Source: Microscilla marina ATCC 23134
Lineage (GTDB): Bacteria; Bacteroidota; Bacteroidia; Cytophagales; Microscillaceae
Direction: 5' to 3'
DNA length: 64,000 nucleotides
Assembly (NCBI RefSeq): GCF_000169175.1
Contig: NZ_AAWS01000008.1
Span: 124,001 to 188,000, forward strand
The notes beneath the pieces were generated by a model. That model had not been told where the DNA came from. It searched no databases and saw only the letters and a list, made by a program, of their open reading frames with translations. Made by a program: the position numbers and the translations under genes. Below are positions 1 through 64,000 of the stretch, piece after piece. Every line of letters begins with the position of its first letter. The stretch's first letter is position 1.

Positions 1-1125
1 CTTCTGCCCCAGTTTAACCAAGACGCCTTAGTAGAAATTATCAAGGTTTTGAGCCAATCTAACAAAGAATTCATTCAGTTTGAAGTCCAGTTGCGTCGGC
101 AAGACCAATCGCTGTATGCTTCCAACCTCCGCCTGATTATTACCTCCTATAGAACAAAACCAGTAGTGGTGGCAATGGTGCAAGACATTTCGCGAAGAAA
201 AGAGCTGGAGCGAGACTTATTGTTGCAAGGCGATAAGATTGCCAAAGAGCTTACCCGGAAGGTAAACGAAAAAGAGAAAAAGCTGGAGTGGGAAAAAGCC
301 CGTACTCAGGAGATCAACCAACAGATTATTCAGCAAAATAAAATAATTGCTGATAAGCGAAAAAACATGCTCGATAGTCTTCAGTATGCCAAAATGATTC
401 AGGAAAGCATTTTGCCTTCAGAAGCAACCATGCGCAAACACGTCATAGAATCTTTTGTGTATTACAAGGCCAAGGATGTAGTAAGCGGAGATTTTTATTG
501 GGTGCACGAAAAGCAAGGCAAGGTGTTTTTGGTAGCTGCCGATTGTACTGGACATGGAGTGCCAGGAGCCTTATTGACAATGTTGGGGAGTAATTTGCTA
601 AAAGAAGTAGTGAAAACATCTGATACTGATGACCCTGCCGATATTCTGGAACAACTAGACAAGGTTATGAGTGAAAGTCTGCAGCACGAAGAGGTTGAAA
701 ACCGCGATGGCATGGACGTGGCCTTGTGTGTAATTGATAAGCAAAAGCAACGCGTATCGTTTGCAGGAGCCAAAAACCCTTTGATTTATATCAAAAACAA
801 CGAAGTGCAAAAGATCAGAGGCAGCATTAGAAGCATAGGTTCCTGGGCACACAACCTTCCCCCTTTTGTTACCCACCATATTGCTATAGATCAACCCTCT
901 ACTTTTTATATTTTTTCGGATGGCTACCAAGACCAGTTTGGGGGCGAAGCAGACAAAAAGTTTATGGTAAGTCAACTAAAGTCACTTTTCAAACAGATTC
1001 ACCTGAAGCCTATGGCGGAGCAAAAACAGTTTGTAACTGATACAATGGATGCCTGGATAGGCAGGAGAAGCCAGACCGATGACATGCTGGTAATGGGGTT
1101 TAAGCTAAGCAGTGATATAGCTTAA
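1..1125 (+). CDS. PAS-SpoIIE (PP2C-type) protein phosphatase, 5' end outside the window
   Basis: The reading frame is open to base 1, so the N-terminus lies upstream of the window. The first ~75 codons read like the second half of a PAS sensor domain, ending in a DISRRKELE segment. A charged coiled coil follows (codons ~75-135), then a SpoIIE/PP2C serine phosphatase domain. Its metal-binding motifs are SGDFYW (~codon 161), ADCTGHG (~181), DGMD and a terminal TDD. By family, such proteins remove phosphate from serine or threonine on anti-sigma-factor antagonists or similar partners; the partner is unknown here. Two further proteins with the same catalytic motifs lie in this window (26517-28676 and 45494-49297). 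The visible TTG at 49 is not a credible start because it cuts into the PAS fold. Confidence 0.88.
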   Translation, partial: LLPQFNQDALVEIIKVLSQSNKEFIQFEVQLRRQDQSLYASNLRLIITSYRTKPVVVAMVQDISRRKELERDLLLQGDKIAKELTRKVNEKEKKLEWEKARTQEINQQIIQQNKIIADKRKNMLDSLQYAKMIQESILPSEATMRKHVIESFVYYKAKDVVSGDFYWVHEKQGKVFLVAADCTGHGVPGALLTMLGSNLLKEVVKTSDTDDPADILEQLDKVMSESLQHEEVENRDGMDVALCVIDKQKQRVSFAGAKNPLIYIKNNEVQKIRGSIRSIGSWAHNLPPFVTHHIAIDQPSTFYIFSDGYQDQFGGEADKKFMVSQLKSLFKQIHLKPMAEQKQFVTDTMDAWIGRRSQTDDMLVMGFKLSSDIA

Positions 1126-1214
1126 TGTGTATTTTGTAGACTTGCCAATGATTACATAAAACTATACTGTGCTAAAAAAATAGGGCTAATGGGCTGATTA
1201 CTATATCGTTTGTA

Positions 1215-1222
1215 TATATTTG
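1215..1222 (+). promoter_or_regulatory. Bacteroidota -7 promoter motif (TATATTTG)
   Basis: A TATATTTG octamer fits the TAnnTTTG -7 box of Bacteroidota sigma factors. No convincing TTG -33 box is seen at the usual spacing. It lies inside the longest possible frame of the next gene, which argues that translation starts downstream at 1300 rather than at the TTG at 1210. Confidence 0.35.
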
Positions 1223-1299
1223 CGCCTAATTCAATGTTGATGGGCAAACCCATTATTCCAGAAGTGATGGTTTGCAGCCCGAATAAATTTAATAATGGT

Positions 1300-1755
1300 A
1301 TGATTGAATGTAAACCTAAAGGAAAAGCCATTGTATCGCTCGGTTTGTTTGCCGTGATATGTTATGCTGCCAGTTTATTGTTGTTTTCGGTAGCCGCCAA
1401 AACTACTTTTATTTATGTAGTCATTGTGTTGCTCACTGTATTGGGGCTGATCATAAACTTACGTATGTTTATGACCTACAAGGTGATTACGGTAGGCAAA
1501 GGTAAACTATTTGTAAAACAACCTTACCTCTTTCGCACTAAAACCTATGAGCTGATCAACCTTAAGTTAGTCAATGAAGAAAAAATAAAAACATTCAATG
1601 ATGAGTATAAAGAACTTCTGCTGGAGTTTGATAATGGTAAGCTAAAACTCAACAAGCAAGAATATACAGACTATGAAAGGTTTAAGTCTTATATAGACAA
1701 AAACAAGCCTGGGAAGAAGAAGAATAAAGGAAAGAGTAAAAAGAGTTTGGGGTAA
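1300..1755 (+). CDS. Hypothetical two-TM membrane protein (STM3941-like)
   Basis: A 151-residue protein if ATG 1300 is used (MIECKPKGKAIVSL). An upstream TTG at 1210 would add 30 uncharacteristic residues and overlap a promoter-like motif. Two hydrophobic helices (about residues 11-33 and 38-58) are followed by a cytoplasmic region containing VGKGKLFVKQPYLF and alternating beta-like segments. The lysine-rich tail ends KKKNKGKSKKSLG. The plan (two helices, then a PH-like beta domain) resembles STM3941-type proteins of unknown function, but no diagnostic motif was checked. It follows the phosphatase on the same strand after a 174-bp gap and is probably transcribed alone. Confidence 0.6.
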   Translation: MIECKPKGKAIVSLGLFAVICYAASLLLFSVAAKTTFIYVVIVLLTVLGLIINLRMFMTYKVITVGKGKLFVKQPYLFRTKTYELINLKLVNEEKIKTFNDEYKELLLEFDNGKLKLNKQEYTDYERFKSYIDKNKPGKKKNKGKSKKSLG

Positions 1756-1913
1756 AAAACAAATTGGACAAATTGAAGTGCATAATAACTGATTGTGTGA
1801 AAATTAAGGATAAAAAATATGTGATAAAGTAAGTTAAAGATAAGAAAAATCTAATAAAAAGTGAGTTTTTTCAAAAAAAAGTACATAGACCTATTTAAAG
1901 CATTATTATAATT

Positions 1914-2309
1914 TTATGCCCAATTCTTAAATTCAACAATTAAACTTTCAGGCAAAGTTTGAGTTCCTTCCCAATAGATGCGCACGTGATTTTTGCTGAA
2001 TTCTTCTGATCTTGCCGAATAAATAATCTTCATTTCATTGGGACACTCCCGATTAAGTGTAGCAAATATATCGTAAGTAATTTCCCAGTATCCTCCTCGG
2101 CAGTTGTTGCCCGATGTATAATACTCTTGTGTATTTTCAAGGTAGTTTTGGAGGTTTTGAAGGGCTTTTACAAATATTTTGTAGGATTTTTGGAGAGATT
2201 TGCGGGTAAACTTTTCTTCGTTGTTGAGCAGTTGAATGATTTGGTCATATTTTATCAGTTGCTCATTGTGCAAATAGTGTGTGGCTAAATCTTCAAAATT
2301 AAAGTTCAT
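1914..2309 (-). CDS. Hypothetical protein, 131 aa
   Basis: A soluble 131-residue protein with no signal peptide, starting at an ATG at 2309. The N-terminal half is helical and charged. The C-terminal half carries a GNNCRGGYWEITYDIF segment and ends in an aromatic-rich FKNWA tail. I do not recognise the family and assign no function. It is convergent with the membrane-protein gene on its left and divergent from the FAD/Fe-S dehydrogenase on its right. The flanking DNA is very AT-rich. Confidence 0.55.
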   Translation of the reverse strand: MNFNFEDLATHYLHNEQLIKYDQIIQLLNNEEKFTRKSLQKSYKIFVKALQNLQNYLENTQEYYTSGNNCRGGYWEITYDIFATLNRECPNEMKIIYSARSEEFSKNHVRIYWEGTQTLPESLIVEFKNWA

Positions 2310-2470
2310 AGGACCGTGATAAATGATATGTAGAGTATTAAGTGGTTGATTTCAATATAATGATAACCCTAAGTTACAAAATAAGTTGATAAGTAGCCGA
2401 CTGACTAATGTAAGAATTGTATAAATATACATATTTGGCAGGCAAAAAATGAAAATACACACTTGAATTG

Positions 2471-2478
2471 TATATTTG
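2471..2478 (+). promoter_or_regulatory. Possible -7 promoter box of the FAD/Fe-S dehydrogenase
   Basis: TATATTTG lies 40 bp before the ATG at 2519, at a reasonable distance for a Bacteroidota promoter. A matching -33 TTG is not obvious. Confidence 0.35.
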
Positions 2479-2518
2479 TAAGTCATTACCCTTAAGTTGA
2501 ACGATACTAGCGTTATAC

Positions 2519-5473
2519 ATGAACAATACAAACACCCCTTTGCCTGTTCAGTGGCAGCCGTTGGCAAAAGTATTAGATGGTGAGCTACATACCGACGATG
2601 TCATGCGTACTTTGTATGCGACCGATGCTTCGGCTTACCGTGAAATGCCTGCTGCTGTGGCAGTACCCCGCTCCAGCAAAGACATCAAGTACCTGATCAG
2701 TTTTGCCCGACAACAAAAGTTGAGTCTGATTCCGAGGGCAGCAGGCACCTCTCTGGCTGGGCAAGTGGTAGGCAATGGCATAGTAGTAGATGTGTCGCAG
2801 CACATGACCCAGGTACTGGAGATCAACGCAGAAGAAAGGTGGGTAAGGGTGCAGCCTGGGGTGATACGTGATGACCTGAACCATGTACTGGAGCCTTACG
2901 GCTTGTTTTTTGGTCCCGAAACCTCTACAGCTAATCGAGCCATGATAGGGGGCATGGTGGGTAATAACTCCTGCGGAACGCATTCGGTGGTGTATGGCAG
3001 CACCCGCGAACATACCTTAGAAATCAAAGGCTTGCTTGCTGATGGGTCAGAAGTGGTTTTTAATGCTTTGAACGCCCAACAGTACCAACAAAAAATAGCC
3101 GAAAGTGAGACAAATACTTTCGAAGGTAAGGTTTATCGCCAAATTGATCAATTGCTTACCAATGAAGCTCACCAAAAAGAAATAAGAGAGCATTTTCCTA
3201 AGCGAGCCATTCCCCGGCGCAATACTGGTTATGCCTTGGATATGTTGCTCGACCTTGAGCCCTTTACCCCGGCGGGCGAACCGTTTAACTTTTGTAAACT
3301 GTTGTGTGGCTCTGAAGGCACCCTCATGTTTATGACCGAAATAAAGCTTCATGTAGACCCTTTACCCCCCAAAGAAACTGGATTGGTGTGTGCGCACTTC
3401 AATACTATAGATGATGCCCTCAAAGCCAATATCATTGCGCTACAATATGGTCCTTCGGCAAGTGAATTGATGGATCATTACATCCTCGAATGTACTAAAG
3501 CCAACATAGAGCATCGTCAAAACCGGTTTTTTGTAAAAGGCGACCCAGAGGCTATTCTTATTGTAGAGTTTAATAAAGATACCCGCGAAGCAATAGCCGA
3601 AGTAGCGCAACGTATGCAACAAGCCATGGAACAAGAGGGATTGGGCTATCACTTTCCGGTGGTGTATGGCGACGATACCCGCAAGGTTTGGAATTTGCGT
3701 AAAGCTGGGCTGGGGTTGCTCTCAAACATTGTGGGTGATGCCAAGCCCGCCCCTGTGATAGAAGACACCGCAGTGACTATAGAAGATTTGCCTGCTTATA
3801 TTCAAGATTTTAATGAAATTCTGAGCCAGAATAATATGTCGGCGGTGCACTATGCCCACGCTGGTTCGGGAGAGCTGCACCTGCGCCCCATCATTAACCT
3901 AAAAACTGAGCAGGGACAAAAAGAATTTAGGCTGATAGCTGAAGAAATAGCCAGGTTGGTGAAAAAATACCAGGGCTCGCTGAGCGGCGAACATGGCGAT
4001 GGCCGTTTGCGGGGAGAGTTTATCGAGCAAATGGTAGGCAAAAAGGGGTATGAGTTGATGAAGGAGGTCAAGCAAATATTTGACCCTGAGCATATTTTTA
4101 ACCCCAACAAAATTGTAGAAACCCCTCCGATGGATACCTTTCTGCGCTATGATGCCGGGCAAGATACGCCAGCATTTGACACTGTGTTGGATTTTAGCGG
4201 TACTCAGGGCATATTGCGGGGAGCCGAAATGTGCAATGGGTCGGGCGATTGCCGTAAAACTGAAATAAGTGGAGGAACTATGTGCCCAAGCTACATGGCT
4301 ACCCGTAGCGAAAAAGATACCACCCGCGCCCGTGCCAATATTTTGCGCGAATACCTGACCCGTTCGGACAAACCAAATCGTTTTGACCACGAAGAAATCA
4401 AAGAGGTGATGGACTTGTGCTTGTCGTGCAAGGGGTGTAAGTCGGAGTGCCCCTCAAATGTGGATATGGCAAAGATGAAAGCGGAGTTTTTGCAACAGTA
4501 CTATGATGCCAATGGGGTGCCGTTTAGAACCAAGCTCATTGCTAATTTTACTCGCCTGAACAAGCTGGCGGCTAAAGTACCCTGGGCGTATAATTGGGCG
4601 TTTACAAATCCTTTAACGGGTAAGTTGAGCAAAAAAATGTCAGGCTTTGCTGCCGAGCGAAGCATCCCTAAACTACACAAAACTACGTTGCGCAAGTGGT
4701 ATAAGAAGCATTATGCTTCTATAGCACCCAAGGGTGCCACCAAAAAAGTGTGGTTGTTTTGTGATGAGTTTACTGATTTTAACGATACCGATGTGGGCAT
4801 AGTAACGGTAAAACTGCTTGCCAAGCTGGGGTATGAGGTTATTATTCCTGAACACCTTGAGAGTAGCCGTACTTATTTGTCAAAAGGTTTGCTTAGAAAG
4901 GCCAAAACCATTGCCGAAAAAAATATTGCCTTGTTACAAGGGGTGGTAAGTGATGAAACTCCTTTGTTGGGGGTAGAACCTTCGGCTATTTTGACTTTTA
5001 GGGACGAGTACATTGACTTGGTGAGGGGCAATACACAAGAGAAAGCTCGAGAACTGGCGAGAAATGCGTTGACAATGGAAGAATTTCTTGCCAGAGAAAT
5101 AGATCGGGGAAATATTACGGCAAATAGTTTTACAGAAGATAAAAAAATACTGAAATTGCATGGACATTGCCAGCAAAAAGCTTTATCATCACTTACCCCA
5201 TCCAAAAAAATGCTTTCTTTGCCCAAAAATTATGAGGTGCACCTGATTCGTTCGGGGTGTTGTGGTATGGCAGGTTCGTTTGGTTATGAGCAAGAGCATT
5301 ACAAAGTGTCAATGCAGATTGGCGAGTTGGTGTTGTTTCCAACGGTGCGCCAACAACCCCAGGAGGTAATAATTGTAGCCGCTGGTACAAGTTGTCGTCA
5401 TCAGATCAAAGACGGCACCCAGCGTCGTGCCTTGCATCCGGTAGAGGTATGGTGGGATGCCCTTAAAAAATAA
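2519..5473 (+). CDS. FAD-linked oxidase / Fe-S oxidoreductase fusion (YdiJ-like D-2-hydroxyacid dehydrogenase)
   Basis: A 984-residue flavoprotein of the YdiJ type (E. coli YdiJ is ~1018 aa and oxidises D-2-hydroxyglutarate). Domain order: PCMH FAD-binding domain (~45-275, with PRAAGTSLAGQ and GGMVGNNSCGTHS), FAD-oxidase C-terminal domain (~290-545, with HYAHAGSGELHLRP and SGEHGDGR), a ferredoxin-like region with cysteines at ~572-590 and CLSCKGCKSECP (~632-643), and a CCG-type cysteine domain (HGHCQQKA ~881, SGCCGMAGSFG ~913). It likely oxidises a D-2-hydroxyacid and passes electrons through Fe-S centres to the respiratory chain. Substrate is inferred; D-lactate is an alternative. No membrane helix is seen. 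A weak hairpin follows the stop codon. Confidence 0.88.
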   Translation: MNNTNTPLPVQWQPLAKVLDGELHTDDVMRTLYATDASAYREMPAAVAVPRSSKDIKYLISFARQQKLSLIPRAAGTSLAGQVVGNGIVVDVSQHMTQVLEINAEERWVRVQPGVIRDDLNHVLEPYGLFFGPETSTANRAMIGGMVGNNSCGTHSVVYGSTREHTLEIKGLLADGSEVVFNALNAQQYQQKIAESETNTFEGKVYRQIDQLLTNEAHQKEIREHFPKRAIPRRNTGYALDMLLDLEPFTPAGEPFNFCKLLCGSEGTLMFMTEIKLHVDPLPPKETGLVCAHFNTIDDALKANIIALQYGPSASELMDHYILECTKANIEHRQNRFFVKGDPEAILIVEFNKDTREAIAEVAQRMQQAMEQEGLGYHFPVVYGDDTRKVWNLRKAGLGLLSNIVGDAKPAPVIEDTAVTIEDLPAYIQDFNEILSQNNMSAVHYAHAGSGELHLRPIINLKTEQGQKEFRLIAEEIARLVKKYQGSLSGEHGDGRLRGEFIEQMVGKKGYELMKEVKQIFDPEHIFNPNKIVETPPMDTFLRYDAGQDTPAFDTVLDFSGTQGILRGAEMCNGSGDCRKTEISGGTMCPSYMATRSEKDTTRARANILREYLTRSDKPNRFDHEEIKEVMDLCLSCKGCKSECPSNVDMAKMKAEFLQQYYDANGVPFRTKLIANFTRLNKLAAKVPWAYNWAFTNPLTGKLSKKMSGFAAERSIPKLHKTTLRKWYKKHYASIAPKGATKKVWLFCDEFTDFNDTDVGIVTVKLLAKLGYEVIIPEHLESSRTYLSKGLLRKAKTIAEKNIALLQGVVSDETPLLGVEPSAILTFRDEYIDLVRGNTQEKARELARNALTMEEFLAREIDRGNITANSFTEDKKILKLHGHCQQKALSSLTPSKKMLSLPKNYEVHLIRSGCCGMAGSFGYEQEHYKVSMQIGELVLFPTVRQQPQEVIIVAAGTSCRHQIKDGTQRRALHPVEVWWDALKK

Positions 5474-5483
5474 ATCATGCTAC

Positions 5484-5508
5484 CTTTGGCTTATTTATAA
5501 GCCCAAAG
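5484..5508 (+). terminator. Weak hairpin after the dehydrogenase gene
   Basis: CTTTGG-CTTAT pairs with ATAAG-CCAAAG with one bulged C, starting 11 bp after the stop codon. No run of T follows, so termination is uncertain. Confidence 0.3.
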
Positions 5509-5556
5509 AACATGTGAACTGTTAGCTAGTGAATTCATAAATAATTGAAGTTGCGA

Positions 5557-5578
5557 GGTACAAGCGACAAGCTTCAAG
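5557..5578 (+). repeat. Family A dispersed repeat copy
   Basis: GGTACAAGCGACAAGCTTCA plus AG matches 34182-34203 at 19 of 22 positions. The core GCGACAAG also occurs at 45290-45304 and, inverted, at 8481-8498 and 34303-34315. Confidence 0.6.
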
Positions 5579-5698
5579 TGCCAGTTTGTGCGTGCCTGAA
5601 ATATATAAATAGTTGGAAGTTAAGCTTTTACAGTTTATATGCTGCAACTTGGGTTAAATAGTTGAAAAATAAGCATACTATGAATTGTTAGTTGCTTA

Positions 5699-5741
5699 TG
5701 AACCGAATCTACAGCAGCTTGCTGTGATGAGCTCAACACAG
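5699..5741 (+). repeat. Family C dispersed repeat copy
   Basis: This 43-bp stretch, beginning TGAACCGAATCTACAGCAG, is identical at 41 of 43 positions to 52108-52150, 46 kb away. The word GATGAGCTCAAC inside it resembles family-B elements near 40496 and 51960. Confidence 0.75.
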
Positions 5742-5932
5742 AAGGTGTACCTAGAACCTTGTTGTTGCTACTAACTAGCGAACTTGCAAATGTGAGAAGT
5801 TTCTCAGGCCTCTCACTAATAAATGTATAACCGCTGTTACACAGGCGAAGAGAAGTTATAGGTTTTGGACGACCAACTATGGACTGTTGACAAAAAACTA
5901 TTCACTGAAAAAAAATAGATTACTATTATTGT

Positions 5933-7540
5933 ATGACAGAGACAGCCTCAATGCTTACTGATGAAATTCTCCAGTTTTTATCTACTCCACAAGTATTTGC
6001 CGAAAGGCCCCAAAAAGTAAGTGTTGTACAAACCCACATCTCTATAGTGTCTCTGTTAGACGAGGTGGTGTACAAGGTGAAAAAAGCGGTTGACTTTGGT
6101 TTTTTAAACTTTATGAAGTTGGAAGATCGCAAATATTACCTTGAAGAAGAGGTAAGACTCAACTCACGCCTTACAACTGACCTATACCTAGATTTGGTGC
6201 CTATTTACCGCCTTGACAACGGAACTTTGAGCTTTACGAGTGAACAATCTACTGATGTGGTGGTAGAGTATGCGTTGAAAATGAAGCGCTTGCCGCATGA
6301 GTTTTTTTTAGATGAACTGCTCAAAAAGAATACTTTTGATTGGCAAAATATTAACTTGATTGCCAATAAACTTGCCCGGTTTTATCAGCATATACCCGTA
6401 GATGCACACAAGAGTAAATGGGGGCGTACTGAGTTTTTGCGTGAGATTATAGACGAAAATTTTGAGCAAATCACCCCTTTTGTGAATAACACCATTCAGA
6501 CTATCGAGTTTAGGGTGTTGCGGGCTTATCAATATTATTTTTTAGAAAATAACAAGCAGTGGTTTCACCAACGAGTGGCAGAGGGCAAAATACTGGAGTG
6601 TCACGGAGACCTTAAGTGTGACCATATTCATGTAGAAAATCAGCAGGTAAATATTTATGATTGTATTGAGTTCAACGAGCGTTATCGTTGCATTGATGTA
6701 TTAAACGACATTGCTTTTTTGAGCATGGAGCTTGATTTTAGGCGTAAGTTTAATTTGTCTAATTATTTTGTAAATCAGGTAACCAATCAGTTAGAGACTG
6801 GGGAGTATCAGGATTTATTTGATTTTTATAAGTCGTTTCGGGCGTTTGTCAAGGGCAAAGTAGAGAGCTTTACATCTACCACTCTGGAGGTGCCCGCCAA
6901 AAAACGCCATAAATGTGCCGAGCGTGCCCGAAAGTATTTTAAGCTGGCGCTAAAGTATGCGCTTATAGGTTCAGAAGCTACCCTGGTAGTGGTATATGGT
7001 GGAGTGGCTACTGGCAAAACTACCTTGGCGCAAAAAATAGCCAAACACATGAATATCCAACATTTTAACTCTGATTTGATCAGGAAAAAAATGGCGGGTA
7101 TTCCTACTTATGAGCGTACCCGCAGCGAAGATTTGCAAAGGGTATACTCTACAGAAATGACTGAGAAAGTATACGAAACATTGATAGAGGAGGGGATCAA
7201 TTGTGCTTTTCAGGAGGGAACATCTATATTAGATGCCACATTTCGGGATATTACTAAGTTAGAGAGGTTGTTAAAAAAGGTTCGTGAGGCACAGCCTTTA
7301 AGGGTGGTATTTATTGAAGCAATTGCCCCTGATGAAGAAATTAAACAGCGTTTACGCGCCCGCGAAAATGAACCAAATGTGTCGGATGCACGCATAGAGC
7401 ATTTCGAAATGTTGAGGCAGTCACGCCATCAAATAGCCAAAATGTTGCCCAACCACCTTACCCTAAATACTGCCAACCCTTTGCAAAAAACAATGGTAAA
7501 CTTGTTTGTGCAAATGTTTGAAGCCCGTTTGTTGAATTAA
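5933..7540 (+). CDS. Aminoglycoside phosphotransferase-like / P-loop kinase fusion protein
   Basis: A 535-residue two-domain protein. The N-terminal half is an APH-type kinase fold with a CHGDLKCDHIHV catalytic loop (~223-234) and the metal-binding segment IYDCIEFNERYR. The C-terminal half (from ~345) is an AAA_33/zeta-toxin-like P-loop kinase with Walker A GGVATGKTTL (~354-363). Such fusions are common in bacteria, but their small-molecule substrate is not established and antibiotic resistance should not be assumed. There is no signal peptide or membrane segment. The gene follows a repeat-bearing gap and precedes the Rossmann protein by 109 bp on the same strand. Confidence 0.85.
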   Translation: MTETASMLTDEILQFLSTPQVFAERPQKVSVVQTHISIVSLLDEVVYKVKKAVDFGFLNFMKLEDRKYYLEEEVRLNSRLTTDLYLDLVPIYRLDNGTLSFTSEQSTDVVVEYALKMKRLPHEFFLDELLKKNTFDWQNINLIANKLARFYQHIPVDAHKSKWGRTEFLREIIDENFEQITPFVNNTIQTIEFRVLRAYQYYFLENNKQWFHQRVAEGKILECHGDLKCDHIHVENQQVNIYDCIEFNERYRCIDVLNDIAFLSMELDFRRKFNLSNYFVNQVTNQLETGEYQDLFDFYKSFRAFVKGKVESFTSTTLEVPAKKRHKCAERARKYFKLALKYALIGSEATLVVVYGGVATGKTTLAQKIAKHMNIQHFNSDLIRKKMAGIPTYERTRSEDLQRVYSTEMTEKVYETLIEEGINCAFQEGTSILDATFRDITKLERLLKKVREAQPLRVVFIEAIAPDEEIKQRLRARENEPNVSDARIEHFEMLRQSRHQIAKMLPNHLTLNTANPLQKTMVNLFVQMFEARLLN

Positions 7541-7649
7541 GTGACAGCTATAGAACATAATCTGCCTTGTAAATGTTAAACCAAGTGTTCCTGCGTTTTA
7601 TTCAGGGCGTGTTACTTTCAAACAGCATCATATTTAAACTTTTTATTTT

Positions 7650-8351
7650 ATGAATAAAATAGCCATTGTTGCCGGGGCTACTGGTCTGGTGGGCAGCGAG
7701 TTAGTGAAGTTGTTGCTACAAGACGACGATTACCAGCAAGTAAAAATAATTGGTAGAAAAAGTATTGGCATAGACCACGCAAAAATAGAGGAGTTGTTGG
7801 TGGACTTTGATCAACTAGACAATTATCAGGATTTTTTTGTGGGTGCCACCGAAGCATTTTGTTGCTTGGGTACTACCACCAAAAAAATGGGGAAGGAGGG
7901 ACTTACTAAAGTTGATTTCACCTATTGTCATGCGTTTGCTCAGCTTGCTGCCAAGGCAAATGTTGCCCAGTTTTTAATTATATCAAGCATTGGTGCTAGT
8001 GCCGACAGCCGCTACCATTATTCAAGGGTAAAAGCACGCATAGAAGATGCGGTTAAAAAACTGCCTTTCAAATCAATCCATATTTTGCGCCCTTCACTCT
8101 TGGTGGGCGACCGTAACGAGGTACGCATCTTGGAAGACCTGGGGCGTGTATTCAGTGCTGCGTTTAACTCGTTTATTCCAGCCAAATACAAAAGTATCAA
8201 AGTTAAAACGGTGGCAGTATTTATGCAAAAAATTGCCAAAAAACAATTGCCTGGACAGTTTACCTATGAGTCGAACCACATAAGAAAAATAGCAGTGAGC
8301 AAATTTGACTACGAAAAGTTTAGCGAATATACTGAGTATAAAGACTTGTAA
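7650..8351 (+). CDS. TIP30/HTATIP2-like NAD(P)-binding Rossmann protein
   Basis: A 233-residue extended-SDR-like protein with the glycine-rich dinucleotide motif GATGLVGSELV at residues 10-20. CLGTTTKKMGKEG and ISSIGASADSRYHYSRVKA (an S...Y-x-x-x-K arrangement) follow. This pattern fits the CC3/TIP30 (HTATIP2) group of NAD(P)-dependent epimerase-like proteins. Family members are annotated as oxidoreductases without firm substrates. It is cytoplasmic. Its ATG follows an A/T-rich leader 109 bp after the kinase fusion, so cotranscription is possible. Confidence 0.8.
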   Translation: MNKIAIVAGATGLVGSELVKLLLQDDDYQQVKIIGRKSIGIDHAKIEELLVDFDQLDNYQDFFVGATEAFCCLGTTTKKMGKEGLTKVDFTYCHAFAQLAAKANVAQFLIISSIGASADSRYHYSRVKARIEDAVKKLPFKSIHILRPSLLVGDRNEVRILEDLGRVFSAAFNSFIPAKYKSIKVKTVAVFMQKIAKKQLPGQFTYESNHIRKIAVSKFDYEKFSEYTEYKDL

Positions 8352-8451
8352 TGTAGAGCCAGCGTCTTCTACATGCTATTCATTTTGGCTAAAGTTTGGT
8401 GCGATCGCTTCAGTTTGTGTCCCCACAACTGAAAAACGTCGTACTCCCAAT

Positions 8452-8498
8452 AGCACCGATGTTCATTGGTACCTAAGGACTTGTCGCTTAAAGCTTGC
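8452..8498 (+). repeat. Family A extended repeat copy
   Basis: Bases 8452-8483 match 34316-34347 at 25 of 32 positions (AGCACCGAT core, then CTAA-GA-TTG). The following CTTGTCGCTTAAAGCTTG is the inverse of the CAAGCGACAAG core found at 5561. It lies just upstream of the haem lipoprotein gene. Confidence 0.55.
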
Positions 8499-8536
8499 CC
8501 CTATTGGGGCTTTCAACTACTTATTTGCAAACCCTT

Positions 8537-9202
8537 ATGAAAAGATTTTTATTACTTTTGAGTATTTGTCAATTTGCCTGGGTGCTTACTTACTGTGGCA
8601 ACCAGCGTAGCCCGGAACCTACCAGTCCCACTACGCCTACCACCAGCGACACGATATGTTTTGAAGCCGACTTGTTGCCTTTACTTAGGTTTAATTGTGC
8701 CAAGTCGGGGTGCCATGATGCAGGCACCGCTGCCAATGGGGTGGTAACTGAGGATTATGCGACCATAAGAGCGCAGGTAAGCCCTAACAATCTTGATCAG
8801 AGTGCTTTGTATAATGCGGTAAAGGTGGGGAGTCACCAGGGGGTAAGCCTTGACCCGCTTCAGGTAGAGTTGATCCAAAACTGGGTATTGCAAGGAGCAC
8901 AAAATACTACAGGCTGTGGTGGGGTGCCTTTTAATTGCGATACGGCAAAGTTTACTTACAACGAGGTGGTACGCATTATCATGGACAAAGAATGTGTAGG
9001 GTGCCATAATGCCAATACTGCCAACGACAATATAAGGCTGGACACTTTTGATGAAGTAAAAAAGGTGGCAACAAGTGGGGCTTTAGTTGGGGCTATAGAG
9101 TGGCAAAACGGTTTTAGCCCAATGCCTCGCAACCGTGACCAACTGCCTGATTGTGAGCGTACTGTTATTAGAAAGTGGATAGCTGCTGGAATGCCTTTTT
9201 AG
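8537..9202 (+). CDS. Small c-type cytochrome-like lipoprotein
   Basis: A 221-residue protein if ATG 8537 (MKRFLLLL) is used; the upstream TTG at 8495 lies in a repeat and is unlikely. A signal sequence ends in a lipobox-like LTYC, followed by a Pro/Thr-rich linker, predicting an exported lipoprotein. Two haem-type sites are visible: CAKSGCH (a CX4CH variant) and the canonical CVGCH. DAGTAANG and the NWVLQGA / RKWIAAGMPF segments resemble membrane-anchored cytochrome modules of Bacteroidota and Planctomycetes. It probably carries electrons or senses redox state in the periplasm. A GCCCC-TATT-GGGGC hairpin lies at 8497-8510. Confidence 0.75.
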   Translation: MKRFLLLLSICQFAWVLTYCGNQRSPEPTSPTTPTTSDTICFEADLLPLLRFNCAKSGCHDAGTAANGVVTEDYATIRAQVSPNNLDQSALYNAVKVGSHQGVSLDPLQVELIQNWVLQGAQNTTGCGGVPFNCDTAKFTYNEVVRIIMDKECVGCHNANTANDNIRLDTFDEVKKVATSGALVGAIEWQNGFSPMPRNRDQLPDCERTVIRKWIAAGMPF

Positions 9203-9329
9203 CAGGTTTGCTAAATTTATAAACTACTGGTGGCAAGTGTCAATAAGAAAAGTCAATCACCCAGAGTCCACTCCTGTGATCAAAAGTTATTTTAAACATA
9301 AAACCATATAAGTCTTATTAAAATTTATT

Positions 9330-9337
9330 TAGTTTTG
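9330..9337 (+). promoter_or_regulatory. Putative -7 box (TAGTTTTG) of the glycosyltransferase block
   Basis: TAGTTTTG matches TAnnTTTG and sits 21 bp before the first possible start codon of the polysaccharide gene block. No clear -33 TTG was found. Confidence 0.4.
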
Positions 9338-9358
9338 TGATTCAGAACCAGATAAAAG

Positions 9359-10384
9359 GTGTTGCGTGTGAATGAATTTCCAAAAATAACGATCATCACC
9401 CCTTCTTACAACCAGGGGCACTTTATAGAGCAAACTATTTTGTCAGTAGTAGAGCAACAATACCCCAATTTAGAGTATTTTATTATAGATGGGGGCAGTA
9501 CTGACAATACTGTAGATATTATAAAAAAATATGAGGAGCATATCACTTATTGGGTAAGCGAAAAAGATAAAGGGCAAAGCCACGCCATTAACAAAGGGCT
9601 GGACAAAGCCTCTGGGCAAATTATTAACTGGCTTAATTCGGATGATTACTATGAGCCTCATGCATTGTTCAAGGTGGCGACAGCGTTTAACCGAGGCGAA
9701 CATGTAAAAGTGGTGTGTGGCAGGAGCCGACTTTTTAAAGGGCAAAAAACGGTGAAGTATTCGAATGGCACCGATGTATATACAGATAACCTTGCCAAAA
9801 CTATAGGTTGGGCACGGATAGACCAGCCTGAAACATTTTTTAAGGCCGAGGTTGTCAAAAAAATGGGATTACTCGATAATCGTTTGCATTACTTGATGGA
9901 CCGGGATTGGTGGATCAAATATTTGCTGTTGTTTGGGTTGCAGGGGGTAGTAAAAATACCTGATATCTTGGTCAACTTTAGACTACACGAAGATTCTAAA
10001 ACGGTGTCGCAAAATGATGGGTTTCAAGTAGAACATGATACTTATTTTTATGCGCTTGCCCGCCAGTATGAACTCTCTAAATATGCCGAAATCGTGGCAG
10101 AGGTATGCCAGGTAGATGAGCGTTTTGCGGTACAGTTAGATGATTATGAGCCAGATGAAGAGCTATTGGAAGAGGTGTTTAACTATTACTTGTTTTTGCG
10201 TGCCAATGAGTTTTATGCGCAAAATGAACCACAAAAAGCGCAACGTTTATTAGAACAAATCAATACCGATTTGCTTGCCGAAGATGACCAAAAGCTTTGG
10301 AAAAAACTCAAGTTTAGAAATAAATACATTCCGCAGCCAATTTTGAACATTTGGCGCAATACAGTATCTAAAATTCGTAAATAA
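9359..10384 (+). CDS. Glycosyltransferase family 2
   Basis: A 341-residue GT-A-fold glycosyltransferase. The N-terminus has ITIITPSYNQGHFIEQTI, then DGGSTDNT (nucleotide-sugar binding) and NWLNSDDYY (the metal-binding D-x-D equivalent). MDRDWWIKYLLLFG follows near residue 180 as the likely acceptor/base region. No membrane segment is seen. The start is ambiguous: GTG 9359 or GTG 9368, because no ATG precedes the conserved strand. It is the first gene of a six-gene same-strand run encoding glycosyltransferases and FkbM methyltransferases and so probably assembles a surface glycan. Donor and acceptor cannot be read from sequence. Confidence 0.88.
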   Translation: MLRVNEFPKITIITPSYNQGHFIEQTILSVVEQQYPNLEYFIIDGGSTDNTVDIIKKYEEHITYWVSEKDKGQSHAINKGLDKASGQIINWLNSDDYYEPHALFKVATAFNRGEHVKVVCGRSRLFKGQKTVKYSNGTDVYTDNLAKTIGWARIDQPETFFKAEVVKKMGLLDNRLHYLMDRDWWIKYLLLFGLQGVVKIPDILVNFRLHEDSKTVSQNDGFQVEHDTYFYALARQYELSKYAEIVAEVCQVDERFAVQLDDYEPDEELLEEVFNYYLFLRANEFYAQNEPQKAQRLLEQINTDLLAEDDQKLWKKLKFRNKYIPQPILNIWRNTVSKIRK

Positions 10385-10399
10385 CAAACCACCAACGCC

Positions 10400-11317
10400 T
10401 TGCATTCAACTAAAGTAAGTGTCATTGTACCTAGCTACAATGGTGCACACAAATTGCCTAACATTCTGAAAGCGCTTGAAGCTCAAACCATACAAGATTT
10501 TGAAACTGTAGTGGTAGTGGATGGCTCTACTGACAATACCCGTGAGGTGTTGGAGGGTACGCAGTGGAAACTAAAAGACCTGAATGTGGTGTATAGGCAA
10601 AATGGGGGACGTGCAGTAGCGCGTAACGTGGGTGTTGCGGCAGCTCAAGGTGATTTGTTGGTTTTTTTTGATGATGATGTCAGACCAATCCCTGAGTGTT
10701 TGGCATTACATGTACAACATGCCGTAGCCAAGCCCCATACAATTTTGGTTGGTCCTCCTTTTGAGGATATAAGCAAGATGAAAACTGATTTTCAATTGTT
10801 TAGGGCTTATCTGAGCCGTACCTGGTTGCCAGTAGAAGGGTATGGTCGTATTCCTAACGCTCAACCTTTTATTACGGCGGCTGACTTTTCTTTGAGCAAG
10901 TCATTATTTGATAAGTTGGGTGGGTTTGACAAAAGGCTAAACGATGCTGAAGATTTTGACCTTGCGGTAAGGGCAGTGCAGCAGCAAATACCTATTTATT
11001 TTAATAAAGATGTCGTGGTGTGGCACGACGATTTTGTGACCTGTAGATTGATGATAAAACGCCACAGACAATACCGTCAATCTTACCTTACGCTACAGAC
11101 GCTTAAGCCTGATTTACGCCAGCATTTCAATCAATATGAACCAGCCCCAATAGGTACATTGAAAAAAACAATCTATTGGTTTTTTAGTCAAAAATTTTGG
11201 TTGTGGTCTATTGATAAATTCAATTGGCTCCGTATATTGCCTAAGAAAGTTCGGTATAAAATATATAATATTGTGCTTACTGGATACTCTGTATATTTTA
11301 TCAATAAAAAAATCTGA
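10400..11317 (+). CDS. Glycosyltransferase family 2
   Basis: A 305-residue GT2 enzyme with VSVIVPSYNGAHKLPNIL, DGSTDNT, GGRAVARNVG and FFDDDVRP (D-x-D metal site). NDAEDFDLAVRA is the probable catalytic-base region. It begins at a TTG (10400), since no ATG lies before the conserved first strand. It follows the previous GT2 by 15 bp. Its TGA shares one base with the ATG of the FkbM gene (TGATG at 11315-11319), implying translational coupling. Sugar specificity is unknown. Confidence 0.87.
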   Translation: MHSTKVSVIVPSYNGAHKLPNILKALEAQTIQDFETVVVVDGSTDNTREVLEGTQWKLKDLNVVYRQNGGRAVARNVGVAAAQGDLLVFFDDDVRPIPECLALHVQHAVAKPHTILVGPPFEDISKMKTDFQLFRAYLSRTWLPVEGYGRIPNAQPFITAADFSLSKSLFDKLGGFDKRLNDAEDFDLAVRAVQQQIPIYFNKDVVVWHDDFVTCRLMIKRHRQYRQSYLTLQTLKPDLRQHFNQYEPAPIGTLKKTIYWFFSQKFWLWSIDKFNWLRILPKKVRYKIYNIVLTGYSVYFINKKI

Positions 11318-12195
11318 TGTTAAAAAAGCTAGTCAAAAGCATCTATAAAATCTTACCTTTTAAAAAAGCCTTTTTTGTAGCCTTGAGAGGGGTATGGTCG
11401 CCTCCACACCGGGTCTATCAGCATTTGCATTTTCAGGGCAAAATCAACGTGAAAACGACGGGTAATCAGGAGTTTAAAATGCATCATTATGGTTTTGAGC
11501 TTGAAAATGAATTGTTTTGGAGAGGAATCAAAGGAGGGTGGGAGCAGCAATCGATACAGTTATGGGAAAAACTGTGTACTGTGAATGACTGCATTATAGA
11601 TGTAGGTGCCAACACAGGAGTTTATGCACTCATTGCCAAAACTGTTCGACCAACTGCTCAGGTGGTAGCTTTTGAACCTGTAAAACGAGTGTTTGAAAAG
11701 CTTCAGGAAAACATCGCACTTAACCAGTTTGATGTTAAAGCCTATGAGTTGGCTTTGTCGGACAGCGATGGCAAAGCAACCATATATGATCAGGACACCG
11801 AACATACTTATTCGGTAACAGTGAGCCAAGATTTGAGCCCAGAAGGAGTTGATACGGTTGCAACTTCTATTGATATCATAAGGTTTGATACTTTTATAGC
11901 CCAACACCAGCTGCCTAAAGTTGGGTTGATGAAAATTGATGTAGAAACCCACGAACCCGAAGTGCTGGAAGGAATGGGGGAGTACCTGGATACAATGCGC
12001 CCTACGTTATTGATTGAAATTTTGACCAATGAAGTAGCCCAAAGGGTTGAAAAGCTGGTAGAAGGAAAGGGATATTTATATTTTGATCTGGATGAGAAAA
12101 ACCCTCCTCGAAAAGTAGACCGTATTCAAAAAAGTGGTTTTTATAATTACCTGATTTGTACTGAATCTATAGCCCAACAACTTCAATTAATCTGA
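11317..12195 (+). CDS. FkbM-family SAM-dependent methyltransferase
   Basis: A 292-residue protein with the FkbM signature: IDVGANTGVYALIA (SAM-binding motif I, ~residues 98-111), FEPVKRVFEKLQ (motif II) and LMKIDVETHEPEVLEGM (post-motif). FkbM enzymes O-methylate sugars or polyketides. Inside a glycosyltransferase run the likely substrate is a hydroxyl of a glycan residue. It is coupled to the upstream GT2 by a TGATG overlap and followed 4 bp later by a GT4 gene. A second FkbM homologue lies at 13312-14187. Confidence 0.87.
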   Translation: MLKKLVKSIYKILPFKKAFFVALRGVWSPPHRVYQHLHFQGKINVKTTGNQEFKMHHYGFELENELFWRGIKGGWEQQSIQLWEKLCTVNDCIIDVGANTGVYALIAKTVRPTAQVVAFEPVKRVFEKLQENIALNQFDVKAYELALSDSDGKATIYDQDTEHTYSVTVSQDLSPEGVDTVATSIDIIRFDTFIAQHQLPKVGLMKIDVETHEPEVLEGMGEYLDTMRPTLLIEILTNEVAQRVEKLVEGKGYLYFDLDEKNPPRKVDRIQKSGFYNYLICTESIAQQLQLI

Positions 12196-12199
12196 CACA

Positions 12200-13315
12200 T
12201 TGCCTACAAATATTACTTACATACTGTCTGACATAGACAAGGCCATAGCCTTTGAGTGGATCGAGCAGGCACTGAGAGATTCAGAGTTTCGGCTGTCTTT
12301 TGTTTTGCTCAACCAAGGCGAGAGCCAGCTGGAAACTTACCTGAAGGCAAATGAAGTACCAGTATATCGGATAGGTTATCGTGGTAAAAAAGATGCTTTT
12401 AAGGCAATAAGGAGCATTTGGAAAGTGTTTAGGGCTGAAGAAACGGACATTGTCCACACCCACTTGTTCGATGCGTCTATGTTTGGCTTGCTGGCCGCAA
12501 AGCTTGCCCGAATTCCTAAACGTATTTATACCCGCCACCACGGTACTTTACACCATGAGTTTTTTCCCAGGGCTGTTTATTACGACAAATTAATTCATTC
12601 GTTTGCTACTGATATAATAGCGATTTCGGGTATTGTAAAAGATGTACTTATTGAGCGAGAAAAGGTAGCCCAGTTTAAAGTGCATTTGGTTCATCATGGG
12701 TTCGACTTACAAGGATTTAGTAATACGACTCCTAAAAAAGTGACTAAGCTTAAAGAAAAGTATGGCATTGTGGACAAACATCCGGTGATAGGGGTAATAG
12801 CCCGACAAACTTATTGGAAGGGCATCCAGCATATTATACCTGCTTTTGGCAAACTACTTACACAATACCCCAAGGCACACCTGATTCTTGCCAATGCCAA
12901 AGGCGACTATAAGCTTCAAATTGATGAGTTATTGGAACAATTGCCCCAGGAGAGTTTTACTGAAATTGTCTTCGAGAATGACATTTACCATTTATATCAA
13001 TTGTTTGATTTGTATGTGCATACACCCATAAATAATGAATTAGAGGCCTTTGGACAAACTTATGTAGAAGCCCTCGCGGCGGGTATTCCAGCCGTATTTA
13101 GTTTATCAGGGGTTGCCCCCGAATTTATCGAGCACGAGCAGAATGCTTTGGTGGTTCCTTTTGAAGACAGTGAGGCAGTTTATAAACAAATGCTCAGGCT
13201 TTTGCAAGACCAAGAGTTGGCCCAAAAGCTTATACAGCGGGGGCAACAAGATGTACAACAAAGGTTTGCATTGGAAAATATGATTTTGGCATTAAAAAAA
13301 ATATACACTATATGA
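12200..13315 (+). CDS. Glycosyltransferase family 4 (GT-B fold)
   Basis: A 371-residue GT-B enzyme. The N-terminal domain contains HTHLFDASMFGLLAAKLA and RHHGTLHHEFF. The C-terminal nucleotide-sugar domain has GVIARQTYWKGI and EAFGQTYVEALAAGIPAVF (the EX7E region), with a final helix LENMILALKK. It starts at TTG 12200; no ATG is available before the first strand. It is separated from the preceding FkbM gene by 4 bp. Its last codons overlap the next gene by 4 bp (ATGA, 13312-13315), so it is cotranscribed and translationally coupled. It likely transfers a hexose-type sugar to a growing surface polysaccharide. Confidence 0.87.
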   Translation: MPTNITYILSDIDKAIAFEWIEQALRDSEFRLSFVLLNQGESQLETYLKANEVPVYRIGYRGKKDAFKAIRSIWKVFRAEETDIVHTHLFDASMFGLLAAKLARIPKRIYTRHHGTLHHEFFPRAVYYDKLIHSFATDIIAISGIVKDVLIEREKVAQFKVHLVHHGFDLQGFSNTTPKKVTKLKEKYGIVDKHPVIGVIARQTYWKGIQHIIPAFGKLLTQYPKAHLILANAKGDYKLQIDELLEQLPQESFTEIVFENDIYHLYQLFDLYVHTPINNELEAFGQTYVEALAAGIPAVFSLSGVAPEFIEHEQNALVVPFEDSEAVYKQMLRLLQDQELAQKLIQRGQQDVQQRFALENMILALKKIYTI

Positions 13316-14187
13316 AGTTGCTCACCCAGGTAGTTCATAAAACGGTTTTGAAATTAGGGTTAGAAAATGCCTTCGCCTTTTTAGGCAAAAACATCCCTGC
13401 TTTTACCAAGTTTATTCCTCACCCTGAGGCTTATCAGGCTGCACCGGAGAGAACAGTGACCAGAGATGGGGTAAAGTTTAACTTAACATTGACCGATTTT
13501 ATGCAGTGGCATGTGTTTGCTCATTTGCCCGATTACTCCTGGAAAAAAGCGGCCGAATACTTACAAAATCAAGCCCATGTATTAGATGTAGGGGCAAACT
13601 GTGGGGCATTTAGCCTAAAACTGGCAGAAGAAGCTTATCGACAAAAAAAACAGGGGACAACCATTCACGCCTTTGACCCTAACCCTTATATTGTAAAAAA
13701 ACTTGAGTACAACGTATCGCTTAACCCACGCCTTAAAGCTTTGGTAAAAGTACACGCCATAGGGTTGGGGGCAGACAATACTACAGCACCAATGGTGTTT
13801 AGTAGTACCAATACTGGTGGCGCCAGGGTGATGGCTCAAGGTGAGCAAGGTAAGGTAATGGTGCCCGTACAAACGATTGATAGTTTTGTAGAAGAGCACC
13901 AGCTAGAGGCCATTAGTTTTATAAAAATAGACGTAGAAGGCTACGAGCCTTTTGTTTTTTTAGGTGCTGAACAAACCATTCGAAAATTTCGTCCGGCAAT
14001 GTACATAGAAATTACCGATGAGTGGTTCAAGGCAAATGGCTACTCCAAGGAGTTTATTTTTGAGCAATTGACCAAAGAAGGCTATAAGCTTTTGGTGGAA
14101 ACTGGGTATCAGTTTGTAGACATTGCCACCCTTAAAAATACCATTGATCAAATCCCTCAGTTTAACCTTTTGGCACTGCCTGAATAA
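13312..14187 (+). CDS. FkbM-family SAM-dependent methyltransferase (second copy)
   Basis: A 291-residue FkbM enzyme with VLDVGANCGAFSLKLA (SAM motif I), HAFDPNPYIVKKLEYN and ISFIKIDVEGYEPFVFLGA. It overlaps the upstream GT4 by ATGA. It shares domain plan and length with the copy at 11317 but has clearly diverged, so it probably methylates a different position or sugar rather than being a recent duplicate. It is followed after 9 bp by a GT2 gene. It is cytoplasmic, with no signal peptide. Confidence 0.86.
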   Translation: MKLLTQVVHKTVLKLGLENAFAFLGKNIPAFTKFIPHPEAYQAAPERTVTRDGVKFNLTLTDFMQWHVFAHLPDYSWKKAAEYLQNQAHVLDVGANCGAFSLKLAEEAYRQKKQGTTIHAFDPNPYIVKKLEYNVSLNPRLKALVKVHAIGLGADNTTAPMVFSSTNTGGARVMAQGEQGKVMVPVQTIDSFVEEHQLEAISFIKIDVEGYEPFVFLGAEQTIRKFRPAMYIEITDEWFKANGYSKEFIFEQLTKEGYKLLVETGYQFVDIATLKNTIDQIPQFNLLALPE

Positions 14188-14196
14188 GTAAATCGT

Positions 14197-15111
14197 ATGA
14201 CGCCATCTCCTTATTTTAGTATCATTATTCCTACCTACAACCGAGTTGATTTTATTTTGAATACGCTCGATACAGTTTTTAACCAACAATATACTGACTA
14301 TGAGGTGATTGTGGTAGATAACTGTAGCACAGATAATACACTAGAGGTATTGCAGCCCTTGATAGACGAAGGCAAGATCAGGTTTATTCAACACGATAAA
14401 AACTATGAACGGGCAAAGTCGCGCAATACGGGTATGCAAAACGCCCAGGGTGAGTATTTGACCTTTTTAGACTCGGATGACTTTATGTATCCAGACAATC
14501 TTCTGGATGCCTATAATTATGCACAACAGCACCCCGATAAAAAAGTTTTTCATAACTTGTATGAATTGGTTGATGAAGATAAAAAAGTATTGTCAAAGTA
14601 TGATTTTCAGCCGCTTACCGATCCAGTGAGGCAGATTAGCGAAGGCAATTTTTTATCTTGTATAGGGGTATTTGTTCACCGTGATATTTATCAAAATATA
14701 TCATGGGATGAAACCCCTGTGTTGACAGGCTCAGAAGATTATGACTTTGCGTTGAGACTGGTGGCGGCTTTTCCAGCTATAGGTAGAATCAATAAGTTTA
14801 ATAATGGGGTGTTAGACCATCCGGCACGCACTATAAATACAGCACAGCTACACAAGGCAGAAGAACGGTTTGAGTATTTTATAAAAAAACTCAACGAAGA
14901 CGAAGATTATGCTTTTTTTGGCAAATACTTGAACAAAATAAAAGCTACTTTATATATTTTTTTGGCAGGAATGGCAAAGGAAGCACACAAACTGCCAAAA
15001 ATGAAAACATATATACGCATGGCTTATAAGGTAGACAAGGGGGTTTGGAAGAGGCGTAACTTTCAAAGCCTGAACTATCATTATATCAAAAAGAAACTAT
15101 TGAAGAACTAA
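14197..15111 (+). CDS. Glycosyltransferase family 2
   Basis: A 304-residue GT2 enzyme starting at ATG 14197 (MTPSPYFSIIIPTYNRVDF). It has the expected DNCSTDNT, RNTGMQNAQGEY and FLDSDDFMYP (D-x-D) motifs, then TGSEDYDFALRL as likely base region. The C-terminus is basic and helical. It is the last gene of the tightly spaced run that begins at 9359. A 382-bp gap with a hairpin and repeats separates it from the sugar-nucleotide genes. Substrates are unknown. Confidence 0.87.
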   Translation: MTPSPYFSIIIPTYNRVDFILNTLDTVFNQQYTDYEVIVVDNCSTDNTLEVLQPLIDEGKIRFIQHDKNYERAKSRNTGMQNAQGEYLTFLDSDDFMYPDNLLDAYNYAQQHPDKKVFHNLYELVDEDKKVLSKYDFQPLTDPVRQISEGNFLSCIGVFVHRDIYQNISWDETPVLTGSEDYDFALRLVAAFPAIGRINKFNNGVLDHPARTINTAQLHKAEERFEYFIKKLNEDEDYAFFGKYLNKIKATLYIFLAGMAKEAHKLPKMKTYIRMAYKVDKGVWKRRNFQSLNYHYIKKKLLKN

Positions 15112-15181
15112 GTACACTGTAAAATAAATATCTTATGCTTTTTTCGGCTTCTTTTGCCCTCTGACTTCTCTTTACAAAAAT

Positions 15182-15224
15182 CGCGTAGCTTTGGCTATGC
15201 TCTATTTGTAAAGATCGCCAGCAA
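15182..15224 (+). repeat. Family B dispersed repeat copy
   Basis: This 43-bp stretch (starting CGCGTAGCTTTGGCTATGCT) matches 51908-51950 at 37 of 43 positions. A shorter relative, AGCTTTGGCTATGC, lies at 34531-34544. Confidence 0.7.
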
Positions 15225-15352
15225 ACAAAATAAACTCGAACTAAATGACAACTTACTTAAGTTACAGTGTACTAAGGAATAGTACCAAAATAAATTCACA
15301 TTTTTAACGTCATCTTTCGCTGACAGAATTCGTTAAAAAGACTTGCCGTCCC

Positions 15353-15389
15353 GCAGGGCTGGCTCAATATCCACTGGATATTGCCCTGC
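15353..15389. repeat. GC-rich stem-loop
   Basis: CAATATCC-ACT-GGATATTG forms a perfect 8-bp inner stem (15365-15383). GCAGGG (15353-15358) and CCCTGC (15384-15389) add a 6-bp outer stem with a six-base bulge. No T-run follows, so it need not be a terminator. Confidence 0.5.
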
Positions 15390-15493
15390 CTCTCCTGCCA
15401 ACAAAATATTTTGGCGTTACTATAGAACTTTATTTTTACACCATTCCTAAGCAACTTTGAAAGGGTTGCCGAACGGCTTATTTAAAAAGAATT

Positions 15494-16450
15494 ATGAAAA
15501 AAACACTATTAATTACTGGAGGTACAGGTTTTTTGGGCAAACGCTTGGCTTTGGCGCTCAAAGATGAATACAAGGTGGTTTTGACTGGACGTAACAATAA
15601 GCAAAACCTATTGGCTAAAAAGTTTACGGGTTGCGAAGTTGCTCCAATGGATATTTCCAGTATAGAATCGGTCAGAGATACCTTCAGAGAGTTTAAACCT
15701 CATGTGGTCATTCATGCGGCAGCTACCAAGTTTGTAGACCTTGCCGAAAAATACCCTATGGAATGTATTGATGTCAATGTGGTGGGTTCGCAAAACGTAG
15801 CGCGCCTGGCCATTGATCAAAACGTAGAAGTAGTGGTGGGCATTTCTACTGACAAAGCTTCGCCTCCAGTACGTAATACTTATGGAATGAGCAAGTCGGT
15901 AATGGAAAGAGTGTATTGTTCTATGAACGGCAAAACCGATACTAAATTTACTTGTGTACGTTATGGCAATGTGGCTTGGTCTACAGGATCGGTGCTGACT
16001 ATTTGGAAAAAAATGCATGAAGAAACCGGAGTAATGGGCACCACTGGTCCCGAAATGAGGCGATTCTTTTTTACTGTTGACGAAGCCGTAAATTTGGTAA
16101 TTGCTGCCTTGAACAACATAGACGAAACCCAAGGCAAGGTATTGTCGCGGATGATGAAAGCAGCCCAAATGGAAGATATGCTGAAAACCTGGGTAAAACA
16201 CAAAGGTGGAAAGTACGAAAAAATAGAAGGGCGCCCTGGAGAACGTATAGATGAGTACCTGATAGGTGAACTTGAACTGCCGTTTACCCGTGAACTAAAA
16301 TATGATGGCATTACTCATTACTTAATTTCGTTTAACGAAAAAGTTGCCAATCCAGTATCAGTAGGTTTGTCGTCTGCCAATACCGAAAAGCTGACCGAAG
16401 AAGAAATTCTGGCGATTATAGACAATCCACCAGCAGAGGAGGTAAACTAA
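15494..16450 (+). CDS. CapD/PseB-type sugar-nucleotide dehydratase/epimerase
   Basis: A 318-residue extended SDR of the polysaccharide-biosynthesis (CapD-like, short form) type. GGTGFLGKRLALAL (~8-21) is the NAD(P)-binding motif, followed by HAAATKFVDLAEKYP, ISTDKASPP and YGMSKSVMER (Y-x-x-x-K catalytic pair), then RYGNVAWSTGSVL. It lacks the N-terminal membrane domain of full-length CapD. Family members act on UDP-GlcNAc-type nucleotides (C4/C6 dehydration or epimerisation). Here it probably supplies a modified sugar nucleotide to the adjacent glycosyltransferase block. It is 155 bp upstream of the nucleotidyltransferase gene. Confidence 0.86.
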   Translation: MKKTLLITGGTGFLGKRLALALKDEYKVVLTGRNNKQNLLAKKFTGCEVAPMDISSIESVRDTFREFKPHVVIHAAATKFVDLAEKYPMECIDVNVVGSQNVARLAIDQNVEVVVGISTDKASPPVRNTYGMSKSVMERVYCSMNGKTDTKFTCVRYGNVAWSTGSVLTIWKKMHEETGVMGTTGPEMRRFFFTVDEAVNLVIAALNNIDETQGKVLSRMMKAAQMEDMLKTWVKHKGGKYEKIEGRPGERIDEYLIGELELPFTRELKYDGITHYLISFNEKVANPVSVGLSSANTEKLTEEEILAIIDNPPAEEVN

Positions 16451-16605
16451 GTACACTTCATTGACAATGCTTGAAGGAGCTTGGTTAAAATCTGGACAGT
16501 GATTGTATTTCTAAACGATACAATGAGTTGTCATAGAGTGTGTTCAGGGGAGGTGTAAACCCCTGAACCACCGTCAAAAACTTGTAGTTATAAAAACCTG
16601 TACTA

Positions 16606-17274
16606 ATGAAAAAAATACGACACGCCTTGATTATGGCAGCAGGACGCGGTACCCGCATGCTACCTCTCACCAACGTAATACCCAAGCCCATGGCGCCTTA
16701 CAAAGGGTCTACGCTGATAGCTGAAGGCATCAAAAAAGTAACCCCTGCCATTGACTATTTACATATTACGGTGGGTTATAAGGGAGCAGTGCTTGCCCAG
16801 CATGTGATAGAGCAGGGGGTACATTCTGTATTTAACACTGAGGGGAAAGGCAATGCCTGGTGGATTTATAACACAATGATGGCTCATTTAAACGAGCCTG
16901 TTTTTGTGCTTACTGCAGACAATATTACAGAGCTTGATTTTGACCTACTGTCAGAAGAGTACCATAAATACAACGAGCCGGCTTGTATGGTAGTGCCAGT
17001 GTTGCCTATCGAGGGCTTAGAGGGTGATTATATACACCATACCAATAACTGTGTATACGAGCTAAACCGTCAGAAAAAGGCCAAAACCTACTGTTCGGGC
17101 ATTCAAATGCTCAACCCTTATAAGATCAATCAATTGACTGAGAAAACAGCCGATTTTTATGCCGTATGGCAGCAACTTATTGCCCAACAACAATTGTATT
17201 GTTCAGACAGTTATCCCAAAAACTGGTTTACGGTAGACACTATAGAACAGCTCAATGCCCTGAACCAGAAATGA
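16606..17274 (+). CDS. Sugar-phosphate nucleotidyltransferase (NTP_transferase)
   Basis: A 222-residue nucleotidyltransferase with the pyrophosphorylase signature ALIMAAGRGTRMLPLT followed by PKPMAPYKGSTLI. TEGKGNAWWIYNTM and LTADNITELDFD (metal-binding Asp) come next. Such enzymes couple an NTP to a sugar 1-phosphate to give an activated sugar; the nucleotide and sugar are not predictable here. It is short for the family and lacks a left-handed beta-helix, so it is a stand-alone catalytic domain. It follows the CapD-like gene on the same strand and ends just before a strong bidirectional terminator. Confidence 0.84.
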   Translation: MKKIRHALIMAAGRGTRMLPLTNVIPKPMAPYKGSTLIAEGIKKVTPAIDYLHITVGYKGAVLAQHVIEQGVHSVFNTEGKGNAWWIYNTMMAHLNEPVFVLTADNITELDFDLLSEEYHKYNEPACMVVPVLPIEGLEGDYIHHTNNCVYELNRQKKAKTYCSGIQMLNPYKINQLTEKTADFYAVWQQLIAQQQLYCSDSYPKNWFTVDTIEQLNALNQK

Positions 17275-17305
17275 TTGGAATCATGGGAACCGAGAGCGAA
17301 CTACA

Positions 17306-17347
17306 AAAACAAACCCCACTAATAAAGTTATTAGTGGGGTTTGTTTT
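17306..17347. terminator. Strong bidirectional intrinsic terminator
   Basis: Two perfectly complementary 20-base arms (17306-17325 and 17328-17347) face each other around AG, with A-rich and T-rich ends on both strands. It sits between convergent genes. The stop codon of the minus-strand acyltransferase (17346-17348) overlaps the distal arm. Confidence 0.88.
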
Positions 17348-18098
17348 ATATTTCAGTGTTTTCTTGCCCCAAAGCCATTCGTATTTGCTCTTCTGCTTTT
17401 TGTACTATTTCATCGGCAGAATAGTTGGCAGGCTCGATAGGAGGGAGTATTTGCGTTTTGTATTTTACTCCAAAAGGGATAGGTTTGAGTTTGTACTTGA
17501 GCAACTCCCAGGAACCCGAAATGGCTACAGGTATTACCAAAGCCGAAGGAGAGTGTTGTAGCAAAGTTTTGATGCCCGTAGTTTTAAATGGTTTAAGCAT
17601 TCCATCACGAGAACGGGTGCCTTCAGGAAATATACAAGCTGCCCTATTGTGCTCTTCTATATATTTCCCCAGGTTTTCTATAGCTTGGGTGGCTTGTTCG
17701 CGGTCTTTGCGATCTATCAATACCGAACCACCGTGTTTTAGATTAAACGAAATGCTGGGAATGCCTTTACCCAGTTCTTTTTTGGCCACAAACTTGGCGT
17801 GATTTTTTCGAAATAGCCAGATGATCGACGGAATGTCAAACATACTTTGGTGATTTGATATAATGATGATGGGGCGGTCGGTGGGTACTTTCTGAGCAGA
17901 GCGCAAGGTTTTGAAACGGGTGCCTCCCAGTCTGAGCGAGTTCATAATACATAGCTGTAGTATATCTACCGTATTTTTGTGTGCTTTGTAGCCAAATCCA
18001 AAGTAAGCAATTCGCTGGATGACTTCAAACACCACTAGTGAACCCAGAAACGAAATAGCAAAAAAAGGCAATAGCAACCATCCTAATATTTTATCCAT
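17346..18098 (-). CDS. plsC: 1-acyl-sn-glycerol-3-phosphate acyltransferase
   Basis: A 250-residue PlsC-family acyltransferase. The N-terminal hydrophobic segment (residues ~5-25) anchors it to the inner membrane. Catalytic motif I is NHQSMFD, the acceptor region includes FVAKKELGKGIPSI, motif III is FPEGTRSRDG and motif IV is VIPVAISG. It adds the second acyl chain to lysophosphatidic acid to make phosphatidic acid. It is read after pgk on the same strand, but a hairpin lies in the 77-bp gap, so it may have partial independence. The gene symbol rests on family membership; other lyso-lipid acyltransferases share these motifs. Confidence 0.86.
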   Translation of the reverse strand: MDKILGWLLLPFFAISFLGSLVVFEVIQRIAYFGFGYKAHKNTVDILQLCIMNSLRLGGTRFKTLRSAQKVPTDRPIIIISNHQSMFDIPSIIWLFRKNHAKFVAKKELGKGIPSISFNLKHGGSVLIDRKDREQATQAIENLGKYIEEHNRAACIFPEGTRSRDGMLKPFKTTGIKTLLQHSPSALVIPVAISGSWELLKYKLKPIPFGVKYKTQILPPIEPANYSADEIVQKAEEQIRMALGQENTEI

Positions 18099-18131
18099 AA
18101 TTAATAATTTAAGAACTTATTTTTTTCAAAA

Positions 18132-18167
18132 TTTTGGGCATCGTTCAAGCGTTTTCAATGCCCAAAA
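18132..18167 (-). terminator. Hairpin downstream of pgk
   Basis: TTTTGGGCAT (18132-18141) pairs with ATGCCCAAAA (18158-18167). On the minus strand it follows the pgk stop codon by 8 bp and is trailed by an AT-rich stretch. Confidence 0.5.
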
Positions 18168-18175
18168 ATGTATTT

Positions 18176-19363
18176 TTAGCCTTCCAATGCCTTTACACCA
18201 GGCAGAGTTTTGCCTTCCATGTATTCAAGCAATGCTCCTCCTCCAGTAGACACATAAGAAACCTCCTCGCCAAAACCAAGATTGTTTACTGCAGCGGCAG
18301 AGTCGCCACCACCTATCAAAGAAAATCCCCCGTTTTGAGTTGCCTCTACTACTGCCTTGGCTACTGCAATGGTTCCATTGGCAAAGTTGGGCATTTCAAA
18401 AACCCCCATAGGGCCATTCCATAATATAGTTTTAGAGTTTTGGATGGTTTCAGAAAATTTAGCCGAAGCTTTTTCTCCAATATCCAGCCCCATATAACCC
18501 TCTTTGATCGCCATGTTATCGGCAGACTCTCGGTTTGCATCATTTTTAAAGTCGTCTGCAATGACCGAGTCTTCGGGTAACAATAGATTAACCCCTTTAT
18601 CCCTGGCTTTGTTTATCAGTTCCTTGGCAAGTTCCAGTTTATCCTCTTCTACCAACGATTTACCAATGCTGCCGCCTTGTGCCTTAAAAAATGTATAGGC
18701 CATTGCCCCACCAATCAACAAATTGTCTACCTTGTCAAGCAATTGCTCAATTACCAAAATTTTATCTGAGATTTTGGCACCTCCCATAATTGCGGTGAAG
18801 GGTTTTTCAGCTTTTTCTAACACTTTTTGGGCGTTGTCAAGCTCTGCCTGCATTACATAGCCACTTACTTTTTCGTCAAAGTACTGGGCAATTACTGCGG
18901 TAGAGGCGTGGGCACGGTGGGCAGTACCAAAGGCATCATTTACATAAACATCGCCTAGTTTGGCAAGTTTTTGGGCAAAAGCCTCGTCTCCTTTTTTCTC
19001 TTCTTTGTGAAATCGGAGGTTTTCTAACAATAACACTTCGCCCCCTTGCAATCCTGTTGCCAGTGTTTCAGCTTCATTGCCTATGCAGTCAGCCGCAAAC
19101 TTTACAGTTAATGCCAAACGATCGCTCAAAGGTTTTACCAGGTGTTTCAGCGAAAACTTTTCATTGTACCCATCTTTGGGTCTGCCCAGGTGTGACATCA
19201 GGATAAGGCTACCCCCATCTTTTAATATTTTTTGCAAAGTAGGCATTGCCGCTTTTATTCGGGTGTCATCAGTTATCTCAAATTGGTCATTGAGAGGTAC
19301 GTTAAAATCAACCCTTACAAGTGCTTTTTTTCCGGCAAAGTTATATTGTTCTACTGTATTCAT
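18176..19363 (-). CDS. pgk: Phosphoglycerate kinase
   Basis: A 395-residue protein of standard length for bacterial phosphoglycerate kinase, transferring phosphate from 1,3-bisphosphoglycerate to ADP in glycolysis. Visible motifs: RVDFNVPLN near residue 20, MSHLGRPK (~59-66), LLLENLRFH (~111-119), the hinge region [11 protein letters not shown], and the nucleotide-binding GGGDSAAAV near the C-terminus. The ATG at 19363 gives the canonical N-terminus. It is cytoplasmic. The plsC-type gene follows on the same strand, and an AraC regulator is divergent upstream. Confidence 0.97.
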
Positions 19364-19643
19364 AAAGAAACTTACGAGTATAGGCTACAAAGTACAAGGC
19401 ACATACATTGTGGCCTGAGTTTGTTGTTTAAAATAAAAAATAGAGTACTGCCAACAAAGTTAAACCCCGATACTCTAGTGTCCAAAGGGATCGTGATAAA
19501 TCGTAAAATAAATGGATGTAAGGGAGGCAGAAGGAAAGAGTGAAAAGCAATAAAACAGGAGTGAATAAGCTTGGTAATCGTTGACTAAATAAAAATAGTT
19601 GTATATTACACTTATTTAGAAAAACTAATGAAAACACGAATGA

Positions 19644-20495
19644 ATGATGATACTAGAGCATGAAACCCTGGACTTATTTGGTAAATCAGTTTTTGAACGT
19701 GCTACTTTGCGTGCCCCTTTTAAAAAGAAATTGACCCTGTATAAAAAGGCTTGTTTTTTATACATTACACGGGGGGCTTGCCACGCTTTTGCACCAGATG
19801 TTGTAGTAAAAGCTGAAGAAAAAGAAGCAGTATTGATGAAGTGTGGTCACTATACAGGCAGGTTTTTGGGGGAGTCTCCACACACAGAATACCAGGCTAT
19901 AGCAGTTCATTTTTATCCTGAGGTGCTCAACAAAGTATATGAGTATACTTTACCCGATTGTTTGACAACTCCTCCTCACCTAAACAAGCAAAGTATGGCC
20001 AAACTACCATCTGGTACTGGTATTGAGCGGTATATGGGGAGCATTGCTGCCTGTTTTGAAAACTTTGATGAGGCAAACCAGGAACTAATGGCACTTAAGC
20101 TAAAAGAACTGGTGACCGTATTGAGTGCTACCCAACACGCACCAGAGGTACGCGCTGTCTTGTCAAACTTGTTTGTGCCCACCAGTTTTACATTTCAAGA
20201 GTTGGTAGCAGCAAATTTGTATACCAATATTACCCTGCAAGAGCTTGCCCAACTTGCCAGTTTGAGTGAATCATCGCTTAAGCGAATGTTCAAAAAAGTG
20301 TACCAAGACAGTCCTGCCAGCTATTTACGCCATCAAAAACTGTTGCGTTCTCAGGAACTGCTCACTGCCTCAAACCTGAGTATTACACAAATTACCCTGG
20401 ATTGTGGGTTCAACGATGTTGCCCATTTTTCTAAGTTATTCAAACAAAAATACGGAGTTTCGCCCTCTGCTTACCGGGTAAACCAACTGGTGTGA
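19644..20495 (+). CDS. AraC-family transcriptional regulator
   Basis: A 283-residue protein. The C-terminal ~100 residues hold the two helix-turn-helix motifs of AraC/XylS regulators: ITLQELAQLASLSESSLKRMF and then ITQITLDCGFNDVAHFSKLF, followed by KYGVSPSAYR. The N-terminal ~180 residues are a non-conserved ligand or dimerisation domain, with no recognisable cupin motif. It stands alone between divergent pgk and the convergent dienelactone hydrolase unit, so its target cannot be inferred with confidence. The start at 19644 (ATGATG doublet) is chosen; the second ATG is equally possible. Confidence 0.88.
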   Translation: MMILEHETLDLFGKSVFERATLRAPFKKKLTLYKKACFLYITRGACHAFAPDVVVKAEEKEAVLMKCGHYTGRFLGESPHTEYQAIAVHFYPEVLNKVYEYTLPDCLTTPPHLNKQSMAKLPSGTGIERYMGSIAACFENFDEANQELMALKLKELVTVLSATQHAPEVRAVLSNLFVPTSFTFQELVAANLYTNITLQELAQLASLSESSLKRMFKKVYQDSPASYLRHQKLLRSQELLTASNLSITQITLDCGFNDVAHFSKLFKQKYGVSPSAYRVNQLV

Positions 20496-20654
20496 CATAG
20501 AGCTATTTGGGGGCAGTTATCTGTATTAGTTCGTTGATATTTACTTTATTTCCAGCGTGTGATCTTTGCAAAGCATTTGACCAAAAAATAAAGAAAACAG
20601 GGAACCACCCCATAAAATGCATAAACATTTAGCCTGAGGCAGTTCCTTCTCTCA

Positions 20655-21377
20655 TCAATGAAACTTTTCTTCAAAGAGCTGTTTCATGGCCTGCCAAGCT
20701 CTCCGATCGGTATCGGGTTGGTAAAACATTCCTGGTTGATTGGCGCTAGGGTTGGTAAAAGCGTGTCCGGTATGGCCAAAAGCTAAAATTTGCCAGTCTG
20801 CTTTGCGTTCAGTCAGTTCGTGTGCCAAGGCCACCGTTTGTTCAGGAGTAGCCAGTGGGTCTTCCCAACCGTGTAGTACCAACACTGCCGCTTTGATAGG
20901 GGTAGGGTGAGACATAACGGGAGCATCATATACTCCATGAAAGCTCACTACTCCCTGAAGATGAGCCCCCGAACGTGCCAGGTCAAGTACTGCTTTGCCA
21001 CCAAAGCAAAACCCAACGGCTCCTAATTGCCCGGTATCTGTCAAAGCATGTTTTTTGAGCACATCCAACGCCAACTCCATGCGTTGCAGTAGCAATGGAC
21101 GGTCATTATTTAGTTCATCCATCAAAGCTTGTGCTTCTTCCTTGACTGAGGCACGCCTGCCTTTGCCGTATAAATCTATGGCAAAACCTACATACCCCAT
21201 ACTGGCCAGTGCTACCGCTTTTTGGTTGTCAAACTCGCCTTGTCCTTTAAAAGTATGCACCACCAATATTCCAGGGCGTTTTTGCTGAGTAGCATCATCC
21301 CAATTAATGGTTCCCTCAAAAGCGTTGCCTTGAGCGTCGTGATAAGTGATAGTTTCGGTTTTTATCATTGAATGCAA
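20655..21377 (-). CDS. Dienelactone hydrolase family protein
   Basis: A 240-residue alpha/beta hydrolase of the DLH type. The nucleophile motif is GAVGFCFGG (cysteine instead of serine), with an acid region HGWEDPLATPEQ and the histidine in FGHTGHAF. The N-terminus TYHDAQGNAFEGTINW is typical of bacterial DLH-like hydrolases, which cleave esters or lactones; natural substrates are usually unknown. There is no signal peptide. It is last in a minus-strand run with the ATP-grasp and deoxyribosyltransferase-like genes (54-bp gap). That suggests cotranscription but not necessarily a shared function. ATG 21377 or the in-frame ATG nine bases on may be used. Confidence 0.85.
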   Translation of the reverse strand: MHSMIKTETITYHDAQGNAFEGTINWDDATQQKRPGILVVHTFKGQGEFDNQKAVALASMGYVGFAIDLYGKGRRASVKEEAQALMDELNNDRPLLLQRMELALDVLKKHALTDTGQLGAVGFCFGGKAVLDLARSGAHLQGVVSFHGVYDAPVMSHPTPIKAAVLVLHGWEDPLATPEQTVALAHELTERKADWQILAFGHTGHAFTNPSANQPGMFYQPDTDRRAWQAMKQLFEEKFH

Positions 21378-21431
21378 TTTTTATTACTTAACATAATTAA
21401 GGGTTATAAAACTAATTCCGATCAAACATTC

Positions 21432-22169
21432 CTATATCGTAGCTGCTCGAATGGAAGCAAGCACTTTTTCGGGGCGGCAGTGGTTGAGTCCTGCACCCCA
21501 ACAAGAATTAAACTCTATAATGCACCAGCCTCTTGTTTTACTGTAGCCTATGTCTAGCACAAATGAGTGGGGGAGAGCGGCAGCCTCAGCAGAGTGTAAA
21601 AAATGGTGGATAAACTGCTGGGCAGTCTTAAGGTCAGTGCTGCCTTCATACAAAGCCAGGTCTTGTATTTGTTTGCCAAGCACAAAAGAGCGTACTTCTG
21701 CCACCAGGTCGTCAATCACCTCCGAGCAAATCAAAGTTTCGTTGCCTAATGCTTGTATTGCTTCTACTTCGTCTTCCAGTCGTACTACTTTAGCAGTCAG
21801 TAGTTTTGGTTTAACCGACTTTACAAATACTGGCAACTGGTCTATCGCAAAATATTCCGCGACTATTAAGTCCAACTTCCGTTTGCCCCATCGATAAGGC
21901 AGTTGAGCAACGAGTTCGTCTTGTGGCGATAGTAAAGCACGCCCCAAGACTTGAGCCAATACCAAAGCAAAAGTATCGTTACCGTAAATGCTAACGCGGG
22001 CATTGCCAGTGTTGGGAGCTTGCCAAAACTTGCCAACGTGCATTACTTTGCCTCCGTACTGTTGCCATACCAACGCCAAAGCATCCCGTTCTTTGTCTGC
22101 CTTTTCGGGGATTAGTAATACTTCGTTTGATAAGTCCATTTTCACGTGGTCAATACCCCCATTGTCCAT
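21432..22169 (-). CDS. R2K-type ATP-grasp ligase
   Basis: A 245-residue protein (235 if ATG 22139 is used) resembling the R2K clade of ATP-grasp enzymes, defined by a RAGNYA domain with two conserved lysines. Here a FVKSVKPK cluster (residues 115-122) supplies the lysines. EVIDDLVAEVRSFVLG and FVLDIGYSKTRGWCIIEFN (metal-binding acidic residues) complete the ATP-grasp fold. R2K enzymes, including eukaryotic CDC123, are proposed ATP-dependent peptide or protein ligases, and the prokaryotic families have been proposed to act in phage-host conflict. The N-terminus overlaps the upstream deoxyribosyltransferase-like gene by 20 bp, or follows it by 10 bp, so the two are coupled. The substrate is unknown. 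Confidence 0.72.
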   Translation of the reverse strand: MDNGGIDHVKMDLSNEVLLIPEKADKERDALALVWQQYGGKVMHVGKFWQAPNTGNARVSIYGNDTFALVLAQVLGRALLSPQDELVAQLPYRWGKRKLDLIVAEYFAIDQLPVFVKSVKPKLLTAKVVRLEDEVEAIQALGNETLICSEVIDDLVAEVRSFVLGKQIQDLALYEGSTDLKTAQQFIHHFLHSAEAAALPHSFVLDIGYSKTRGWCIIEFNSCWGAGLNHCRPEKVLASIRAATI

Positions 22170-22755
22170 CTACCAAAGCATCGGCAATTGCTTTTACAAA
22201 TGAATCGGCTACTAACTTAGATTTGTTCTCAGCCTTAAGTGTATGCCAGGGTACCCCGTTGACATCTGCCATTTTTTTTGCCCATTTTATGCTGTCAGCG
22301 TCTTCGGGGCCCCCTACAATAAAGCGTCGCTTATCAGGGTTTTTGATATATTCCTGTAAAAAATAACCATACTCCCAACGACTGGTAGGCCCTATGTTTG
22401 GAGCAAACACACCTGCTTTTTCCTTGGTCCAATAAGTAGGTAACCAAAAAGCTGTAATATCGCATAGGTTCAGGTATTGCCACTCCCAAGGTATTTGCTT
22501 GTCTTGAATGGCCTCCGTCTGGTTTGCCGGGTGGGCATTGTCAATGTCTGCCCAATTACCTGTTTCAGGTTCGGGCGATACTACCATCATTCCAGGGTGC
22601 AACCTTTCATCTGCCTTGAGTGCATTTATAACCGCCCGCCTCCAGCCAGTAGTCATGGAACCATTGGGCGGAGTAGGCCCTGCCAAAAATACCCCTTGTT
22701 TGGGAATGACTACCTCGTGTTTGCGTGAAAATAAAGTTCTGATGGTTTCTTTCAT
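22150..22755 (-). CDS. Nucleoside 2-deoxyribosyltransferase-like protein
   Basis: A 201-residue protein with VFLAGPTPPNGSMTTGW (residues 22-38), the N-terminal signature of nucleoside 2-deoxyribosyltransferase-like enzymes. IPWEWQYLNLCDITAFWLP (88-106) and TSRWEYGYFLQ (124-134) follow; the glutamate in the last motif is the likely nucleophile. It best fits the Nuc_deoxyri_tr2 type. Family members cleave or exchange N-glycosidic bonds in nucleosides or nucleotides. It is the first gene of a minus-strand run and is coupled to the ATP-grasp gene. The pairing suggests a two-step nucleotide or protein modification, which is inference. Confidence 0.72.
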   Translation of the reverse strand: MKETIRTLFSRKHEVVIPKQGVFLAGPTPPNGSMTTGWRRAVINALKADERLHPGMMVVSPEPETGNWADIDNAHPANQTEAIQDKQIPWEWQYLNLCDITAFWLPTYWTKEKAGVFAPNIGPTSRWEYGYFLQEYIKNPDKRRFIVGGPEDADSIKWAKKMADVNGVPWHTLKAENKSKLVADSFVKAIADALVDGQWGY

Positions 22756-22813
22756 ATCAAAATGGTTTGTGAGTGTTGGTGTTGCTTATTTATTTGATCA
22801 ATGTCTACACAAT

Positions 22814-22850
22814 AGTCCATAGCTGATTCGAGTAAATGTTCACCTTGTTA
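22814..22850 (+). repeat. Family D dispersed repeat copy
   Basis: A 37-bp element beginning AGTCCATAGCTGATTCGAGT is identical to 40188-40224 at 36 of 37 positions, 17 kb away. It lies in the gap upstream of the deoxyribosyltransferase-like gene. Confidence 0.85.
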
Positions 22851-23023
22851 AATGCTGTAAACCAGTGTTTTAAGATTGTATACTCACTTTATTTTTAAAA
22901 GTGTTTCGGTTTTATGCCTAAACACCCAATTAAATAGCTTTTAAATTCATCAATGACTGATCACCAGCAAACAACTTTGACTAAAATCACTGCGGAGTAT
23001 TGCTACAGTAACGCAGGGTTTAT

Positions 23024-24283
23024 TTAGGTCATGTGCTCTTGTTTTACTCCAAACTGCAAGTACAAAAATGCGGCTAGTGCCGAAAACCCTCCTAACCAAA
23101 ATGTCCATGGAAAGTTCGCTGGATTATTGGCAAACACCCAAGCCGATACAAGAGCCCCTATACCAATGCCTGCTTCCAGGGCAATATACAAAGTAGCCAA
23201 AGCCCTCCCTCTGGCATTATCATGGCTCAAGTCAATGGTCCAGGCGAAAGCCGTAGGGGACATAATACCCACCGCTATGCCAAAAAATACCGCACCCATC
23301 ATCAACATCAGTGGGGTGGTAGCCATTCCAATGATAACCATAGAGATTAATTGGATAATAGCGCCTACTTTAATCACTGACACCCTGCCAAAACGATCGG
23401 ATATCTTGCCCGCAACAAATCTGATACCCAACGAACTTAAGGTAAATACTGTAAAGAATAAACCCTTGTTTTTAATGCCGAGGTGATCGCTAAAATCAGG
23501 TATAATGGTGAGAATAATACCAAATGAAAACACAGATAATAGCAAAGTTACAGAAGGAGCAACCACCCTCAACTCTATAATATCTCTGGGGTTTATCTTC
23601 AACAAACTCCACCTAAATGGTTGGCGTTGCTTTTGGGGCAGGGTTTCTTTGAGTTTGATCAAAATAAGAATGGATAAAATAGCAAACCCTGAAGAACAAT
23701 AAAACATATATTGAATAGGGTAATGCAAGGCAATATAACTACCAAAAGCAGGGCCTATAGCAGTGCCAATATTATTGGTCAAACCAAAAATACCCATGGC
23801 TTCGCCTCTTTTGCGTATGGGCACTACATCGGCTACATAGGCTGCAGTACCGGTGGGCGTAAATCCAGTAGACAAACCGTGAACAAACCGAATAAACAAA
23901 AAACCACCTACAGTAAGCAACAGAGGGTATAAAAAGCCTGTAAGAAAACAAACCACTGCACCAAATACAATGATAGGAATGCGCCCTACAGTATCGGTGA
24001 GTTTACCGCTAAACGGTCGTGATAAACCTGCTGCCAAAGTAAATAAGGCAATGATAAGCCCCTTGTATTCTTTGCCCCCCAGTGAGGTAAGGAAAGAGGG
24101 TAATTCTGCCAAAATCATTGAAAAACTGGAAAAAAACAAAAATGAACTTAGGCAAAGCAGCCCAAACTGTGCGGTATAAAAGCTGGCTTCTTGATCGTTT
24201 ACTTGTTTTGTTGGAAAAGGAGGGGAGTTACTGGCTTGTTGGTTGTTTGATTCTGGAGTATTTTCAGTGTCTTGCATATACAT
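23024..24283 (-). CDS. Major facilitator superfamily transporter
   Basis: About 419 residues. A Ser/Asn/Gln-rich N-terminal tail precedes twelve predicted membrane helices. The MFS motif A equivalents are visible after helix 2 (GKLTDTVGRIP) and in the second half (GKISDRFGRVS). GLSTGFTPTGTAAYVADVVPIRKRGEAMG is the helix 4-5 region shared with drug/proton antiporters. It is probably an inner-membrane efflux or uptake pump; substrate unknown. ATG 24283 is preferred over an upstream TTG; ATG 24277 is also possible. It stands alone on the minus strand, after the repeat and terminator that follow the TPR gene. Confidence 0.85.
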   Translation of the reverse strand: MYMQDTENTPESNNQQASNSPPFPTKQVNDQEASFYTAQFGLLCLSSFLFFSSFSMILAELPSFLTSLGGKEYKGLIIALFTLAAGLSRPFSGKLTDTVGRIPIIVFGAVVCFLTGFLYPLLLTVGGFLFIRFVHGLSTGFTPTGTAAYVADVVPIRKRGEAMGIFGLTNNIGTAIGPAFGSYIALHYPIQYMFYCSSGFAILSILILIKLKETLPQKQRQPFRWSLLKINPRDIIELRVVAPSVTLLLSVFSFGIILTIIPDFSDHLGIKNKGLFFTVFTLSSLGIRFVAGKISDRFGRVSVIKVGAIIQLISMVIIGMATTPLMLMMGAVFFGIAVGIMSPTAFAWTIDLSHDNARGRALATLYIALEAGIGIGALVSAWVFANNPANFPWTFWLGGFSALAAFLYLQFGVKQEHMT

Positions 24284-24347
24284 AAATTTATGCCGCAAGT
24301 TGCCAAGATTATTCTATTTCCCAAAGTGTTTGGGGCATTATAAAATA

Positions 24348-24375
24348 AAGCCACCCCTGTGTTCAGAGGTGGCTT
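24348..24375 (-). terminator. Intrinsic terminator of the TPR gene
   Basis: AAGCCACC pairs with GGTGGCTT around a 12-base loop. On the minus strand it is followed by TTATTTTATA. It lies downstream of the TPR gene and upstream of the MFS start. Confidence 0.65.
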
Positions 24376-24378
24376 GGG

Positions 24379-24457
24379 TAGAATTAGTCCAGAGTCGGTA
24401 GACCGTAGTCAGGAGCCATTAGAGCTTTTAGAATTAGTCCAGAGTCGGTAGACCGTA
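24379..24457 (+). repeat. Two perfect 29-bp direct repeats, 50-bp period
   Basis: Units at 24379-24407 and 24429-24457, each beginning TAGAATTAGTCCAGAGTCGG, are identical. The 21-bp spacer (GTCAGGAGCC core) resembles TCGGGAGTCCATAGCT near 40184, which links this block to family D. Confidence 0.85.
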
Positions 24458-24486
24458 TATAGGTAAAATAGACTAATTACTTGTTT

Positions 24487-26298
24487 TTATTTTTTCTGGT
24501 CTTCTCCAATGCTAAAGTTAAGGAGTAACATATTTTTTGCATTGGTATTGCCCAACGCTTTAGCCCTGAGCCAATCAGCTTTTGCCCCTTCATTGTCCTT
24601 GAGCAACCACTTAGACTTGCCTCGCAAATAATAAGCTTCCGAATAGTTTATATCCAGCAATAGGGCGTTGTCAAAGTCTTTGATTGCGCTTCTATAGTCT
24701 TTCAAGCGTATTTTTGCGTGCCCCCTGTCCATATAAGCTTCTTTAAAGCGGGCGTCTGCCCAAATAGCTTGGGTATAGCGGGTAATGGCATCATAAAAAG
24801 CCTCGTTGTCTAATCTCTCATTACCTAACTTATAAAACTGAATTGCTTCAGCATTGCTCGACGATAAGCCCGTATTATAATTTCGGGTGGTATCGGTAGT
24901 ACGTTGGTTGTTGCTGCCCCTTGTTTTACAATACTCCTGTATCAAACCTTCTGCCTTATAATCACCCAATTCTTTGGCTTTCTTCAAATCTGCACAAGTA
25001 CCTACTGCGTCGCCTAACTCGTAGCGTGCCAGGGCACGATTACGATAAGACCACCCATCGTTTGGATCTATCTTCAAGGCATTGTTATAATCTTCTATGG
25101 CATTTTTATAACGCCCCAGGTAGTACTTGGTACGAGCGCGGTGTGCATATGCCCACCGATAAGAAGGCTTTAAGGCAATGGCCTTATCAAAGTCAAGCAA
25201 AGCTTCTGTATATTTTTTGGCTACCACTTTGGCGTAGCCCCGGCTGGCATACGCCCAGTCATACTCAGGGTTAATTTTTATAGCCTTGCTAAAATCAGCA
25301 ATTGCTTGATCAAGGTTGCCCGCCTTACGGTTGGCTCTACCCCGGTGCCCATACGCCATGTAATGGTCAGATTTTAGGTGCACACATTTGGTATAAGCAC
25401 TAATGGCTTCTTGCCACTTTTCGTTCAATAAAGCTTTGTCACCATCGGCAAAGTACTCATCAGCAGTCTTGGCAGGACCATCACCAGTACAAAAATCATC
25501 TAACCACCGTTGTGCTTTTTGGTTTTTTAGACGCAACGCACTTGTCCAGTCTTTACAGGCTTGCTCTTGGTTGCCAAAACGATAGTGGGTAATGCCTCGC
25601 CATAGGTAAGCATCAGAAAAGCGAGGGTTTAGAATAATAGATTTTGAGTAATCGCGTACCGAGTTGGTGTAGTCGCCCAACTTAGCTCTTACATAGCCTC
25701 GGTTGTTGTATGCCATGGCGTACTCTGGATCCATAGCAATGGCCTTGTTGTAGTCTTGTTCGGCTTCGGTAAACCTTTTTAGCTTGGCCTTGGCCCACCC
25801 ACGATTATTATATGAAGCAGCATCTGCCATTTTTAGCCCAATAGACTTGTCATAATCATCTATAGCGCTCTGAAAAACCCTCATGGTAAGGTAAGTAAAC
25901 GCTCGGTTATTGTAGGCTTTGGCAAAAGTAGGCTCTAAAGCGGTGGCTTTGGTATAGTCACTCACTGCTTCTTTGTAGCGTTTTAGCCCAAAGTTTGCGA
26001 GCCCCCGGTTATTATAAACCTTCGATTGGTTGGGTTCTAGTCTTAGCGCAATGTCACAATCCTGCACTGACTCAAGGTAACGACCCAAGCGGTATTTAGC
26101 GATGGCACGATTGGCAAAAAATGCAGCAACATTGGTTTTTTGAGCTATAGCGTTGTTATAGTCATTCACTGCCCCGTCGTAATCTTCTTTCATTAGCTTT
26201 TGATTGCCGCTGTCAAAATACTCCTCTGCAGTTTGCGCCCATGTTCCTGATGCTCCTAACAGGCAAATAAAAAACAAATAGTAGAAAGGTTTGCGCAT
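24487..26298 (-). CDS. Exported TPR-repeat protein
   Basis: About 603 residues from ATG 26298 (MRKPFYYLFFICLLGASG), which gives a signal peptide cleaved near TWAQ. The mature protein is almost entirely tetratricopeptide repeats in three blocks: ~20-270, ~285-460 and ~490-590. Units such as AYNNRGYVRAKLGDYTNSV repeat every 34 residues, separated by CADLKKAKELG-like SEL1/TPR hybrid turns. It is a periplasmic or surface scaffold with no visible enzyme domain. It is on the same strand as the TPR-SpoIIE gene, 218 bp downstream of it. A signalling link is possible but not shown. Confidence 0.85.
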   Translation of the reverse strand: MRKPFYYLFFICLLGASGTWAQTAEEYFDSGNQKLMKEDYDGAVNDYNNAIAQKTNVAAFFANRAIAKYRLGRYLESVQDCDIALRLEPNQSKVYNNRGLANFGLKRYKEAVSDYTKATALEPTFAKAYNNRAFTYLTMRVFQSAIDDYDKSIGLKMADAASYNNRGWAKAKLKRFTEAEQDYNKAIAMDPEYAMAYNNRGYVRAKLGDYTNSVRDYSKSIILNPRFSDAYLWRGITHYRFGNQEQACKDWTSALRLKNQKAQRWLDDFCTGDGPAKTADEYFADGDKALLNEKWQEAISAYTKCVHLKSDHYMAYGHRGRANRKAGNLDQAIADFSKAIKINPEYDWAYASRGYAKVVAKKYTEALLDFDKAIALKPSYRWAYAHRARTKYYLGRYKNAIEDYNNALKIDPNDGWSYRNRALARYELGDAVGTCADLKKAKELGDYKAEGLIQEYCKTRGSNNQRTTDTTRNYNTGLSSSNAEAIQFYKLGNERLDNEAFYDAITRYTQAIWADARFKEAYMDRGHAKIRLKDYRSAIKDFDNALLLDINYSEAYYLRGKSKWLLKDNEGAKADWLRAKALGNTNAKNMLLLNFSIGEDQKK

Positions 26299-26516
26299 TG
26301 ATGTGTTATTTTGGTTCACAGTAATACTATCACTTAACAATTGTTATACCTAAAAATTTGAGTAACCCAATTGGATTAATTTTTCAAACAAATCTAAGTG
26401 ATTTATAATAAATTTGTGATACTAAGACAAGTAAAATGCTATAAGGTAGTATTTAGCCGTAAAAAAAGCAAACGGTTTTCATGTAAGTTTTGGCGAGGCT
26501 TAGCAAAAAACTGTAT

Positions 26517-28676
26517 TTATAATCTAACGCCCAACAATAAAATATCATCTCTTTGCTCAGTATTTTTCATGTGATTTTCCAGATGATCTAATAATGCCTT
26601 TTTTTGTCTGGCGACTGACAATGGTGAAATGTCAAGTAATAGTTGTTTGAGGTATGCTGTCCCTATTTTTCGACGCTGTGCATCGTTTTGGTCAGCATAA
26701 CCATCTGACGATAAATACAACATACTACCTTGGGGCAATTGTAGTTGGTGACCTTCAAAGTTCAAATCTTCACGCCTTTTGCTGCCTATAGATCGTCGGG
26801 TTCCTCTTACCTCGATCAACTCATTGCTTTTGGGAGTGATATAATACAAAGGACGACGCGCACCCGAAAAAGCTACATTCGTGACTTGAGCGTTGTCTGT
26901 AGAGTTAAACATACACATACCCACATCCATACCGCTATTGGTATTGCTTTCTTGTTTTTTGAGTGCATAGCCAAACTTCACATTTAGCTCGCTTAGAATT
27001 TCTTTGGGCTGCATGATTCGTTGAACTTTCACAATATGGTCGAGCAAAGTGTTGGTGATCATACTCATAAATGCTCCTGGTACCCCGTGCCCAGTACAAT
27101 CTACTGCTACCACAAATATGCGTTTGTCAATTCTCTCAATCCAGTAAAAGTCTCCTGACACAATGTCTTTAGGCTGATAAATACAAAAATACTCTTGAAG
27201 AAAAGCATCTACCCTTGAGGCAAAAGGAAGCGTAGCATCTTGTATGTTCTTAGCTGCCTTGATGCTTTGTGTGATCATGGTGTTTTTTTCTGACAAAGAT
27301 TTATTTTGGTTTTCTATAAAGTCACGTTGGCTAATGATTTCTTCCTGTTGTTGGTGTAACTCTTGGTTGAGTTTGCTTAGGTGTAAGTTGGCTTTTTGTT
27401 TTGAACGATAATACCTATACAATACTACGGCAAGCAGTACCATCGCAAAAAAACCACCGCTGATAATAATCAGCCATAAATACTGGGTTTTGAGCTTTTG
27501 CAACTGCATCGCCTTTTCCTGCTTCAGCAATTCGTTTTCATTTTCTTTGCGTTCGGTGTCATACTTTGCCCGCATCTTAGTAAGTAATTTCTTGCCTCGC
27601 TGATCGTATAATTTGGCATTTACTTTTTGATACTTTCTCAGGTAGTTCCAGGCACCCATCATGTTGCCCCTGGCCGAATCGAGCAAAGCCAGGCTTTGGT
27701 AATTATACATGACCAAATCGTTCATCCCTTGTTTTTGGGTAATGTTTAGGGCATTTTTGAGCATTGTGTCTGCTCGGTTCAGGTCTCCCGAACGGACAAA
27801 GAGCTCTCCCAGGTTGGTAAAACTATTGGCAATTTGCCGTTGTGTACCTACTTTTTGTTTGAGCTTGAGCGATTGTAAAGAAAACTCTATAGCCTTGGGG
27901 TATTTTTTTTGGTAGGCGTACAATAAGCCCAGGTTATATAAGGTACTGGCCACTCCTCTTTCCGATTTTTGGGCTTTGTATATTTTCAGGGCTTTGTTAT
28001 AAAAAACTTCGGATTGCTTATATTTCTTGAGCATGCGATAAATGACCCCCTTTCGTCGATAAATAAGGGCAAGGGTCATTGGGTCATTCTGCTGCTCAAA
28101 TGCCTTGATTGCCTTGTCGTAATACTGTAAGGCTTTGCCGAACTGTTGCCTTCCCTTAAACATCCGCCCCAGGCTTATGTATGATTGTGCAATACCCTTG
28201 AGGTTTTGGGTAGAGTCATAAATATCCAGCGCCTTTTGGTAATAAGTTTCCGACTCTTCAAGTTTGCCTTGCTCCGCAAACAATGAACCCAATGATTGAA
28301 AAGCTTTTGCTTTGATCAAAGGATAGGAGGTAGTTTTCATTTTGTCTAGCGCCTGATGGTAATATTTTAACGATTTTTTATAGTTGCTGCGTTCTTGCCA
28401 AAACTTACCTTTTTTTAACAATGCCAATATTTCGTACTTCGATAATTGTTCGTCGTGGGCTATTTCCAGCATTTCTCCCAGAACCGAGTCTGCCTTGTAG
28501 TGTTGTTTGTGGGTTTCGTAGGCGGAGGCTACCTTCAATAAAAACCGGACTTTTTGGGTGTCGGCTTTTAAGCTTAAATACTCTTTTTGTAAGCTATCGG
28601 GGGACATTGATTGTGCCTGAACGCTGGTGTTAGTAGCCAACAATACTAAAATAACTATGACCAGAGCTTCACGCAT
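26517..28676 (-). CDS. TPR sensor with membrane helix and SpoIIE phosphatase domain
   Basis: About 719 residues from ATG 28676 (MREALVIVILVLLATN), giving a cleavable signal sequence. A periplasmic TPR array (~60-370; repeats such as SYISLGRMFKGRQQFGKAL) is followed by one membrane helix (~397-418) and a short coiled coil. The cytoplasmic SpoIIE/PP2C phosphatase (~490-719) has VSGDFYW (~505), VDCTGHGVPGA, SGMDVGMC and a terminal RDD. The arrangement suggests that periplasmic ligand or protein binding controls dephosphorylation of a cytoplasmic serine-phosphoprotein. An upstream in-frame TTG would add 25 residues that destroy the signal peptide. The partner is unknown. Confidence 0.9.
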   Translation of the reverse strand: MREALVIVILVLLATNTSVQAQSMSPDSLQKEYLSLKADTQKVRFLLKVASAYETHKQHYKADSVLGEMLEIAHDEQLSKYEILALLKKGKFWQERSNYKKSLKYYHQALDKMKTTSYPLIKAKAFQSLGSLFAEQGKLEESETYYQKALDIYDSTQNLKGIAQSYISLGRMFKGRQQFGKALQYYDKAIKAFEQQNDPMTLALIYRRKGVIYRMLKKYKQSEVFYNKALKIYKAQKSERGVASTLYNLGLLYAYQKKYPKAIEFSLQSLKLKQKVGTQRQIANSFTNLGELFVRSGDLNRADTMLKNALNITQKQGMNDLVMYNYQSLALLDSARGNMMGAWNYLRKYQKVNAKLYDQRGKKLLTKMRAKYDTERKENENELLKQEKAMQLQKLKTQYLWLIIISGGFFAMVLLAVVLYRYYRSKQKANLHLSKLNQELHQQQEEIISQRDFIENQNKSLSEKNTMITQSIKAAKNIQDATLPFASRVDAFLQEYFCIYQPKDIVSGDFYWIERIDKRIFVVAVDCTGHGVPGAFMSMITNTLLDHIVKVQRIMQPKEILSELNVKFGYALKKQESNTNSGMDVGMCMFNSTDNAQVTNVAFSGARRPLYYITPKSNELIEVRGTRRSIGSKRREDLNFEGHQLQLPQGSMLYLSSDGYADQNDAQRRKIGTAYLKQLLLDISPLSVARQKKALLDHLENHMKNTEQRDDILLLGVRL

Positions 28677-28782
28677 TTTAATCAATTTTTTGTATGGATG
28701 AGTTTGTACTTGTACTGCAAGTATTAAGCAATGCTTGATGTTGTAAAGCATTTGTTTAACATTTTTGTTGCCAATTTCTTTT

Positions 28783-28790
28783 CAAAAGTA
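28783..28790 (-). promoter_or_regulatory. Putative -7 box (TACTTTTG) of the TPR-SpoIIE gene
   Basis: Read on the minus strand, TACTTTTG matches TAnnTTTG about 107 bp before the chosen start codon. A -33 TTG is not clear. Confidence 0.35.
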
Positions 28791-28952
28791 TTTGAATAAC
28801 CTTTGCGTGATTTTGTTGATAATATTCGGGATTTGAATAATCCTCACTTTTTCTTACCAAAAGTTAATTTATAAAAAAGAGTCAGTGAATACATTACAGG
28901 CGTTAAAGATTGTGCTTATTAAAATAGTAAAACCACAAAAAAAATACTTATC

Positions 28953-29336
28953 ATGGAATATAAAAACTTTAAATTTGGAACGCGATCCAGCAAAGTACAG
29001 GCACATCGCGACACCATTAGTGCCGAAGAGTTTCAAAGCCGCCTTAATTTTTATAAAAAAAAATACGAAGCTGAGCAAAAAGCCAGAAACGAAGCGTTAT
29101 TAAACAATCATCAAGAACAAACTACGCCCTTGGTTGAGTTGAACCAATCAGACACCGAGGAGACTACCATACCGCTTGAAACAGATGAAGCACAAAACGA
29201 AGAAGCTCCTTTAGAAGTAGACCGCTTGTTTTTGCAACGAAACGATCAAGCCGAAGGCTTGCTAAATAACGAAGGTTATGTACCTGCGCCTGAGAAACTA
29301 TATACCTCTGCTCAAGGTAAACAACCACGACATTGA
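28953..29336 (+). CDS. Small acidic hypothetical protein
   Basis: A 127-residue hydrophilic protein beginning MEYKNFKFGTRSS. The first ~55 residues are basic and helical (FQSRLNFYKKKYEAEQKA). The rest is acidic, glutamate-rich and probably disordered (DTEETTIPLETDEAQNEEAP). No membrane segment or signal peptide is present. I do not recognise the family. It stands between the divergent TPR-SpoIIE gene and the convergent S41 peptidase gene. The clear ATG and codon use like its neighbours support a real gene. Confidence 0.6.
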   Translation: MEYKNFKFGTRSSKVQAHRDTISAEEFQSRLNFYKKKYEAEQKARNEALLNNHQEQTTPLVELNQSDTEETTIPLETDEAQNEEAPLEVDRLFLQRNDQAEGLLNNEGYVPAPEKLYTSAQGKQPRH

Positions 29337-29373
29337 GATAAATAATTTGCCGTTAAAGTGCAGGAAAAAGTGA

Positions 29374-30987
29374 TCACTCTTCCTCTTTTTTTCTTATCAT
29401 TTCCAGTACATATTCCATTTCAGTATCTACCCCTTTCAATATATCACCTATTTTAGGCTGTAATTCATAGTCTGGCATAATTCCATGTCCCTCAGTTTTA
29501 TAATCCGACGCAATGGCGTTGCTGTATTTAATCAAAGGAATTTTAAGACGCATTTTGGTATGAGGCAGGTTTACATAGCAGATACGCCCCGCAGTACACC
29601 CCTTGTAACCTCCACCTGTTTCTTCTCCTATAAAAACCCCTCGTTTATTGGCATGCACCAAAGATGCAAACTGTGTAGTGGCCGAAAAGCTACGCCCATT
29701 AATTAATATATACAGGGTACGCTTGTAGTTGTATTTGCTGGGCTTGTGGGTTTTGAGGTTGTAGTGTAGCTTATTGGAAACATAATACCCTGAGTCGGTT
29801 TTTACCAATAGTTTATTGTTGACCATACGACTTCGGTAAGAGTTAACATATCGCATAAAAGAGAAAGGACGATTAGTAGCTACTTTCTCGTAGTGGAAAT
29901 ATTTAAACCTGCGTTTTGTAAGGTATGAGTAAAGTAAAATACCATTCCGAACTGTTCCCCCGCTATTTTCGCGTAAATCTAGTATCAAGTGTCTGACCCT
30001 TTTTTTGCGGATGGTGCGAAAGACGTTGCGTATGTATTGGCTAAAACTAAAACCTTGCTTACGCAGGGTATTGTTCTGAAAAGATTTGATTTTGAGTACG
30101 GCTACTCTGGCGCGTTTGAGAGGATGATCGGTAGCTGGGCGGGTATTGTCTGCGCTTTCATCGTCTTGACCACCTATCATTTTGAACTGAAGGGCAGGTG
30201 CTTCGCTTTGTCTCTGCTTACGTACCGATTTTCGGTACGCTTTACGGGAGATAGAGGCAAGCTGATAGTGGACAAGTTGTTTGCTTTGGGTTTCAACACA
30301 CTGGATGCTGAACGTATCTACCTTGGCGTTGATATAATAAGGATATAGCAAGGGAAAATCCTGATCGAGAATCCGGTATTTGTAAGTAGTATTAAATCCA
30401 TCGGAGGGAGTATAACTAAAGAGTTTATTGATGACTTTATGTATAGGTTGTCCGTTGATATGTGCTACCTGTAGTCCTAACCGTACGGTAGAGTCCTGGC
30501 TATGGTTTTTATGAATGTAGGCTTTGCCATCGATAAACTTAAGATGCAACGGAAAGTAGTTGATTTTTTTACGGAAGTGATTTCTAAATTTGACTGAGGT
30601 ATATAGTTGAGTATGCCCACAGTTGATTTGTACAGCCAGAGGGCGCACCAAACGGTAAAACTCTAACTCGGTCATGGGGTGAGTAATGTGTTTTTTGAGG
30701 CTATCATATTTTTTTGTAAATGCGGCTTTGCTGGTATACCAATAAAATCCTGGATGCGCTTCTTTAAAAGCATTGAACAAGATGTCGAAATCGGTTTTTA
30801 ATTGTTTTACCGAGTATTTTCGGCTGGCTTTGAATCCAATAATTCGTTTTTTGGCAGAAGCTGCTACTTTATCGCTTGTTTTTACCTTTGCCTGAGCAAT
30901 ACCCGAAGTGTAAAAAAAGAGTAAAAGGCTACTTACAAAAAATGAGGTGTACAGCGAGATGTTTTGTCGATTTACATGGTTTCTCAT
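29374..30987 (-). CDS. S41-family (C-terminal processing-like) peptidase
   Basis: A 537-residue exported protein. A hydrophobic segment at residues ~12-32 is a signal peptide or anchor. A helical cap region follows (KTDFDILFNAFKEAHPGFYWY, typical of Bacteroidota S41 enzymes). The catalytic S41 domain has LILDLRENSGGTVRNG, then NGRSFSATTQFASLV (the nucleophile serine is in FSATT) and GEETGGGYKG. There is a PDZ-like segment around LGLQVAHINGQP. It likely cleaves periplasmic proteins or peptides. It is transcribed alone on the minus strand and ends in a short acidic tail. Confidence 0.88.
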   Translation of the reverse strand: MRNHVNRQNISLYTSFFVSSLLLFFYTSGIAQAKVKTSDKVAASAKKRIIGFKASRKYSVKQLKTDFDILFNAFKEAHPGFYWYTSKAAFTKKYDSLKKHITHPMTELEFYRLVRPLAVQINCGHTQLYTSVKFRNHFRKKINYFPLHLKFIDGKAYIHKNHSQDSTVRLGLQVAHINGQPIHKVINKLFSYTPSDGFNTTYKYRILDQDFPLLYPYYINAKVDTFSIQCVETQSKQLVHYQLASISRKAYRKSVRKQRQSEAPALQFKMIGGQDDESADNTRPATDHPLKRARVAVLKIKSFQNNTLRKQGFSFSQYIRNVFRTIRKKRVRHLILDLRENSGGTVRNGILLYSYLTKRRFKYFHYEKVATNRPFSFMRYVNSYRSRMVNNKLLVKTDSGYYVSNKLHYNLKTHKPSKYNYKRTLYILINGRSFSATTQFASLVHANKRGVFIGEETGGGYKGCTAGRICYVNLPHTKMRLKIPLIKYSNAIASDYKTEGHGIMPDYELQPKIGDILKGVDTEMEYVLEMIRKKEEE

Positions 30988-31030
30988 GAATTTTTAGACG
31001 AATGTTTTTTGAATATTGTTTTTATCAAAA

Positions 31031-31061
31031 TAAAAAATCCATTTGCGCTATGCAAATGGAT
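31031..31061 (-). terminator. Intrinsic terminator downstream of the MksE-like gene
   Basis: ATCCATTTGC and GCAAATGGAT form a perfect 10-bp stem with a 5-base loop (31037-31061). On the minus strand it is followed by TTTTTTA, a textbook rho-independent terminator for the aspartate kinase/MksE unit. Confidence 0.85.
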
Positions 31062-31134
31062 CGTTGTCTAAAAAAAGAGAATGATACCAATGTGTGGCTT
31101 TGAACCATTATGTTTTATAAAAAAACGCCCAACT

Positions 31135-31704
31135 TTATACCTCTTCTTCTTCCTCCTCATAGTCGATGTCAATACTCTTGACAATGTTTTGTAAATAGTT
31201 GTATGCCGACAACACCCTATAGTCGCGACGTTCTTCGTCTTCGCATTCAAAAAAGCCCTCTTTGGTCATTTTGCGCACGAGATGGCTTACTCTTTCATAA
31301 TAACTTGAGTTTTCAGAAATGTCACGGGTTACTTCAAATAATTGTTGTTGTAGGTTGGTATCTACCTTACTTTTTTGCTCAATGTCGGTCATGCTAAACT
31401 GGTAACCCTCACCAAAACTATTGTCAAAATCGGCAAAGAAGGCTAAAATATCAATGTACTTATAAAAAGTTTCTATTTTACGCTCTAGTATATAGTTAGC
31501 TTCTTCCTTCGAAAAATAGTAATAGTTATTTCCTGCCTCAAGAGTAAAACCAATGGCACCAAAATAATCAAATATCTCTTCAAAGTGCTCTTCTATTTGA
31601 TTAAACAACTGTCGATGGCGGTATACCTTGCTGTTGGCGCTGATAAAGTTGCCCCGGCTCAGCAAGTCAAATATTTCTTTGAGAAAAGGAGTAATTTCTT
31701 TCAT
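31135..31704 (-). CDS. MksE-like condensin accessory subunit
   Basis: A 189-residue protein resembling bacterial MksE, the winged-helix kleisin partner of MukB/MksB-type condensins: KEIFDLLSRGNFISANS near the N-terminus, then FDYFGAIGFTLEAGNNYYYFSKEEA, FADFDNSFGEGYQFS and a GFFECEDEE...DYRVLSAYNYLQ C-terminal part. The tail is a run of acidic residues. In known systems MksE sits beside mksF and mksB, but no partner gene occurs nearby. Its ATG overlaps the aspartate kinase stop by four bases (ATGA, 31701-31704), so it is translationally coupled to that gene, and a terminator follows. The assignment comes from remembered family pattern and needs a profile search. Confidence 0.6.
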   Translation of the reverse strand: MKEITPFLKEIFDLLSRGNFISANSKVYRHRQLFNQIEEHFEEIFDYFGAIGFTLEAGNNYYYFSKEEANYILERKIETFYKYIDILAFFADFDNSFGEGYQFSMTDIEQKSKVDTNLQQQLFEVTRDISENSSYYERVSHLVRKMTKEGFFECEDEERRDYRVLSAYNYLQNIVKSIDIDYEEEEEEV

Positions 31705-32984
31705 TTGTTTCCATTAAGTTGTGCCTCTACCACTGCCTGGTACACATTGCCATTACGTTCTTCCAAAAGTACTGTCCAGCCCTGGGTAGATGACTTGATA
31801 GTGGCAAGGTCATAATTTTTGATAGTGACCAATTGTAAATCAGTATGAGTACTGATGTGGTACTGTTGATCAAAAACTGCAATAAATTTTTTGGTACGAT
31901 GAGGGCGACCACTCACACATATTTCACATCCCAGCGCCGATTTATGGATAAAATGCCCCTCTATATGAAAAGCCTGCAAGCCTTGCAGCACCTCAATTAA
32001 ACGTTGATTGGTCATAAAATTTGCCCCTTTTACTTTCAGCTTAATCAAGGTTTGGTTTTCTTTAAATATAATGGCCGGAATCATTTTTTCTACCTCAGTA
32101 TGGCTTATGCAAGTACCTGTTTGCTTAGGATAAACGAACGACCTGACATACAAGGGAATGTCTTTTTTCATTAAAGGAATGATGGTCTTGGGGTGAATCA
32201 CCTTTGCTCCGTACTGGGTCATTTCGGCTGCTTCCCAATACGATAAATAAGCATATTTTTGAGCATTGGCTACTATTTTAGGATCTGCGTTCAATATTCC
32301 ATTCACGTCTTTCCAGATAGTAAGTGAGGTGGCTTGCAGGCTGGTAGCAAAAATAGCCCCGGTAAAATCAGACCCTTCGCGCCCCAATGTAGTGGTTTTA
32401 TTGCCTACTGTACCAGCTATAAACCCTTGGGTGATCACCTGCCCCTGAGCAAGCATAGGCAACACCTTTTGTCTAATTTGTGATTCAGTAATTTCCCAAT
32501 CTATTTGTGCATCACGCCACTTGGCATCGGTATACAATACCTGGCGGGCGTCCAACCATTGGCAGGCGAGCCCTTCTTGTTGCAAGTACTTGCTAATCAG
32601 TTGGGTAGAAATAATTTCACCATAAGAAATTACCTGGTCATAGGCTTCATCATACGACACCGTGTGGTGGCTAACGCTGCTTAATTGCTGCTTTAATTCT
32701 GCGAACAGGTTTTCGAGCAACGAAAAAATACTATCTTTGCGATCTGTAAATAAATTTTGGGCAATGTCCCAATGGTATTGTCTGATGTTTTCAAGCGTTG
32801 CCTGATAGTCTTGCTGCTCCCAGTGAAGACTAAAAAGTTGTTCCAGTGCATTGGTTGTTTTACCCATCGCCGAAATAACAATCACCAAACGTTGGTCGGC
32901 AGCCTGTTGCTTTAATATATGCAGCATATTTTTTACCGACCGGGCATCTTTAACTGATGCACCACCAAATTTGAAAACTTTCAT
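31701..32984 (-). CDS. Aspartate kinase
   Basis: A 427-residue aspartokinase from ATG 32984 (MKVFKFGGASV). KFGGASV is the phosphate-binding signature. GREGSDFTGAIFA and KDVNGILNADPKIV contribute to the aspartate and ATP sites, and the C-terminal ~130 residues form ACT-like regulatory domains. It phosphorylates L-aspartate, the first step to lysine, methionine and threonine. It is monofunctional, with no homoserine dehydrogenase domain. It heads a two-gene minus-strand unit with the MksE-like gene and is divergent from fbp. Which feedback-regulated isoform it is cannot be read from sequence. Confidence 0.93.
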   Translation of the reverse strand: MKVFKFGGASVKDARSVKNMLHILKQQAADQRLVIVISAMGKTTNALEQLFSLHWEQQDYQATLENIRQYHWDIAQNLFTDRKDSIFSLLENLFAELKQQLSSVSHHTVSYDEAYDQVISYGEIISTQLISKYLQQEGLACQWLDARQVLYTDAKWRDAQIDWEITESQIRQKVLPMLAQGQVITQGFIAGTVGNKTTTLGREGSDFTGAIFATSLQATSLTIWKDVNGILNADPKIVANAQKYAYLSYWEAAEMTQYGAKVIHPKTIIPLMKKDIPLYVRSFVYPKQTGTCISHTEVEKMIPAIIFKENQTLIKLKVKGANFMTNQRLIEVLQGLQAFHIEGHFIHKSALGCEICVSGRPHRTKKFIAVFDQQYHISTHTDLQLVTIKNYDLATIKSSTQGWTVLLEERNGNVYQAVVEAQLNGNK

Positions 32985-33146
32985 AAACAACCAAATTATT
33001 CAGTAAATACAAGAAGTTGAAGGAGTGTGCTACTTGTGTTTGCTGGCTTCCCATTGATGGGAAAGTATACAAAGCGCATACACTTAATTTCGATTAAGTT
33101 TCAATACTAGATATATCTATGGTCTTATACAAAAAATGATGAAGCA

Positions 33147-34157
33147 ATGAGCGAAAAATTATCTTTACCCATTGGTACTACTCTTAGTCGGTTTATCAGG
33201 GAGCGACAAGAGCAGTTTACTTATGCAAGTGGGGAGCTGTCGCAACTACTGAGGGATATTTCGGTGGCAGCCAAAGTAGTAAACCGTGAGGTAAACCGTG
33301 CCGGGTTGACCAATATATTGGGTAAACATGGGGCTCAGAATGTACAAGGTGAAGAACAACAAAAGCTGGATGTAATAGCCAATAATTTATTTATAAAATC
33401 TTTGAGTAACGGAGGAGAGGTTTGCGCCATTATTTCGGAAGAGGATGAAAATATAACTGATACCCAAAACCCGCATGGCAAATATGTCATTGCAATGGAC
33501 CCATTAGATGGTTCCTCTAACATAGATGTCAATGTATCTATAGGCACCATTTTTTCCATTTATCGACGACAGTCTCCGGTAGGTTCGCCGGTACAGGAAT
33601 CAGATATTTTCCAGAAAGGCACCGAACAGGTAGGAGCTGGCTATACACTTTATGGTTCGTCTACTATGTTGGTATACACCACAGGTCATGGGGTCAACGG
33701 CTTTACTCTTGAGCCCTCATTGGGCGAGTTCTTATTGTCACACCCTGATATGAAGATTCCCACCAAGGGCAAAATATTTTCTATCAACGAAGGGTCAGCC
33801 GTAGACTTTGGCCAAGCAGTGAAAAATTATGTCAGTGATTGTAAAAAGAACAAGTTCAAAGGACGTTACATTGGTTCTTTGGTGGCAGACTTTCACCGCA
33901 ACTTGCTCAAGGGAGGCATTTATGTTTATCCATCTACCAAAAGTGCTCCCAATGGCAAGCTCCGCTTGTTGTATGAGTGCAACGCACTGGCTTTTATAGC
34001 AGAGCAGGCAGGAGGAAAGTCGTCAAATGGTATACAGCGTACCCTAGAGATAGAGCCTACCGAACTTCACCAGCGTTGTCCACTATACATTGGTTCAAAA
34101 GAAATGGTAGAACGGGCTGAGTCTTTTATTATGGCAGGCGAAAATGTAGAGAAATAG
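33147..34157 (+). CDS. fbp: Class I fructose-1,6-bisphosphatase
   Basis: A 336-residue enzyme of normal length that removes the 1-phosphate from fructose 1,6-bisphosphate in gluconeogenesis. Motifs: AIISEEDE (metal-binding acids), [23 protein letters not shown] (active-site signature), [33 protein letters not shown] and GGIYVYPS. It is cytoplasmic. ATG 33147 is the natural start. It is divergent from aspartate kinase and followed 13 bp after its stop by a 12-bp-stem hairpin. Confidence 0.96.
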
Positions 34158-34170
34158 TAAAACTCTAAGC

Positions 34171-34215
34171 GACAGCCTCAAGGTACAGGCGACAAGCCAC
34201 AAGCTTGAGGCTGTC
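34171..34215 (+). terminator. Hairpin downstream of fbp, containing family A sequence
   Basis: GACAGCCTCAAG (34171-34182) and CTTGAGGCTGTC (34204-34215) are perfectly complementary. The loop holds a family-A repeat core, and TTATA follows. It looks like a terminator built from a dispersed repeat. Confidence 0.65.
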
Positions 34216-34315
34216 TTATAAACAGCCAAGTGTTTTTTAAAGTTGAAATAGGATTGATGGTGATTACAGTTAGTTACTCTACTGACTCTTGACCCGCTTG
34301 AGACTTGTCGCTTGA

Positions 34316-34347
34316 AGCACCGATATGCATCAGTATCTAAAGATTTG
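34316..34347 (+). repeat. Family A extended repeat copy
   Basis: Matches 8452-8483 at 25 of 32 positions and is immediately preceded by GACTTGTCGCTTGA, the inverse of the CAAGCGACAAG core. Confidence 0.55.
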
Positions 34348-34638
34348 AGCCTCTCAAAAGGGTAATAAAAAAGAGCCATACCAACCATTACCAGTTTTAC
34401 TGGGTAAAGGATATTGGTAATGGCTCATCCCTCTTATCTTGCCTGATGTTTTTTTTAGTGATCTTTCATAAATAATTTGAGCCATTAAAGTGTATCTATT
34501 GCCCTCATTCTTCTCAAAAAAAAAGCTCCATAGCTTTGGCTATGCACCGTTTTTTTTGAATCGTCTGAGAACAATATATTTTCTTAAATTGGCACATCTT
34601 ATTTTTTCCAGATCACTTAGTACTTGCTCAACGGATTA

Positions 34639-35808
34639 TTATTTAAAAGGGTCAGCAAACTTTTCATCATTGATAAAAGTGTTGTCTGTCAGGGTATTGA
34701 GAAAAGCTATCACAGCGGTTTTTTCGGCTGCAGTCAGGTTTAACTTTTTTGCCTGATTGGTTCCTGGTGCTTTCAAGCGGTTGTCTAAAGCCGGATGTGC
34801 TTTTACTCCACTGTTGTAATGCTCTATGACCTGTTCAAGCGTCGTAAAACGTCCATCGTGCATATAAGGAGCAGTAAGTGCTACATTGCGTAACGATGGC
34901 ACTTTAAATTTACCCTCATCGGTAGCAAGCCCAGTTACTCCAGCCAACCCTTTGTCGGTAGTGGTGGCATCCAGCCCATTGTTGAGCGCTTCCCGACCTA
35001 TAAATAAATCGGTACTATGGCATCCGGCACAACCTCCTCTGGCAGGATCGCTAAACACCTGGCGGCCAAGGTTTTCTTCAGTGGTAAGTCCGGTAAGGTT
35101 GGCTCCTGGATTAGTAGGCCCATTTTGTCCATTGAGTGCTTCATCGTATTTCGATTGATAAGATACCATCGAACGTATAAATTGGGCAAGCGATTTGGAA
35201 ATTCTTTCGGTAGTGACTGTAGTATCGCCATAAGTTTGACGAAACAATACTTTGTAATAGTCTAGTGCCTGAAGTTTGGGTACAAGGTTTTCGAGGGTCA
35301 TTCCCATCTCTATTTGGTCTTGAATAGGCATCAATACCTGATCTTCTAAAGTAGCGGCGCGCTCATCCCAGAAAAACTTGCCATTTTCATAAAACAATGC
35401 ATTGGCAAGGCTCATTGAGTGTCGCCCGGTTTTACCTCCTTCGAAGCCATCGCTAAACTGGGCTGGGTCGGTAAAACTTTTGCTTTGCAAATGACAAGAC
35501 CCACAGGCAATGGTATTATTAGCCGACAGGTTTTTGTCGTAAAACAATACCCGCCCCAGGGTAGAGCCCAGGTCAGTTACTGGGTTGGTACTAGGGGTGT
35601 TATTGGCATCTTGCACAGGGCGTACCTGAAAATGGTTTGGGAGAGTAATGTTGGAGTAATTGTATGGCTCGGAAGGCAAATTCAATGTTTTTGCCAATAC
35701 CTCTGTGTCCGAAGTATTACTCTGAGGGTCTGTGGTTGATTCTGTTTTGGTGCAAGACGCCAGTAAGCATAAACAGGCAAAGGCTATAATATAATTGGGG
35801 TATTTCAT
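34639..35808 (-). CDS. Di-haem cytochrome c peroxidase / MauG-family lipoprotein
   Basis: A 389-residue protein from ATG 35808, whose N-terminus (MKYPNYIIAFACLCLLASC) is a signal peptide ending in an LASC lipobox. That predicts an outer- or inner-membrane lipoprotein facing the periplasm. Two CxxCH haem sites are visible: IACGSCHLQSKSF and GGCAGCHSTD. NIALTAPYMHDGRF-like sequence near the C-terminus is typical of bacterial cytochrome c peroxidase and MauG proteins. It likely reduces hydrogen peroxide or oxidises a partner using two c-haems. Its upstream region contains a long inverted repeat (35849-35890). Confidence 0.9.
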   Translation of the reverse strand: MKYPNYIIAFACLCLLASCTKTESTTDPQSNTSDTEVLAKTLNLPSEPYNYSNITLPNHFQVRPVQDANNTPSTNPVTDLGSTLGRVLFYDKNLSANNTIACGSCHLQSKSFTDPAQFSDGFEGGKTGRHSMSLANALFYENGKFFWDERAATLEDQVLMPIQDQIEMGMTLENLVPKLQALDYYKVLFRQTYGDTTVTTERISKSLAQFIRSMVSYQSKYDEALNGQNGPTNPGANLTGLTTEENLGRQVFSDPARGGCAGCHSTDLFIGREALNNGLDATTTDKGLAGVTGLATDEGKFKVPSLRNVALTAPYMHDGRFTTLEQVIEHYNSGVKAHPALDNRLKAPGTNQAKKLNLTAAEKTAVIAFLNTLTDNTFINDEKFADPFK

Positions 35809-35848
35809 AAAAAAACGATCAAAAAAATAAGAAATAAATGGTAAATGA

Positions 35849-35890
35849 TACATTGTTATAAGCCCTTAAGCAGTGGCTTGTAACAATGTA
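35849..35890. promoter_or_regulatory. Inverted repeat upstream of the peroxidase gene
   Basis: TACATTGTTATAAGCC (35849-35864) pairs with GGCTTGTAACAATGTA (35875-35890), 16 bp with one G-U pair. An outer AAAAAACGATCAA / TTGATCGTTTTTT pair flanks it. It lies 41-82 bp before the peroxidase start codon, so it could be an operator or leader structure. Confidence 0.5.
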
Positions 35891-35903
35891 TTGATCGTTT
35901 TTT

Positions 35904-36314
35904 TGAAATAATTATAGTACAATCAAATAATTTTTTTGACAATACAGCTAAGGAAAAACAGTATTGGAAGTGTTTGCTCAAGTTATCAAAAATTGATCAG
36001 AGTTCTGTTAGGAACACACGCGGGGACGCGTGCACCAGCCGCATTAAAGCTACCTTGATTTGAAAACTTTTGTAAAAAAAATTAAAGTCAGGCAACCATT
36101 CCTTTGACCAAGGTTGTATAGCATTGTAATTAGTTGAAAACTATCTGTCTAAACAAACCTGAACCACACATGACAACTTTTAATTTGATAAATTGTCGAC
36201 AACACCTTTGTGCACTGTTTTGCACCTCTTTGGAAGCAAATCCAGAGAGTCATGCACCACTGGAATTCAAATCAAACAAGTTGGTAACTGCTTTGCCCTA
36301 TTTGGAGCAATTAA
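35904..36314. other. Intergenic region, about 410 bp
   Basis: No gene is recognised. A CACGCG-GGGA-CGCGTG hairpin lies at about 36015-36030. The right end runs into the decayed LamG/T9SS gene. Confidence 0.5.
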
Positions 36315-36682
36315 AAACCAACATTTCCCCCCACCATTCAAATTATCAAAAAGGTAGGAATAGAACGCGAATCAGGAGAATTTGCTTTTAGCCCCATTGT
36401 GTCAAACAATCACATGTTTTTTGCAGCCAGCAGCAATTAAGCCGACTCTTGGGTGATGGGTAGTCATACTCCCATTAAAGTAAAACAAATAGAGGTATTT
36501 CGTAACCTGCCTTCTTTTACTTTGGAGTTTTGGTACAAAGGTACTGGAGGCAACAATACCATTTTTGCTTTAGACAATACTAAAGAAAAGACAAAAGTCG
36601 ACAACGGGTCACTGCTGGCGTGTATGTGTACGAACTCAAATGCAATGGCACCCATATTCGCAAGCGGTTGATAGTTAAGTAA
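36315..36682 (+). pseudogene. Decayed LamG-type secreted protein with T9SS sorting tail
   Basis: Frame 36315-36613 reads like protein (GIERESGEFAFSPIV, then PSFTLEFWYKGTGGNNTIF, a LamG/concanavalin-like strand pattern) but has an in-frame TAA at 36438-36440. After about 36613 sense shifts to another frame: AGVYVYELKCNGTHIRKRLI-VK ending at TAA 36680-36682. That is the typical end of a T9SS type A C-terminal sorting domain. Most of the gene, including the signal peptide, is missing. I read this as the deletion-riddled remnant of a gliding/T9SS surface protein. A sequencing error could explain the frameshift but not the loss of most of the gene. Confidence 0.6.
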
Positions 36683-36808
36683 GTTAGCTTACTATTTAAG
36701 GACTCGTAAACTCGGTTGTGAAGACACAAATCAGGGCGAAAAATAGTAGGGTAGAGTAGGCACTACTTTGCTCCTAATACTTGGGGAACTAAGGAAGGAG
36801 TATGAGAA

Positions 36809-36872
36809 AGGCAAAAAATCCTCAAAAGAATTTCTGGAGAAGCTTCCAGACACTTTTGAGGATTTTTTGCCT
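36809..36872. terminator. Long bidirectional hairpin
   Basis: Perfectly complementary 20-base arms (36809-36828 and 36853-36872) carry A-runs and T-runs on both strands. The loop contains a second stem, TCTGGA / TCCAGA. It sits between the pseudogene and the convergent small gene. Confidence 0.8.
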
Positions 36873-36932
36873 CTATAGAATTATTACTGTGTGCCAAGTT
36901 CCTTAAGTCAGGGAATTAATTATTTTTCATCT

Positions 36933-37175
36933 CTAAGATACCATGTGTTCTGCGGTATTGCTTAAGTACTGCTCAAAAACCTTTTGCTGCTTTTCGTCTA
37001 AAATCCGGTAAAACATCGTCGTATTACTATTGCATTGGTTCAGAAACTCGCTCCAGAGATCCTCCCCATAGTCAGCACCAAATATGCGATTAAAATCACT
37101 CATCACACTATGTGCTTCAAAGTCTATCAATGCCTTCATAAATTTATTAACCGTAGTGGTGTTAAGTTTATCCAT
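36933..37175 (-). CDS. Small hypothetical protein
   Basis: An 80-residue protein from ATG 37175 (MDKLNTTTVNKFMKALIDFE); a longer frame would add 15 residues rich in Cys and Ser with no clear start context. It is helical and acidic, with two Asn-rich stretches (NQCNSNTTMFYRILD) and no signal peptide or membrane segment. I do not recognise it. It lies divergent from nupC, and its 3' side faces the long hairpin at 36809-36872. Confidence 0.5.
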   Translation of the reverse strand: MDKLNTTTVNKFMKALIDFEAHSVMSDFNRIFGADYGEDLWSEFLNQCNSNTTMFYRILDEKQQKVFEQYLSNTAEHMVS

Positions 37176-37417
37176 AATTATAAGAGGGTATGAGTTGGAA
37201 CAAAAAGAAACAATGCGCAATATTTGTACCCTTATACCGTTGTGAAAGCTTGATTTTCAAAGATTTGTTAAATAGTAACCCCGCTTTCTTAAAAAAAAAA
37301 CTTAGTTTTACGCGCTATTTTTTTGATGCGCTTGTCTAACCTTTCCCCCACAAGGGGTAAAATACTTTTGGGCAAGTGCTTTTGCATTTATATTAATTGC
37401 CAATTTGATTAAGAGTA

Positions 37418-38701
37418 ATGGATTATTTTAAGGGTATTATTGGTTTGGTGGTATTTATGTTGGTGGGCTATCTTGTTTCCAACAATCGTAAAGCCATCAA
37501 TTGGAGGCTGGTTGGTATAGGGATTACACTCCAGATCGTATTTGGGTTGTTGATCATGAAAGTGCCATTTGTGCGGGATATGTTCGATGCAATAAGTACT
37601 GGGTTTGTGCGCTTTTTAGATTTTGCATTGGACGGTTCTAAATTTCTCTTTGGTGACCTGGCAAACGATAAGTCTTCTTTTGGTTTTATATTTGCCTTTC
37701 AGGTGTTACCCACCATTATCTTTTTCTCTACCATTTCGGCTGCTCTTTATTACTTAGGCATTCTACAAAAAATAGTATACGCCATCGCTTATGTTATGTC
37801 AAAGGCCATGGGTTTGTCTGGACCTGAGAGTCTGTCTGCCGCAGGAAATATTTTTTTAGGGCAAACCGAAGCCCCTCTGTTAGTAAAGCCTTTTATTAAA
37901 AATATGACCAAGTCGGAGCTGATGTGCCTCATGACAGGTGGTATGGCTACCATTGCCGGAGCCATTCTGGCTGCTGCAGTAGGCGTATTAGGGGGTGCCG
38001 ATCCGGTGGCTAAAGCCAAGTTTGCTTCGCATTTGCTCAGTGCTTCTATTATGAGTGCCCCTGCTGCCATTGTGATGGCAAAAATTATGATTCCAGAAAC
38101 CAAGGATGTAAACAAGAGTTTAGAACTGTCTAAAGAATCGCTAGGGGTAAACCTGATAGACGCGATGGCGATTGGGGCAGGTGATGGATTGAAACTAGCC
38201 TTGAATGTAGGTGGTATGCTGTTGGCATTTATTGCTGTAATTGCGATGCTCAATGCTGGATTGGTTTATATAGGCGATGTGTTGGATGTGAACCAAATTA
38301 TCAGGGTACAAACAGGTGGGGCTTTCAAGGCTCTTTCTATGGAGTATTTGCTGGGGCAAATTAGCCGACCTTTTGCCTACTTGATGGGGGTAGAGTGGAA
38401 AGATACCTTACTTGTGGGAAGTTTGATTGGACAAAAAACGGCGGTCAATGAGTTTGTCGCTTACCTTGACTTATCGCGTATGATTAAGGAAGGTTCTTTG
38501 AGTGAAAAGTCTATTTTGGTATCTACCTACGCCCTTTGTGGTTTTTCTAACTTTAGCTCTATTGCCATTCAGATTGGGGGAATTAGTGGAATGGCGCCTA
38601 ACCAACAAGGGAATTTGTCTAAGTTGGGGCTGCGTGCTTTATTGGGTGCTACTCTGGCTTGTTTTATGACTGCCACCATTGCCGGAGCCATTTCGGGATA
38701 G
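37418..38701 (+). CDS. nupC: NupC-family concentrative nucleoside transporter
   Basis: A 427-residue inner-membrane transporter with about ten hydrophobic helices. Family motifs include GLSGPESLSAAGNIFLGQTEAPLL (substrate and Na/H site region), MTGGMATIAGAILAAAVG and QKTAVNEFVAYLDL, with STYALCGFSNFSSIAIQIGG near the end. It takes up nucleosides using the ion gradient. It is single on its strand, with a terminator-like hairpin downstream. The symbol is a family-level assignment; specificity for purine or pyrimidine nucleosides is not predictable. Confidence 0.92.
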   Translation: MDYFKGIIGLVVFMLVGYLVSNNRKAINWRLVGIGITLQIVFGLLIMKVPFVRDMFDAISTGFVRFLDFALDGSKFLFGDLANDKSSFGFIFAFQVLPTIIFFSTISAALYYLGILQKIVYAIAYVMSKAMGLSGPESLSAAGNIFLGQTEAPLLVKPFIKNMTKSELMCLMTGGMATIAGAILAAAVGVLGGADPVAKAKFASHLLSASIMSAPAAIVMAKIMIPETKDVNKSLELSKESLGVNLIDAMAIGAGDGLKLALNVGGMLLAFIAVIAMLNAGLVYIGDVLDVNQIIRVQTGGAFKALSMEYLLGQISRPFAYLMGVEWKDTLLVGSLIGQKTAVNEFVAYLDLSRMIKEGSLSEKSILVSTYALCGFSNFSSIAIQIGGISGMAPNQQGNLSKLGLRALLGATLACFMTATIAGAISG

Positions 38702-38715
38702 GCCAATTTAAAAAA

Positions 38716-38757
38716 TAACAAAAAGGCTTTCTCTGATGCAGGGAAAGCTTTTTTTGC
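38716..38757 (+). terminator. Intrinsic terminator after nupC
   Basis: An AAAAGGCTTTC arm pairs imperfectly with GAAAGCTTTTTT (6-bp GC core GCTTTC / GAAAGC), ending in a T-run, shortly after the nupC stop codon. Confidence 0.7.
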
Positions 38758-38829
38758 TTAAGGTATGGGAGTAAAATGCCTCGAATACCTATGTAGCGCA
38801 TTGCGCAACAATTAAAACAATAGAAATCA

Positions 38830-39474
38830 ATGAACCTACAAACCATTCTTTACAAAGATTATGAAACTGACTTGCCTCAGGAAGGGCGGCATATTTTGGG
38901 GCAAATGACCAACGCCGAAAACCTGATTGTTTACCAGGCTTTTAACCCTAGTATAGCCAAATATGCCGTAACCCATCAACAATTTGGCGGAAGCCAATAC
39001 AGCTTTAGCCGCATGAGCTGGATCAAACCCAATTTTTTGTGGATGATGTACCGGGCTGGCTGGGCAAGCAAACCTAATCAAGAGCGTATTTTGGCCATCG
39101 AAATAAGCAAACAAAATTTTGAATTAATTCTGGAAGAAGCCATTCATTCCAGTTATGTAGCCGAGGTGTATGGCTCAAGAGCTGATTGGCAGGCAAAGCT
39201 GAAAGCAAGCAATGTGGTGATGCAATGGGACCCTGACCACGCCCCCAATGGCGATAAGCTACAACGAAGGGCGGTGCAATTGGGCTTGCGCAATGAGCTC
39301 CTGAAGAATTTTGGCACTCATTGGGCGGTGTCTATCCAAGACATTACCGACTTTGTGTTGGAACAGGGCAAGTGCTTGCGAGGGCAAAAAATGGATGAGT
39401 TGCTGGTAATGCAAGAACAGGTAATTGCTATAGACAATCCAGAGGTGGTGAAAAGGCTGGGGTTGGCGGTTTAG
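38830..39474 (+). CDS. DUF4291 family protein
   Basis: A 214-residue protein matching the DUF4291 pattern: IVYQAFNPSIAKYAV, SFSRMSWIKPNFLWMMYRAGWASK (residues ~60-83), ILAIEISKQNFE, VVMQWDPDHAP and RRAVQLGLRNELL. The biochemical role of DUF4291 is not established. It is soluble, with no signal peptide. ATG 38830 is preceded by an A-rich leader typical of this genome. It follows nupC after a terminator and is convergent with the ExbB/MotA-like gene, separated by a perfect palindrome. Confidence 0.8.
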   Translation: MNLQTILYKDYETDLPQEGRHILGQMTNAENLIVYQAFNPSIAKYAVTHQQFGGSQYSFSRMSWIKPNFLWMMYRAGWASKPNQERILAIEISKQNFELILEEAIHSSYVAEVYGSRADWQAKLKASNVVMQWDPDHAPNGDKLQRRAVQLGLRNELLKNFGTHWAVSIQDITDFVLEQGKCLRGQKMDELLVMQEQVIAIDNPEVVKRLGLAV

Positions 39475-39493
39475 TACTACCTGCTAGTCATAC

Positions 39494-39519
39494 CTGGCAG
39501 GTTTTCGAAAACCTGCCAG
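39494..39519. terminator. Perfect 26-bp palindrome between convergent genes
   Basis: Arms of 12 bases (39494-39505 and 39508-39519, starting CTGGCAGG) are exactly complementary around CG, with an internal TTTTCGAAAA. It lies between convergent stop codons and probably terminates both genes. Confidence 0.6.
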
Positions 39520-39542
39520 ATAGTTGTGACAAAATGCCTTGC

Positions 39543-39938
39543 TTAGTCTTGGTCGGTCAGCGATTGAAGTTTGCGGCGAAACACAAACCAAACGATGGAA
39601 GCTACCAACAAAATACCAAAGCCATAGAGTGTAGGTATGGTAGATACTTTGAGGCCTGCCATCAATATTTTAGGGGAAACAGCACCTACCTTGCTCAATA
39701 CGTTAAACGCCTCGTACAAACCGACCAATTGCCCCAATATTCCAAAAATAAACGAGAAACTACCCAAATAAATGATGGTATCCAGGCTTTTGCTTACTCT
39801 TGGCTTCAAGGCTCGCTCGGCTACAAACAACTCAAGCCCCAACCTTACCCCAAAAAATAAGATAATGCCCGCAAAAAGGGTCAATGGCAAAGTAAAAAAC
39901 AAACCTCCGTTTACTATAAAATCAAGAAAAGTTTTCAT
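39543..39938 (-). CDS. Short MotA/TolQ/ExbB-type membrane protein
   Basis: A 131-residue inner-membrane protein with three predicted helices (~10-35, 52-75 and 98-120). The segment GILGQLVGLYEAFNVL resembles the conserved MotA/TolQ/ExbB proton-channel motif between helices. It is much shorter than ExbB (~230 aa), lacking the cytoplasmic loop, and no ExbD/TolR partner is adjacent. It may be a minimal channel of a Bacteroidota-specific type or a regulator. The stop faces the convergent DUF4291 gene. It starts at ATG 39938. Confidence 0.68.
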   Translation of the reverse strand: MKTFLDFIVNGGLFFTLPLTLFAGIILFFGVRLGLELFVAERALKPRVSKSLDTIIYLGSFSFIFGILGQLVGLYEAFNVLSKVGAVSPKILMAGLKVSTIPTLYGFGILLVASIVWFVFRRKLQSLTDQD

Positions 39939-40187
39939 TGTGTATTAGATTTAGTTGTAACCAAAAAAATAATTTCGTTACAATGATAAGAGGTATTTGC
40001 AAGGCAAAATTTTTAAATCGCTGTATGCCTGTATAAGCTTTCAATATAACGGTTTTACCCTGCGAACGGTCGTTTTGAGCCCAAAAACTGCCGAAAACCC
40101 TTTCAAACCTGAATTTGGTCTACAAATGCCTTTCATTTTGTGAAAACATAAAAAATATGTGTAATTAGTCCATAGTATTTAGTCGGG

Positions 40188-40224
40188 AGTCCATAGCTGA
40201 TTCGAGTAAATGTTCACTTTGTTA
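40188..40224 (+). repeat. Family D dispersed repeat copy
   Basis: 36 of 37 bases match 22814-22850. It is preceded by TAGTCGGGAG, which resembles the spacer of the direct repeat at 24379-24457. Confidence 0.85.
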
Positions 40225-40495
40225 TACTTAAACAAAAATGGTTTTGGGGACATCCGAAAAAATCGGGTAATCTTGAGCAATATTTACCATTCAAGAGTGG
40301 ATTTATATGGTTCTTACGCCTATAAATATGAAGGTTTTTTCATAGTGCGTTTAACCTAAACATTCAAAACTGTACACTAATTTTCATTTCTTATAACTTG
40401 CGTCGTGATATTTTTTATCAAAGGTCAAAAGTGCTTGAATTACAGCGTCTTTCATTCCGCCTTAGCTTGTAAGCGTTAAGAAATTACCTTGCGGT

Positions 40496-40683
40496 GAGCT
40501 CGGCACAGCGTAGCTGTAGCCATCGGTTTACGCAATGAAGCCGATAAAACAGATCACCGACCGAGGTACGAGGGAGTGTTTGAGCTGTTCGGCGTAATGA
40601 AGTAAATTTTAGCGATCAAGGTACAGCGGTGGCTTTTTAGCCTTTGGCAGAGCTCAGCGCAGCGTAGCTGCAGCTATCGGTTT
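40496..40683 (+). repeat. Pair of 34-bp direct repeats (family B related)
   Basis: 40496-40529 and 40650-40683, both beginning GAGCTC and sharing AGCGTAGCTG, agree at 30 of 34 positions. They share the GCGTAGCT word with family B at 15182 and 51908. Confidence 0.7.
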
Positions 40684-40837
40684 TGGTTCGTTTTTTTAGC
40701 TACAGAAAATCCATGATCCCGAACTTGATTCGGGGAAATGAACGGATGTTGAGGTTCACAAAACTAGATTTTACTCCAAAATATGGCAGATTAGCCACTA
40801 TTTTTATGCTGTAAAATCATCCTAACAATCAAGCAGA

Positions 40838-41938
40838 ATGAAATATAAAAAAGTGTACGGTTTCAAATACCTAACACATACATCTAAAGTTGTCCACTTG
40901 CTTTTCTGGGGAGTAGTGTGGTTGTTTTACACCTTATTTTTTGGGCACCAAAACGCCCACTATGCCAGTAGCTTTTTATTGGTAAGCCTGCTATTGCCCA
41001 TTACTGCTGCCACCCTTTATTTGCTCAACTATTGCCTGATTCCCCGGTTTTTGTTACAAAAAAAATACAGGCTATTTGCCTTTTTTACCTTCGGTATTTT
41101 TGTGCTTTCACTTTGGCTGCAGGCTTGGGCCATTGTACTGACCATTATATTAGTTGCCAAGTATCAGGTCAGTTCCATGACTCCGGCAAGCCTGGATGTA
41201 TACTTTCTGATAGTGGGTATGTATTGGGTGATATTTTTGGGGGTGGCTATCAAGTTGTTCAAACATTGGTACCAAAGTCAGCAAAAAAATCAATGGTTGG
41301 TGCAGTACTCGCTCGAAAATGAGCTACGCCTTAAAGAAGCTGAACTACAGTTGCTCAAAGCGCAAATTCATCCTCATCTTTTGTTCAATACCCTGAACAG
41401 TCTGTATGGGCTTACCCTCGAAAAGTCAGACAATGCCCCCGAAGTAGTCATCAAACTGTCGGAATTGCTTGATTACGTACTTTACAAGAGCAACAAGCCC
41501 CAAGTGTTGCTACAGGATGAAATCAGACATATTCAAAACTTTATCTCTTTGGAGCAATTGCGTTACGAAAACAAACTGGAGTTGCATTGGCAAACCGAAG
41601 GGCAACTTGCTGGGCAATACATCGCCCCCATGCTGATTCTGCCTTTTATCGAAAACTGTTTTAAACACGGAGTAAGTAATGAAGCAAAAAAGTGTTGGAT
41701 TAACGTGTCTTTAAAAGTAAATAGTGATGCCTTACAGTTATACATTAACAATAGTAAAATTTCGGGGGCAGATTTGTCGCTCCCTTACAAAAGTGGCAAC
41801 GGCATAGGTTTACAAAATGTGCAAAAACGCTTGAATTTATTATACAAAGACCAGCACACCCTTAAGATAGAAGATAAAACAGACGAGTTTAAGGTAAGTT
41901 TAATGCTGAATTTTAGCCAAGCTCTTAGTGAGAAATAA
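40838..41938 (+). CDS. LytS/YehU-type sensor histidine kinase
   Basis: A 366-residue membrane kinase. The N-terminal ~150 residues hold four hydrophobic helices. A short coiled coil leads into the His_kinase domain with KAQIHPHLLFNTLNSL; the phospho-acceptor histidine is at ~176. The ATPase region carries LPFIENCFKHGVSNEAK and GNGIGLQNVQKRL. It probably senses an envelope or small-molecule signal and phosphorylates the response regulator 21 bp downstream. It lacks an extracellular sensor domain, like many Bacteroidota LytS kinases. Its start follows the repeat-rich gap. Confidence 0.92.
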   Translation: MKYKKVYGFKYLTHTSKVVHLLFWGVVWLFYTLFFGHQNAHYASSFLLVSLLLPITAATLYLLNYCLIPRFLLQKKYRLFAFFTFGIFVLSLWLQAWAIVLTIILVAKYQVSSMTPASLDVYFLIVGMYWVIFLGVAIKLFKHWYQSQQKNQWLVQYSLENELRLKEAELQLLKAQIHPHLLFNTLNSLYGLTLEKSDNAPEVVIKLSELLDYVLYKSNKPQVLLQDEIRHIQNFISLEQLRYENKLELHWQTEGQLAGQYIAPMLILPFIENCFKHGVSNEAKKCWINVSLKVNSDALQLYINNSKISGADLSLPYKSGNGIGLQNVQKRLNLLYKDQHTLKIEDKTDEFKVSLMLNFSQALSEK

Positions 41939-41959
41939 TCATCAAAAAAATAAAGAAAA

Positions 41960-42673
41960 ATGAACTGTAAATGTATCATAGTGGATGATGAACCTATTGC
42001 AATTCGGGTGATTGCCAATCATTTAGAAAAAATACCCCATATACAAGTAGTGGCCAAATGCCAGCACGCCATGGAAGCACTAGAGGTATTACAAAAAAAC
42101 ACCATTGATTTGGTCTTTCTTGACATTCAAATGCCTCAAATTACGGGCATAGATTTTCTGAAAACGCTTAGTCATCCTCCCAAGGTGATTTTTACCACTG
42201 CTTACCGCGATTATGCCTTGGAAGCGTTTGACCTGGAAGTGGTAGACTACTTGCTCAAGCCCATTGCATTTGATCGTTTTTTGAAAGCAATCAACAAGTA
42301 CTACCGACAAAGCGAAGGTAGTTTGGCCACGGTAAATAATGAGGAGGGCAACAGTGTCGATGCTTTTATTTATGTAAAAGCAGACCGCAAAGTGCTTAAA
42401 GTATACCTCAAAGATATTTTATACATTGAAAGCCTCAAAGATTATGTAAAATTGCATACTGTCCAAAAACTCATTGTTACCAAACAACTCATCAGCCAGT
42501 TTGAACAGGCGTTGCCACCAGCCCTATTTGTACGTACGCACCGTTCGTTTATAGTAGCAATGGACAGGATAGAGGCGTTTACTGCCGAAACCATAGAGCT
42601 CAACGGGCAAACCCTGCCGATTGGCAGGGTGTATAAAAACGCGGTCATGGGGGCGCTTAACTATAAAGGGTAG
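41960..42673 (+). CDS. LytTR response regulator
   Basis: A 237-residue regulator. The receiver domain (1-~120) has IIVDDEPIAIRVI, the phosphorylated Asp in DLVFLDIQMPQ (~residue 54), and TTAYRDYALEAF then YLLKPIAF. The LytTR DNA-binding domain (~135-237) has FIYVKADRKVLKVYLKDILYIES and FVRTHRSFIVAMDRIE. It pairs with the LytS-type kinase immediately upstream, probably in one transcript. LytTR regulators bind direct repeats in promoters; its targets are not visible here. It is convergent with priA. Confidence 0.93.
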   Translation: MNCKCIIVDDEPIAIRVIANHLEKIPHIQVVAKCQHAMEALEVLQKNTIDLVFLDIQMPQITGIDFLKTLSHPPKVIFTTAYRDYALEAFDLEVVDYLLKPIAFDRFLKAINKYYRQSEGSLATVNNEEGNSVDAFIYVKADRKVLKVYLKDILYIESLKDYVKLHTVQKLIVTKQLISQFEQALPPALFVRTHRSFIVAMDRIEAFTAETIELNGQTLPIGRVYKNAVMGALNYKG

Positions 42674-42723
42674 TTTATAAGGATGAATGGGCGCTTTGCC
42701 TGGCTAATACCCATCATTACCGA

Positions 42724-45237
42724 TTATATAGGGTCTACATCAATGACAATTTGCAGCTTTTTAAATTCTTTGGATAATAAGACTTCTTCGCGTTGTTCTT
42801 GAATAAAGTGTTTGACCGCCTTAAGGTCAATTTTTTCACGTTCCAGTTTAATCAAAATTGTTTTGAGGTACTTGTTCCTGATCTTTTCAACCAAAGGGGC
42901 TTCAGGACCCAACACCCGGTCGCGCCCTAACTTGGTGGTAAGCTTATCGGCAAGCATTTGGGCTGCCCTTGCACTGGCGCCTTTGTCTATGTGCTTGGTA
43001 GTAAGCTTGATCAATCGGGTAAATGGTGGATACTTAAAATACTGTCGGTCTTCTATTTCCTTACGATACATCCCCTCATAGTCTCCGGCAATTATTTTAT
43101 GCAAAACGTCTTGCTGAGTGTCGGCCGTTTGTATAAGAACCAAACCCGGTTTGTCTTTACGCCCGGCACGTCCGCTTACTTGGGTCATAATCTGAAAAGC
43201 CCGCTCGTGCGAGCGAAAATCGGGAAAGTTGATGATACGGTCTGCGTCAAAAATACCTACCAGGCTTACATTGTCAAAGTCAAGCCCCTTGCTCAGCATT
43301 TGAGTGCCCACCAAAATTTCTATTTGTTGGTTTTCAAAGTCTTGAATAATTTGCTGGTAACTATTCTTGGCGCGGGTAGTATCCAAATCCATCCTTTGCA
43401 CCCTTGCCTGCGTAAACATCACCTTGAGTTCATCTTCTATCTTTTCGGTACCATAACCCACGGTTGCTATCTCCATAGAGCCACAAGCGGGACATTTTCG
43501 GGGGGGGGCTTCAATATGTCCGCAATAATGGCAACGCAGTTCGTTGCTGTACATGTGGTAAGTAAGGCTTACCGCGCAGTTTTCGCATTTGGGAATGTGG
43601 GCACAAGCACGACAACTCATATAAGGGGAATAGCCCCGGCGGTTTTGAAATAAAATAACCTGCTCTTGTACGTGCAAGCGTTCTTTGATAGCCTGTACCA
43701 AGGTAGAAGAGAAGCGAATGCTGCGCTTTTTCATTTTTTTTCGCTCTGCCGTCAAATCTACCAACTGAATATCGGGCAGGCGGGCACTGCCATAACGTTC
43801 TTTGAGCTGTACCAAACCATAGCGCCCCATTTTGGCATTGTAGAAGCTTTCGGTAGATGGGGTAGCAGAGCCCAACAATACCTTGCAATGTTGTTGGCGG
43901 GCAATGACCAGGGTCATATCGCGGGCATGATAACGGGGCGCCGGATCGTATTGTTTGTATGAGCTTTCGTGCTCTTCGTCAACAATAATAAGCCCCAGGT
44001 TATCAAAGGGTAAAAATACTGCCGAGCGTACCCCTACTACAAAGTTAAACCTGCCCGATACTACCCCTTGCCACACTTCTACCCGTTCGTTGTCCGAAAA
44101 CTTGGAGTGGTAAACGCCCATTTGGTTGCCAAAAATACGCTTAAGGCGTGACACAATCTGGGTAGTCAGGGCAATTTCGGGCAGCAAAAACAGCACTTGT
44201 GAACCACTCTCAAATACTTTTTGAATCAGGTCTATATAAATCTCCGTTTTACCGCTCCCGGTAACCCCATGCAGCAACACCACATCTTTTTCTTCAAAAT
44301 TGAGCATAATCTCACCGCTTACCTCTTGCTGGCGCTCCGATAGCTCTATTTTTACGTTAGGGTCAGGGATGTACTCATCAAAACGGGATACTATGATCTC
44401 AAACTCTTCAAAAATGCCATTCTTGGTCAAGGTCTTAAGTGCCGAGTTAGACAAGGTCTCGTTTTTGGTAAAAGCAGATTTGGCAAGCCCACCCTCATTG
44501 AGCATCCAATCTTTGTATACGGGTACGTGCCGCAGGTAATTTAGCAATACATCTTGTTGCTTGGGCTTTTTTTCCAACGACTTGGAAAGGGTGTCCAAGG
44601 TTTGTTTCTCGATGTATTCTTTACACAAGCGTATTTTTTTGAGCTTTTTGGGCTGATAGCGTTCCCTTATTTCTTCAAATACCAGCACTATTTCTTTGGC
44701 TACCAGTGATTTAATCAATTGATAAATATTGCGCACCCCCAACACTTCAGAGGCTTCGGTATACGACAATGACTGGGCTTCTTGCAGGGCTTCTATCAGG
44801 CGTTGCTCATTGTGGCTAAGGTCGGCATGTACCAGGTCGACATTGGGGTTGAGCTGTATCTTTGACTGGCTGCTTATCTTTAAGCCAGAGGGCAGCGCTA
44901 CATTGAGTACCTCACCAATATAACACATATAGTACCCCGCCATCCACTGAAACATTTCTATTTGTTGGGGAGTCACCATGGGCACCTCGTCCAGTAGTTC
45001 CAGCAAGTACTTTGCTTTGTAGTTGGTAGGTGGGTTTTTGTGAATGTGCGCCACTACTGCAGTCAATACTTTTTTGCTACCAAACTGCACAATTACTCTT
45101 GCCCCCACCTGAATAAGGTCGTTCATGGCCAATGGCACCCGATAAGTAAATAACTTGGGGATAGGCACGGGCAAAATCACGTCGACAAAATAAGTAATCA
45201 CTTCGGTGCTTCCAGTAGTATTAAGTTCAGTCTGCAT
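42724..45237 (-). CDS. priA: Primosomal replication-restart helicase PriA
   Basis: An 837-residue PriA. The N-terminal DNA-binding region begins VITYFVDVILPVPIPKLFTYRVP. The helicase core has Walker A GVTGSGKTEIYIDL (~322), Walker B VDEEHESSYKQ and GSATPSTES. A zinc region CRACAHIPKCENC plus CHYCGH and CPACGS interrupts the C-terminal helicase half, whose motifs include ILVGTQMLSKGLDFDNVSLVG and QVSGRAGR. It reloads the replisome at stalled forks. It is transcribed alone on the minus strand. Confidence 0.96.
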   Translation of the reverse strand: MQTELNTTGSTEVITYFVDVILPVPIPKLFTYRVPLAMNDLIQVGARVIVQFGSKKVLTAVVAHIHKNPPTNYKAKYLLELLDEVPMVTPQQIEMFQWMAGYYMCYIGEVLNVALPSGLKISSQSKIQLNPNVDLVHADLSHNEQRLIEALQEAQSLSYTEASEVLGVRNIYQLIKSLVAKEIVLVFEEIRERYQPKKLKKIRLCKEYIEKQTLDTLSKSLEKKPKQQDVLLNYLRHVPVYKDWMLNEGGLAKSAFTKNETLSNSALKTLTKNGIFEEFEIIVSRFDEYIPDPNVKIELSERQQEVSGEIMLNFEEKDVVLLHGVTGSGKTEIYIDLIQKVFESGSQVLFLLPEIALTTQIVSRLKRIFGNQMGVYHSKFSDNERVEVWQGVVSGRFNFVVGVRSAVFLPFDNLGLIIVDEEHESSYKQYDPAPRYHARDMTLVIARQQHCKVLLGSATPSTESFYNAKMGRYGLVQLKERYGSARLPDIQLVDLTAERKKMKKRSIRFSSTLVQAIKERLHVQEQVILFQNRRGYSPYMSCRACAHIPKCENCAVSLTYHMYSNELRCHYCGHIEAPPRKCPACGSMEIATVGYGTEKIEDELKVMFTQARVQRMDLDTTRAKNSYQQIIQDFENQQIEILVGTQMLSKGLDFDNVSLVGIFDADRIINFPDFRSHERAFQIMTQVSGRAGRKDKPGLVLIQTADTQQDVLHKIIAGDYEGMYRKEIEDRQYFKYPPFTRLIKLTTKHIDKGASARAAQMLADKLTTKLGRDRVLGPEAPLVEKIRNKYLKTILIKLEREKIDLKAVKHFIQEQREEVLLSKEFKKLQIVIDVDPI

Positions 45238-45282
45238 GCTTTATTTTCTTGGTATAATAGTCGGGAGACCCTACAGGAGCAA

Positions 45283-45304
45283 GCTTGAAGCTTCAAGCGA
45301 CAAG
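45283..45304 (+). repeat. Family A repeat copy with 16-bp palindrome
   Basis: GCTTGAAGCTTCAAGC (45283-45298) is a perfect palindrome and is followed by GACAAG, giving the family core GCTTCAAGCGACAAG (45290-45304). Confidence 0.55.
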
Positions 45305-45399
45305 TATACACTTTGGGGTTAGGTGTTAATGTATTTTAACCAACGGTTGACTATTTTCTATTTTAATCTTCAAAACAAACACAATTAACAAATATAAAA

Positions 45400-45444
45400 A
45401 AATGAGCATCAATTTTATCGTCTTTGATAAATTAATGCTCATTT
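45400..45444 (-). terminator. Terminator downstream of the propeller-SpoIIE gene
   Basis: AAATGAGCAT and ATGCTCATTT form a 10-bp outer stem, with an inner AATTTTATC / GATAAATT pairing. It lies downstream of the minus-strand sensor gene, and an AT-rich tail follows on that strand. Confidence 0.7.
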
Positions 45445-45493
45445 AAGTAGCAATTGTTAAAATAAAGTAACAATCATAGGAGAGCTTATTACT

Positions 45494-48400
45494 TCAGGTA
45501 GCATCTGCTTCGGGGTGGATTGCTTGTATTTCTACTCCAATTACCAGTATATCATCTACCTGGCTTTGTCCTTCCATCCATTCATATAGTTTTTTTTGTA
45601 ACAACTGTTTTTGTTGCTCGATGGGTTCGGCAGAGAGCTGGTAAATCAATTCCCTAAAACGCTTTTTCATGAATTTTTTACCATCGGCTCCCCCAAATTG
45701 ATCCTGAAAACCATCTGAGTAGATATAAAACGACGTGGGTTGGTCTATAGCAATGGTATGGTTGCGGTACTTGGTGGGCTGGTTGGCTTTACGATGACCA
45801 TTGATTTCGTACATATCGCCTTTTATTTCTTGTGCTTTTCCACCTTGTATGAGTAGCAAGGAGTTTTTAGCCCCCGCAAAATGCAGTTGAGAACGGTTTT
45901 TATCAATCACGCATATTGCCATGTCCATGCCATCCTGAATGTGGGTATCTTTACTTTTCAGAATACGCCTCATTACCTTATCCAAGGCATTTAGTATTTG
46001 ATGAGGTTGGTGTATCTTTTTTTGAATCACAATTTCGGCAAGCGCACTAGAGCCCAACATCGTCATCAAAGCACCCGATACCCCATGCCCGGTACAATCT
46101 GCCGCTACCAAAAAAATCAACCCTTCTGTTTCTTCAAACCAATAAAAATCTCCTGAAACAATATCGCGGGGCAGGTAAAGTACAAAGTGCGCAGGCAACG
46201 CCTTGAGCATTCGATCGGTCAAGGGCAAAATAGCTTGTTGAATCCTCTTTGCATACTTAATACCTGCCGTAATATCTTCATTTTTACGGTCAATCTGTTG
46301 GTAAATTTGTGCATTTTCTATAGCAATTGCCACATAAAGCGATAGGTTTTTTAGCAAATTGAGGTGGTAGTCTGTATAAGCATGGTGCTGAAAACTTTGG
46401 GCACTAATGACCCCTACCATTCTATCCTGAATCATCAGAGGCACATACACTGCTGAAGCGGGCATGGTACTTTGCGAACCATCCAGAAGGTATTGATCAG
46501 CCAAAAACGCTTCTTCAATGTACTGATATTGCTCTTCTACTACATTGCCCATCAGAATAGACTGTTTGTTTTCGATACACCATACCGAAAACTGGTTTTT
46601 TTCTGACATACTGCGTGAGTAGGGCTTATAGCGCATGTTCCGCTCTATGGCGAGTTCAAAGCTTACCTGTTGTGTTTCTGGCTGATAAATACCAATGCCA
46701 AAAATAGTAGCATCCATGAGCTTATTCACATTTTCATAAATGGTATTGAGCACCTTGTCTAAGTTGAGCGAAGCCGTAATTTCTTGCCCCATTTTGGTCA
46801 TCAGGCTTACATTCTTATAAGATTGCTCCAGGTAACTGTTTTGTACCTCCAGTTCTTTGGTACGTGCAGCCACAAGTTGCGCCAGGTGTTCTTTTTGGCG
46901 ACGCAAACGTGCAGTATACCAGCGAACCCCTCCAGTAATGATAAGTAAGCCCAATAACACATAGCTGATATACGCCCAAACCGTGCGGTACCAGGGAGGC
47001 AATATCTGAAAACGGTAATCAACTATTGGGCTTACTGCCTTGTACACATTGCGGGTTTGTAAATGTAGTACATAATTGCCCGCCGGAAGGTTGGTGTATT
47101 CTTTGTAGGTTTCGCTTGTCCAATCAGACCATTGCACGTCTAGCCCCTCCAGCCAGTAGCGGTATTGGTTTTGGTGGGCGTTGGCATAAAAAGTACTACT
47201 GGCAGCGAACCTTAAGCTGTGGTATTTGTAAGGTAGTACTGTAGCTTGGCGAGCAGGGTTGGTAAGGGTGCCCGAAAATATGACAGAATCTTTAGCTTCC
47301 AACACCAACACCTTACGCAGCAATGCACTGAACGAAAAAGGGGGCAAGGCAATGGTTGGGTCATAATGAATCAACCCCTCACGAGTGGCCAACAGCACGT
47401 CTTTATTGCCCAAGCTATTCAAATGCGGCGCTATTTTTTCGATAAATACTCCCCTCATTTTTTTCAGTGTTTGATCTTTCCGTTGGTAACCCTCATTGTT
47501 TTTTTTTAGTAATACCAAGTGGGGGTATTTGTCTGCTTTACTTTGCAACATTGCCCAGATGTTTTGTTGTGCATCGCTACGCAAATACAAAACGGCTTGT
47601 TGGGCACCCAGGAGTTGATTCAGTTTTTTTTCTCTTACAAATTGGTCTTGTGCCTGATGGTATACATAAATACCATCTTCACTGGCTACCACGTTTTTTC
47701 CATTTATTTTGTACACACGGTTGAACGTGTTAGAAGGCAAACCTTTGGCTTTGTTATACCATACTGTTTGAGTTATCTGACTATAGGTGGTTGTATCAAG
47801 CTTAAAGCGACATACCCCTTTTTGATCATTGCTTACCCAGAAATAGCCATTTTTACCTTCTTGCAAATAGCGGGCGTTATGCGAAAACCCTTTGACCTTA
47901 TGTTTAAGCTGCCACACATTATTTTTCCATTCGAGCAAAAACAAGCCACTTATACTGCCCGCCAGCAAGTACTTTGGACGATGGGCAATGTGGGTAAATG
48001 TCCATATATTTCCTGGCAGTGTTTCCAGTTCTTTGAGCTTTGGGTTAGTACCTAAAGTTTCAACCTGAACGACTCCAGGGTTGTAGGCTGCCAACAATTG
48101 GTTTTGTTCCATACTAAAAGCCCAGGTTTGATGAACAAAGTCAGACATTGGATAAAACCTGACGGTGTCTGACAAGGGGTTTTGATAGGAAGACCAATGA
48201 CGGTACTGGATGCCTTGCGAGGTGGCCGAAAAAAGCTTTTTTTGATGCACATAGGTGTCATAAACTGTCCCATTGATGCCATACAATTTAGAAAAAGGAG
48301 AGGCTACCTCAAGCAAGGCTATGCCATTAGACAATGCCGCCCATAAATTTCGGTTTTGATCGAGGTACAAGTAGTATACATTGTTGCCCTGTAACCCATT

Positions 48401-49297
48401 GCCTCGGTGTATATGCTGAATTACTTTGCCGGTTTTGTCAATAATAAGCACGCCTGCCCGATTGGTACCCAAGGCATAATAATGATCGTTTATTTTGGCA
48501 ATGCTGTAGAGTTTGTTTTGAGTAAAGAAATCATTGAGATGAGCAGCAAAGGGGCGGGTGTTTGTAGCGTTGTGTATGTAAAGTTTGGTACGGGTAAGCA
48601 ATAACCATTGTCCTTGAGACATGGGTACTGCATATTTTATATTTTTGTCTTCGAGCTTTTCAAATCGTTTGCTGGGCTTCAATTGCCCATTTTCCAGTTT
48701 CAGGATGCCTACTTTGGGGATACTTACATACAGTTGTTGGTTTAGCTTAAAAGCATACCCAAAACGAGTACCTGTAGGTGGGAGAATCACTTTGCATTTT
48801 CCTTGTTTGAGAATGACCAATTGTTCACGAGCCCTAAAGACAATGCCCTCGTTGGGCACTTCTCTTATGCCCCATACTGTCTGAAAGTCATGGGCGTTTT
48901 TAGGAAGCTTATCCATCAAAGAAGCCACATAAGTTTGCCCAGTGGCATTGGTAGATACATACCCTATAAAACCCTTGCCTCCAATGTATACCTTGCCATT
49001 ACTGCTATGGCATATCCCCCTTACAGACGATTTGTTGGGCAATTCTATCAAGCGCCAGTGTACACCGTCAAATTCTAACAAACCCATTGTATTGCCCACA
49101 TACAATACATGATGGTTATTTTGAGTAATGCGCCAGTTTTGATCGTGTGCATTGTAGTCTTTGGTAGTAAAGTTGGTAATAAATGGAACTCCTTTATTTT
49201 TAATAGGAAAAACAGGACTGGAGAGGGGTTGAGCATTTGTATAAAAGACACTGCACCACCATAAAATCATTGTTCGTAAAAGCTTGCCAAACCTCAT
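45494..49297 (-). CDS. Propeller sensor with Y_Y_Y, GAF and SpoIIE phosphatase domains
   Basis: A 1267-residue one-protein sensor. A signal peptide precedes a long periplasmic region with repeated beta-propeller strands (NHHVLYVGNTMGLLEFDG, SNGKVYIGGKGFIGYVS). A Y_Y_Y domain (YRYWLEGLDVQWSDW, ~700-760) and one membrane helix (~767-793) follow. The cytoplasmic part has a coiled coil, a GAF domain (~830-980, with FGIGIYQPETQQVSFELA) and a SpoIIE/PP2C phosphatase (~1040-1260, with VSGDFYW, ADCTGHGVSGAL, DGMDMAI and VDD). It links a periplasmic polysaccharide-type sensor to serine dephosphorylation instead of the histidine kinase usual in hybrid two-component systems. ATG 49297 gives a clean signal peptide. 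Confidence 0.92.
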   Translation of the reverse strand: MRFGKLLRTMILWWCSVFYTNAQPLSSPVFPIKNKGVPFITNFTTKDYNAHDQNWRITQNNHHVLYVGNTMGLLEFDGVHWRLIELPNKSSVRGICHSSNGKVYIGGKGFIGYVSTNATGQTYVASLMDKLPKNAHDFQTVWGIREVPNEGIVFRAREQLVILKQGKCKVILPPTGTRFGYAFKLNQQLYVSIPKVGILKLENGQLKPSKRFEKLEDKNIKYAVPMSQGQWLLLTRTKLYIHNATNTRPFAAHLNDFFTQNKLYSIAKINDHYYALGTNRAGVLIIDKTGKVIQHIHRGNGLQGNNVYYLYLDQNRNLWAALSNGIALLEVASPFSKLYGINGTVYDTYVHQKKLFSATSQGIQYRHWSSYQNPLSDTVRFYPMSDFVHQTWAFSMEQNQLLAAYNPGVVQVETLGTNPKLKELETLPGNIWTFTHIAHRPKYLLAGSISGLFLLEWKNNVWQLKHKVKGFSHNARYLQEGKNGYFWVSNDQKGVCRFKLDTTTYSQITQTVWYNKAKGLPSNTFNRVYKINGKNVVASEDGIYVYHQAQDQFVREKKLNQLLGAQQAVLYLRSDAQQNIWAMLQSKADKYPHLVLLKKNNEGYQRKDQTLKKMRGVFIEKIAPHLNSLGNKDVLLATREGLIHYDPTIALPPFSFSALLRKVLVLEAKDSVIFSGTLTNPARQATVLPYKYHSLRFAASSTFYANAHQNQYRYWLEGLDVQWSDWTSETYKEYTNLPAGNYVLHLQTRNVYKAVSPIVDYRFQILPPWYRTVWAYISYVLLGLLIITGGVRWYTARLRRQKEHLAQLVAARTKELEVQNSYLEQSYKNVSLMTKMGQEITASLNLDKVLNTIYENVNKLMDATIFGIGIYQPETQQVSFELAIERNMRYKPYSRSMSEKNQFSVWCIENKQSILMGNVVEEQYQYIEEAFLADQYLLDGSQSTMPASAVYVPLMIQDRMVGVISAQSFQHHAYTDYHLNLLKNLSLYVAIAIENAQIYQQIDRKNEDITAGIKYAKRIQQAILPLTDRMLKALPAHFVLYLPRDIVSGDFYWFEETEGLIFLVAADCTGHGVSGALMTMLGSSALAEIVIQKKIHQPHQILNALDKVMRRILKSKDTHIQDGMDMAICVIDKNRSQLHFAGAKNSLLLIQGGKAQEIKGDMYEINGHRKANQPTKYRNHTIAIDQPTSFYIYSDGFQDQFGGADGKKFMKKRFRELIYQLSAEPIEQQKQLLQKKLYEWMEGQSQVDDILVIGVEIQAIHPEADAT

Positions 49298-49399
49298 TTG
49301 TATTACTTTAAAGTTTTGGATTGAGCGTATTTACAATAACATACATTTTTTTTGCATTAAATCAAAAATTTTGCGTGAAGCAAGGGCTTGTTTAAGCTT

Positions 49400-49444
49400 C
49401 AATAAAAAATACCCAAGTTTGTTCGAGCAACAAACAAACCTGGG
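49400..49444 (-). terminator. Terminator of the aminotransferase/NTF2 unit
   Basis: CCCAAGTTTGTT (49412-49423) pairs with AACAAAC-AAACCTGGG around CGAGC. On the minus strand it is followed by TATTTTTTATT, a good intrinsic terminator after the NTF2-like gene. Confidence 0.75.
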
Positions 49445-49477
49445 CAAGTCATTAGACTGGTATTTATACAGCATGCA

Positions 49478-49930
49478 TTATCGATTTGTCTTGACAGGTC
49501 TATTGGTAGAAGTTTTGCTGACAATCTTCCAACCATCTTTTAGTTTAAGCAAAGTGAAGTAATCGGTGAAAACCCGTTTTTTGCCTGCAATGCTTACCTT
49601 GGCTGCTGCCGCTGAATCGGTAATGTCAATAGATAAGATTTTAGAGACTCGTTGGTTCACCTTTCCAGCTTTATAAAACCCATAATAAGTGGGCATGTCT
49701 ATTTCTGTATATGCTCCATTTTTCGAGAATTTCAGATAGGTTTTAGGGTGCAAGGCTTTCTTAAAACTGGCAATGTTGCTGTTGGCTCCTCCCTCAAAGT
49801 AATGCTTGATTACTTCTTGAATAAGCTCCATATCATCTTTATTCTGGCTTTGTGCCTGGGTGGGAGCACTGAACAATACCCACCAACCTAAAATGAATAG
49901 TGTAACTGTTTTACAGGTTTTTGTCATCAT
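49478..49930 (-). CDS. Exported NTF2-like (lumazine-binding-like) protein
   Basis: A 150-residue protein with a signal peptide (KTVTLFILGWWVLFSAPTQAQ, cut near AQAQ). The mature part resembles the Lumazine_bd_2/NTF2-like fold: a cone-shaped single domain with LIQEVIKHYFEGG at the start and VFTDYFTLLKLKDGWKIVSK at the end. Such proteins bind small ligands or act as accessory subunits; no enzymatic residues are certain. It starts 4 bp after the aminotransferase stop codon and is probably translated from the same mRNA. A terminator follows. Confidence 0.8.
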   Translation of the reverse strand: MMTKTCKTVTLFILGWWVLFSAPTQAQSQNKDDMELIQEVIKHYFEGGANSNIASFKKALHPKTYLKFSKNGAYTEIDMPTYYGFYKAGKVNQRVSKILSIDITDSAAAAKVSIAGKKRVFTDYFTLLKLKDGWKIVSKTSTNRPVKTNR

Positions 49931-49934
49931 TGGT

Positions 49935-51074
49935 CTATATTTTTTGCATAGTTTTCATACTACGCATTAGTTGTTTCATGTTGGCAAGTGTGCCTATACT
50001 TATCCGGCTCCACTCGCTTTTATCATGTCCTACTGCCTTAAGGTGGTGTGTTGCCAGTTGACTGTGAAAATTTGCGTATATTTTACCCGTTTGTACATAT
50101 ACAAAATTGGTGTCGCTGGCAATATAAGGCACCCCAGTTTGCCGAAGTTGTTGATAAAACCAGTTTTTAACTTCCTCGTTTTTTCTCACCGATTTTTTTA
50201 TAAACCTCTCATCTTTGAGCGAAGCCATAGCTGCCGCCAGCCCCAGCCCGTTGATCAACTGCCCAAAGCGCCCATTAAGCGCGTCCAGCTTTGTGGCAAT
50301 GTCTTTTCGTGCCAGGGCATAGCCTACCCGCATGCCCGCAAGCCCATACATTTTAGAAAAAGTGCGGGTAATGAGCACATTTTCTTGTTGACGCACCAAG
50401 GCTACCATCGATTGGGTATGAGTAGGGGGAGCGTATTCTATATAGGCTTCATCTACAAATACGGTGGCTTTTTTGCCTACTTCTTTACAAAAATCAGCCA
50501 GTTTTTGAGCACTCACAGAGGTACCCGTAGGATTGTTGGGGTTGCAAATCATGACCATACTGGTACGGTTGTCTATTGCCCGGCGCATGGCGGGCAAGTC
50601 CATACCAAACTTTGTGTCAAGGTTTACGTATTTTACCCTTGCGCCAAGCTGTTTTTCGGCATACGCCCCCGTCACATTAAAAGTAGGGCGTGGAATCACC
50701 AAGGTTTGTTGTTGGTTGCCATACAATATGGCAATCAGCGTGAGCAATTGATAAGAGCCATGTCCCAGCACCACGTTTTCGGGCTTGAGCCCTTCTTTTT
50801 TGGCAATGGCTTCTTTCAATGCCTGAGGGTTTACTTCATGGTAGGTAGGGTAGCGGTTGGCTCGATGCAACAGTTTTTCTATAGCTGCCTTGGCTTGGCG
50901 CGAAGGTCCATAAGGATTTTCATTAGAGAATAACCTGACCAGTTCTTCTTCGTTAGGATAATCATTGGCAGATTGGGCAAACACCCCTGTATGGGCAGCC
51001 ATTACCAAACCAGCCGACGAAAGTGTGGTATTTCTTAGCCAGTTTCGCCGGCTAAGCAGTGAGGTATTTTTCAT
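49935..51074 (-). CDS. Tat-exported HisC-like PLP aminotransferase
   Basis: A 379-residue fold-type I aminotransferase from ATG 51074. The leader LLSRRNWLRNTTLSSAG followed by a hydrophobic stretch is a twin-arginine (Tat) signal, so the folded enzyme is exported. The enzyme part resembles histidinol-phosphate aminotransferase: NENPYGPSRQAKAAIEKLL, NRYPTYHEVNPQALK, ICNPNNPTGT, and the PLP lysine in TRTFSKMYGLAGMRVGYAL. A periplasmic location is odd for HisC and suggests a role in amino-acid or phosphonate chemistry outside the cytoplasm, not histidine synthesis. It is coupled by a 4-bp gap to the NTF2-like gene. Confidence 0.85.
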   Translation of the reverse strand: MKNTSLLSRRNWLRNTTLSSAGLVMAAHTGVFAQSANDYPNEEELVRLFSNENPYGPSRQAKAAIEKLLHRANRYPTYHEVNPQALKEAIAKKEGLKPENVVLGHGSYQLLTLIAILYGNQQQTLVIPRPTFNVTGAYAEKQLGARVKYVNLDTKFGMDLPAMRRAIDNRTSMVMICNPNNPTGTSVSAQKLADFCKEVGKKATVFVDEAYIEYAPPTHTQSMVALVRQQENVLITRTFSKMYGLAGMRVGYALARKDIATKLDALNGRFGQLINGLGLAAAMASLKDERFIKKSVRKNEEVKNWFYQQLRQTGVPYIASDTNFVYVQTGKIYANFHSQLATHHLKAVGHDKSEWSRISIGTLANMKQLMRSMKTMQKI

Positions 51075-51247
51075 AAAGTTCAATGAGTGTTTGGTAAAAC
51101 AATTGCCCAAAACAAGCCCTTATGCTACTTTTAATCTACCTGATTCGTGAATCAGACAGTTCAAATCAAGCATCAGAAGGTTAGCTAAACAATTTGATGG
51201 TTGGGTCGTAATACGCTATTTGAACCCAAGAGGAGTTCTTGGATAAA

Positions 51248-51282
51248 TTGGCGGGAACAATAAAAAAAAATGGCTAATTTTG
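51248..51282 (+). promoter_or_regulatory. Putative Bacteroidota promoter of the DUF1573 gene
   Basis: TTG (51248-51250) and TAATTTTG (51275-51282) are 24 bp apart, slightly longer than usual for the -33/-7 pair. The -7 box lies 43 bp before the DUF1573 start codon. Confidence 0.45.
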
Positions 51283-51325
51283 CCATCTAAAGGTTTATAA
51301 GAAAAGACATATAATTGCTATTGCT

Positions 51326-51751
51326 ATGAAAAAAAGTTTAATAATATTGTTAACCAGCGTGTTTTTTTTGACTACTCAGGCATTTGCCCAAAAAGAAGCA
51401 GCAGAGGCACTTAAGCAAGACTTAAACCTCAAAACCCCTCGAATTACTTTTGCTCACAATGCTTATAACTTTAAAACTATCAAAGCAGATGAAGTGGTTA
51501 ACGTGACCTTTCACTTTAAAAATACAGGTACCAAACCCTTGCAAATTTATGATGTGCAAACTACTTGCGGTTGTACCTTGACCGATTGGGACAGAGAGGT
51601 AGTACACCCCAATGCAGTAGGTAAAATATCGGTAAGTTATCACCCGGCAAAAAAACAACAGCTAGGCAAACAACAAAAAGTAGTATTGATCATATCAAAC
51701 GCGATAAACCGGGAAGAAAAGGTTTATTTAGTAGGTGAAGTACTGAAATAG
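51326..51751 (+). CDS. Exported DUF1573 protein
   Basis: A 141-residue secreted protein. A signal peptide (MKKSLIILLTSVFFLTTQAFA) precedes one DUF1573 domain, an immunoglobulin-like module. Its signature VTFHFKNTGTKPLQIYDVQTTCGCT and YHPAKKQQLGKQQKVV is clear. DUF1573 proteins are abundant in Bacteroidota, usually periplasmic or surface-exposed; the function is unknown. It is transcribed alone, with the HisC-like gene divergent upstream and a repeat-rich gap downstream. Confidence 0.88.
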   Translation: MKKSLIILLTSVFFLTTQAFAQKEAAEALKQDLNLKTPRITFAHNAYNFKTIKADEVVNVTFHFKNTGTKPLQIYDVQTTCGCTLTDWDREVVHPNAVGKISVSYHPAKKQQLGKQQKVVLIISNAINREEKVYLVGEVLK

Positions 51752-51907
51752 CTTTAATTTGCAATGTAGTTCGTGGTGGCGACAGAGTTCTAGGTATGTC
51801 CTGTTCTACTGGCAGCCTGCCAAGGCTATCAACGCTGGACTCGGACTTCTAACTAACAAGGCGTACCTAGCTAGTACTCTGGACACTAAATATGTAAAGC
51901 GCTGTTT

Positions 51908-51950
51908 CGCGTAGCTACGGCTATGCTCTATTTTTGAAGATCGCTAGTAA
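51908..51950 (+). repeat. Family B dispersed repeat copy
   Basis: 37 of 43 bases match 15182-15224, 37 kb away. GAGCTCAACG follows at 51970-51979, linking it to family C. Confidence 0.7.
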
Positions 51951-52107
51951 CCAAAACCGAGCTTTTCGCGAGCTCAACGTAGTTAATTCATCAAAATTTC
52001 TACTTTACCTACTTAGAAGCCAGAGTACTAGAACCTTGTCAGGACTTCTAGTTGATAAATCCATAAACCACTGAAAATAAGTATATTATGAATTTACTAG
52101 CTACCTG

Positions 52108-52150
52108 TGAACCGAATCTACAGCAGTTTGCTGTGATGAGCTCAACGCAG
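52108..52150 (+). repeat. Family C dispersed repeat copy
   Basis: 41 of 43 bases match 5699-5741. The preceding ~30 bp (AAGTATATTATGAAT) also resemble 5671-5685. Confidence 0.75.
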
Positions 52151-52215
52151 TTAAACAGGGTGTACCTAGTCGCTAGAACCTTGCTATTAACTAACCAATA
52201 AAAAAAAATTAAACA

Positions 52216-52986
52216 ATGAGTAAGAATGCAATTATTACTGGAAGCACCAGTGGAATAGGGTTGGGCATAGCCCGTAAATTTGCCGAAGCAGGCTACAATA
52301 TATGTTTCAATGGATTGGAAGACAATGGCGCTGAGATAGCCGAAAAAGTGGGAGAAGAGTTTGGAGTTACTACCATGTTCTCTGCGGCTAACATGCTCAA
52401 GCCAGATGACATCAACGAAATGGTGAAAATTGCCGAAGGAGCCTTTGGTAGCATCGACGTACTCATCAACAATGCTGGTGTGCAGTATGTGGCGCCTATT
52501 GACGAGTTTCCTGCCGCCAAGTGGGACCTGATCATTGGAGTAAATATGTCGGCAGCTTTTCATACCAGCAAAGCCGTTTGGCCAGGCATGAAAGCGCGTA
52601 AATTTGGCCGTATTATCAATATTACTTCAGCGCATGGCTTGCGTGCTTCTGAGTTCAAATCGGCTTATGTCACATCCAAGCATGGGGTAACCGGGTTAAC
52701 CAAAGTATTGGGACTCGAAGGAGCTCCTCATGGCATTACCTGCAATGCCATTTGTCCGGGTTATGTAAAAACTCCTTTGGTAGAAGGGCAGATCAAAGAC
52801 CAGGCAAAGTCTCATAACATGACCGAAGAAGAAGTAGTAACAAAAGTAATGTTAAAAAAACAAGCCATCAAAGACTTTGTAAAAGTAGAAGATTTGGGTG
52901 CTTTGGCGTTATTTTTGGCTTCCGAGAGTGCACAAATGATGACTGGAGCTTCTATTCCGGTAGAAGGTGGCTGGAGCGCCCAATAG
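52216..52986 (+). CDS. 3-hydroxybutyrate dehydrogenase
   Basis: A 256-residue short-chain dehydrogenase of the Bdh type: NAD-binding ITGSTSGIGLGIARKFAEAGYNI, then NNAGVQYVAPIDEFPAAKWD, the catalytic triad ITSAHG (Ser) with YVTSKHG (Tyr-x-x-x-Lys), and the C-terminal VEGGWSAQ. This pattern fits D-3-hydroxybutyrate dehydrogenase, which interconverts 3-hydroxybutyrate and acetoacetate with NAD. It may degrade polyhydroxybutyrate or ketone bodies. It is followed by a strong terminator and then the patatin gene, so the two are neighbours but probably separate transcripts. Confidence 0.88.
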   Translation: MSKNAIITGSTSGIGLGIARKFAEAGYNICFNGLEDNGAEIAEKVGEEFGVTTMFSAANMLKPDDINEMVKIAEGAFGSIDVLINNAGVQYVAPIDEFPAAKWDLIIGVNMSAAFHTSKAVWPGMKARKFGRIINITSAHGLRASEFKSAYVTSKHGVTGLTKVLGLEGAPHGITCNAICPGYVKTPLVEGQIKDQAKSHNMTEEEVVTKVMLKKQAIKDFVKVEDLGALALFLASESAQMMTGASIPVEGGWSAQ

Positions 52987-53035
52987 TTGTAGTAATTCAT
53001 CTATAAAAGATATTTAAGCTATGAAAAATTGGCTG

Positions 53036-53061
53036 AAGACGCAGGTAACTGCGTCTTTTTT
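53036..53061 (+). terminator. Intrinsic terminator after the hydroxybutyrate dehydrogenase gene
   Basis: AAGACGCAG and CTGCGTCTT form a perfect 9-bp stem around GTAA, followed by a T-run. Confidence 0.85.
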
Positions 53062-53155
53062 AGATTTTACCCTGATATTCCAGCTTCGAAGTAGGTAAAG
53101 TAGGATTTTTGACTTTAGCGAGTTTATACTCTAAATACAACAATAACACAACAGA

Positions 53156-54166
53156 ATGTACAAAACCATTGATTTAGCATTACAAGGGGGGGGCTCGCAC
53201 GGTGCCTTTACCTGGGGAGTCTTAGAACGTTTTCTAGAGGCCGAAAGTCTTGTAATAGAAGGCTTATGTGGTACAAGTGCCGGGGCCATGAACTCTACGA
53301 TGGTAGCGTATGGCATGCATATAGGAGGAAGGGAAGGAGCCATTAAGATGTTAGAAGCTTTTTGGCAAAAAACATCAGAAGCTTTTGATAAATCACCGAT
53401 CAAGCCCAGCTTTTTGGACAGGTGGCTTGGCACAGGGCGTATGGACTTTTCGCCGAGCTACTACATGTTCGATTTTTTGACCATGATGTCGTCGCCTTAC
53501 CAAAACAACTTGTTCGATATTAATCCATTGCGTGATTTATTGCTGGAGTTGATAGATTTTGACGAGCTACGTAAAAGTACCGCCATGAAACTATTTGTAT
53601 GTGCTACCAATGTGCGTACCAGTCGACCTAAGGTTTTCTCCAAAAAAGATATTTCGGTAGATGCGGTACTGGCTTCGGCTTGTTTGCCGTCGTTGTTCAA
53701 AGCGGTGGAAATAGATGGAGAAGCATATTGGGACGGTGGCTTTATGGGAAACCCACCCATTTTCCCCTTGATAGACGATACCGAGACAGAAGACATTGTA
53801 TTGGTACAAATCAACCCCATTCATCGCCCCGATATTCCTAAAACTGCGGTAGAAATAAGAGATAGAATCAACGAATTGAGCTTTAACTCTAGTTTGATGC
53901 ACGAAATGCGTAGGATCAACTTTGTGCAAAGAATGTTGGAAGCTGACCTCAACCAAGAGGGCAAACTGAGAAACCTGTACATTCACCATGTAAAAGCTGA
54001 GGAAGAAATGACTAATTTAGGAGTGTCAAGTAAGCTCAATGCTGATTGGGACTTTTTACAAAAACTGCGCAAACTGGGGCGTCGTTCGGCAGATGTATGG
54101 CTCAAAGAAAACTATGACCATTTAGGCAAAAAGTCAACTTGTAATATTGATCAAGAGTTTCTGTAG
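53156..54166 (+). CDS. Patatin-like phospholipase
   Basis: A 336-residue patatin-family lipid hydrolase. LQGGGSHGAFTWGVL is the oxyanion-hole GGG region, GTSAGAM (residues ~40-46) holds the nucleophile serine in G-x-S-x-G, and DGGFMGNPPIFPL supplies the catalytic aspartate. There is no clear signal peptide, so it is likely cytoplasmic or peripheral. Patatins cleave acyl chains from phospholipids or other esters. A link to its hydroxybutyrate dehydrogenase neighbour through polyhydroxybutyrate turnover is an inference only, since a terminator lies between them. Confidence 0.88.
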   Translation: MYKTIDLALQGGGSHGAFTWGVLERFLEAESLVIEGLCGTSAGAMNSTMVAYGMHIGGREGAIKMLEAFWQKTSEAFDKSPIKPSFLDRWLGTGRMDFSPSYYMFDFLTMMSSPYQNNLFDINPLRDLLLELIDFDELRKSTAMKLFVCATNVRTSRPKVFSKKDISVDAVLASACLPSLFKAVEIDGEAYWDGGFMGNPPIFPLIDDTETEDIVLVQINPIHRPDIPKTAVEIRDRINELSFNSSLMHEMRRINFVQRMLEADLNQEGKLRNLYIHHVKAEEEMTNLGVSSKLNADWDFLQKLRKLGRRSADVWLKENYDHLGKKSTCNIDQEFL

Positions 54167-54190
54167 AAGCTTCCCTGCCTATGAAATAAT

Positions 54191-54219
54191 CATCCCCCAA
54201 TGTAGCAAGTTGGGGGATG
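54191..54219. terminator. Bidirectional intrinsic terminator
   Basis: CATCCCCCAA and TTGGGGGATG form a perfect 10-bp GC-rich stem around TGTAGCAAG, between the convergent patatin and Fn3 genes. Confidence 0.8.
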
Positions 54220-54233
54220 ACCCAATGATGAGC

Positions 54234-56408
54234 CTAAAAGCTACACCCTATCAAATGATATTTTGCCGCAAGGTACCCTTCTTGTTCCAAGGCCACATCT
54301 TTGTTGTTATACTTAAAAATAAATACCTCTTTTGCTGTACCTATCGTCTCACTTTTGATGTTGTTTACCGGCAGAAACCCCCGATATACCCCGGATACCC
54401 ATCGGTCGCGATGAGTAACGATATAAAAGCAAAGGTCCGCATTGAATATGGCATAAGGGCTTAGTTTATCATCATAGGCATATTCTCTAAGTGTTGTCCC
54501 TGCTCCGTTAGTTACTGCTGTTACGTTGCCTTGGGCATTGTATACATAGGCGAATTGGTTGATGAGGGAGGTTTTTGCCAGATCAGCGTAAATTTTCCAA
54601 GAGGTGCGTTGCCCTTTGGCATTATATTCAAACACCCACCACTCTATAAAGTTACCACTTGCATCATTTTTTCGGATGGCACTCAAAACCCCCGCTTGAT
54701 AGGTATATATAAACTCTTGGGTAACGGTGCCACTAGAAGAGGACGTTACTTTTTGAACACTATTATCGGCGTTGTAGGCAATATCATACTGATATGGAGC
54801 AAAAAACGACGAAGGTTCTACAATCTTTGTGAGGTTGCCTTGGATGTCATAGGTATACTCTTGTTCATTGTAAACCCCGCCTGAGGCAAAGTTTTCTATT
54901 TTGTCTACCTTGCAAGTATTGCTTATACAAGACGCCACTGCAATAGTGTTAGAGTAGTCAGACACTTTGCCGAGTCTTTTGGAGCGTAAGCGGTAATAGT
55001 AGGTTTGACTAAAATCAAGCCCTTCTACTTTGTGTGAAGTACCCACCACTTCTTTCCCGTTATAACCTGCCAAAAAGTTTCCAAACCCAGGGTCGGTTGA
55101 CACATCCAGTAAAAATACACTAATGCCCGCAAGCGCCTGCCATTGGGTAGTAAACTCAAACGCTTTCTGATTGCTGGCTGCTTTTGCTACAGGAGCAGGC
55201 AATAAACCAGTGGTTACTTTGATCACATTTGAGTAGTCAGAAGTAGCGCTTAAGCCTATTGCTCTTACTCGGTAAAAATAGGTCGTGTTGGCGTTTAAAT
55301 CTTGCACATCAGCAAAGTTATCAATGACTGGTCGTGCATTATAGCCCGCTATAGTTTGGGTAAAACTGGGGTCAAGTGCTACATCAAGCAAGTAAGAAGC
55401 AGCATTGGGTACCTTATTCCAGTGAGCACTAAAACCACCACTTTCAATGCTGCCAGCTGTAGTGGCTACCGGGGCGTCAAGGTTGCTGGTTTTTGCCGAC
55501 ATTACCTCCGAGTGGTTAGATATTTCTTTGCCGTTGACAATTCTTACCCGGTAAAAATAAGGAGTGTTGGCATCCAGGTTAGGGATGATCAATTGGGTAT
55601 TGGCCTCTACGTCAAGGTTGTTGTACCCTGATAAAATATTGTTGAACAACGCGTCTGTTGCCACATCTATTTTATAAGATTTTGCTTCAGGCATTGCTTT
55701 CCAGTGTGCGGTAAAACTAGTGAGTTCCTCGTCAGACGGAGGCAATACTATAGGTTGGGGCAATGTGCTGGTATACACCGATTGTACATTGGAGTAGGCC
55801 GAAAAGGAGTTGAGTTGCCGGGCTCTTACTCTATAAAAATATTGCTGGCTTACTGTGACATCTTCTACCAATAAGGTAGAGTCATTCTGGGGTACTTCGT
55901 GGGCGCTGTAGTTGGGTAATAAGTATTGAAAATCTTTGTCCTTGGCTACATCTACCTGATAAGTGGTAGCATTTTCTAGTTTTTCCCAATGTATTTTAAA
56001 CTGGTTAGCTGTTACCTCCATAGCAGGGTAGGCTATTGGTGCTTCTACTTCCGAAGTAGTCACCGATATAATGTTGGAATGTATAGAGGTTTGGTTAGAA
56101 ATGTTGGCGCGTACCCGATAGAAATAGGTCTTGCCTGCTTCTAAACCTTCAACTGTCGTTTGGTGCTCATTTACTTTTTTAGATTGATAGTTTGCTACAA
56201 ATAGTGCAAAATCTTCGTCTGCTGCCACGTCAATTTCGTAGCTGGTAGCGCCTACTACTTTTTTCCAGTGTGCCATAAAGCTTACAGCGGTTACCTGGTC
56301 GGCATTGTGGGCAATAGGACGTGGTAAAATAAATTCTTTTTCAAACAAAGCGCACCCCGAAAGTATGCACAGGCCTAATAAAAGCCCGGTGATATTAAAC
56401 TTAAACAT
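54234..56408 (-). CDS. Fn3-repeat and YD-like lipoprotein
   Basis: A 724-residue lipoprotein: the N-terminus MFKFNITGLLLGLCILSGC has an LSGC lipobox. Five fibronectin-III-like repeats of ~100 residues follow (units such as FMAHWKKVVGATSYEIDV...TYFYRVRA), each with YF/YYRVRA near its end. The last ~190 residues switch to YD-repeat-like text (EYTYDIQGNLTKI, YNAKGQRTSWKIY, YVYNAQGNVTAVT). It is probably surface-exposed and adhesive or carbohydrate-binding. No catalytic domain is seen. The repeats are similar but not identical in DNA, so they are old. A 509-bp gap separates it from gpsA. Confidence 0.88.
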   Translation of the reverse strand: MFKFNITGLLLGLCILSGCALFEKEFILPRPIAHNADQVTAVSFMAHWKKVVGATSYEIDVAADEDFALFVANYQSKKVNEHQTTVEGLEAGKTYFYRVRANISNQTSIHSNIISVTTSEVEAPIAYPAMEVTANQFKIHWEKLENATTYQVDVAKDKDFQYLLPNYSAHEVPQNDSTLLVEDVTVSQQYFYRVRARQLNSFSAYSNVQSVYTSTLPQPIVLPPSDEELTSFTAHWKAMPEAKSYKIDVATDALFNNILSGYNNLDVEANTQLIIPNLDANTPYFYRVRIVNGKEISNHSEVMSAKTSNLDAPVATTAGSIESGGFSAHWNKVPNAASYLLDVALDPSFTQTIAGYNARPVIDNFADVQDLNANTTYFYRVRAIGLSATSDYSNVIKVTTGLLPAPVAKAASNQKAFEFTTQWQALAGISVFLLDVSTDPGFGNFLAGYNGKEVVGTSHKVEGLDFSQTYYYRLRSKRLGKVSDYSNTIAVASCISNTCKVDKIENFASGGVYNEQEYTYDIQGNLTKIVEPSSFFAPYQYDIAYNADNSVQKVTSSSSGTVTQEFIYTYQAGVLSAIRKNDASGNFIEWWVFEYNAKGQRTSWKIYADLAKTSLINQFAYVYNAQGNVTAVTNGAGTTLREYAYDDKLSPYAIFNADLCFYIVTHRDRWVSGVYRGFLPVNNIKSETIGTAKEVFIFKYNNKDVALEQEGYLAAKYHLIGCSF

Positions 56409-56917
56409 ACACTAGCAGTATTTTAGTTGATAAATTAGACGTTGTTTTAGCAGAAATTTTCGCCAAAACAAGTATACAATTGATTTGTTTAGGTAGGTTT
56501 ATTGATTGTGACAATACCACACATTTGTTTGTGATATAATAATAAGCATTGTTTGTGGTTTGTGATTGTTATTAGTATTGGGGCAAAGGTAGGCGGAATG
56601 GTTGAGTAAAAAAAATAAACTCATAAAATTAGCTGTAAATAACTTACAATGACATATTCAGGCTAATTTGTAAAATACTGATTGCCAATTAATGCTTCAA
56701 AACTGGGGGCTATTCCTTGACTAAATGAATTAATTAGAATGTGATTATTTTGATAAATTACTTTTTGTTAAAATGAAATAGTTGTAATAGTAAATTATTG
56801 CCTAGCACCATTGGCATACAGACAATAAAGCCTTTCTTGCTTTGGGGCTTGCCCTAAAAGGTTTAAAATTGCACCAGCAAAACACATCAATTTATTATTT
56901 ACTAGACATATTTAGCA
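56409..56917. other. Intergenic region, 509 bp, between divergent genes
   Basis: AT-rich DNA between the divergent Fn3 and gpsA genes. No gene, repeat copy or strong hairpin is seen. It probably holds promoters for both, but no convincing -33/-7 pair was identified. Confidence 0.5.
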
Positions 56918-57937
56918 TTGGTTACACAGAGTCTTAGTACACCGCATAAGCCTGCAATTGCGATAATTGGCGCAGGAAGTTGGGCAACAGCATTGGTTAA
57001 AATACTGTCGGAAGGGGCAGTAGATATTCGCTGGTGGTTACGCAACCAAGAGTCGCTTGAGCACATCAGGCGCTATCAACGCAACCCTGACTATTTGAGC
57101 GATGTACCAATTAATCCAGAAAAAGTACAATTGTTTGCCGATATGAAAGAAGCCGTGCAAGGGGCTCAGTATGTAATTATAGCCATTCCGGCGGCTTTTG
57201 TGCAAGATGCCTTGAGCCAGTTGTCAGCAGCCGACTTTAAAGACAAAGTGTTGGTATCGGCAGTCAAAGGGATAGTTCCTCAAAAAAACTGGTTAATTAC
57301 AGAACTGCTAGAGTACGAGTATCAAGTAAAACCTGCGCACATTTGTGTAATTGCCGGACCTTGCCATGCCGAAGAGGTAGCACTTGAAAAACAATCTTAC
57401 CTGACTATAGCTTCTGAAGATTTGGCTCAAGCAGAAAACTTTGCTCAATTAATCGCCAACCGTTTTATCAAGGCAGTACCCAATCAGGACGTATATGGGG
57501 TAGAGTATTCGGCAGTCATGAAAAACATCATTGCCTTGGCTTGTGGCATTGCCCATGGGCTCAACTATGGCGACAACTTTCAGGCAGTGTTGGTATCTAA
57601 TGCTATGCAAGAGATTCGGCGGTTTGTAGAAACTACCTACCCCTGCGAACGTGATTTGTATGCTTCGGCATACTTGGGCGATTTACTCGTAACGGCTTAC
57701 TCTCAGTTTAGCCGCAACCGCACCTTTGGTAATATGATAGGGAGGGGCTATACCGTGAAGTCGGCACAAATGGAGATGAACATGATTGCCGAAGGTTATT
57801 ACGCTGTCAAAAGCATTTATGAGATCAATCAAAAGTTTGGAGTAGACATGCCCATCACCAAGGCGGTGTACCAGATCTTGTACGAAAAGGTAACCCCGGG
57901 AGTGGCCATAGGTAAACTTAGGTGGTTACTTGCTTAA
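56918..57937 (+). CDS. gpsA: Glycerol-3-phosphate dehydrogenase [NAD(P)+]
   Basis: A 339-residue GpsA. The N-terminal Rossmann motif is IGAGSWATALVKIL. VIAIPAAFVQDAL, SAVKGIVPQKNWLI (catalytic lysine) and IAGPCHAEEVALEKQSYLTIAS follow, with the C-terminal helical domain KNIIALACGIAHGLNYGDN. It reduces dihydroxyacetone phosphate to sn-glycerol-3-phosphate for phospholipid synthesis, the step before PlsC-type acylation. It starts at TTG 56918 because no ATG precedes the Rossmann motif in this frame. A strong terminator follows. Confidence 0.95.
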   Translation: MVTQSLSTPHKPAIAIIGAGSWATALVKILSEGAVDIRWWLRNQESLEHIRRYQRNPDYLSDVPINPEKVQLFADMKEAVQGAQYVIIAIPAAFVQDALSQLSAADFKDKVLVSAVKGIVPQKNWLITELLEYEYQVKPAHICVIAGPCHAEEVALEKQSYLTIASEDLAQAENFAQLIANRFIKAVPNQDVYGVEYSAVMKNIIALACGIAHGLNYGDNFQAVLVSNAMQEIRRFVETTYPCERDLYASAYLGDLLVTAYSQFSRNRTFGNMIGRGYTVKSAQMEMNMIAEGYYAVKSIYEINQKFGVDMPITKAVYQILYEKVTPGVAIGKLRWLLA

Positions 57938-57943
57938 GTTCTT

Positions 57944-57985
57944 AAACACCTGTTAGGTTCAAACCACTAACAGGTGTTTTTATTT
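57944..57985 (+). terminator. Intrinsic terminator after gpsA
   Basis: AAACACCTGTTAG (57944-57956) and CTAACAGGTGTTT (57967-57979) form a perfect 13-bp stem, followed by TTATTT. Confidence 0.9.
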
Positions 57986-58185
57986 CATTACCTTCATTGG
58001 GTACTCTCATTGGGGTGGGTTGGGAGAGTATTATGGCAGGAAGGGGGCAAGTATGCATTAATTTTAGTAATTTGGCTCTAACTAAGTAGCAACAAGTAAG
58101 GGTCACTTATGGCGTGACAGTTACACCTACTGATTAGGCATATTTAATTCTGCAATAAAATATGTGATAACAAACTTCTCCTCTC

Positions 58186-61100
58186 ATGAAATATTTAAGT
58201 TTATTGTTTGCACTCATGCTGACTACCCCTGGCTTGTTTGCCCAACTAGACGTGAACGAACGCATACATTTGGCCGATTCACTGTTTGATGATCGGGGTG
58301 ACTATAGCCAGGCGTTGGATTATTACTACCCATTGATTGACGATTTTGCCCGAAAGGGCGACCGCAAGCGCCACGTTATTTACCAAATCAAGGTGATACA
58401 ATGTCATTATTTATTATCGAAGTATGACACAGCTTTAAAAATTGCCCATACACTACTCAAAAATTTGCCTAAAAGCCTGCCACGCAAATTTCTTTACGAA
58501 GGAGAAGTTAAAACCCTGATGGGAGAAATTTATTACAAAAAAGGAGAATATGAAGTAGCAAAAAAAAGCTTGCACCAAGCCTGGAAAGTGCTTAAGTATG
58601 AATATGGAGCCGAAGTGCAGCTTTCTACAGTATATACAGTCATGGGGTTTGTACACGAGGCATTAGAAGAGTTTGACCTTGCCTTTAGGTATTACAAAAA
58701 AGCGTTGAAGTTAAGAAAACGGGTTTTGGGCAAATACAACCAAGCCACTGCATCGTCTTATGCCGACCTTGCCAACCTTTACTTTGCTCAAGGTGACTAT
58801 ATAGTGTCTATTGGCTACGACAAAAAAGCCTTGGGCATCAAAAAACAGTTGTACGGGGCACATCACCCCGAAATAGCCTTGTCTTACAACAATATGGCAA
58901 GTACTTATAATACTTGGGGCAACTACGACAAGGCGCTAAAATACCACCAGAAAGCCCTTGCCATCCGCGAAAAAGTATTTGGGCAATGGCATTTAGACGT
59001 GGGGCAGTCATACCATAACATTGGCTATACCTATATGCAAAAAGGCGCTTACAATCTTGCCCTGGAGTATTACCAACGTTATGAAACTACTTTACAAAAA
59101 CTGACTGGCAAACACCATCCGCACCTGAGCTCAATATATACTAACATAGGTACGGTGTATGTAAAAAAACGTCAATATGAAAAGGCGCTCGATTATTTTG
59201 AGAAAAACCTTTGGTTGTTGCGCAGTGCTTATGCCCGGCAAAACAGCCATTTTGCCGAGGCTTACCATAACTTTGCCTACGTGTATCGCCTCAAAAAAGA
59301 CTACCAACTGGCATTGACTTACTCTCAGAAAACCCTGGACATTGTACAACAGGTGTTTGGCAAACCTCACCTGTATGCCGCACGTGCTTTTTTGAACATG
59401 GGCAGGGTATACGCCCAGCTGCAAAAACCAACACTTGCCAGCCAATATTTTAGCAAAGCAATTTATACCCTAAAGCAAGTGTTTGGTCATAAATCGTCTT
59501 TGCTATCGGTAACCGCCCACGAACTGGGCAAGCTATACCTAAGCCAACAAAACTACACCAAGGCATTGGCCTATTTGCACAAAGCCTTGGTGTATGGGGT
59601 ACCTCGTTTCAACAAAGTCCTTGCGCCAAAGTCGTTGCCTGCGCTCAAGGACTGCCCTTTAGATCCTTTTCTGGTAAAAATACTTGCCACAAAAGCACAG
59701 TGTTTTTATCAAATGTATGAGGCAAAGGCAAACCCTCTATACCTCAATCAATCTATTGTGACATACGAGTTGGGCTATGCCCTGCTCAAAAAAATAGGCA
59801 ACTCCTTCTTAAAAACAGAAGACCGGATGAATTTTAACGAAACCGTTATTGCCATAAGAGACGGAGCACTGAAGGCATACAGGCAAAAATACCAGGTGAC
59901 CCAGCAACCCAGGTTTTTGCGCAAAATGTTTGAGTGCAGCGAGCAGTTTAAGGCAAGTTCGTTACAAAGTGCCCTCAACTACCAAAAAGCCCTGAAGGCA
60001 GCCAATATTCCTCCTGTTTACATTATCCAAGAGCAAGGCCTGAGAATGGATATTAACTATTGGACCAAGAAGGTGTCAAACGACCCGGCAAAGGCAGCCC
60101 AACACCAAGACTCATTGTTTGAGTATAACCGAAGGTATGAGGAGCTCATTGCCGCCATTGAAACCAACTACCCAGCGTATGTGGCACACAAGTACAAATA
60201 TAAAATAGTCCAACTCGACGAAATTCAGCAAAGGCTTGCCCCTCAAAGCGTGTTACTGGAGTATAGCCTGGGCGAAAAGAGCAGTTATTTATTTATCATT
60301 ACTGCTACTCAGGTAGAGGTGGTGAGTTTGGCAGGCCGAAGACAACTTCAGCCTTTGCTCAATTCGTATTATAGTGCCCTTGAAAGTGAAGAACAATTGC
60401 CAAAATTTGCTCAGGCAAGCCATCGTTTGTATCGGGCAATGCTTCAGCCAGCCGAGGCGTATATCAAAGACAAAAAACGGTTAATTGTGATTGCTCCTTC
60501 GCTCGAAAGCATACCTTTTGAGGCCATCATTAGCCAACCACCCTCTGCCCAACAACTTAAGCTACAAAAGTTTAGCCTGCTCGACTATTTGGTCAGGCAA
60601 TACCAAATCAGTTACCATTACTCTGCTACCCTATGGTACCGCAGCCTTGGGCAAACCAAAGCCAAGCCCCTTAGTTTACTTGCTTTTGCTCCCTTTAGCA
60701 CTGGCAAGCCTCAAGTGCTGAGTAACCAAACCCGGAAATTATCCGACTCTTTGCCCGAAACAGGGATAGAGGTAAGGACTATTTTTGAAATGTTTAAACA
60801 CCAAAAACTCAAAGCCAAGGCTTACCTTGCGGCTAGTGCCACCAAATTGCGTTTTATGCAACAATCCAATGCCTACAGTATTATACACCTGGCCAGCCAT
60901 AGCGAAGCCAACACCCGTTATGCTCACCTGGGCAAAGTAAGGTTTGCGCCCCATCCGTTAGATACTGGCAACGCTTCTGGCATTTTGTACTCCAGCGAAG
61001 TCTACAATCTAAAGCTCAATCCCGACTTGTTGGTGTTAAGCAGTTGTGAGTCGGGGGTAGGCAGGTTGGCAAAAGGAGAGGGGGTGCTTTCTTTGGCGCG

Positions 61101-61314
61101 TGGTTTTTTGTATGCCGGAGCCCGCAATATCATATTTTCTTTGTGGGAGGTAAACGATGCCTATACCCGCCAATTGATGGTGGCTTTTTATAAAGCACTT
61201 CTGGCGGGCAAAAGTTACCGTGCTGCCTTACAAGCCGCCCAGCAAACCCGCCTCAACACCAATCAGTATTTGCACCCCAGGCATTGGGCGGGCTTTGTCA
61301 TGATCGGAGAGTAA
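58186..61314 (+). CDS. Exported TPR-CHAT (caspase-like) protease
   Basis: A 1042-residue protein. A signal peptide (MKYLSLLFALMLTTPGLFAQ) is followed by an array of about ten tetratricopeptide repeats of the long 42-residue type (~60-470, e.g. SYNNMASTYNTWGNYDKAL), a helical linker (~480-680) and a C-terminal CHAT domain (~690-1042). The caspase-like dyad is visible: histidine in HLASHSEA (~905) and cysteine in LSSCESGVG (~953), with GARNIIFSLWEVND typical of CHAT. CHAT proteases cleave protein partners and occur in conflict and death systems. Here the signal peptide points to a periplasmic or surface role. It is convergent with the ROCO gene, leaving 12 bp. Confidence 0.9.
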   Translation: MKYLSLLFALMLTTPGLFAQLDVNERIHLADSLFDDRGDYSQALDYYYPLIDDFARKGDRKRHVIYQIKVIQCHYLLSKYDTALKIAHTLLKNLPKSLPRKFLYEGEVKTLMGEIYYKKGEYEVAKKSLHQAWKVLKYEYGAEVQLSTVYTVMGFVHEALEEFDLAFRYYKKALKLRKRVLGKYNQATASSYADLANLYFAQGDYIVSIGYDKKALGIKKQLYGAHHPEIALSYNNMASTYNTWGNYDKALKYHQKALAIREKVFGQWHLDVGQSYHNIGYTYMQKGAYNLALEYYQRYETTLQKLTGKHHPHLSSIYTNIGTVYVKKRQYEKALDYFEKNLWLLRSAYARQNSHFAEAYHNFAYVYRLKKDYQLALTYSQKTLDIVQQVFGKPHLYAARAFLNMGRVYAQLQKPTLASQYFSKAIYTLKQVFGHKSSLLSVTAHELGKLYLSQQNYTKALAYLHKALVYGVPRFNKVLAPKSLPALKDCPLDPFLVKILATKAQCFYQMYEAKANPLYLNQSIVTYELGYALLKKIGNSFLKTEDRMNFNETVIAIRDGALKAYRQKYQVTQQPRFLRKMFECSEQFKASSLQSALNYQKALKAANIPPVYIIQEQGLRMDINYWTKKVSNDPAKAAQHQDSLFEYNRRYEELIAAIETNYPAYVAHKYKYKIVQLDEIQQRLAPQSVLLEYSLGEKSSYLFIITATQVEVVSLAGRRQLQPLLNSYYSALESEEQLPKFAQASHRLYRAMLQPAEAYIKDKKRLIVIAPSLESIPFEAIISQPPSAQQLKLQKFSLLDYLVRQYQISYHYSATLWYRSLGQTKAKPLSLLAFAPFSTGKPQVLSNQTRKLSDSLPETGIEVRTIFEMFKHQKLKAKAYLAASATKLRFMQQSNAYSIIHLASHSEANTRYAHLGKVRFAPHPLDTGNASGILYSSEVYNLKLNPDLLVLSSCESGVGRLAKGEGVLSLARGFLYAGARNIIFSLWEVNDAYTRQLMVAFYKALLAGKSYRAALQAAQQTRLNTNQYLHPRHWAGFVMIGE

Positions 61315-61326
61315 GACAAACCAGGG

Positions 61327-64000
61327 TCAGCCGTCTGTTTTGAGCAACCCTTTGGCAAAAGACTCTAGTTGTTGGACAAAATAAACCCCCAGGTCATCGC
61401 TTTCGAACCGGTTTTTAAAATGAGTGAATTTTTGCATTTGCTGATCAGGCACCACCTCTTCGAGCACCTCAAAATATCCTACAATGTTATTGCCTCGCAG
61501 GTAATCTATAGCTTCATCTACTCTTTGTACTACTTTCTGTGGTATGCTTGACACCAGTCTGGGGAGCGTGTGGGCAGGCTTGGCTAAAAACGGGGCAAAG
61601 GCACTCACCAAGTAATACTGACCGTTGTCAGCCCGTATTTCAGGGTTTTGAGGCGGATGAGCCTGCAGTTGAGCCTGGCTCACATATCCTTGTCCGTCTA
61701 TGCTCCACATGGGTTCGGGGCTTTCGCCCAAAGCCAGTATATGGGCAAGCTCTTGGCGAATACGCTCCAGCAGAGGCGAATGAACCACTACCTGATCACT
61801 TTTTACCTGTACAATTAACTCTTTAGCCGCTGGAAAAGCCTCTACCAAAGCAAGCTCTCCCTCTTGTTTCAATAAGATACGTTGCTGCTTGATGTTGTCG
61901 TGATGGGCAAGGTGGTAAGTGTGAAGAATGAATTGCTGAATGATGGCAGCGTGCAAAAACGGCAAACGAAAGCGTACATACAAACCAAGGCTTTTTGAGG
62001 GAAACAATGCCTCTTGATTGGCAATGAGTTCGTCGGGCAACAGTTGGGGGGCAAGGTAAGTACGTTGTACAAACGGAGTTCTTTCTTTCCGGTGATCATC
62101 GCCTGTTGTATATTCATCGCCAACCTCTACACAAATCTGACAAGATTCCATAAACGACACCAGCAACTCTTGCTCTTCCAGTGGCTTGCCCTGCCAGCTT
62201 AGCCCAAGGTCTTTGCCCTTAAAAAAACCTTTGCCCCGGTATTCCATAAACATACCTGTGCGGTCAAATAAGGTATATACCGCCTCAATTGCCCAGCGCT
62301 GATCTAAAATAATCTGATTGTCGAACAAACCTACCCGGTAGAAAAACACCCCGGTATGGTGCAAATAATCTTGTACGGTGTCTATCGAATCGGGCGAAAC
62401 CCCTTGCTCTATGCACAATTGGGCAAATGCTTCTCTGCTTAAGGTATGTTTAGTTTTAGCCATCTCTTCTACCGTTAGCCGAACCAGCCACCAAGCCTCT
62501 GGCAAATCGGTACAGGCTTTCTTGATTTGTTGCCGGATGGTTCGATAAAGCGCTTCTTTAAACTCTCCCATACCATTATCGTCCTCATCAGCTTTACTTA
62601 ACTCAGCCGCAATGGCCGTTTTTATGTGGTATTTTTCCTGTAGCTTGCTCCAGCCACTGGGCAGTTTGCGTCCGTCTTTGCCAGCTTTGGTTTGTACCAC
62701 CAGTACCGGGCTTCGCTTGCCCAGGGTATGGGTATAGTTGAGCCAATAGTCAAGCGGATGGTTGGCATAATGCGTCAAACTACCATCGGGCAAGGTTTCG
62801 TAGTTTTGGGGGCTATGCTGGGTTTTCCAGTCCCAAACCAATACAAATACCGCTTTGGTTTGCATAAACAACTGGTGGGTTGCATGGTAAATGTCTTGCC
62901 CACCAAAATCCCATACCTGAATTTGCACCTGGTCTAATTGCTTGCGTTGAGCAAGTTCAGGCAAAAACATTTGTCGCAATTGAATGGCGTGAGTAGAGGG
63001 TTCATCCACATCAAAGCGTTGGTCTAGCCAGCGACGTACCAAAGAAGTTTTACCCACCCGTCCGTTGCCCACCAATACAACCTTTGCCTGGTACACTTGT
63101 ACCTTGCCTTGGTTCAAGTCCTGAAAATAATGGCGAATTTTGTTAGAACACTCTCCCTGGTTATAAATTTCGGGCGGAAGCCCTTGAATGGGGTTATGGT
63201 ACAAATGCAAGGAAGTCAATTGGGGGCAGTTCGTGATCAAATGCTCAGGAAATACCTCAATTTGGTTATCTCTCAGGTCAATCGATTTCAGGTGGGGGAG
63301 TTTTTGTAGTGGTGCCAAGTCACTGATTTGGTTGTCGCTGAGGTTAATCGCCTGTAAGTCATGGAGGGCTTGTAAAGGGCTTAGATCGCTGACCTGGTTA
63401 TTTCTAAGGTTAATCGATTGTAGACTGCCCAAGTTTTGCAGGGGAGTTAAATCACTGATTTGGTTATCGCTCAGATCGATAGATTCCAGGTTGGGCAGGT
63501 TTTGTAAGGGAGTCAGGTCGTGGATTTGGTTATTACTGAGGTCAATCGATTGTAAATCACCCAGGTTTTGTAGCGGAGCTAAGTCATTGATTTGGTTATC
63601 GCTCAGATCGATAGATTCCAGGTTGGGCAGGTATTGCAAGGATGCAAGGTGGTTGACTTGATTATTACTGAGGTCAATCGACTGTAAATTACTCAGATTT
63701 TGTAAAGGAGTCAAGTCGCTGATTTGGTTGTCGCTCAGATCGATAGACTCTAAGTTGGGCAGGTTTTGTAAGGGAGCCAGGTCGTTGATGTGATTATACT
63801 TAAGGTCAATAGATTGCAAGTTGGGCAAGTTTTGTAAAGGCAAGAGGTCGTTGATTGGGTTGTGCCTCAAGTCAATCGATTGCAAACTGGACAAGTTTTG
63901 CAGGGGAGTTAAATCACTGATTTGATTGTTTCTAAGGTCAAGCGACTGCAAGTTGCGAAGGCTTTGTAAAGGAGTTAAGTCCGTAACGGGGTTATCCCTC
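61327..64000 (-). CDS. LRR-Roc-COR (ROCO) GTPase, 5' end outside the window
   Basis: The frame is open to base 64000, so the N-terminus is missing. At least twelve 22-residue leucine-rich repeats (LxxIDLSDNQISDLTPLQNL) are followed by a Roc small-GTPase domain: P-loop VLVGNGRVGKTSLV, DFGGQDIYHATH (switch II) and VLVVQTKAGKDG (G4-like, with T-K-x-G in place of N-K-x-D). A COR domain (~440-640) and a C-terminal region of unknown fold follow. The last ~60 residues (RVDEAIDYLRGNNIVGYFEVL) are helical and resemble small effector-associated adaptor modules, unconfirmed. ROCO proteins are dimeric GTPases that sense through their repeats. No enzyme domain is recognised. Confidence 0.92.
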   Translation of the reverse strand, partial: RDNPVTDLTPLQSLRNLQSLDLRNNQISDLTPLQNLSSLQSIDLRHNPINDLLPLQNLPNLQSIDLKYNHINDLAPLQNLPNLESIDLSDNQISDLTPLQNLSNLQSIDLSNNQVNHLASLQYLPNLESIDLSDNQINDLAPLQNLGDLQSIDLSNNQIHDLTPLQNLPNLESIDLSDNQISDLTPLQNLGSLQSINLRNNQVSDLSPLQALHDLQAINLSDNQISDLAPLQKLPHLKSIDLRDNQIEVFPEHLITNCPQLTSLHLYHNPIQGLPPEIYNQGECSNKIRHYFQDLNQGKVQVYQAKVVLVGNGRVGKTSLVRRWLDQRFDVDEPSTHAIQLRQMFLPELAQRKQLDQVQIQVWDFGGQDIYHATHQLFMQTKAVFVLVWDWKTQHSPQNYETLPDGSLTHYANHPLDYWLNYTHTLGKRSPVLVVQTKAGKDGRKLPSGWSKLQEKYHIKTAIAAELSKADEDDNGMGEFKEALYRTIRQQIKKACTDLPEAWWLVRLTVEEMAKTKHTLSREAFAQLCIEQGVSPDSIDTVQDYLHHTGVFFYRVGLFDNQIILDQRWAIEAVYTLFDRTGMFMEYRGKGFFKGKDLGLSWQGKPLEEQELLVSFMESCQICVEVGDEYTTGDDHRKERTPFVQRTYLAPQLLPDELIANQEALFPSKSLGLYVRFRLPFLHAAIIQQFILHTYHLAHHDNIKQQRILLKQEGELALVEAFPAAKELIVQVKSDQVVVHSPLLERIRQELAHILALGESPEPMWSIDGQGYVSQAQLQAHPPQNPEIRADNGQYYLVSAFAPFLAKPAHTLPRLVSSIPQKVVQRVDEAIDYLRGNNIVGYFEVLEEVVPDQQMQKFTHFKNRFESDDLGVYFVQQLESFAKGLLKTDG
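63270..64000 (-). repeat. 66-bp tandem coding repeats (LRR array)
   Basis: The LRR-coding DNA repeats with a 66-bp period. Some units (e.g. 63459-63500, 63591-63632 and 63723-63764) are nearly identical, so the array is likely to gain or lose units by slippage or recombination. Confidence 0.8.

Follow-up and report, generated by a model that had tools for sequence, protein, structure and literature searches.

A gene pair in Microscilla marina ATCC 23134, in which a gene for a nucleoside 2-deoxyribosyltransferase-like (NDT-like) protein is followed at close range by a gene for an ATP-grasp protein of the R2K clade, raises the question whether the two products belong to one functional system and, if not, in which biochemical context each of them belongs. 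The pair lies in a 64,000-nucleotide stretch of contig NZ_AAWS01000008.1 (hereafter, the window). A preliminary description of this DNA suggested a conflict or modification system in which an enzyme acting on glycosidic bonds and an ATP-dependent ligase make or remove a nucleotide-based modification, with the downstream dienelactone-hydrolase-family (DLH) gene as a possible third component. We examined gene starts, selection, families, folds, gene neighborhoods and co-occurrence, and found that the adjacency is specific to the genus within what was searched, whereas relatives of the NDT-like gene suggest a different biochemical setting.

Organization of the locus

The list of open reading frames (ORFs) confirmed the pair on the minus strand at the coordinates given in the preliminary description; the features of the locus are collected in Table 1. 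The longest ORF of the R2K gene begins at position 22169 and overlaps the stop codon of the NDT-like gene. In the sister species, a genome recorded as uncultured Microscilla sp., a 1-nt change right after the NDT stop codon closes the reading frame of the ATG matching 22169 after 8 codons, and the starts common to both species are GTG 22145 and ATG 22139. Because the upstream start is unusable in the sister species, the overlap is, judging by this comparison, an artefact of ORF calling, and the two genes do not overlap. The distance from the NDT stop to the R2K ATG is 10 nt in M. marina and 9 nt in the sister species, so that the genes nearly touch, as had been suggested, but the overlap offered as the other possibility can be set aside.

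Table 1. Features of the NDT-R2K locus (window coordinates)
Feature	Position	Strand	Description and basis
NDT-like gene	22150..22755	-	201 aa, long-form Nuc_deoxyri_tr2 (PF15891) protein; Pfam, fold, orthologues
R2K-clade ATP-grasp gene	21432..22139	-	235 aa from ATG 22139; Pfam, start comparison with sister species
DLH gene	20655..21368	-	dienelactone-hydrolase family; Pfam, order kept in sister species
Space upstream of the pair	22756..23023		intergenic; promoter scan
FLAGPTP motif	22669..22689	-	residues 23-29 of the NDT-like protein
TSRWEYG motif	22366..22386	-	residues 124-130 of the NDT-like protein, including Glu128
FVKSVKPK motif	21804..21827	-	R2K residues 105-112 from ATG 22139; predicted catalytic K107 and loop K112
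ExR motif (E148, R150)	21690..21698	-	invariant in 9 divergent R2K sequences
D196 of the ATP-grasp module	21552..21554	-	invariant in 4 closer R2K sequences
ExN motif (E209, N211)	21507..21515	-	both invariant in 4 closer R2K sequences; E209 in 9 divergent ones

The R2K gene is separated by a 63-nt gap from the ATG of the DLH gene at 21368 (the longest DLH ORF begins at TTG 21377), and the terminator scan found no terminator-like site in this gap. The promoter and terminator scans returned about as many sites as expected by chance (5 vs 4.6 and 2 vs 3.5 expected); no recognizable promoter was found in the space upstream of the pair, where a search for a Bacteroidota-type motif was also empty. 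The compared region, which starts with a sugar-nucleotide-type gene at 16606 and extends to genes beyond 31000, has an identical gene order in the sister species. Between the two species, dN/dS is 0.03 for the NDT-like gene, 0.18 for the R2K gene, 0.05 for the DLH gene and 0.00-0.07 for four neighboring genes. The R2K gene thus diverges faster than the six genes compared with it, at a value still well below 1, and the constraint on the NDT-like gene is the stronger of the two. This purifying selection suggests that all three are real genes. The NDT-like and R2K genes are probably co-transcribed in Microscilla, and the DLH gene is possibly the third gene of the transcription unit.

The downstream gene belongs to the dienelactone-hydrolase family (PF01738, 134 bits). 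The NDT-R2K-DLH order is kept in the sister species, DLH as a neighbor is seen in the two Microscilla genomes only, and in 20 non-Microscilla NDT loci none of the ORFs within 6 kb of the NDT gene was matched by a DLH seed. We set DLH aside as a third component and see no evidence of a function shared with the pair.

The NDT-like protein

Both family assignments of the preliminary description, Nuc_deoxyri_tr2 (PF15891) for the NDT-like protein and R2K ATP-grasp for its neighbor (R2K_2 and R2K_3 in Pfam), hold above the Pfam cut-offs, and the FLAGPTP, TSRWEYG and FVKSVKPK motifs to which it had pointed were all located (Table 1). The NDT-like protein scores 32.8 bits, barely above the cut-off of 30. 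NCBIfam and PHROGs yield no name for it, and a close orthologue is annotated just as "nucleoside 2-deoxyribosyltransferase domain-containing protein". Residues F23, L24, G26 and T28 of the FLAGPTP motif, which we take to be the nucleotide-contacting loop after strand 1, are invariant in a 17-sequence alignment (A3). Glu128 of the second motif is invariant among the aligned sequences and falls on the Glu of the ELG motif in canonical forms; it is presumably the nucleophile.

Neither the NDT-like nor the R2K protein alone matched any PDB sequence in phmmer searches. A good structure model of the NDT-like protein (mean pLDDT 87.6) was obtained from 17 sequences, the window protein and its relatives. 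Its best solved match is 4mcj (BDI_0649), named as a putative nucleoside deoxyribosyltransferase, with Z 14.4 and an rmsd of 3.1 for 149 aligned residues (the next row has Z 10.5). Together with a Foldseek E-value of 6e-6, this identifies the predicted fold as NDT-type. Further structural matches include YtoQ (Z 10.5), TIR domains and the CMP N-glycosidase MilB (9.5), with Ras-type GTPases intermixed at similar Z.

The first 14 rows of alignment A3 are the Bacteroidota long form, in which the other 13 sequences are 57-97% identical to the window protein; the remaining three are distant homologues with 26-29% identity. In the tree, the Bacteroidota long forms group, with full support, in a branch separate from other Nuc_deoxyri_tr2 forms. 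The window protein thus shares with the Nuc_deoxyri_tr2/NDT-DrHyd fold represented by 4mcj, YtoQ and MilB a score above the cut-off, the fold itself and the ELG-like Glu, but differs from canonical forms in its marginal Pfam score, its separate long-form branch and its length (201 aa compared to 151-167 aa in four canonical forms).

Gene neighborhoods of NDT orthologues

Gene context was analyzed within 6 kb on either side of the NDT gene in 20 non-Microscilla loci (L055, L058-L069 and L109-L115). L065 and L066 also exist in longer versions, L116 and L117, and each such locus enters the count a single time; L115, in which the NDT gene is a fragment (91 residues matched), is still among the 20; and L124, a further orthologue on 3.6 kb only, was left out of the count. 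The labels NAPRT/NAMPT, ADP-ribosylglycohydrolase (ARG), NADAR, NrtR, PRPP synthase, NAD synthase, PARG, nucleoside hydrolase, PurA and NUDIX held up in Pfam scans of example proteins; the remaining loci were labeled by BLAST to these examples, and the macro label is the sequence as read.

Genes of NAD salvage or ADP-ribose metabolism are found within this distance in 7 of the 20 loci. Five of these combine NAMPT, ARG, NDT, a canonical NDT2, a further ARG and NADAR (L064); NrtR, PRPP synthase, NAMPT, NDT, NDT2 and NADAR (L066/L117); NaPRT, PRPP synthase, NAD synthase, NDT and NDT2 (L068); NrtR, PRPP synthase, NADAR, NDT, PARG, ARG and macro (L069); and PRPP synthase, NDT, ARG, NADAR and NDT2 (L111). 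L115 has NAD synthase beside the NDT fragment, and in L065/L116 the only such gene is a diverged ARG. In another four loci (L067 and L112-L114), a gene similar to adenylosuccinate synthetase (PurA-like) precedes NDT and a nucleoside hydrolase gene follows it; three of these, from related genomes, also contain a NUDIX gene, and the contig of L067 ends in the hydrolase gene. None of the NAD, ADP-ribose and nucleoside genes sought is present in the other 9 loci, and the same seeds matched no ORF of at least 80 aa across the 64-kb window.

Any NAD gene is present in 7/20 NDT loci vs 2/19 R2K control loci (defined below), a weak difference (p = 0.07), and at least two kinds of NAD gene in 5/20 vs 0/19, a modest one (p = 0.03); several of the loci are MAG contigs or belong to related lineages, and these same loci supplied the seed proteins. 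The chance estimate draws on 20 NDT genomes, both Microscilla genomes among them, whose 148 Mb contain 30 NADAR and 77 ARG matches. Four of these genomes (G415, G417, G420 and G577) have NADAR within 6 kb of NDT vs 0.06 matches expected (Poisson, ~4e-7), and four (G415, G416, G420 and G577) have ARG at this distance vs 0.13 expected (~1e-5), values that overstate the certainty given that the genomes are partly related; a NADAR gene of G412, at 6.0 kb just past the limit, was not counted. NDT orthologues are thus nearer to NADAR and ARG genes than expected by chance.

Distant homologues show similar associations. Among the neighbors in the flanks analyzed, the distant bacterial set (L073, L075 and L076) has NadD-like, NaPRT, NadE, NrtR and ARG genes, and in the viral set NAMPT (L129), PARG (L134), NAD synthase with NadD-like and NaPRT genes (L139) and ARG (L140); "NadD-like" here denotes members of the general cytidylyltransferase-like family of Pfam and proteins matching them in BLAST. 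In gp334 of phage G and other homologues, some from candidate phyla and phages, the NDT-like domain is fused to a C-terminal domain, and one shared domain of this kind is present in 5/7 distant bacterial and 5/14 viral loci (each five includes one pair of duplicates, L071/L072 and L132/L133). The A3 profile, the C-terminal part of which is the fused domain, matches structures of ADP-ribose pyrophosphatases and NUDIX proteins (best E 0.0016); a Pfam NUDIX match to the fused domain was not found in the three fusion proteins scanned.

Some NDT orthologues therefore reside inside NAD-salvage/ADP-ribose islands (NrtR, NAMPT, NADAR, ARG, PARG), whereas the window contains no such gene. Host systems centered on ARG that also involve Nudix regulators, NADAR and Macro are predicted to counter viral ADP-ribosylation (PMC9503650, section 3.8), and an NrtR-like Nudix regulator, ARG, NADAR and Macro are held between L064, L066 and L069; that section itself names no NDT, NAMPT or PRPP synthase gene. 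The titles, abstract openings and passages of the literature searched, whose coverage leaves out most subscription papers, do not name a link between NDT and NAD. The other 19 long-form sequences, the NAD-linked ones included, form a clade (support 82/86) to which the two Microscilla sequences do not belong, and because of this position an NAD role for the Microscilla protein would follow by homology and is not bracketed by the tree. A possible tie of the long form to NAD/ADP-ribose or nucleoside recycling is a modest new lead.

The same neighborhoods bear on another possibility, namely that the protein is an ordinary enzyme of nucleoside or 2-deoxynucleoside salvage, either a true transferase or a nucleosidase, and that R2K is unrelated to it. 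The order PurA-like-NDT-nucleoside hydrolase-NUDIX in three related genomes (the fourth lacks NUDIX where its contig ends) and the name of the nearest fold, 4mcj, fit such an enzyme, but NAD/ADP-ribose genes occur in more of the loci (7/20) and some distant homologues adjoin NaPRT, NAD synthase and NadD-like genes, so we regard ordinary salvage as unlikely.

The R2K protein and its relatives

The R2K protein matches PF18299 (R2K_2) with 85.1 bits (cut-off 26.2) and PF14243 (R2K_3) with 54.3 bits (cut-off 26.3); its PHROGs match is a family of unknown function. We assume that the numbering of R2K families in Pfam and in Burroughs 2015 may not correspond, and for this reason the assignment rests on the form of the ExN motif. 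The window protein has ExN, the standard form, in contrast to the ExGD described for R2K.3 in the passages of PMC4431377 on this clade. The catalytic positions given there have counterparts in K107, K112, E148, R150, D196, E209 and N211, so that the lysine pair of strand 2 and the loop after it, ExR, D and ExN are all present; the lysine pair is invariant in the 4 closer R2K sequences and varies among the 9 more divergent ones. The predicted active sites of both enzymes are intact. According to the same passages, M. marina is among the aligned species, hence an R2K of this organism, either this one or another, is already in print; amide or peptide ligase activity is predicted clade-wide; and the neighbors are ARG, GNAT or a second R2K, whereas the R2K gene in the window adjoins an NDT-like gene (PMC4431377). 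R2K ligases are also noted in some jumbo phages in the part of PMC7824862 that deals with them.

The closest R2K proteins found outside Microscilla are those of Xanthocytophaga flavus and two genomes of its order (44-45% identity; 4/193 genomes, the sister species included). Two of these three loci have a glyoxalase-like gene beside R2K and a nitrilase-type gene one gene beyond (Pfam on L108 only), and the third has neither. RNA-repair genes are found near R2K relatives in three loci, namely RtcB with two RlaP genes (L051), Thg1 with an AAA_33 protein (L126) and Rnl2 (L080); the L051 and L126 proteins are R2K_2 relatives with 28-29% identity to the window protein, and the L080 gene is of the R2K_3 type. 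A 585-aa neighbor of R2K in L051 was considered as TROVE-like and dropped, as no Pfam family was found in it. On the NDT side, two of the 14 viral loci have RlaP near the NDT homologue, namely L128 (checked with Pfam) and L138 (assigned by BLAST).

These associations raise the possibility of a joint ADP-ribose/RNA-repair module in which NDT would act on a ribosyl adduct and R2K would add an amino-acyl group to the same product or protect it with one. The RNA-repair neighbors of both families and the R2K.2-ARG-R2K.3 operons of some firmicutes, as given in the passages on the clade (Burroughs 2015, PMC4431377), speak for such a module; however, Microscilla is the only place where NDT and R2K were seen in one operon, the L051 and L126 proteins are distant from the window R2K, and RtcB, RlaP and Rnl2 seeds match nothing in the 64-kb window, which makes the module improbable. 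Its smallest form, in which NDT would open the ribosyl N-glycosidic bond of a NAD-derived or damaged-RNA product and R2K would cap the product with an amino-acyl group, we hold to be distinctly improbable. If true, activities that are separate elsewhere, in NAD/ADP-ribose islands and RNA-repair operons, would be joined in one Microscilla operon.

The R2K structure model is poor (mean pLDDT 40.2; 3 sequences only), and the best PDB matches of a profile of R2K relatives are Cdc123 structures, at an E-value of 0.034 that is below significance. R2K might then be an ATP-driven assembly chaperone, like eukaryotic CDC123, and not a ligase, an option that is compatible with the other readings but in our estimate also improbable; we know of no bacterial partner complex for such a role. 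The relevant passages describe CDC123 as an ATPase and a chaperone that promotes eIF2 assembly (PMC12860950), whereas those on the R2K clade predict ligase activity throughout (PMC4431377).

Adjacency and co-occurrence of NDT and R2K

Within a sample of 395 Bacteroidota genomes searched at E 0.001, PF15891 is present in 30 and PF18299 in 13 genomes; the two are adjacent only in the genome of the window, while in two further genomes that have both families they lie on different contigs. R2K is next to NDT in none of the 20 non-Microscilla NDT loci. Conversely, NDT is not found within 6 kb of R2K in any of 19 other R2K loci, which comprise 8 of the 9 above-cut-off places of the 395-genome sample (the window omitted), 9 of the 10 PF14243 places (the sister pair omitted) and 2 more; L078 and L082 among them are short fragments, and 6 below-cut-off places of the sample were left out. 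One contrary locus is L109, where a different, R2K_3-type gene shares the strand of NDT at a distance of 4.4 kb and the intervening genes read as lipoproteins or unknowns; we treat this proximity as chance. The pair was also sought in phage and plasmid records and in viral contigs, and was not found outside the two Microscilla genomes.

Co-occurrence of the two genes is weak. A protein search of 296 genomes at E 1e-5 found NDT in 1 and R2K in 2, the genome of the window being in both counts, and NDT is present in 2 of 15 genomes of the family, both Microscilla. A PF14243 match occurs in 4/13 NDT-holding genomes, the sister species included, and NDT in 2/7 genomes with an R2K gene, on other contigs. 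Within what was searched, the adjacency is therefore genus-specific, and the two Microscilla genomes are syntenic across the whole region.

A search of PADLOC-DB at E 0.01 with the NDT-like, R2K and DLH proteins produced no match; among 8 window proteins run through PADLOC, the only matches were for two TPR proteins, in addition to a doubtful BrxA-like match to an AraC regulator. Conserved adjacency in phage-defense islands, which had been named as the expected sign of a conflict role, is not seen in the genomes and loci searched. Although the pair is tightly spaced in both Microscilla species (10 and 9 nt), the R2K gene evolves faster than the six compared genes and the clade has been proposed to act in conflict in the passages of PMC4431377 devoted to it, a two-component system for conflict or modification, with NDT and R2K making or removing some nucleotide-based mark, is very unlikely and not supported here, with adjacency in none of the 20 NDT and 19 R2K loci, weak co-occurrence, no PADLOC match and an R2K dN/dS (0.18) well under 1.

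Functional implications

The reading that we prefer, tentatively and at a little short of an even chance, is that of a small genus-specific unit of two enzymes, in which the NDT-like protein acts on N-ribosyl bonds in the recycling of NAD/ADP-ribose or of nucleosides, and R2K is a co-expressed putative ligase that need not share its substrate. The role of the NDT-like protein is suggested by its fold, the conserved Glu and the neighborhoods of its relatives. It would cleave or transfer the N-ribosyl bond of a nicotinamide- or purine-ribosyl compound via Glu128, the substrate being a breakdown product of NAD or ADP-ribose, or a nucleoside, and the resulting ribose and base would return to PRPP, NAD or purine salvage. 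R2K would spend ATP to form an amide bond on some acceptor, as proposed for the clade. The two proteins would be co-expressed in Microscilla, with no common substrate required. We infer the catalytic activities, the substrate class and the independence of the two activities. Of the initial proposal, a nucleotide-centered role of the enzyme acting on glycosidic bonds survives, while the system built around it is unsupported, and the direction in which this role leads is the recycling of NAD/ADP-ribose or of nucleosides.

The case also shows that gene pairs which invite a functional reading can be lineage-specific neighborhoods and not conserved systems. For the long-form NDT branch, for which we found no tested function, the location of relatives beside genes for NAD salvage and ADP-ribose removal would provide a specific and testable substrate class.

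Genomic context of NDT and R2K relatives

Outside Microscilla, the NDT-like (long-form Nuc_deoxyri_tr2) orthologs in four genomes, one of them recorded as uncultured Lewinella, are encoded in a common gene row, each with an adenylosuccinate-synthetase-like gene directly before it and a gene for a nucleoside hydrolase directly after it (loci L112-L114 and L067). This row is preceded by a gene for a conserved protein of 307-312 aa, the L112 copy of which, the one scanned, had no Pfam match, and in L112-L114 the nucleoside hydrolase gene is followed by a NUDIX gene. A canonical short Nuc_deoxyri_tr2 protein is also encoded in the genome that contains the window, outside the window itself. ADP-ribosylglycohydrolase matches are numerous in the two Microscilla genomes (10 and 11), more than in any of the other 18 genomes compared (at most 7).

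Genes of the R2K_2 type are found in two RNA-repair clusters, one in a Bacteroidota genome (L051) and the other on a contig from a viral collection (L126). Synapsin-like ATP-grasp genes adjoin R2K_3-type genes in two Bacteroidota genomes (L080 and L081), and these neighbors might represent a pair of ligases.

Genes in the window and in related loci
Locus	Coordinates	Feature	Remark
Window	5933-7540	535-aa protein, C-terminal part a zeta-toxin/AAA_33-like kinase domain	
Window	37418-38701	Na+-dependent nucleoside transporter family	~15 kb from NDT-like/R2K pair
Window	58186-61314	1042-aa protein, TPR repeats followed by CHAT protease domain	
L084	3643-4110	Canonical short Nuc_deoxyri_tr2	Window's genome, contig C37
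L051	7500-8231	R2K_2-type	RtcB and two RlaP in the same cluster
L126	5896-7912	AAA_33 protein and Thg1 with R2K_2-type	
L080	7851-9798	R2K_3-type and synapsin-like ATP-grasp	Pfam
L081	7213-9659	R2K_3-type and synapsin-like ATP-grasp	BLAST
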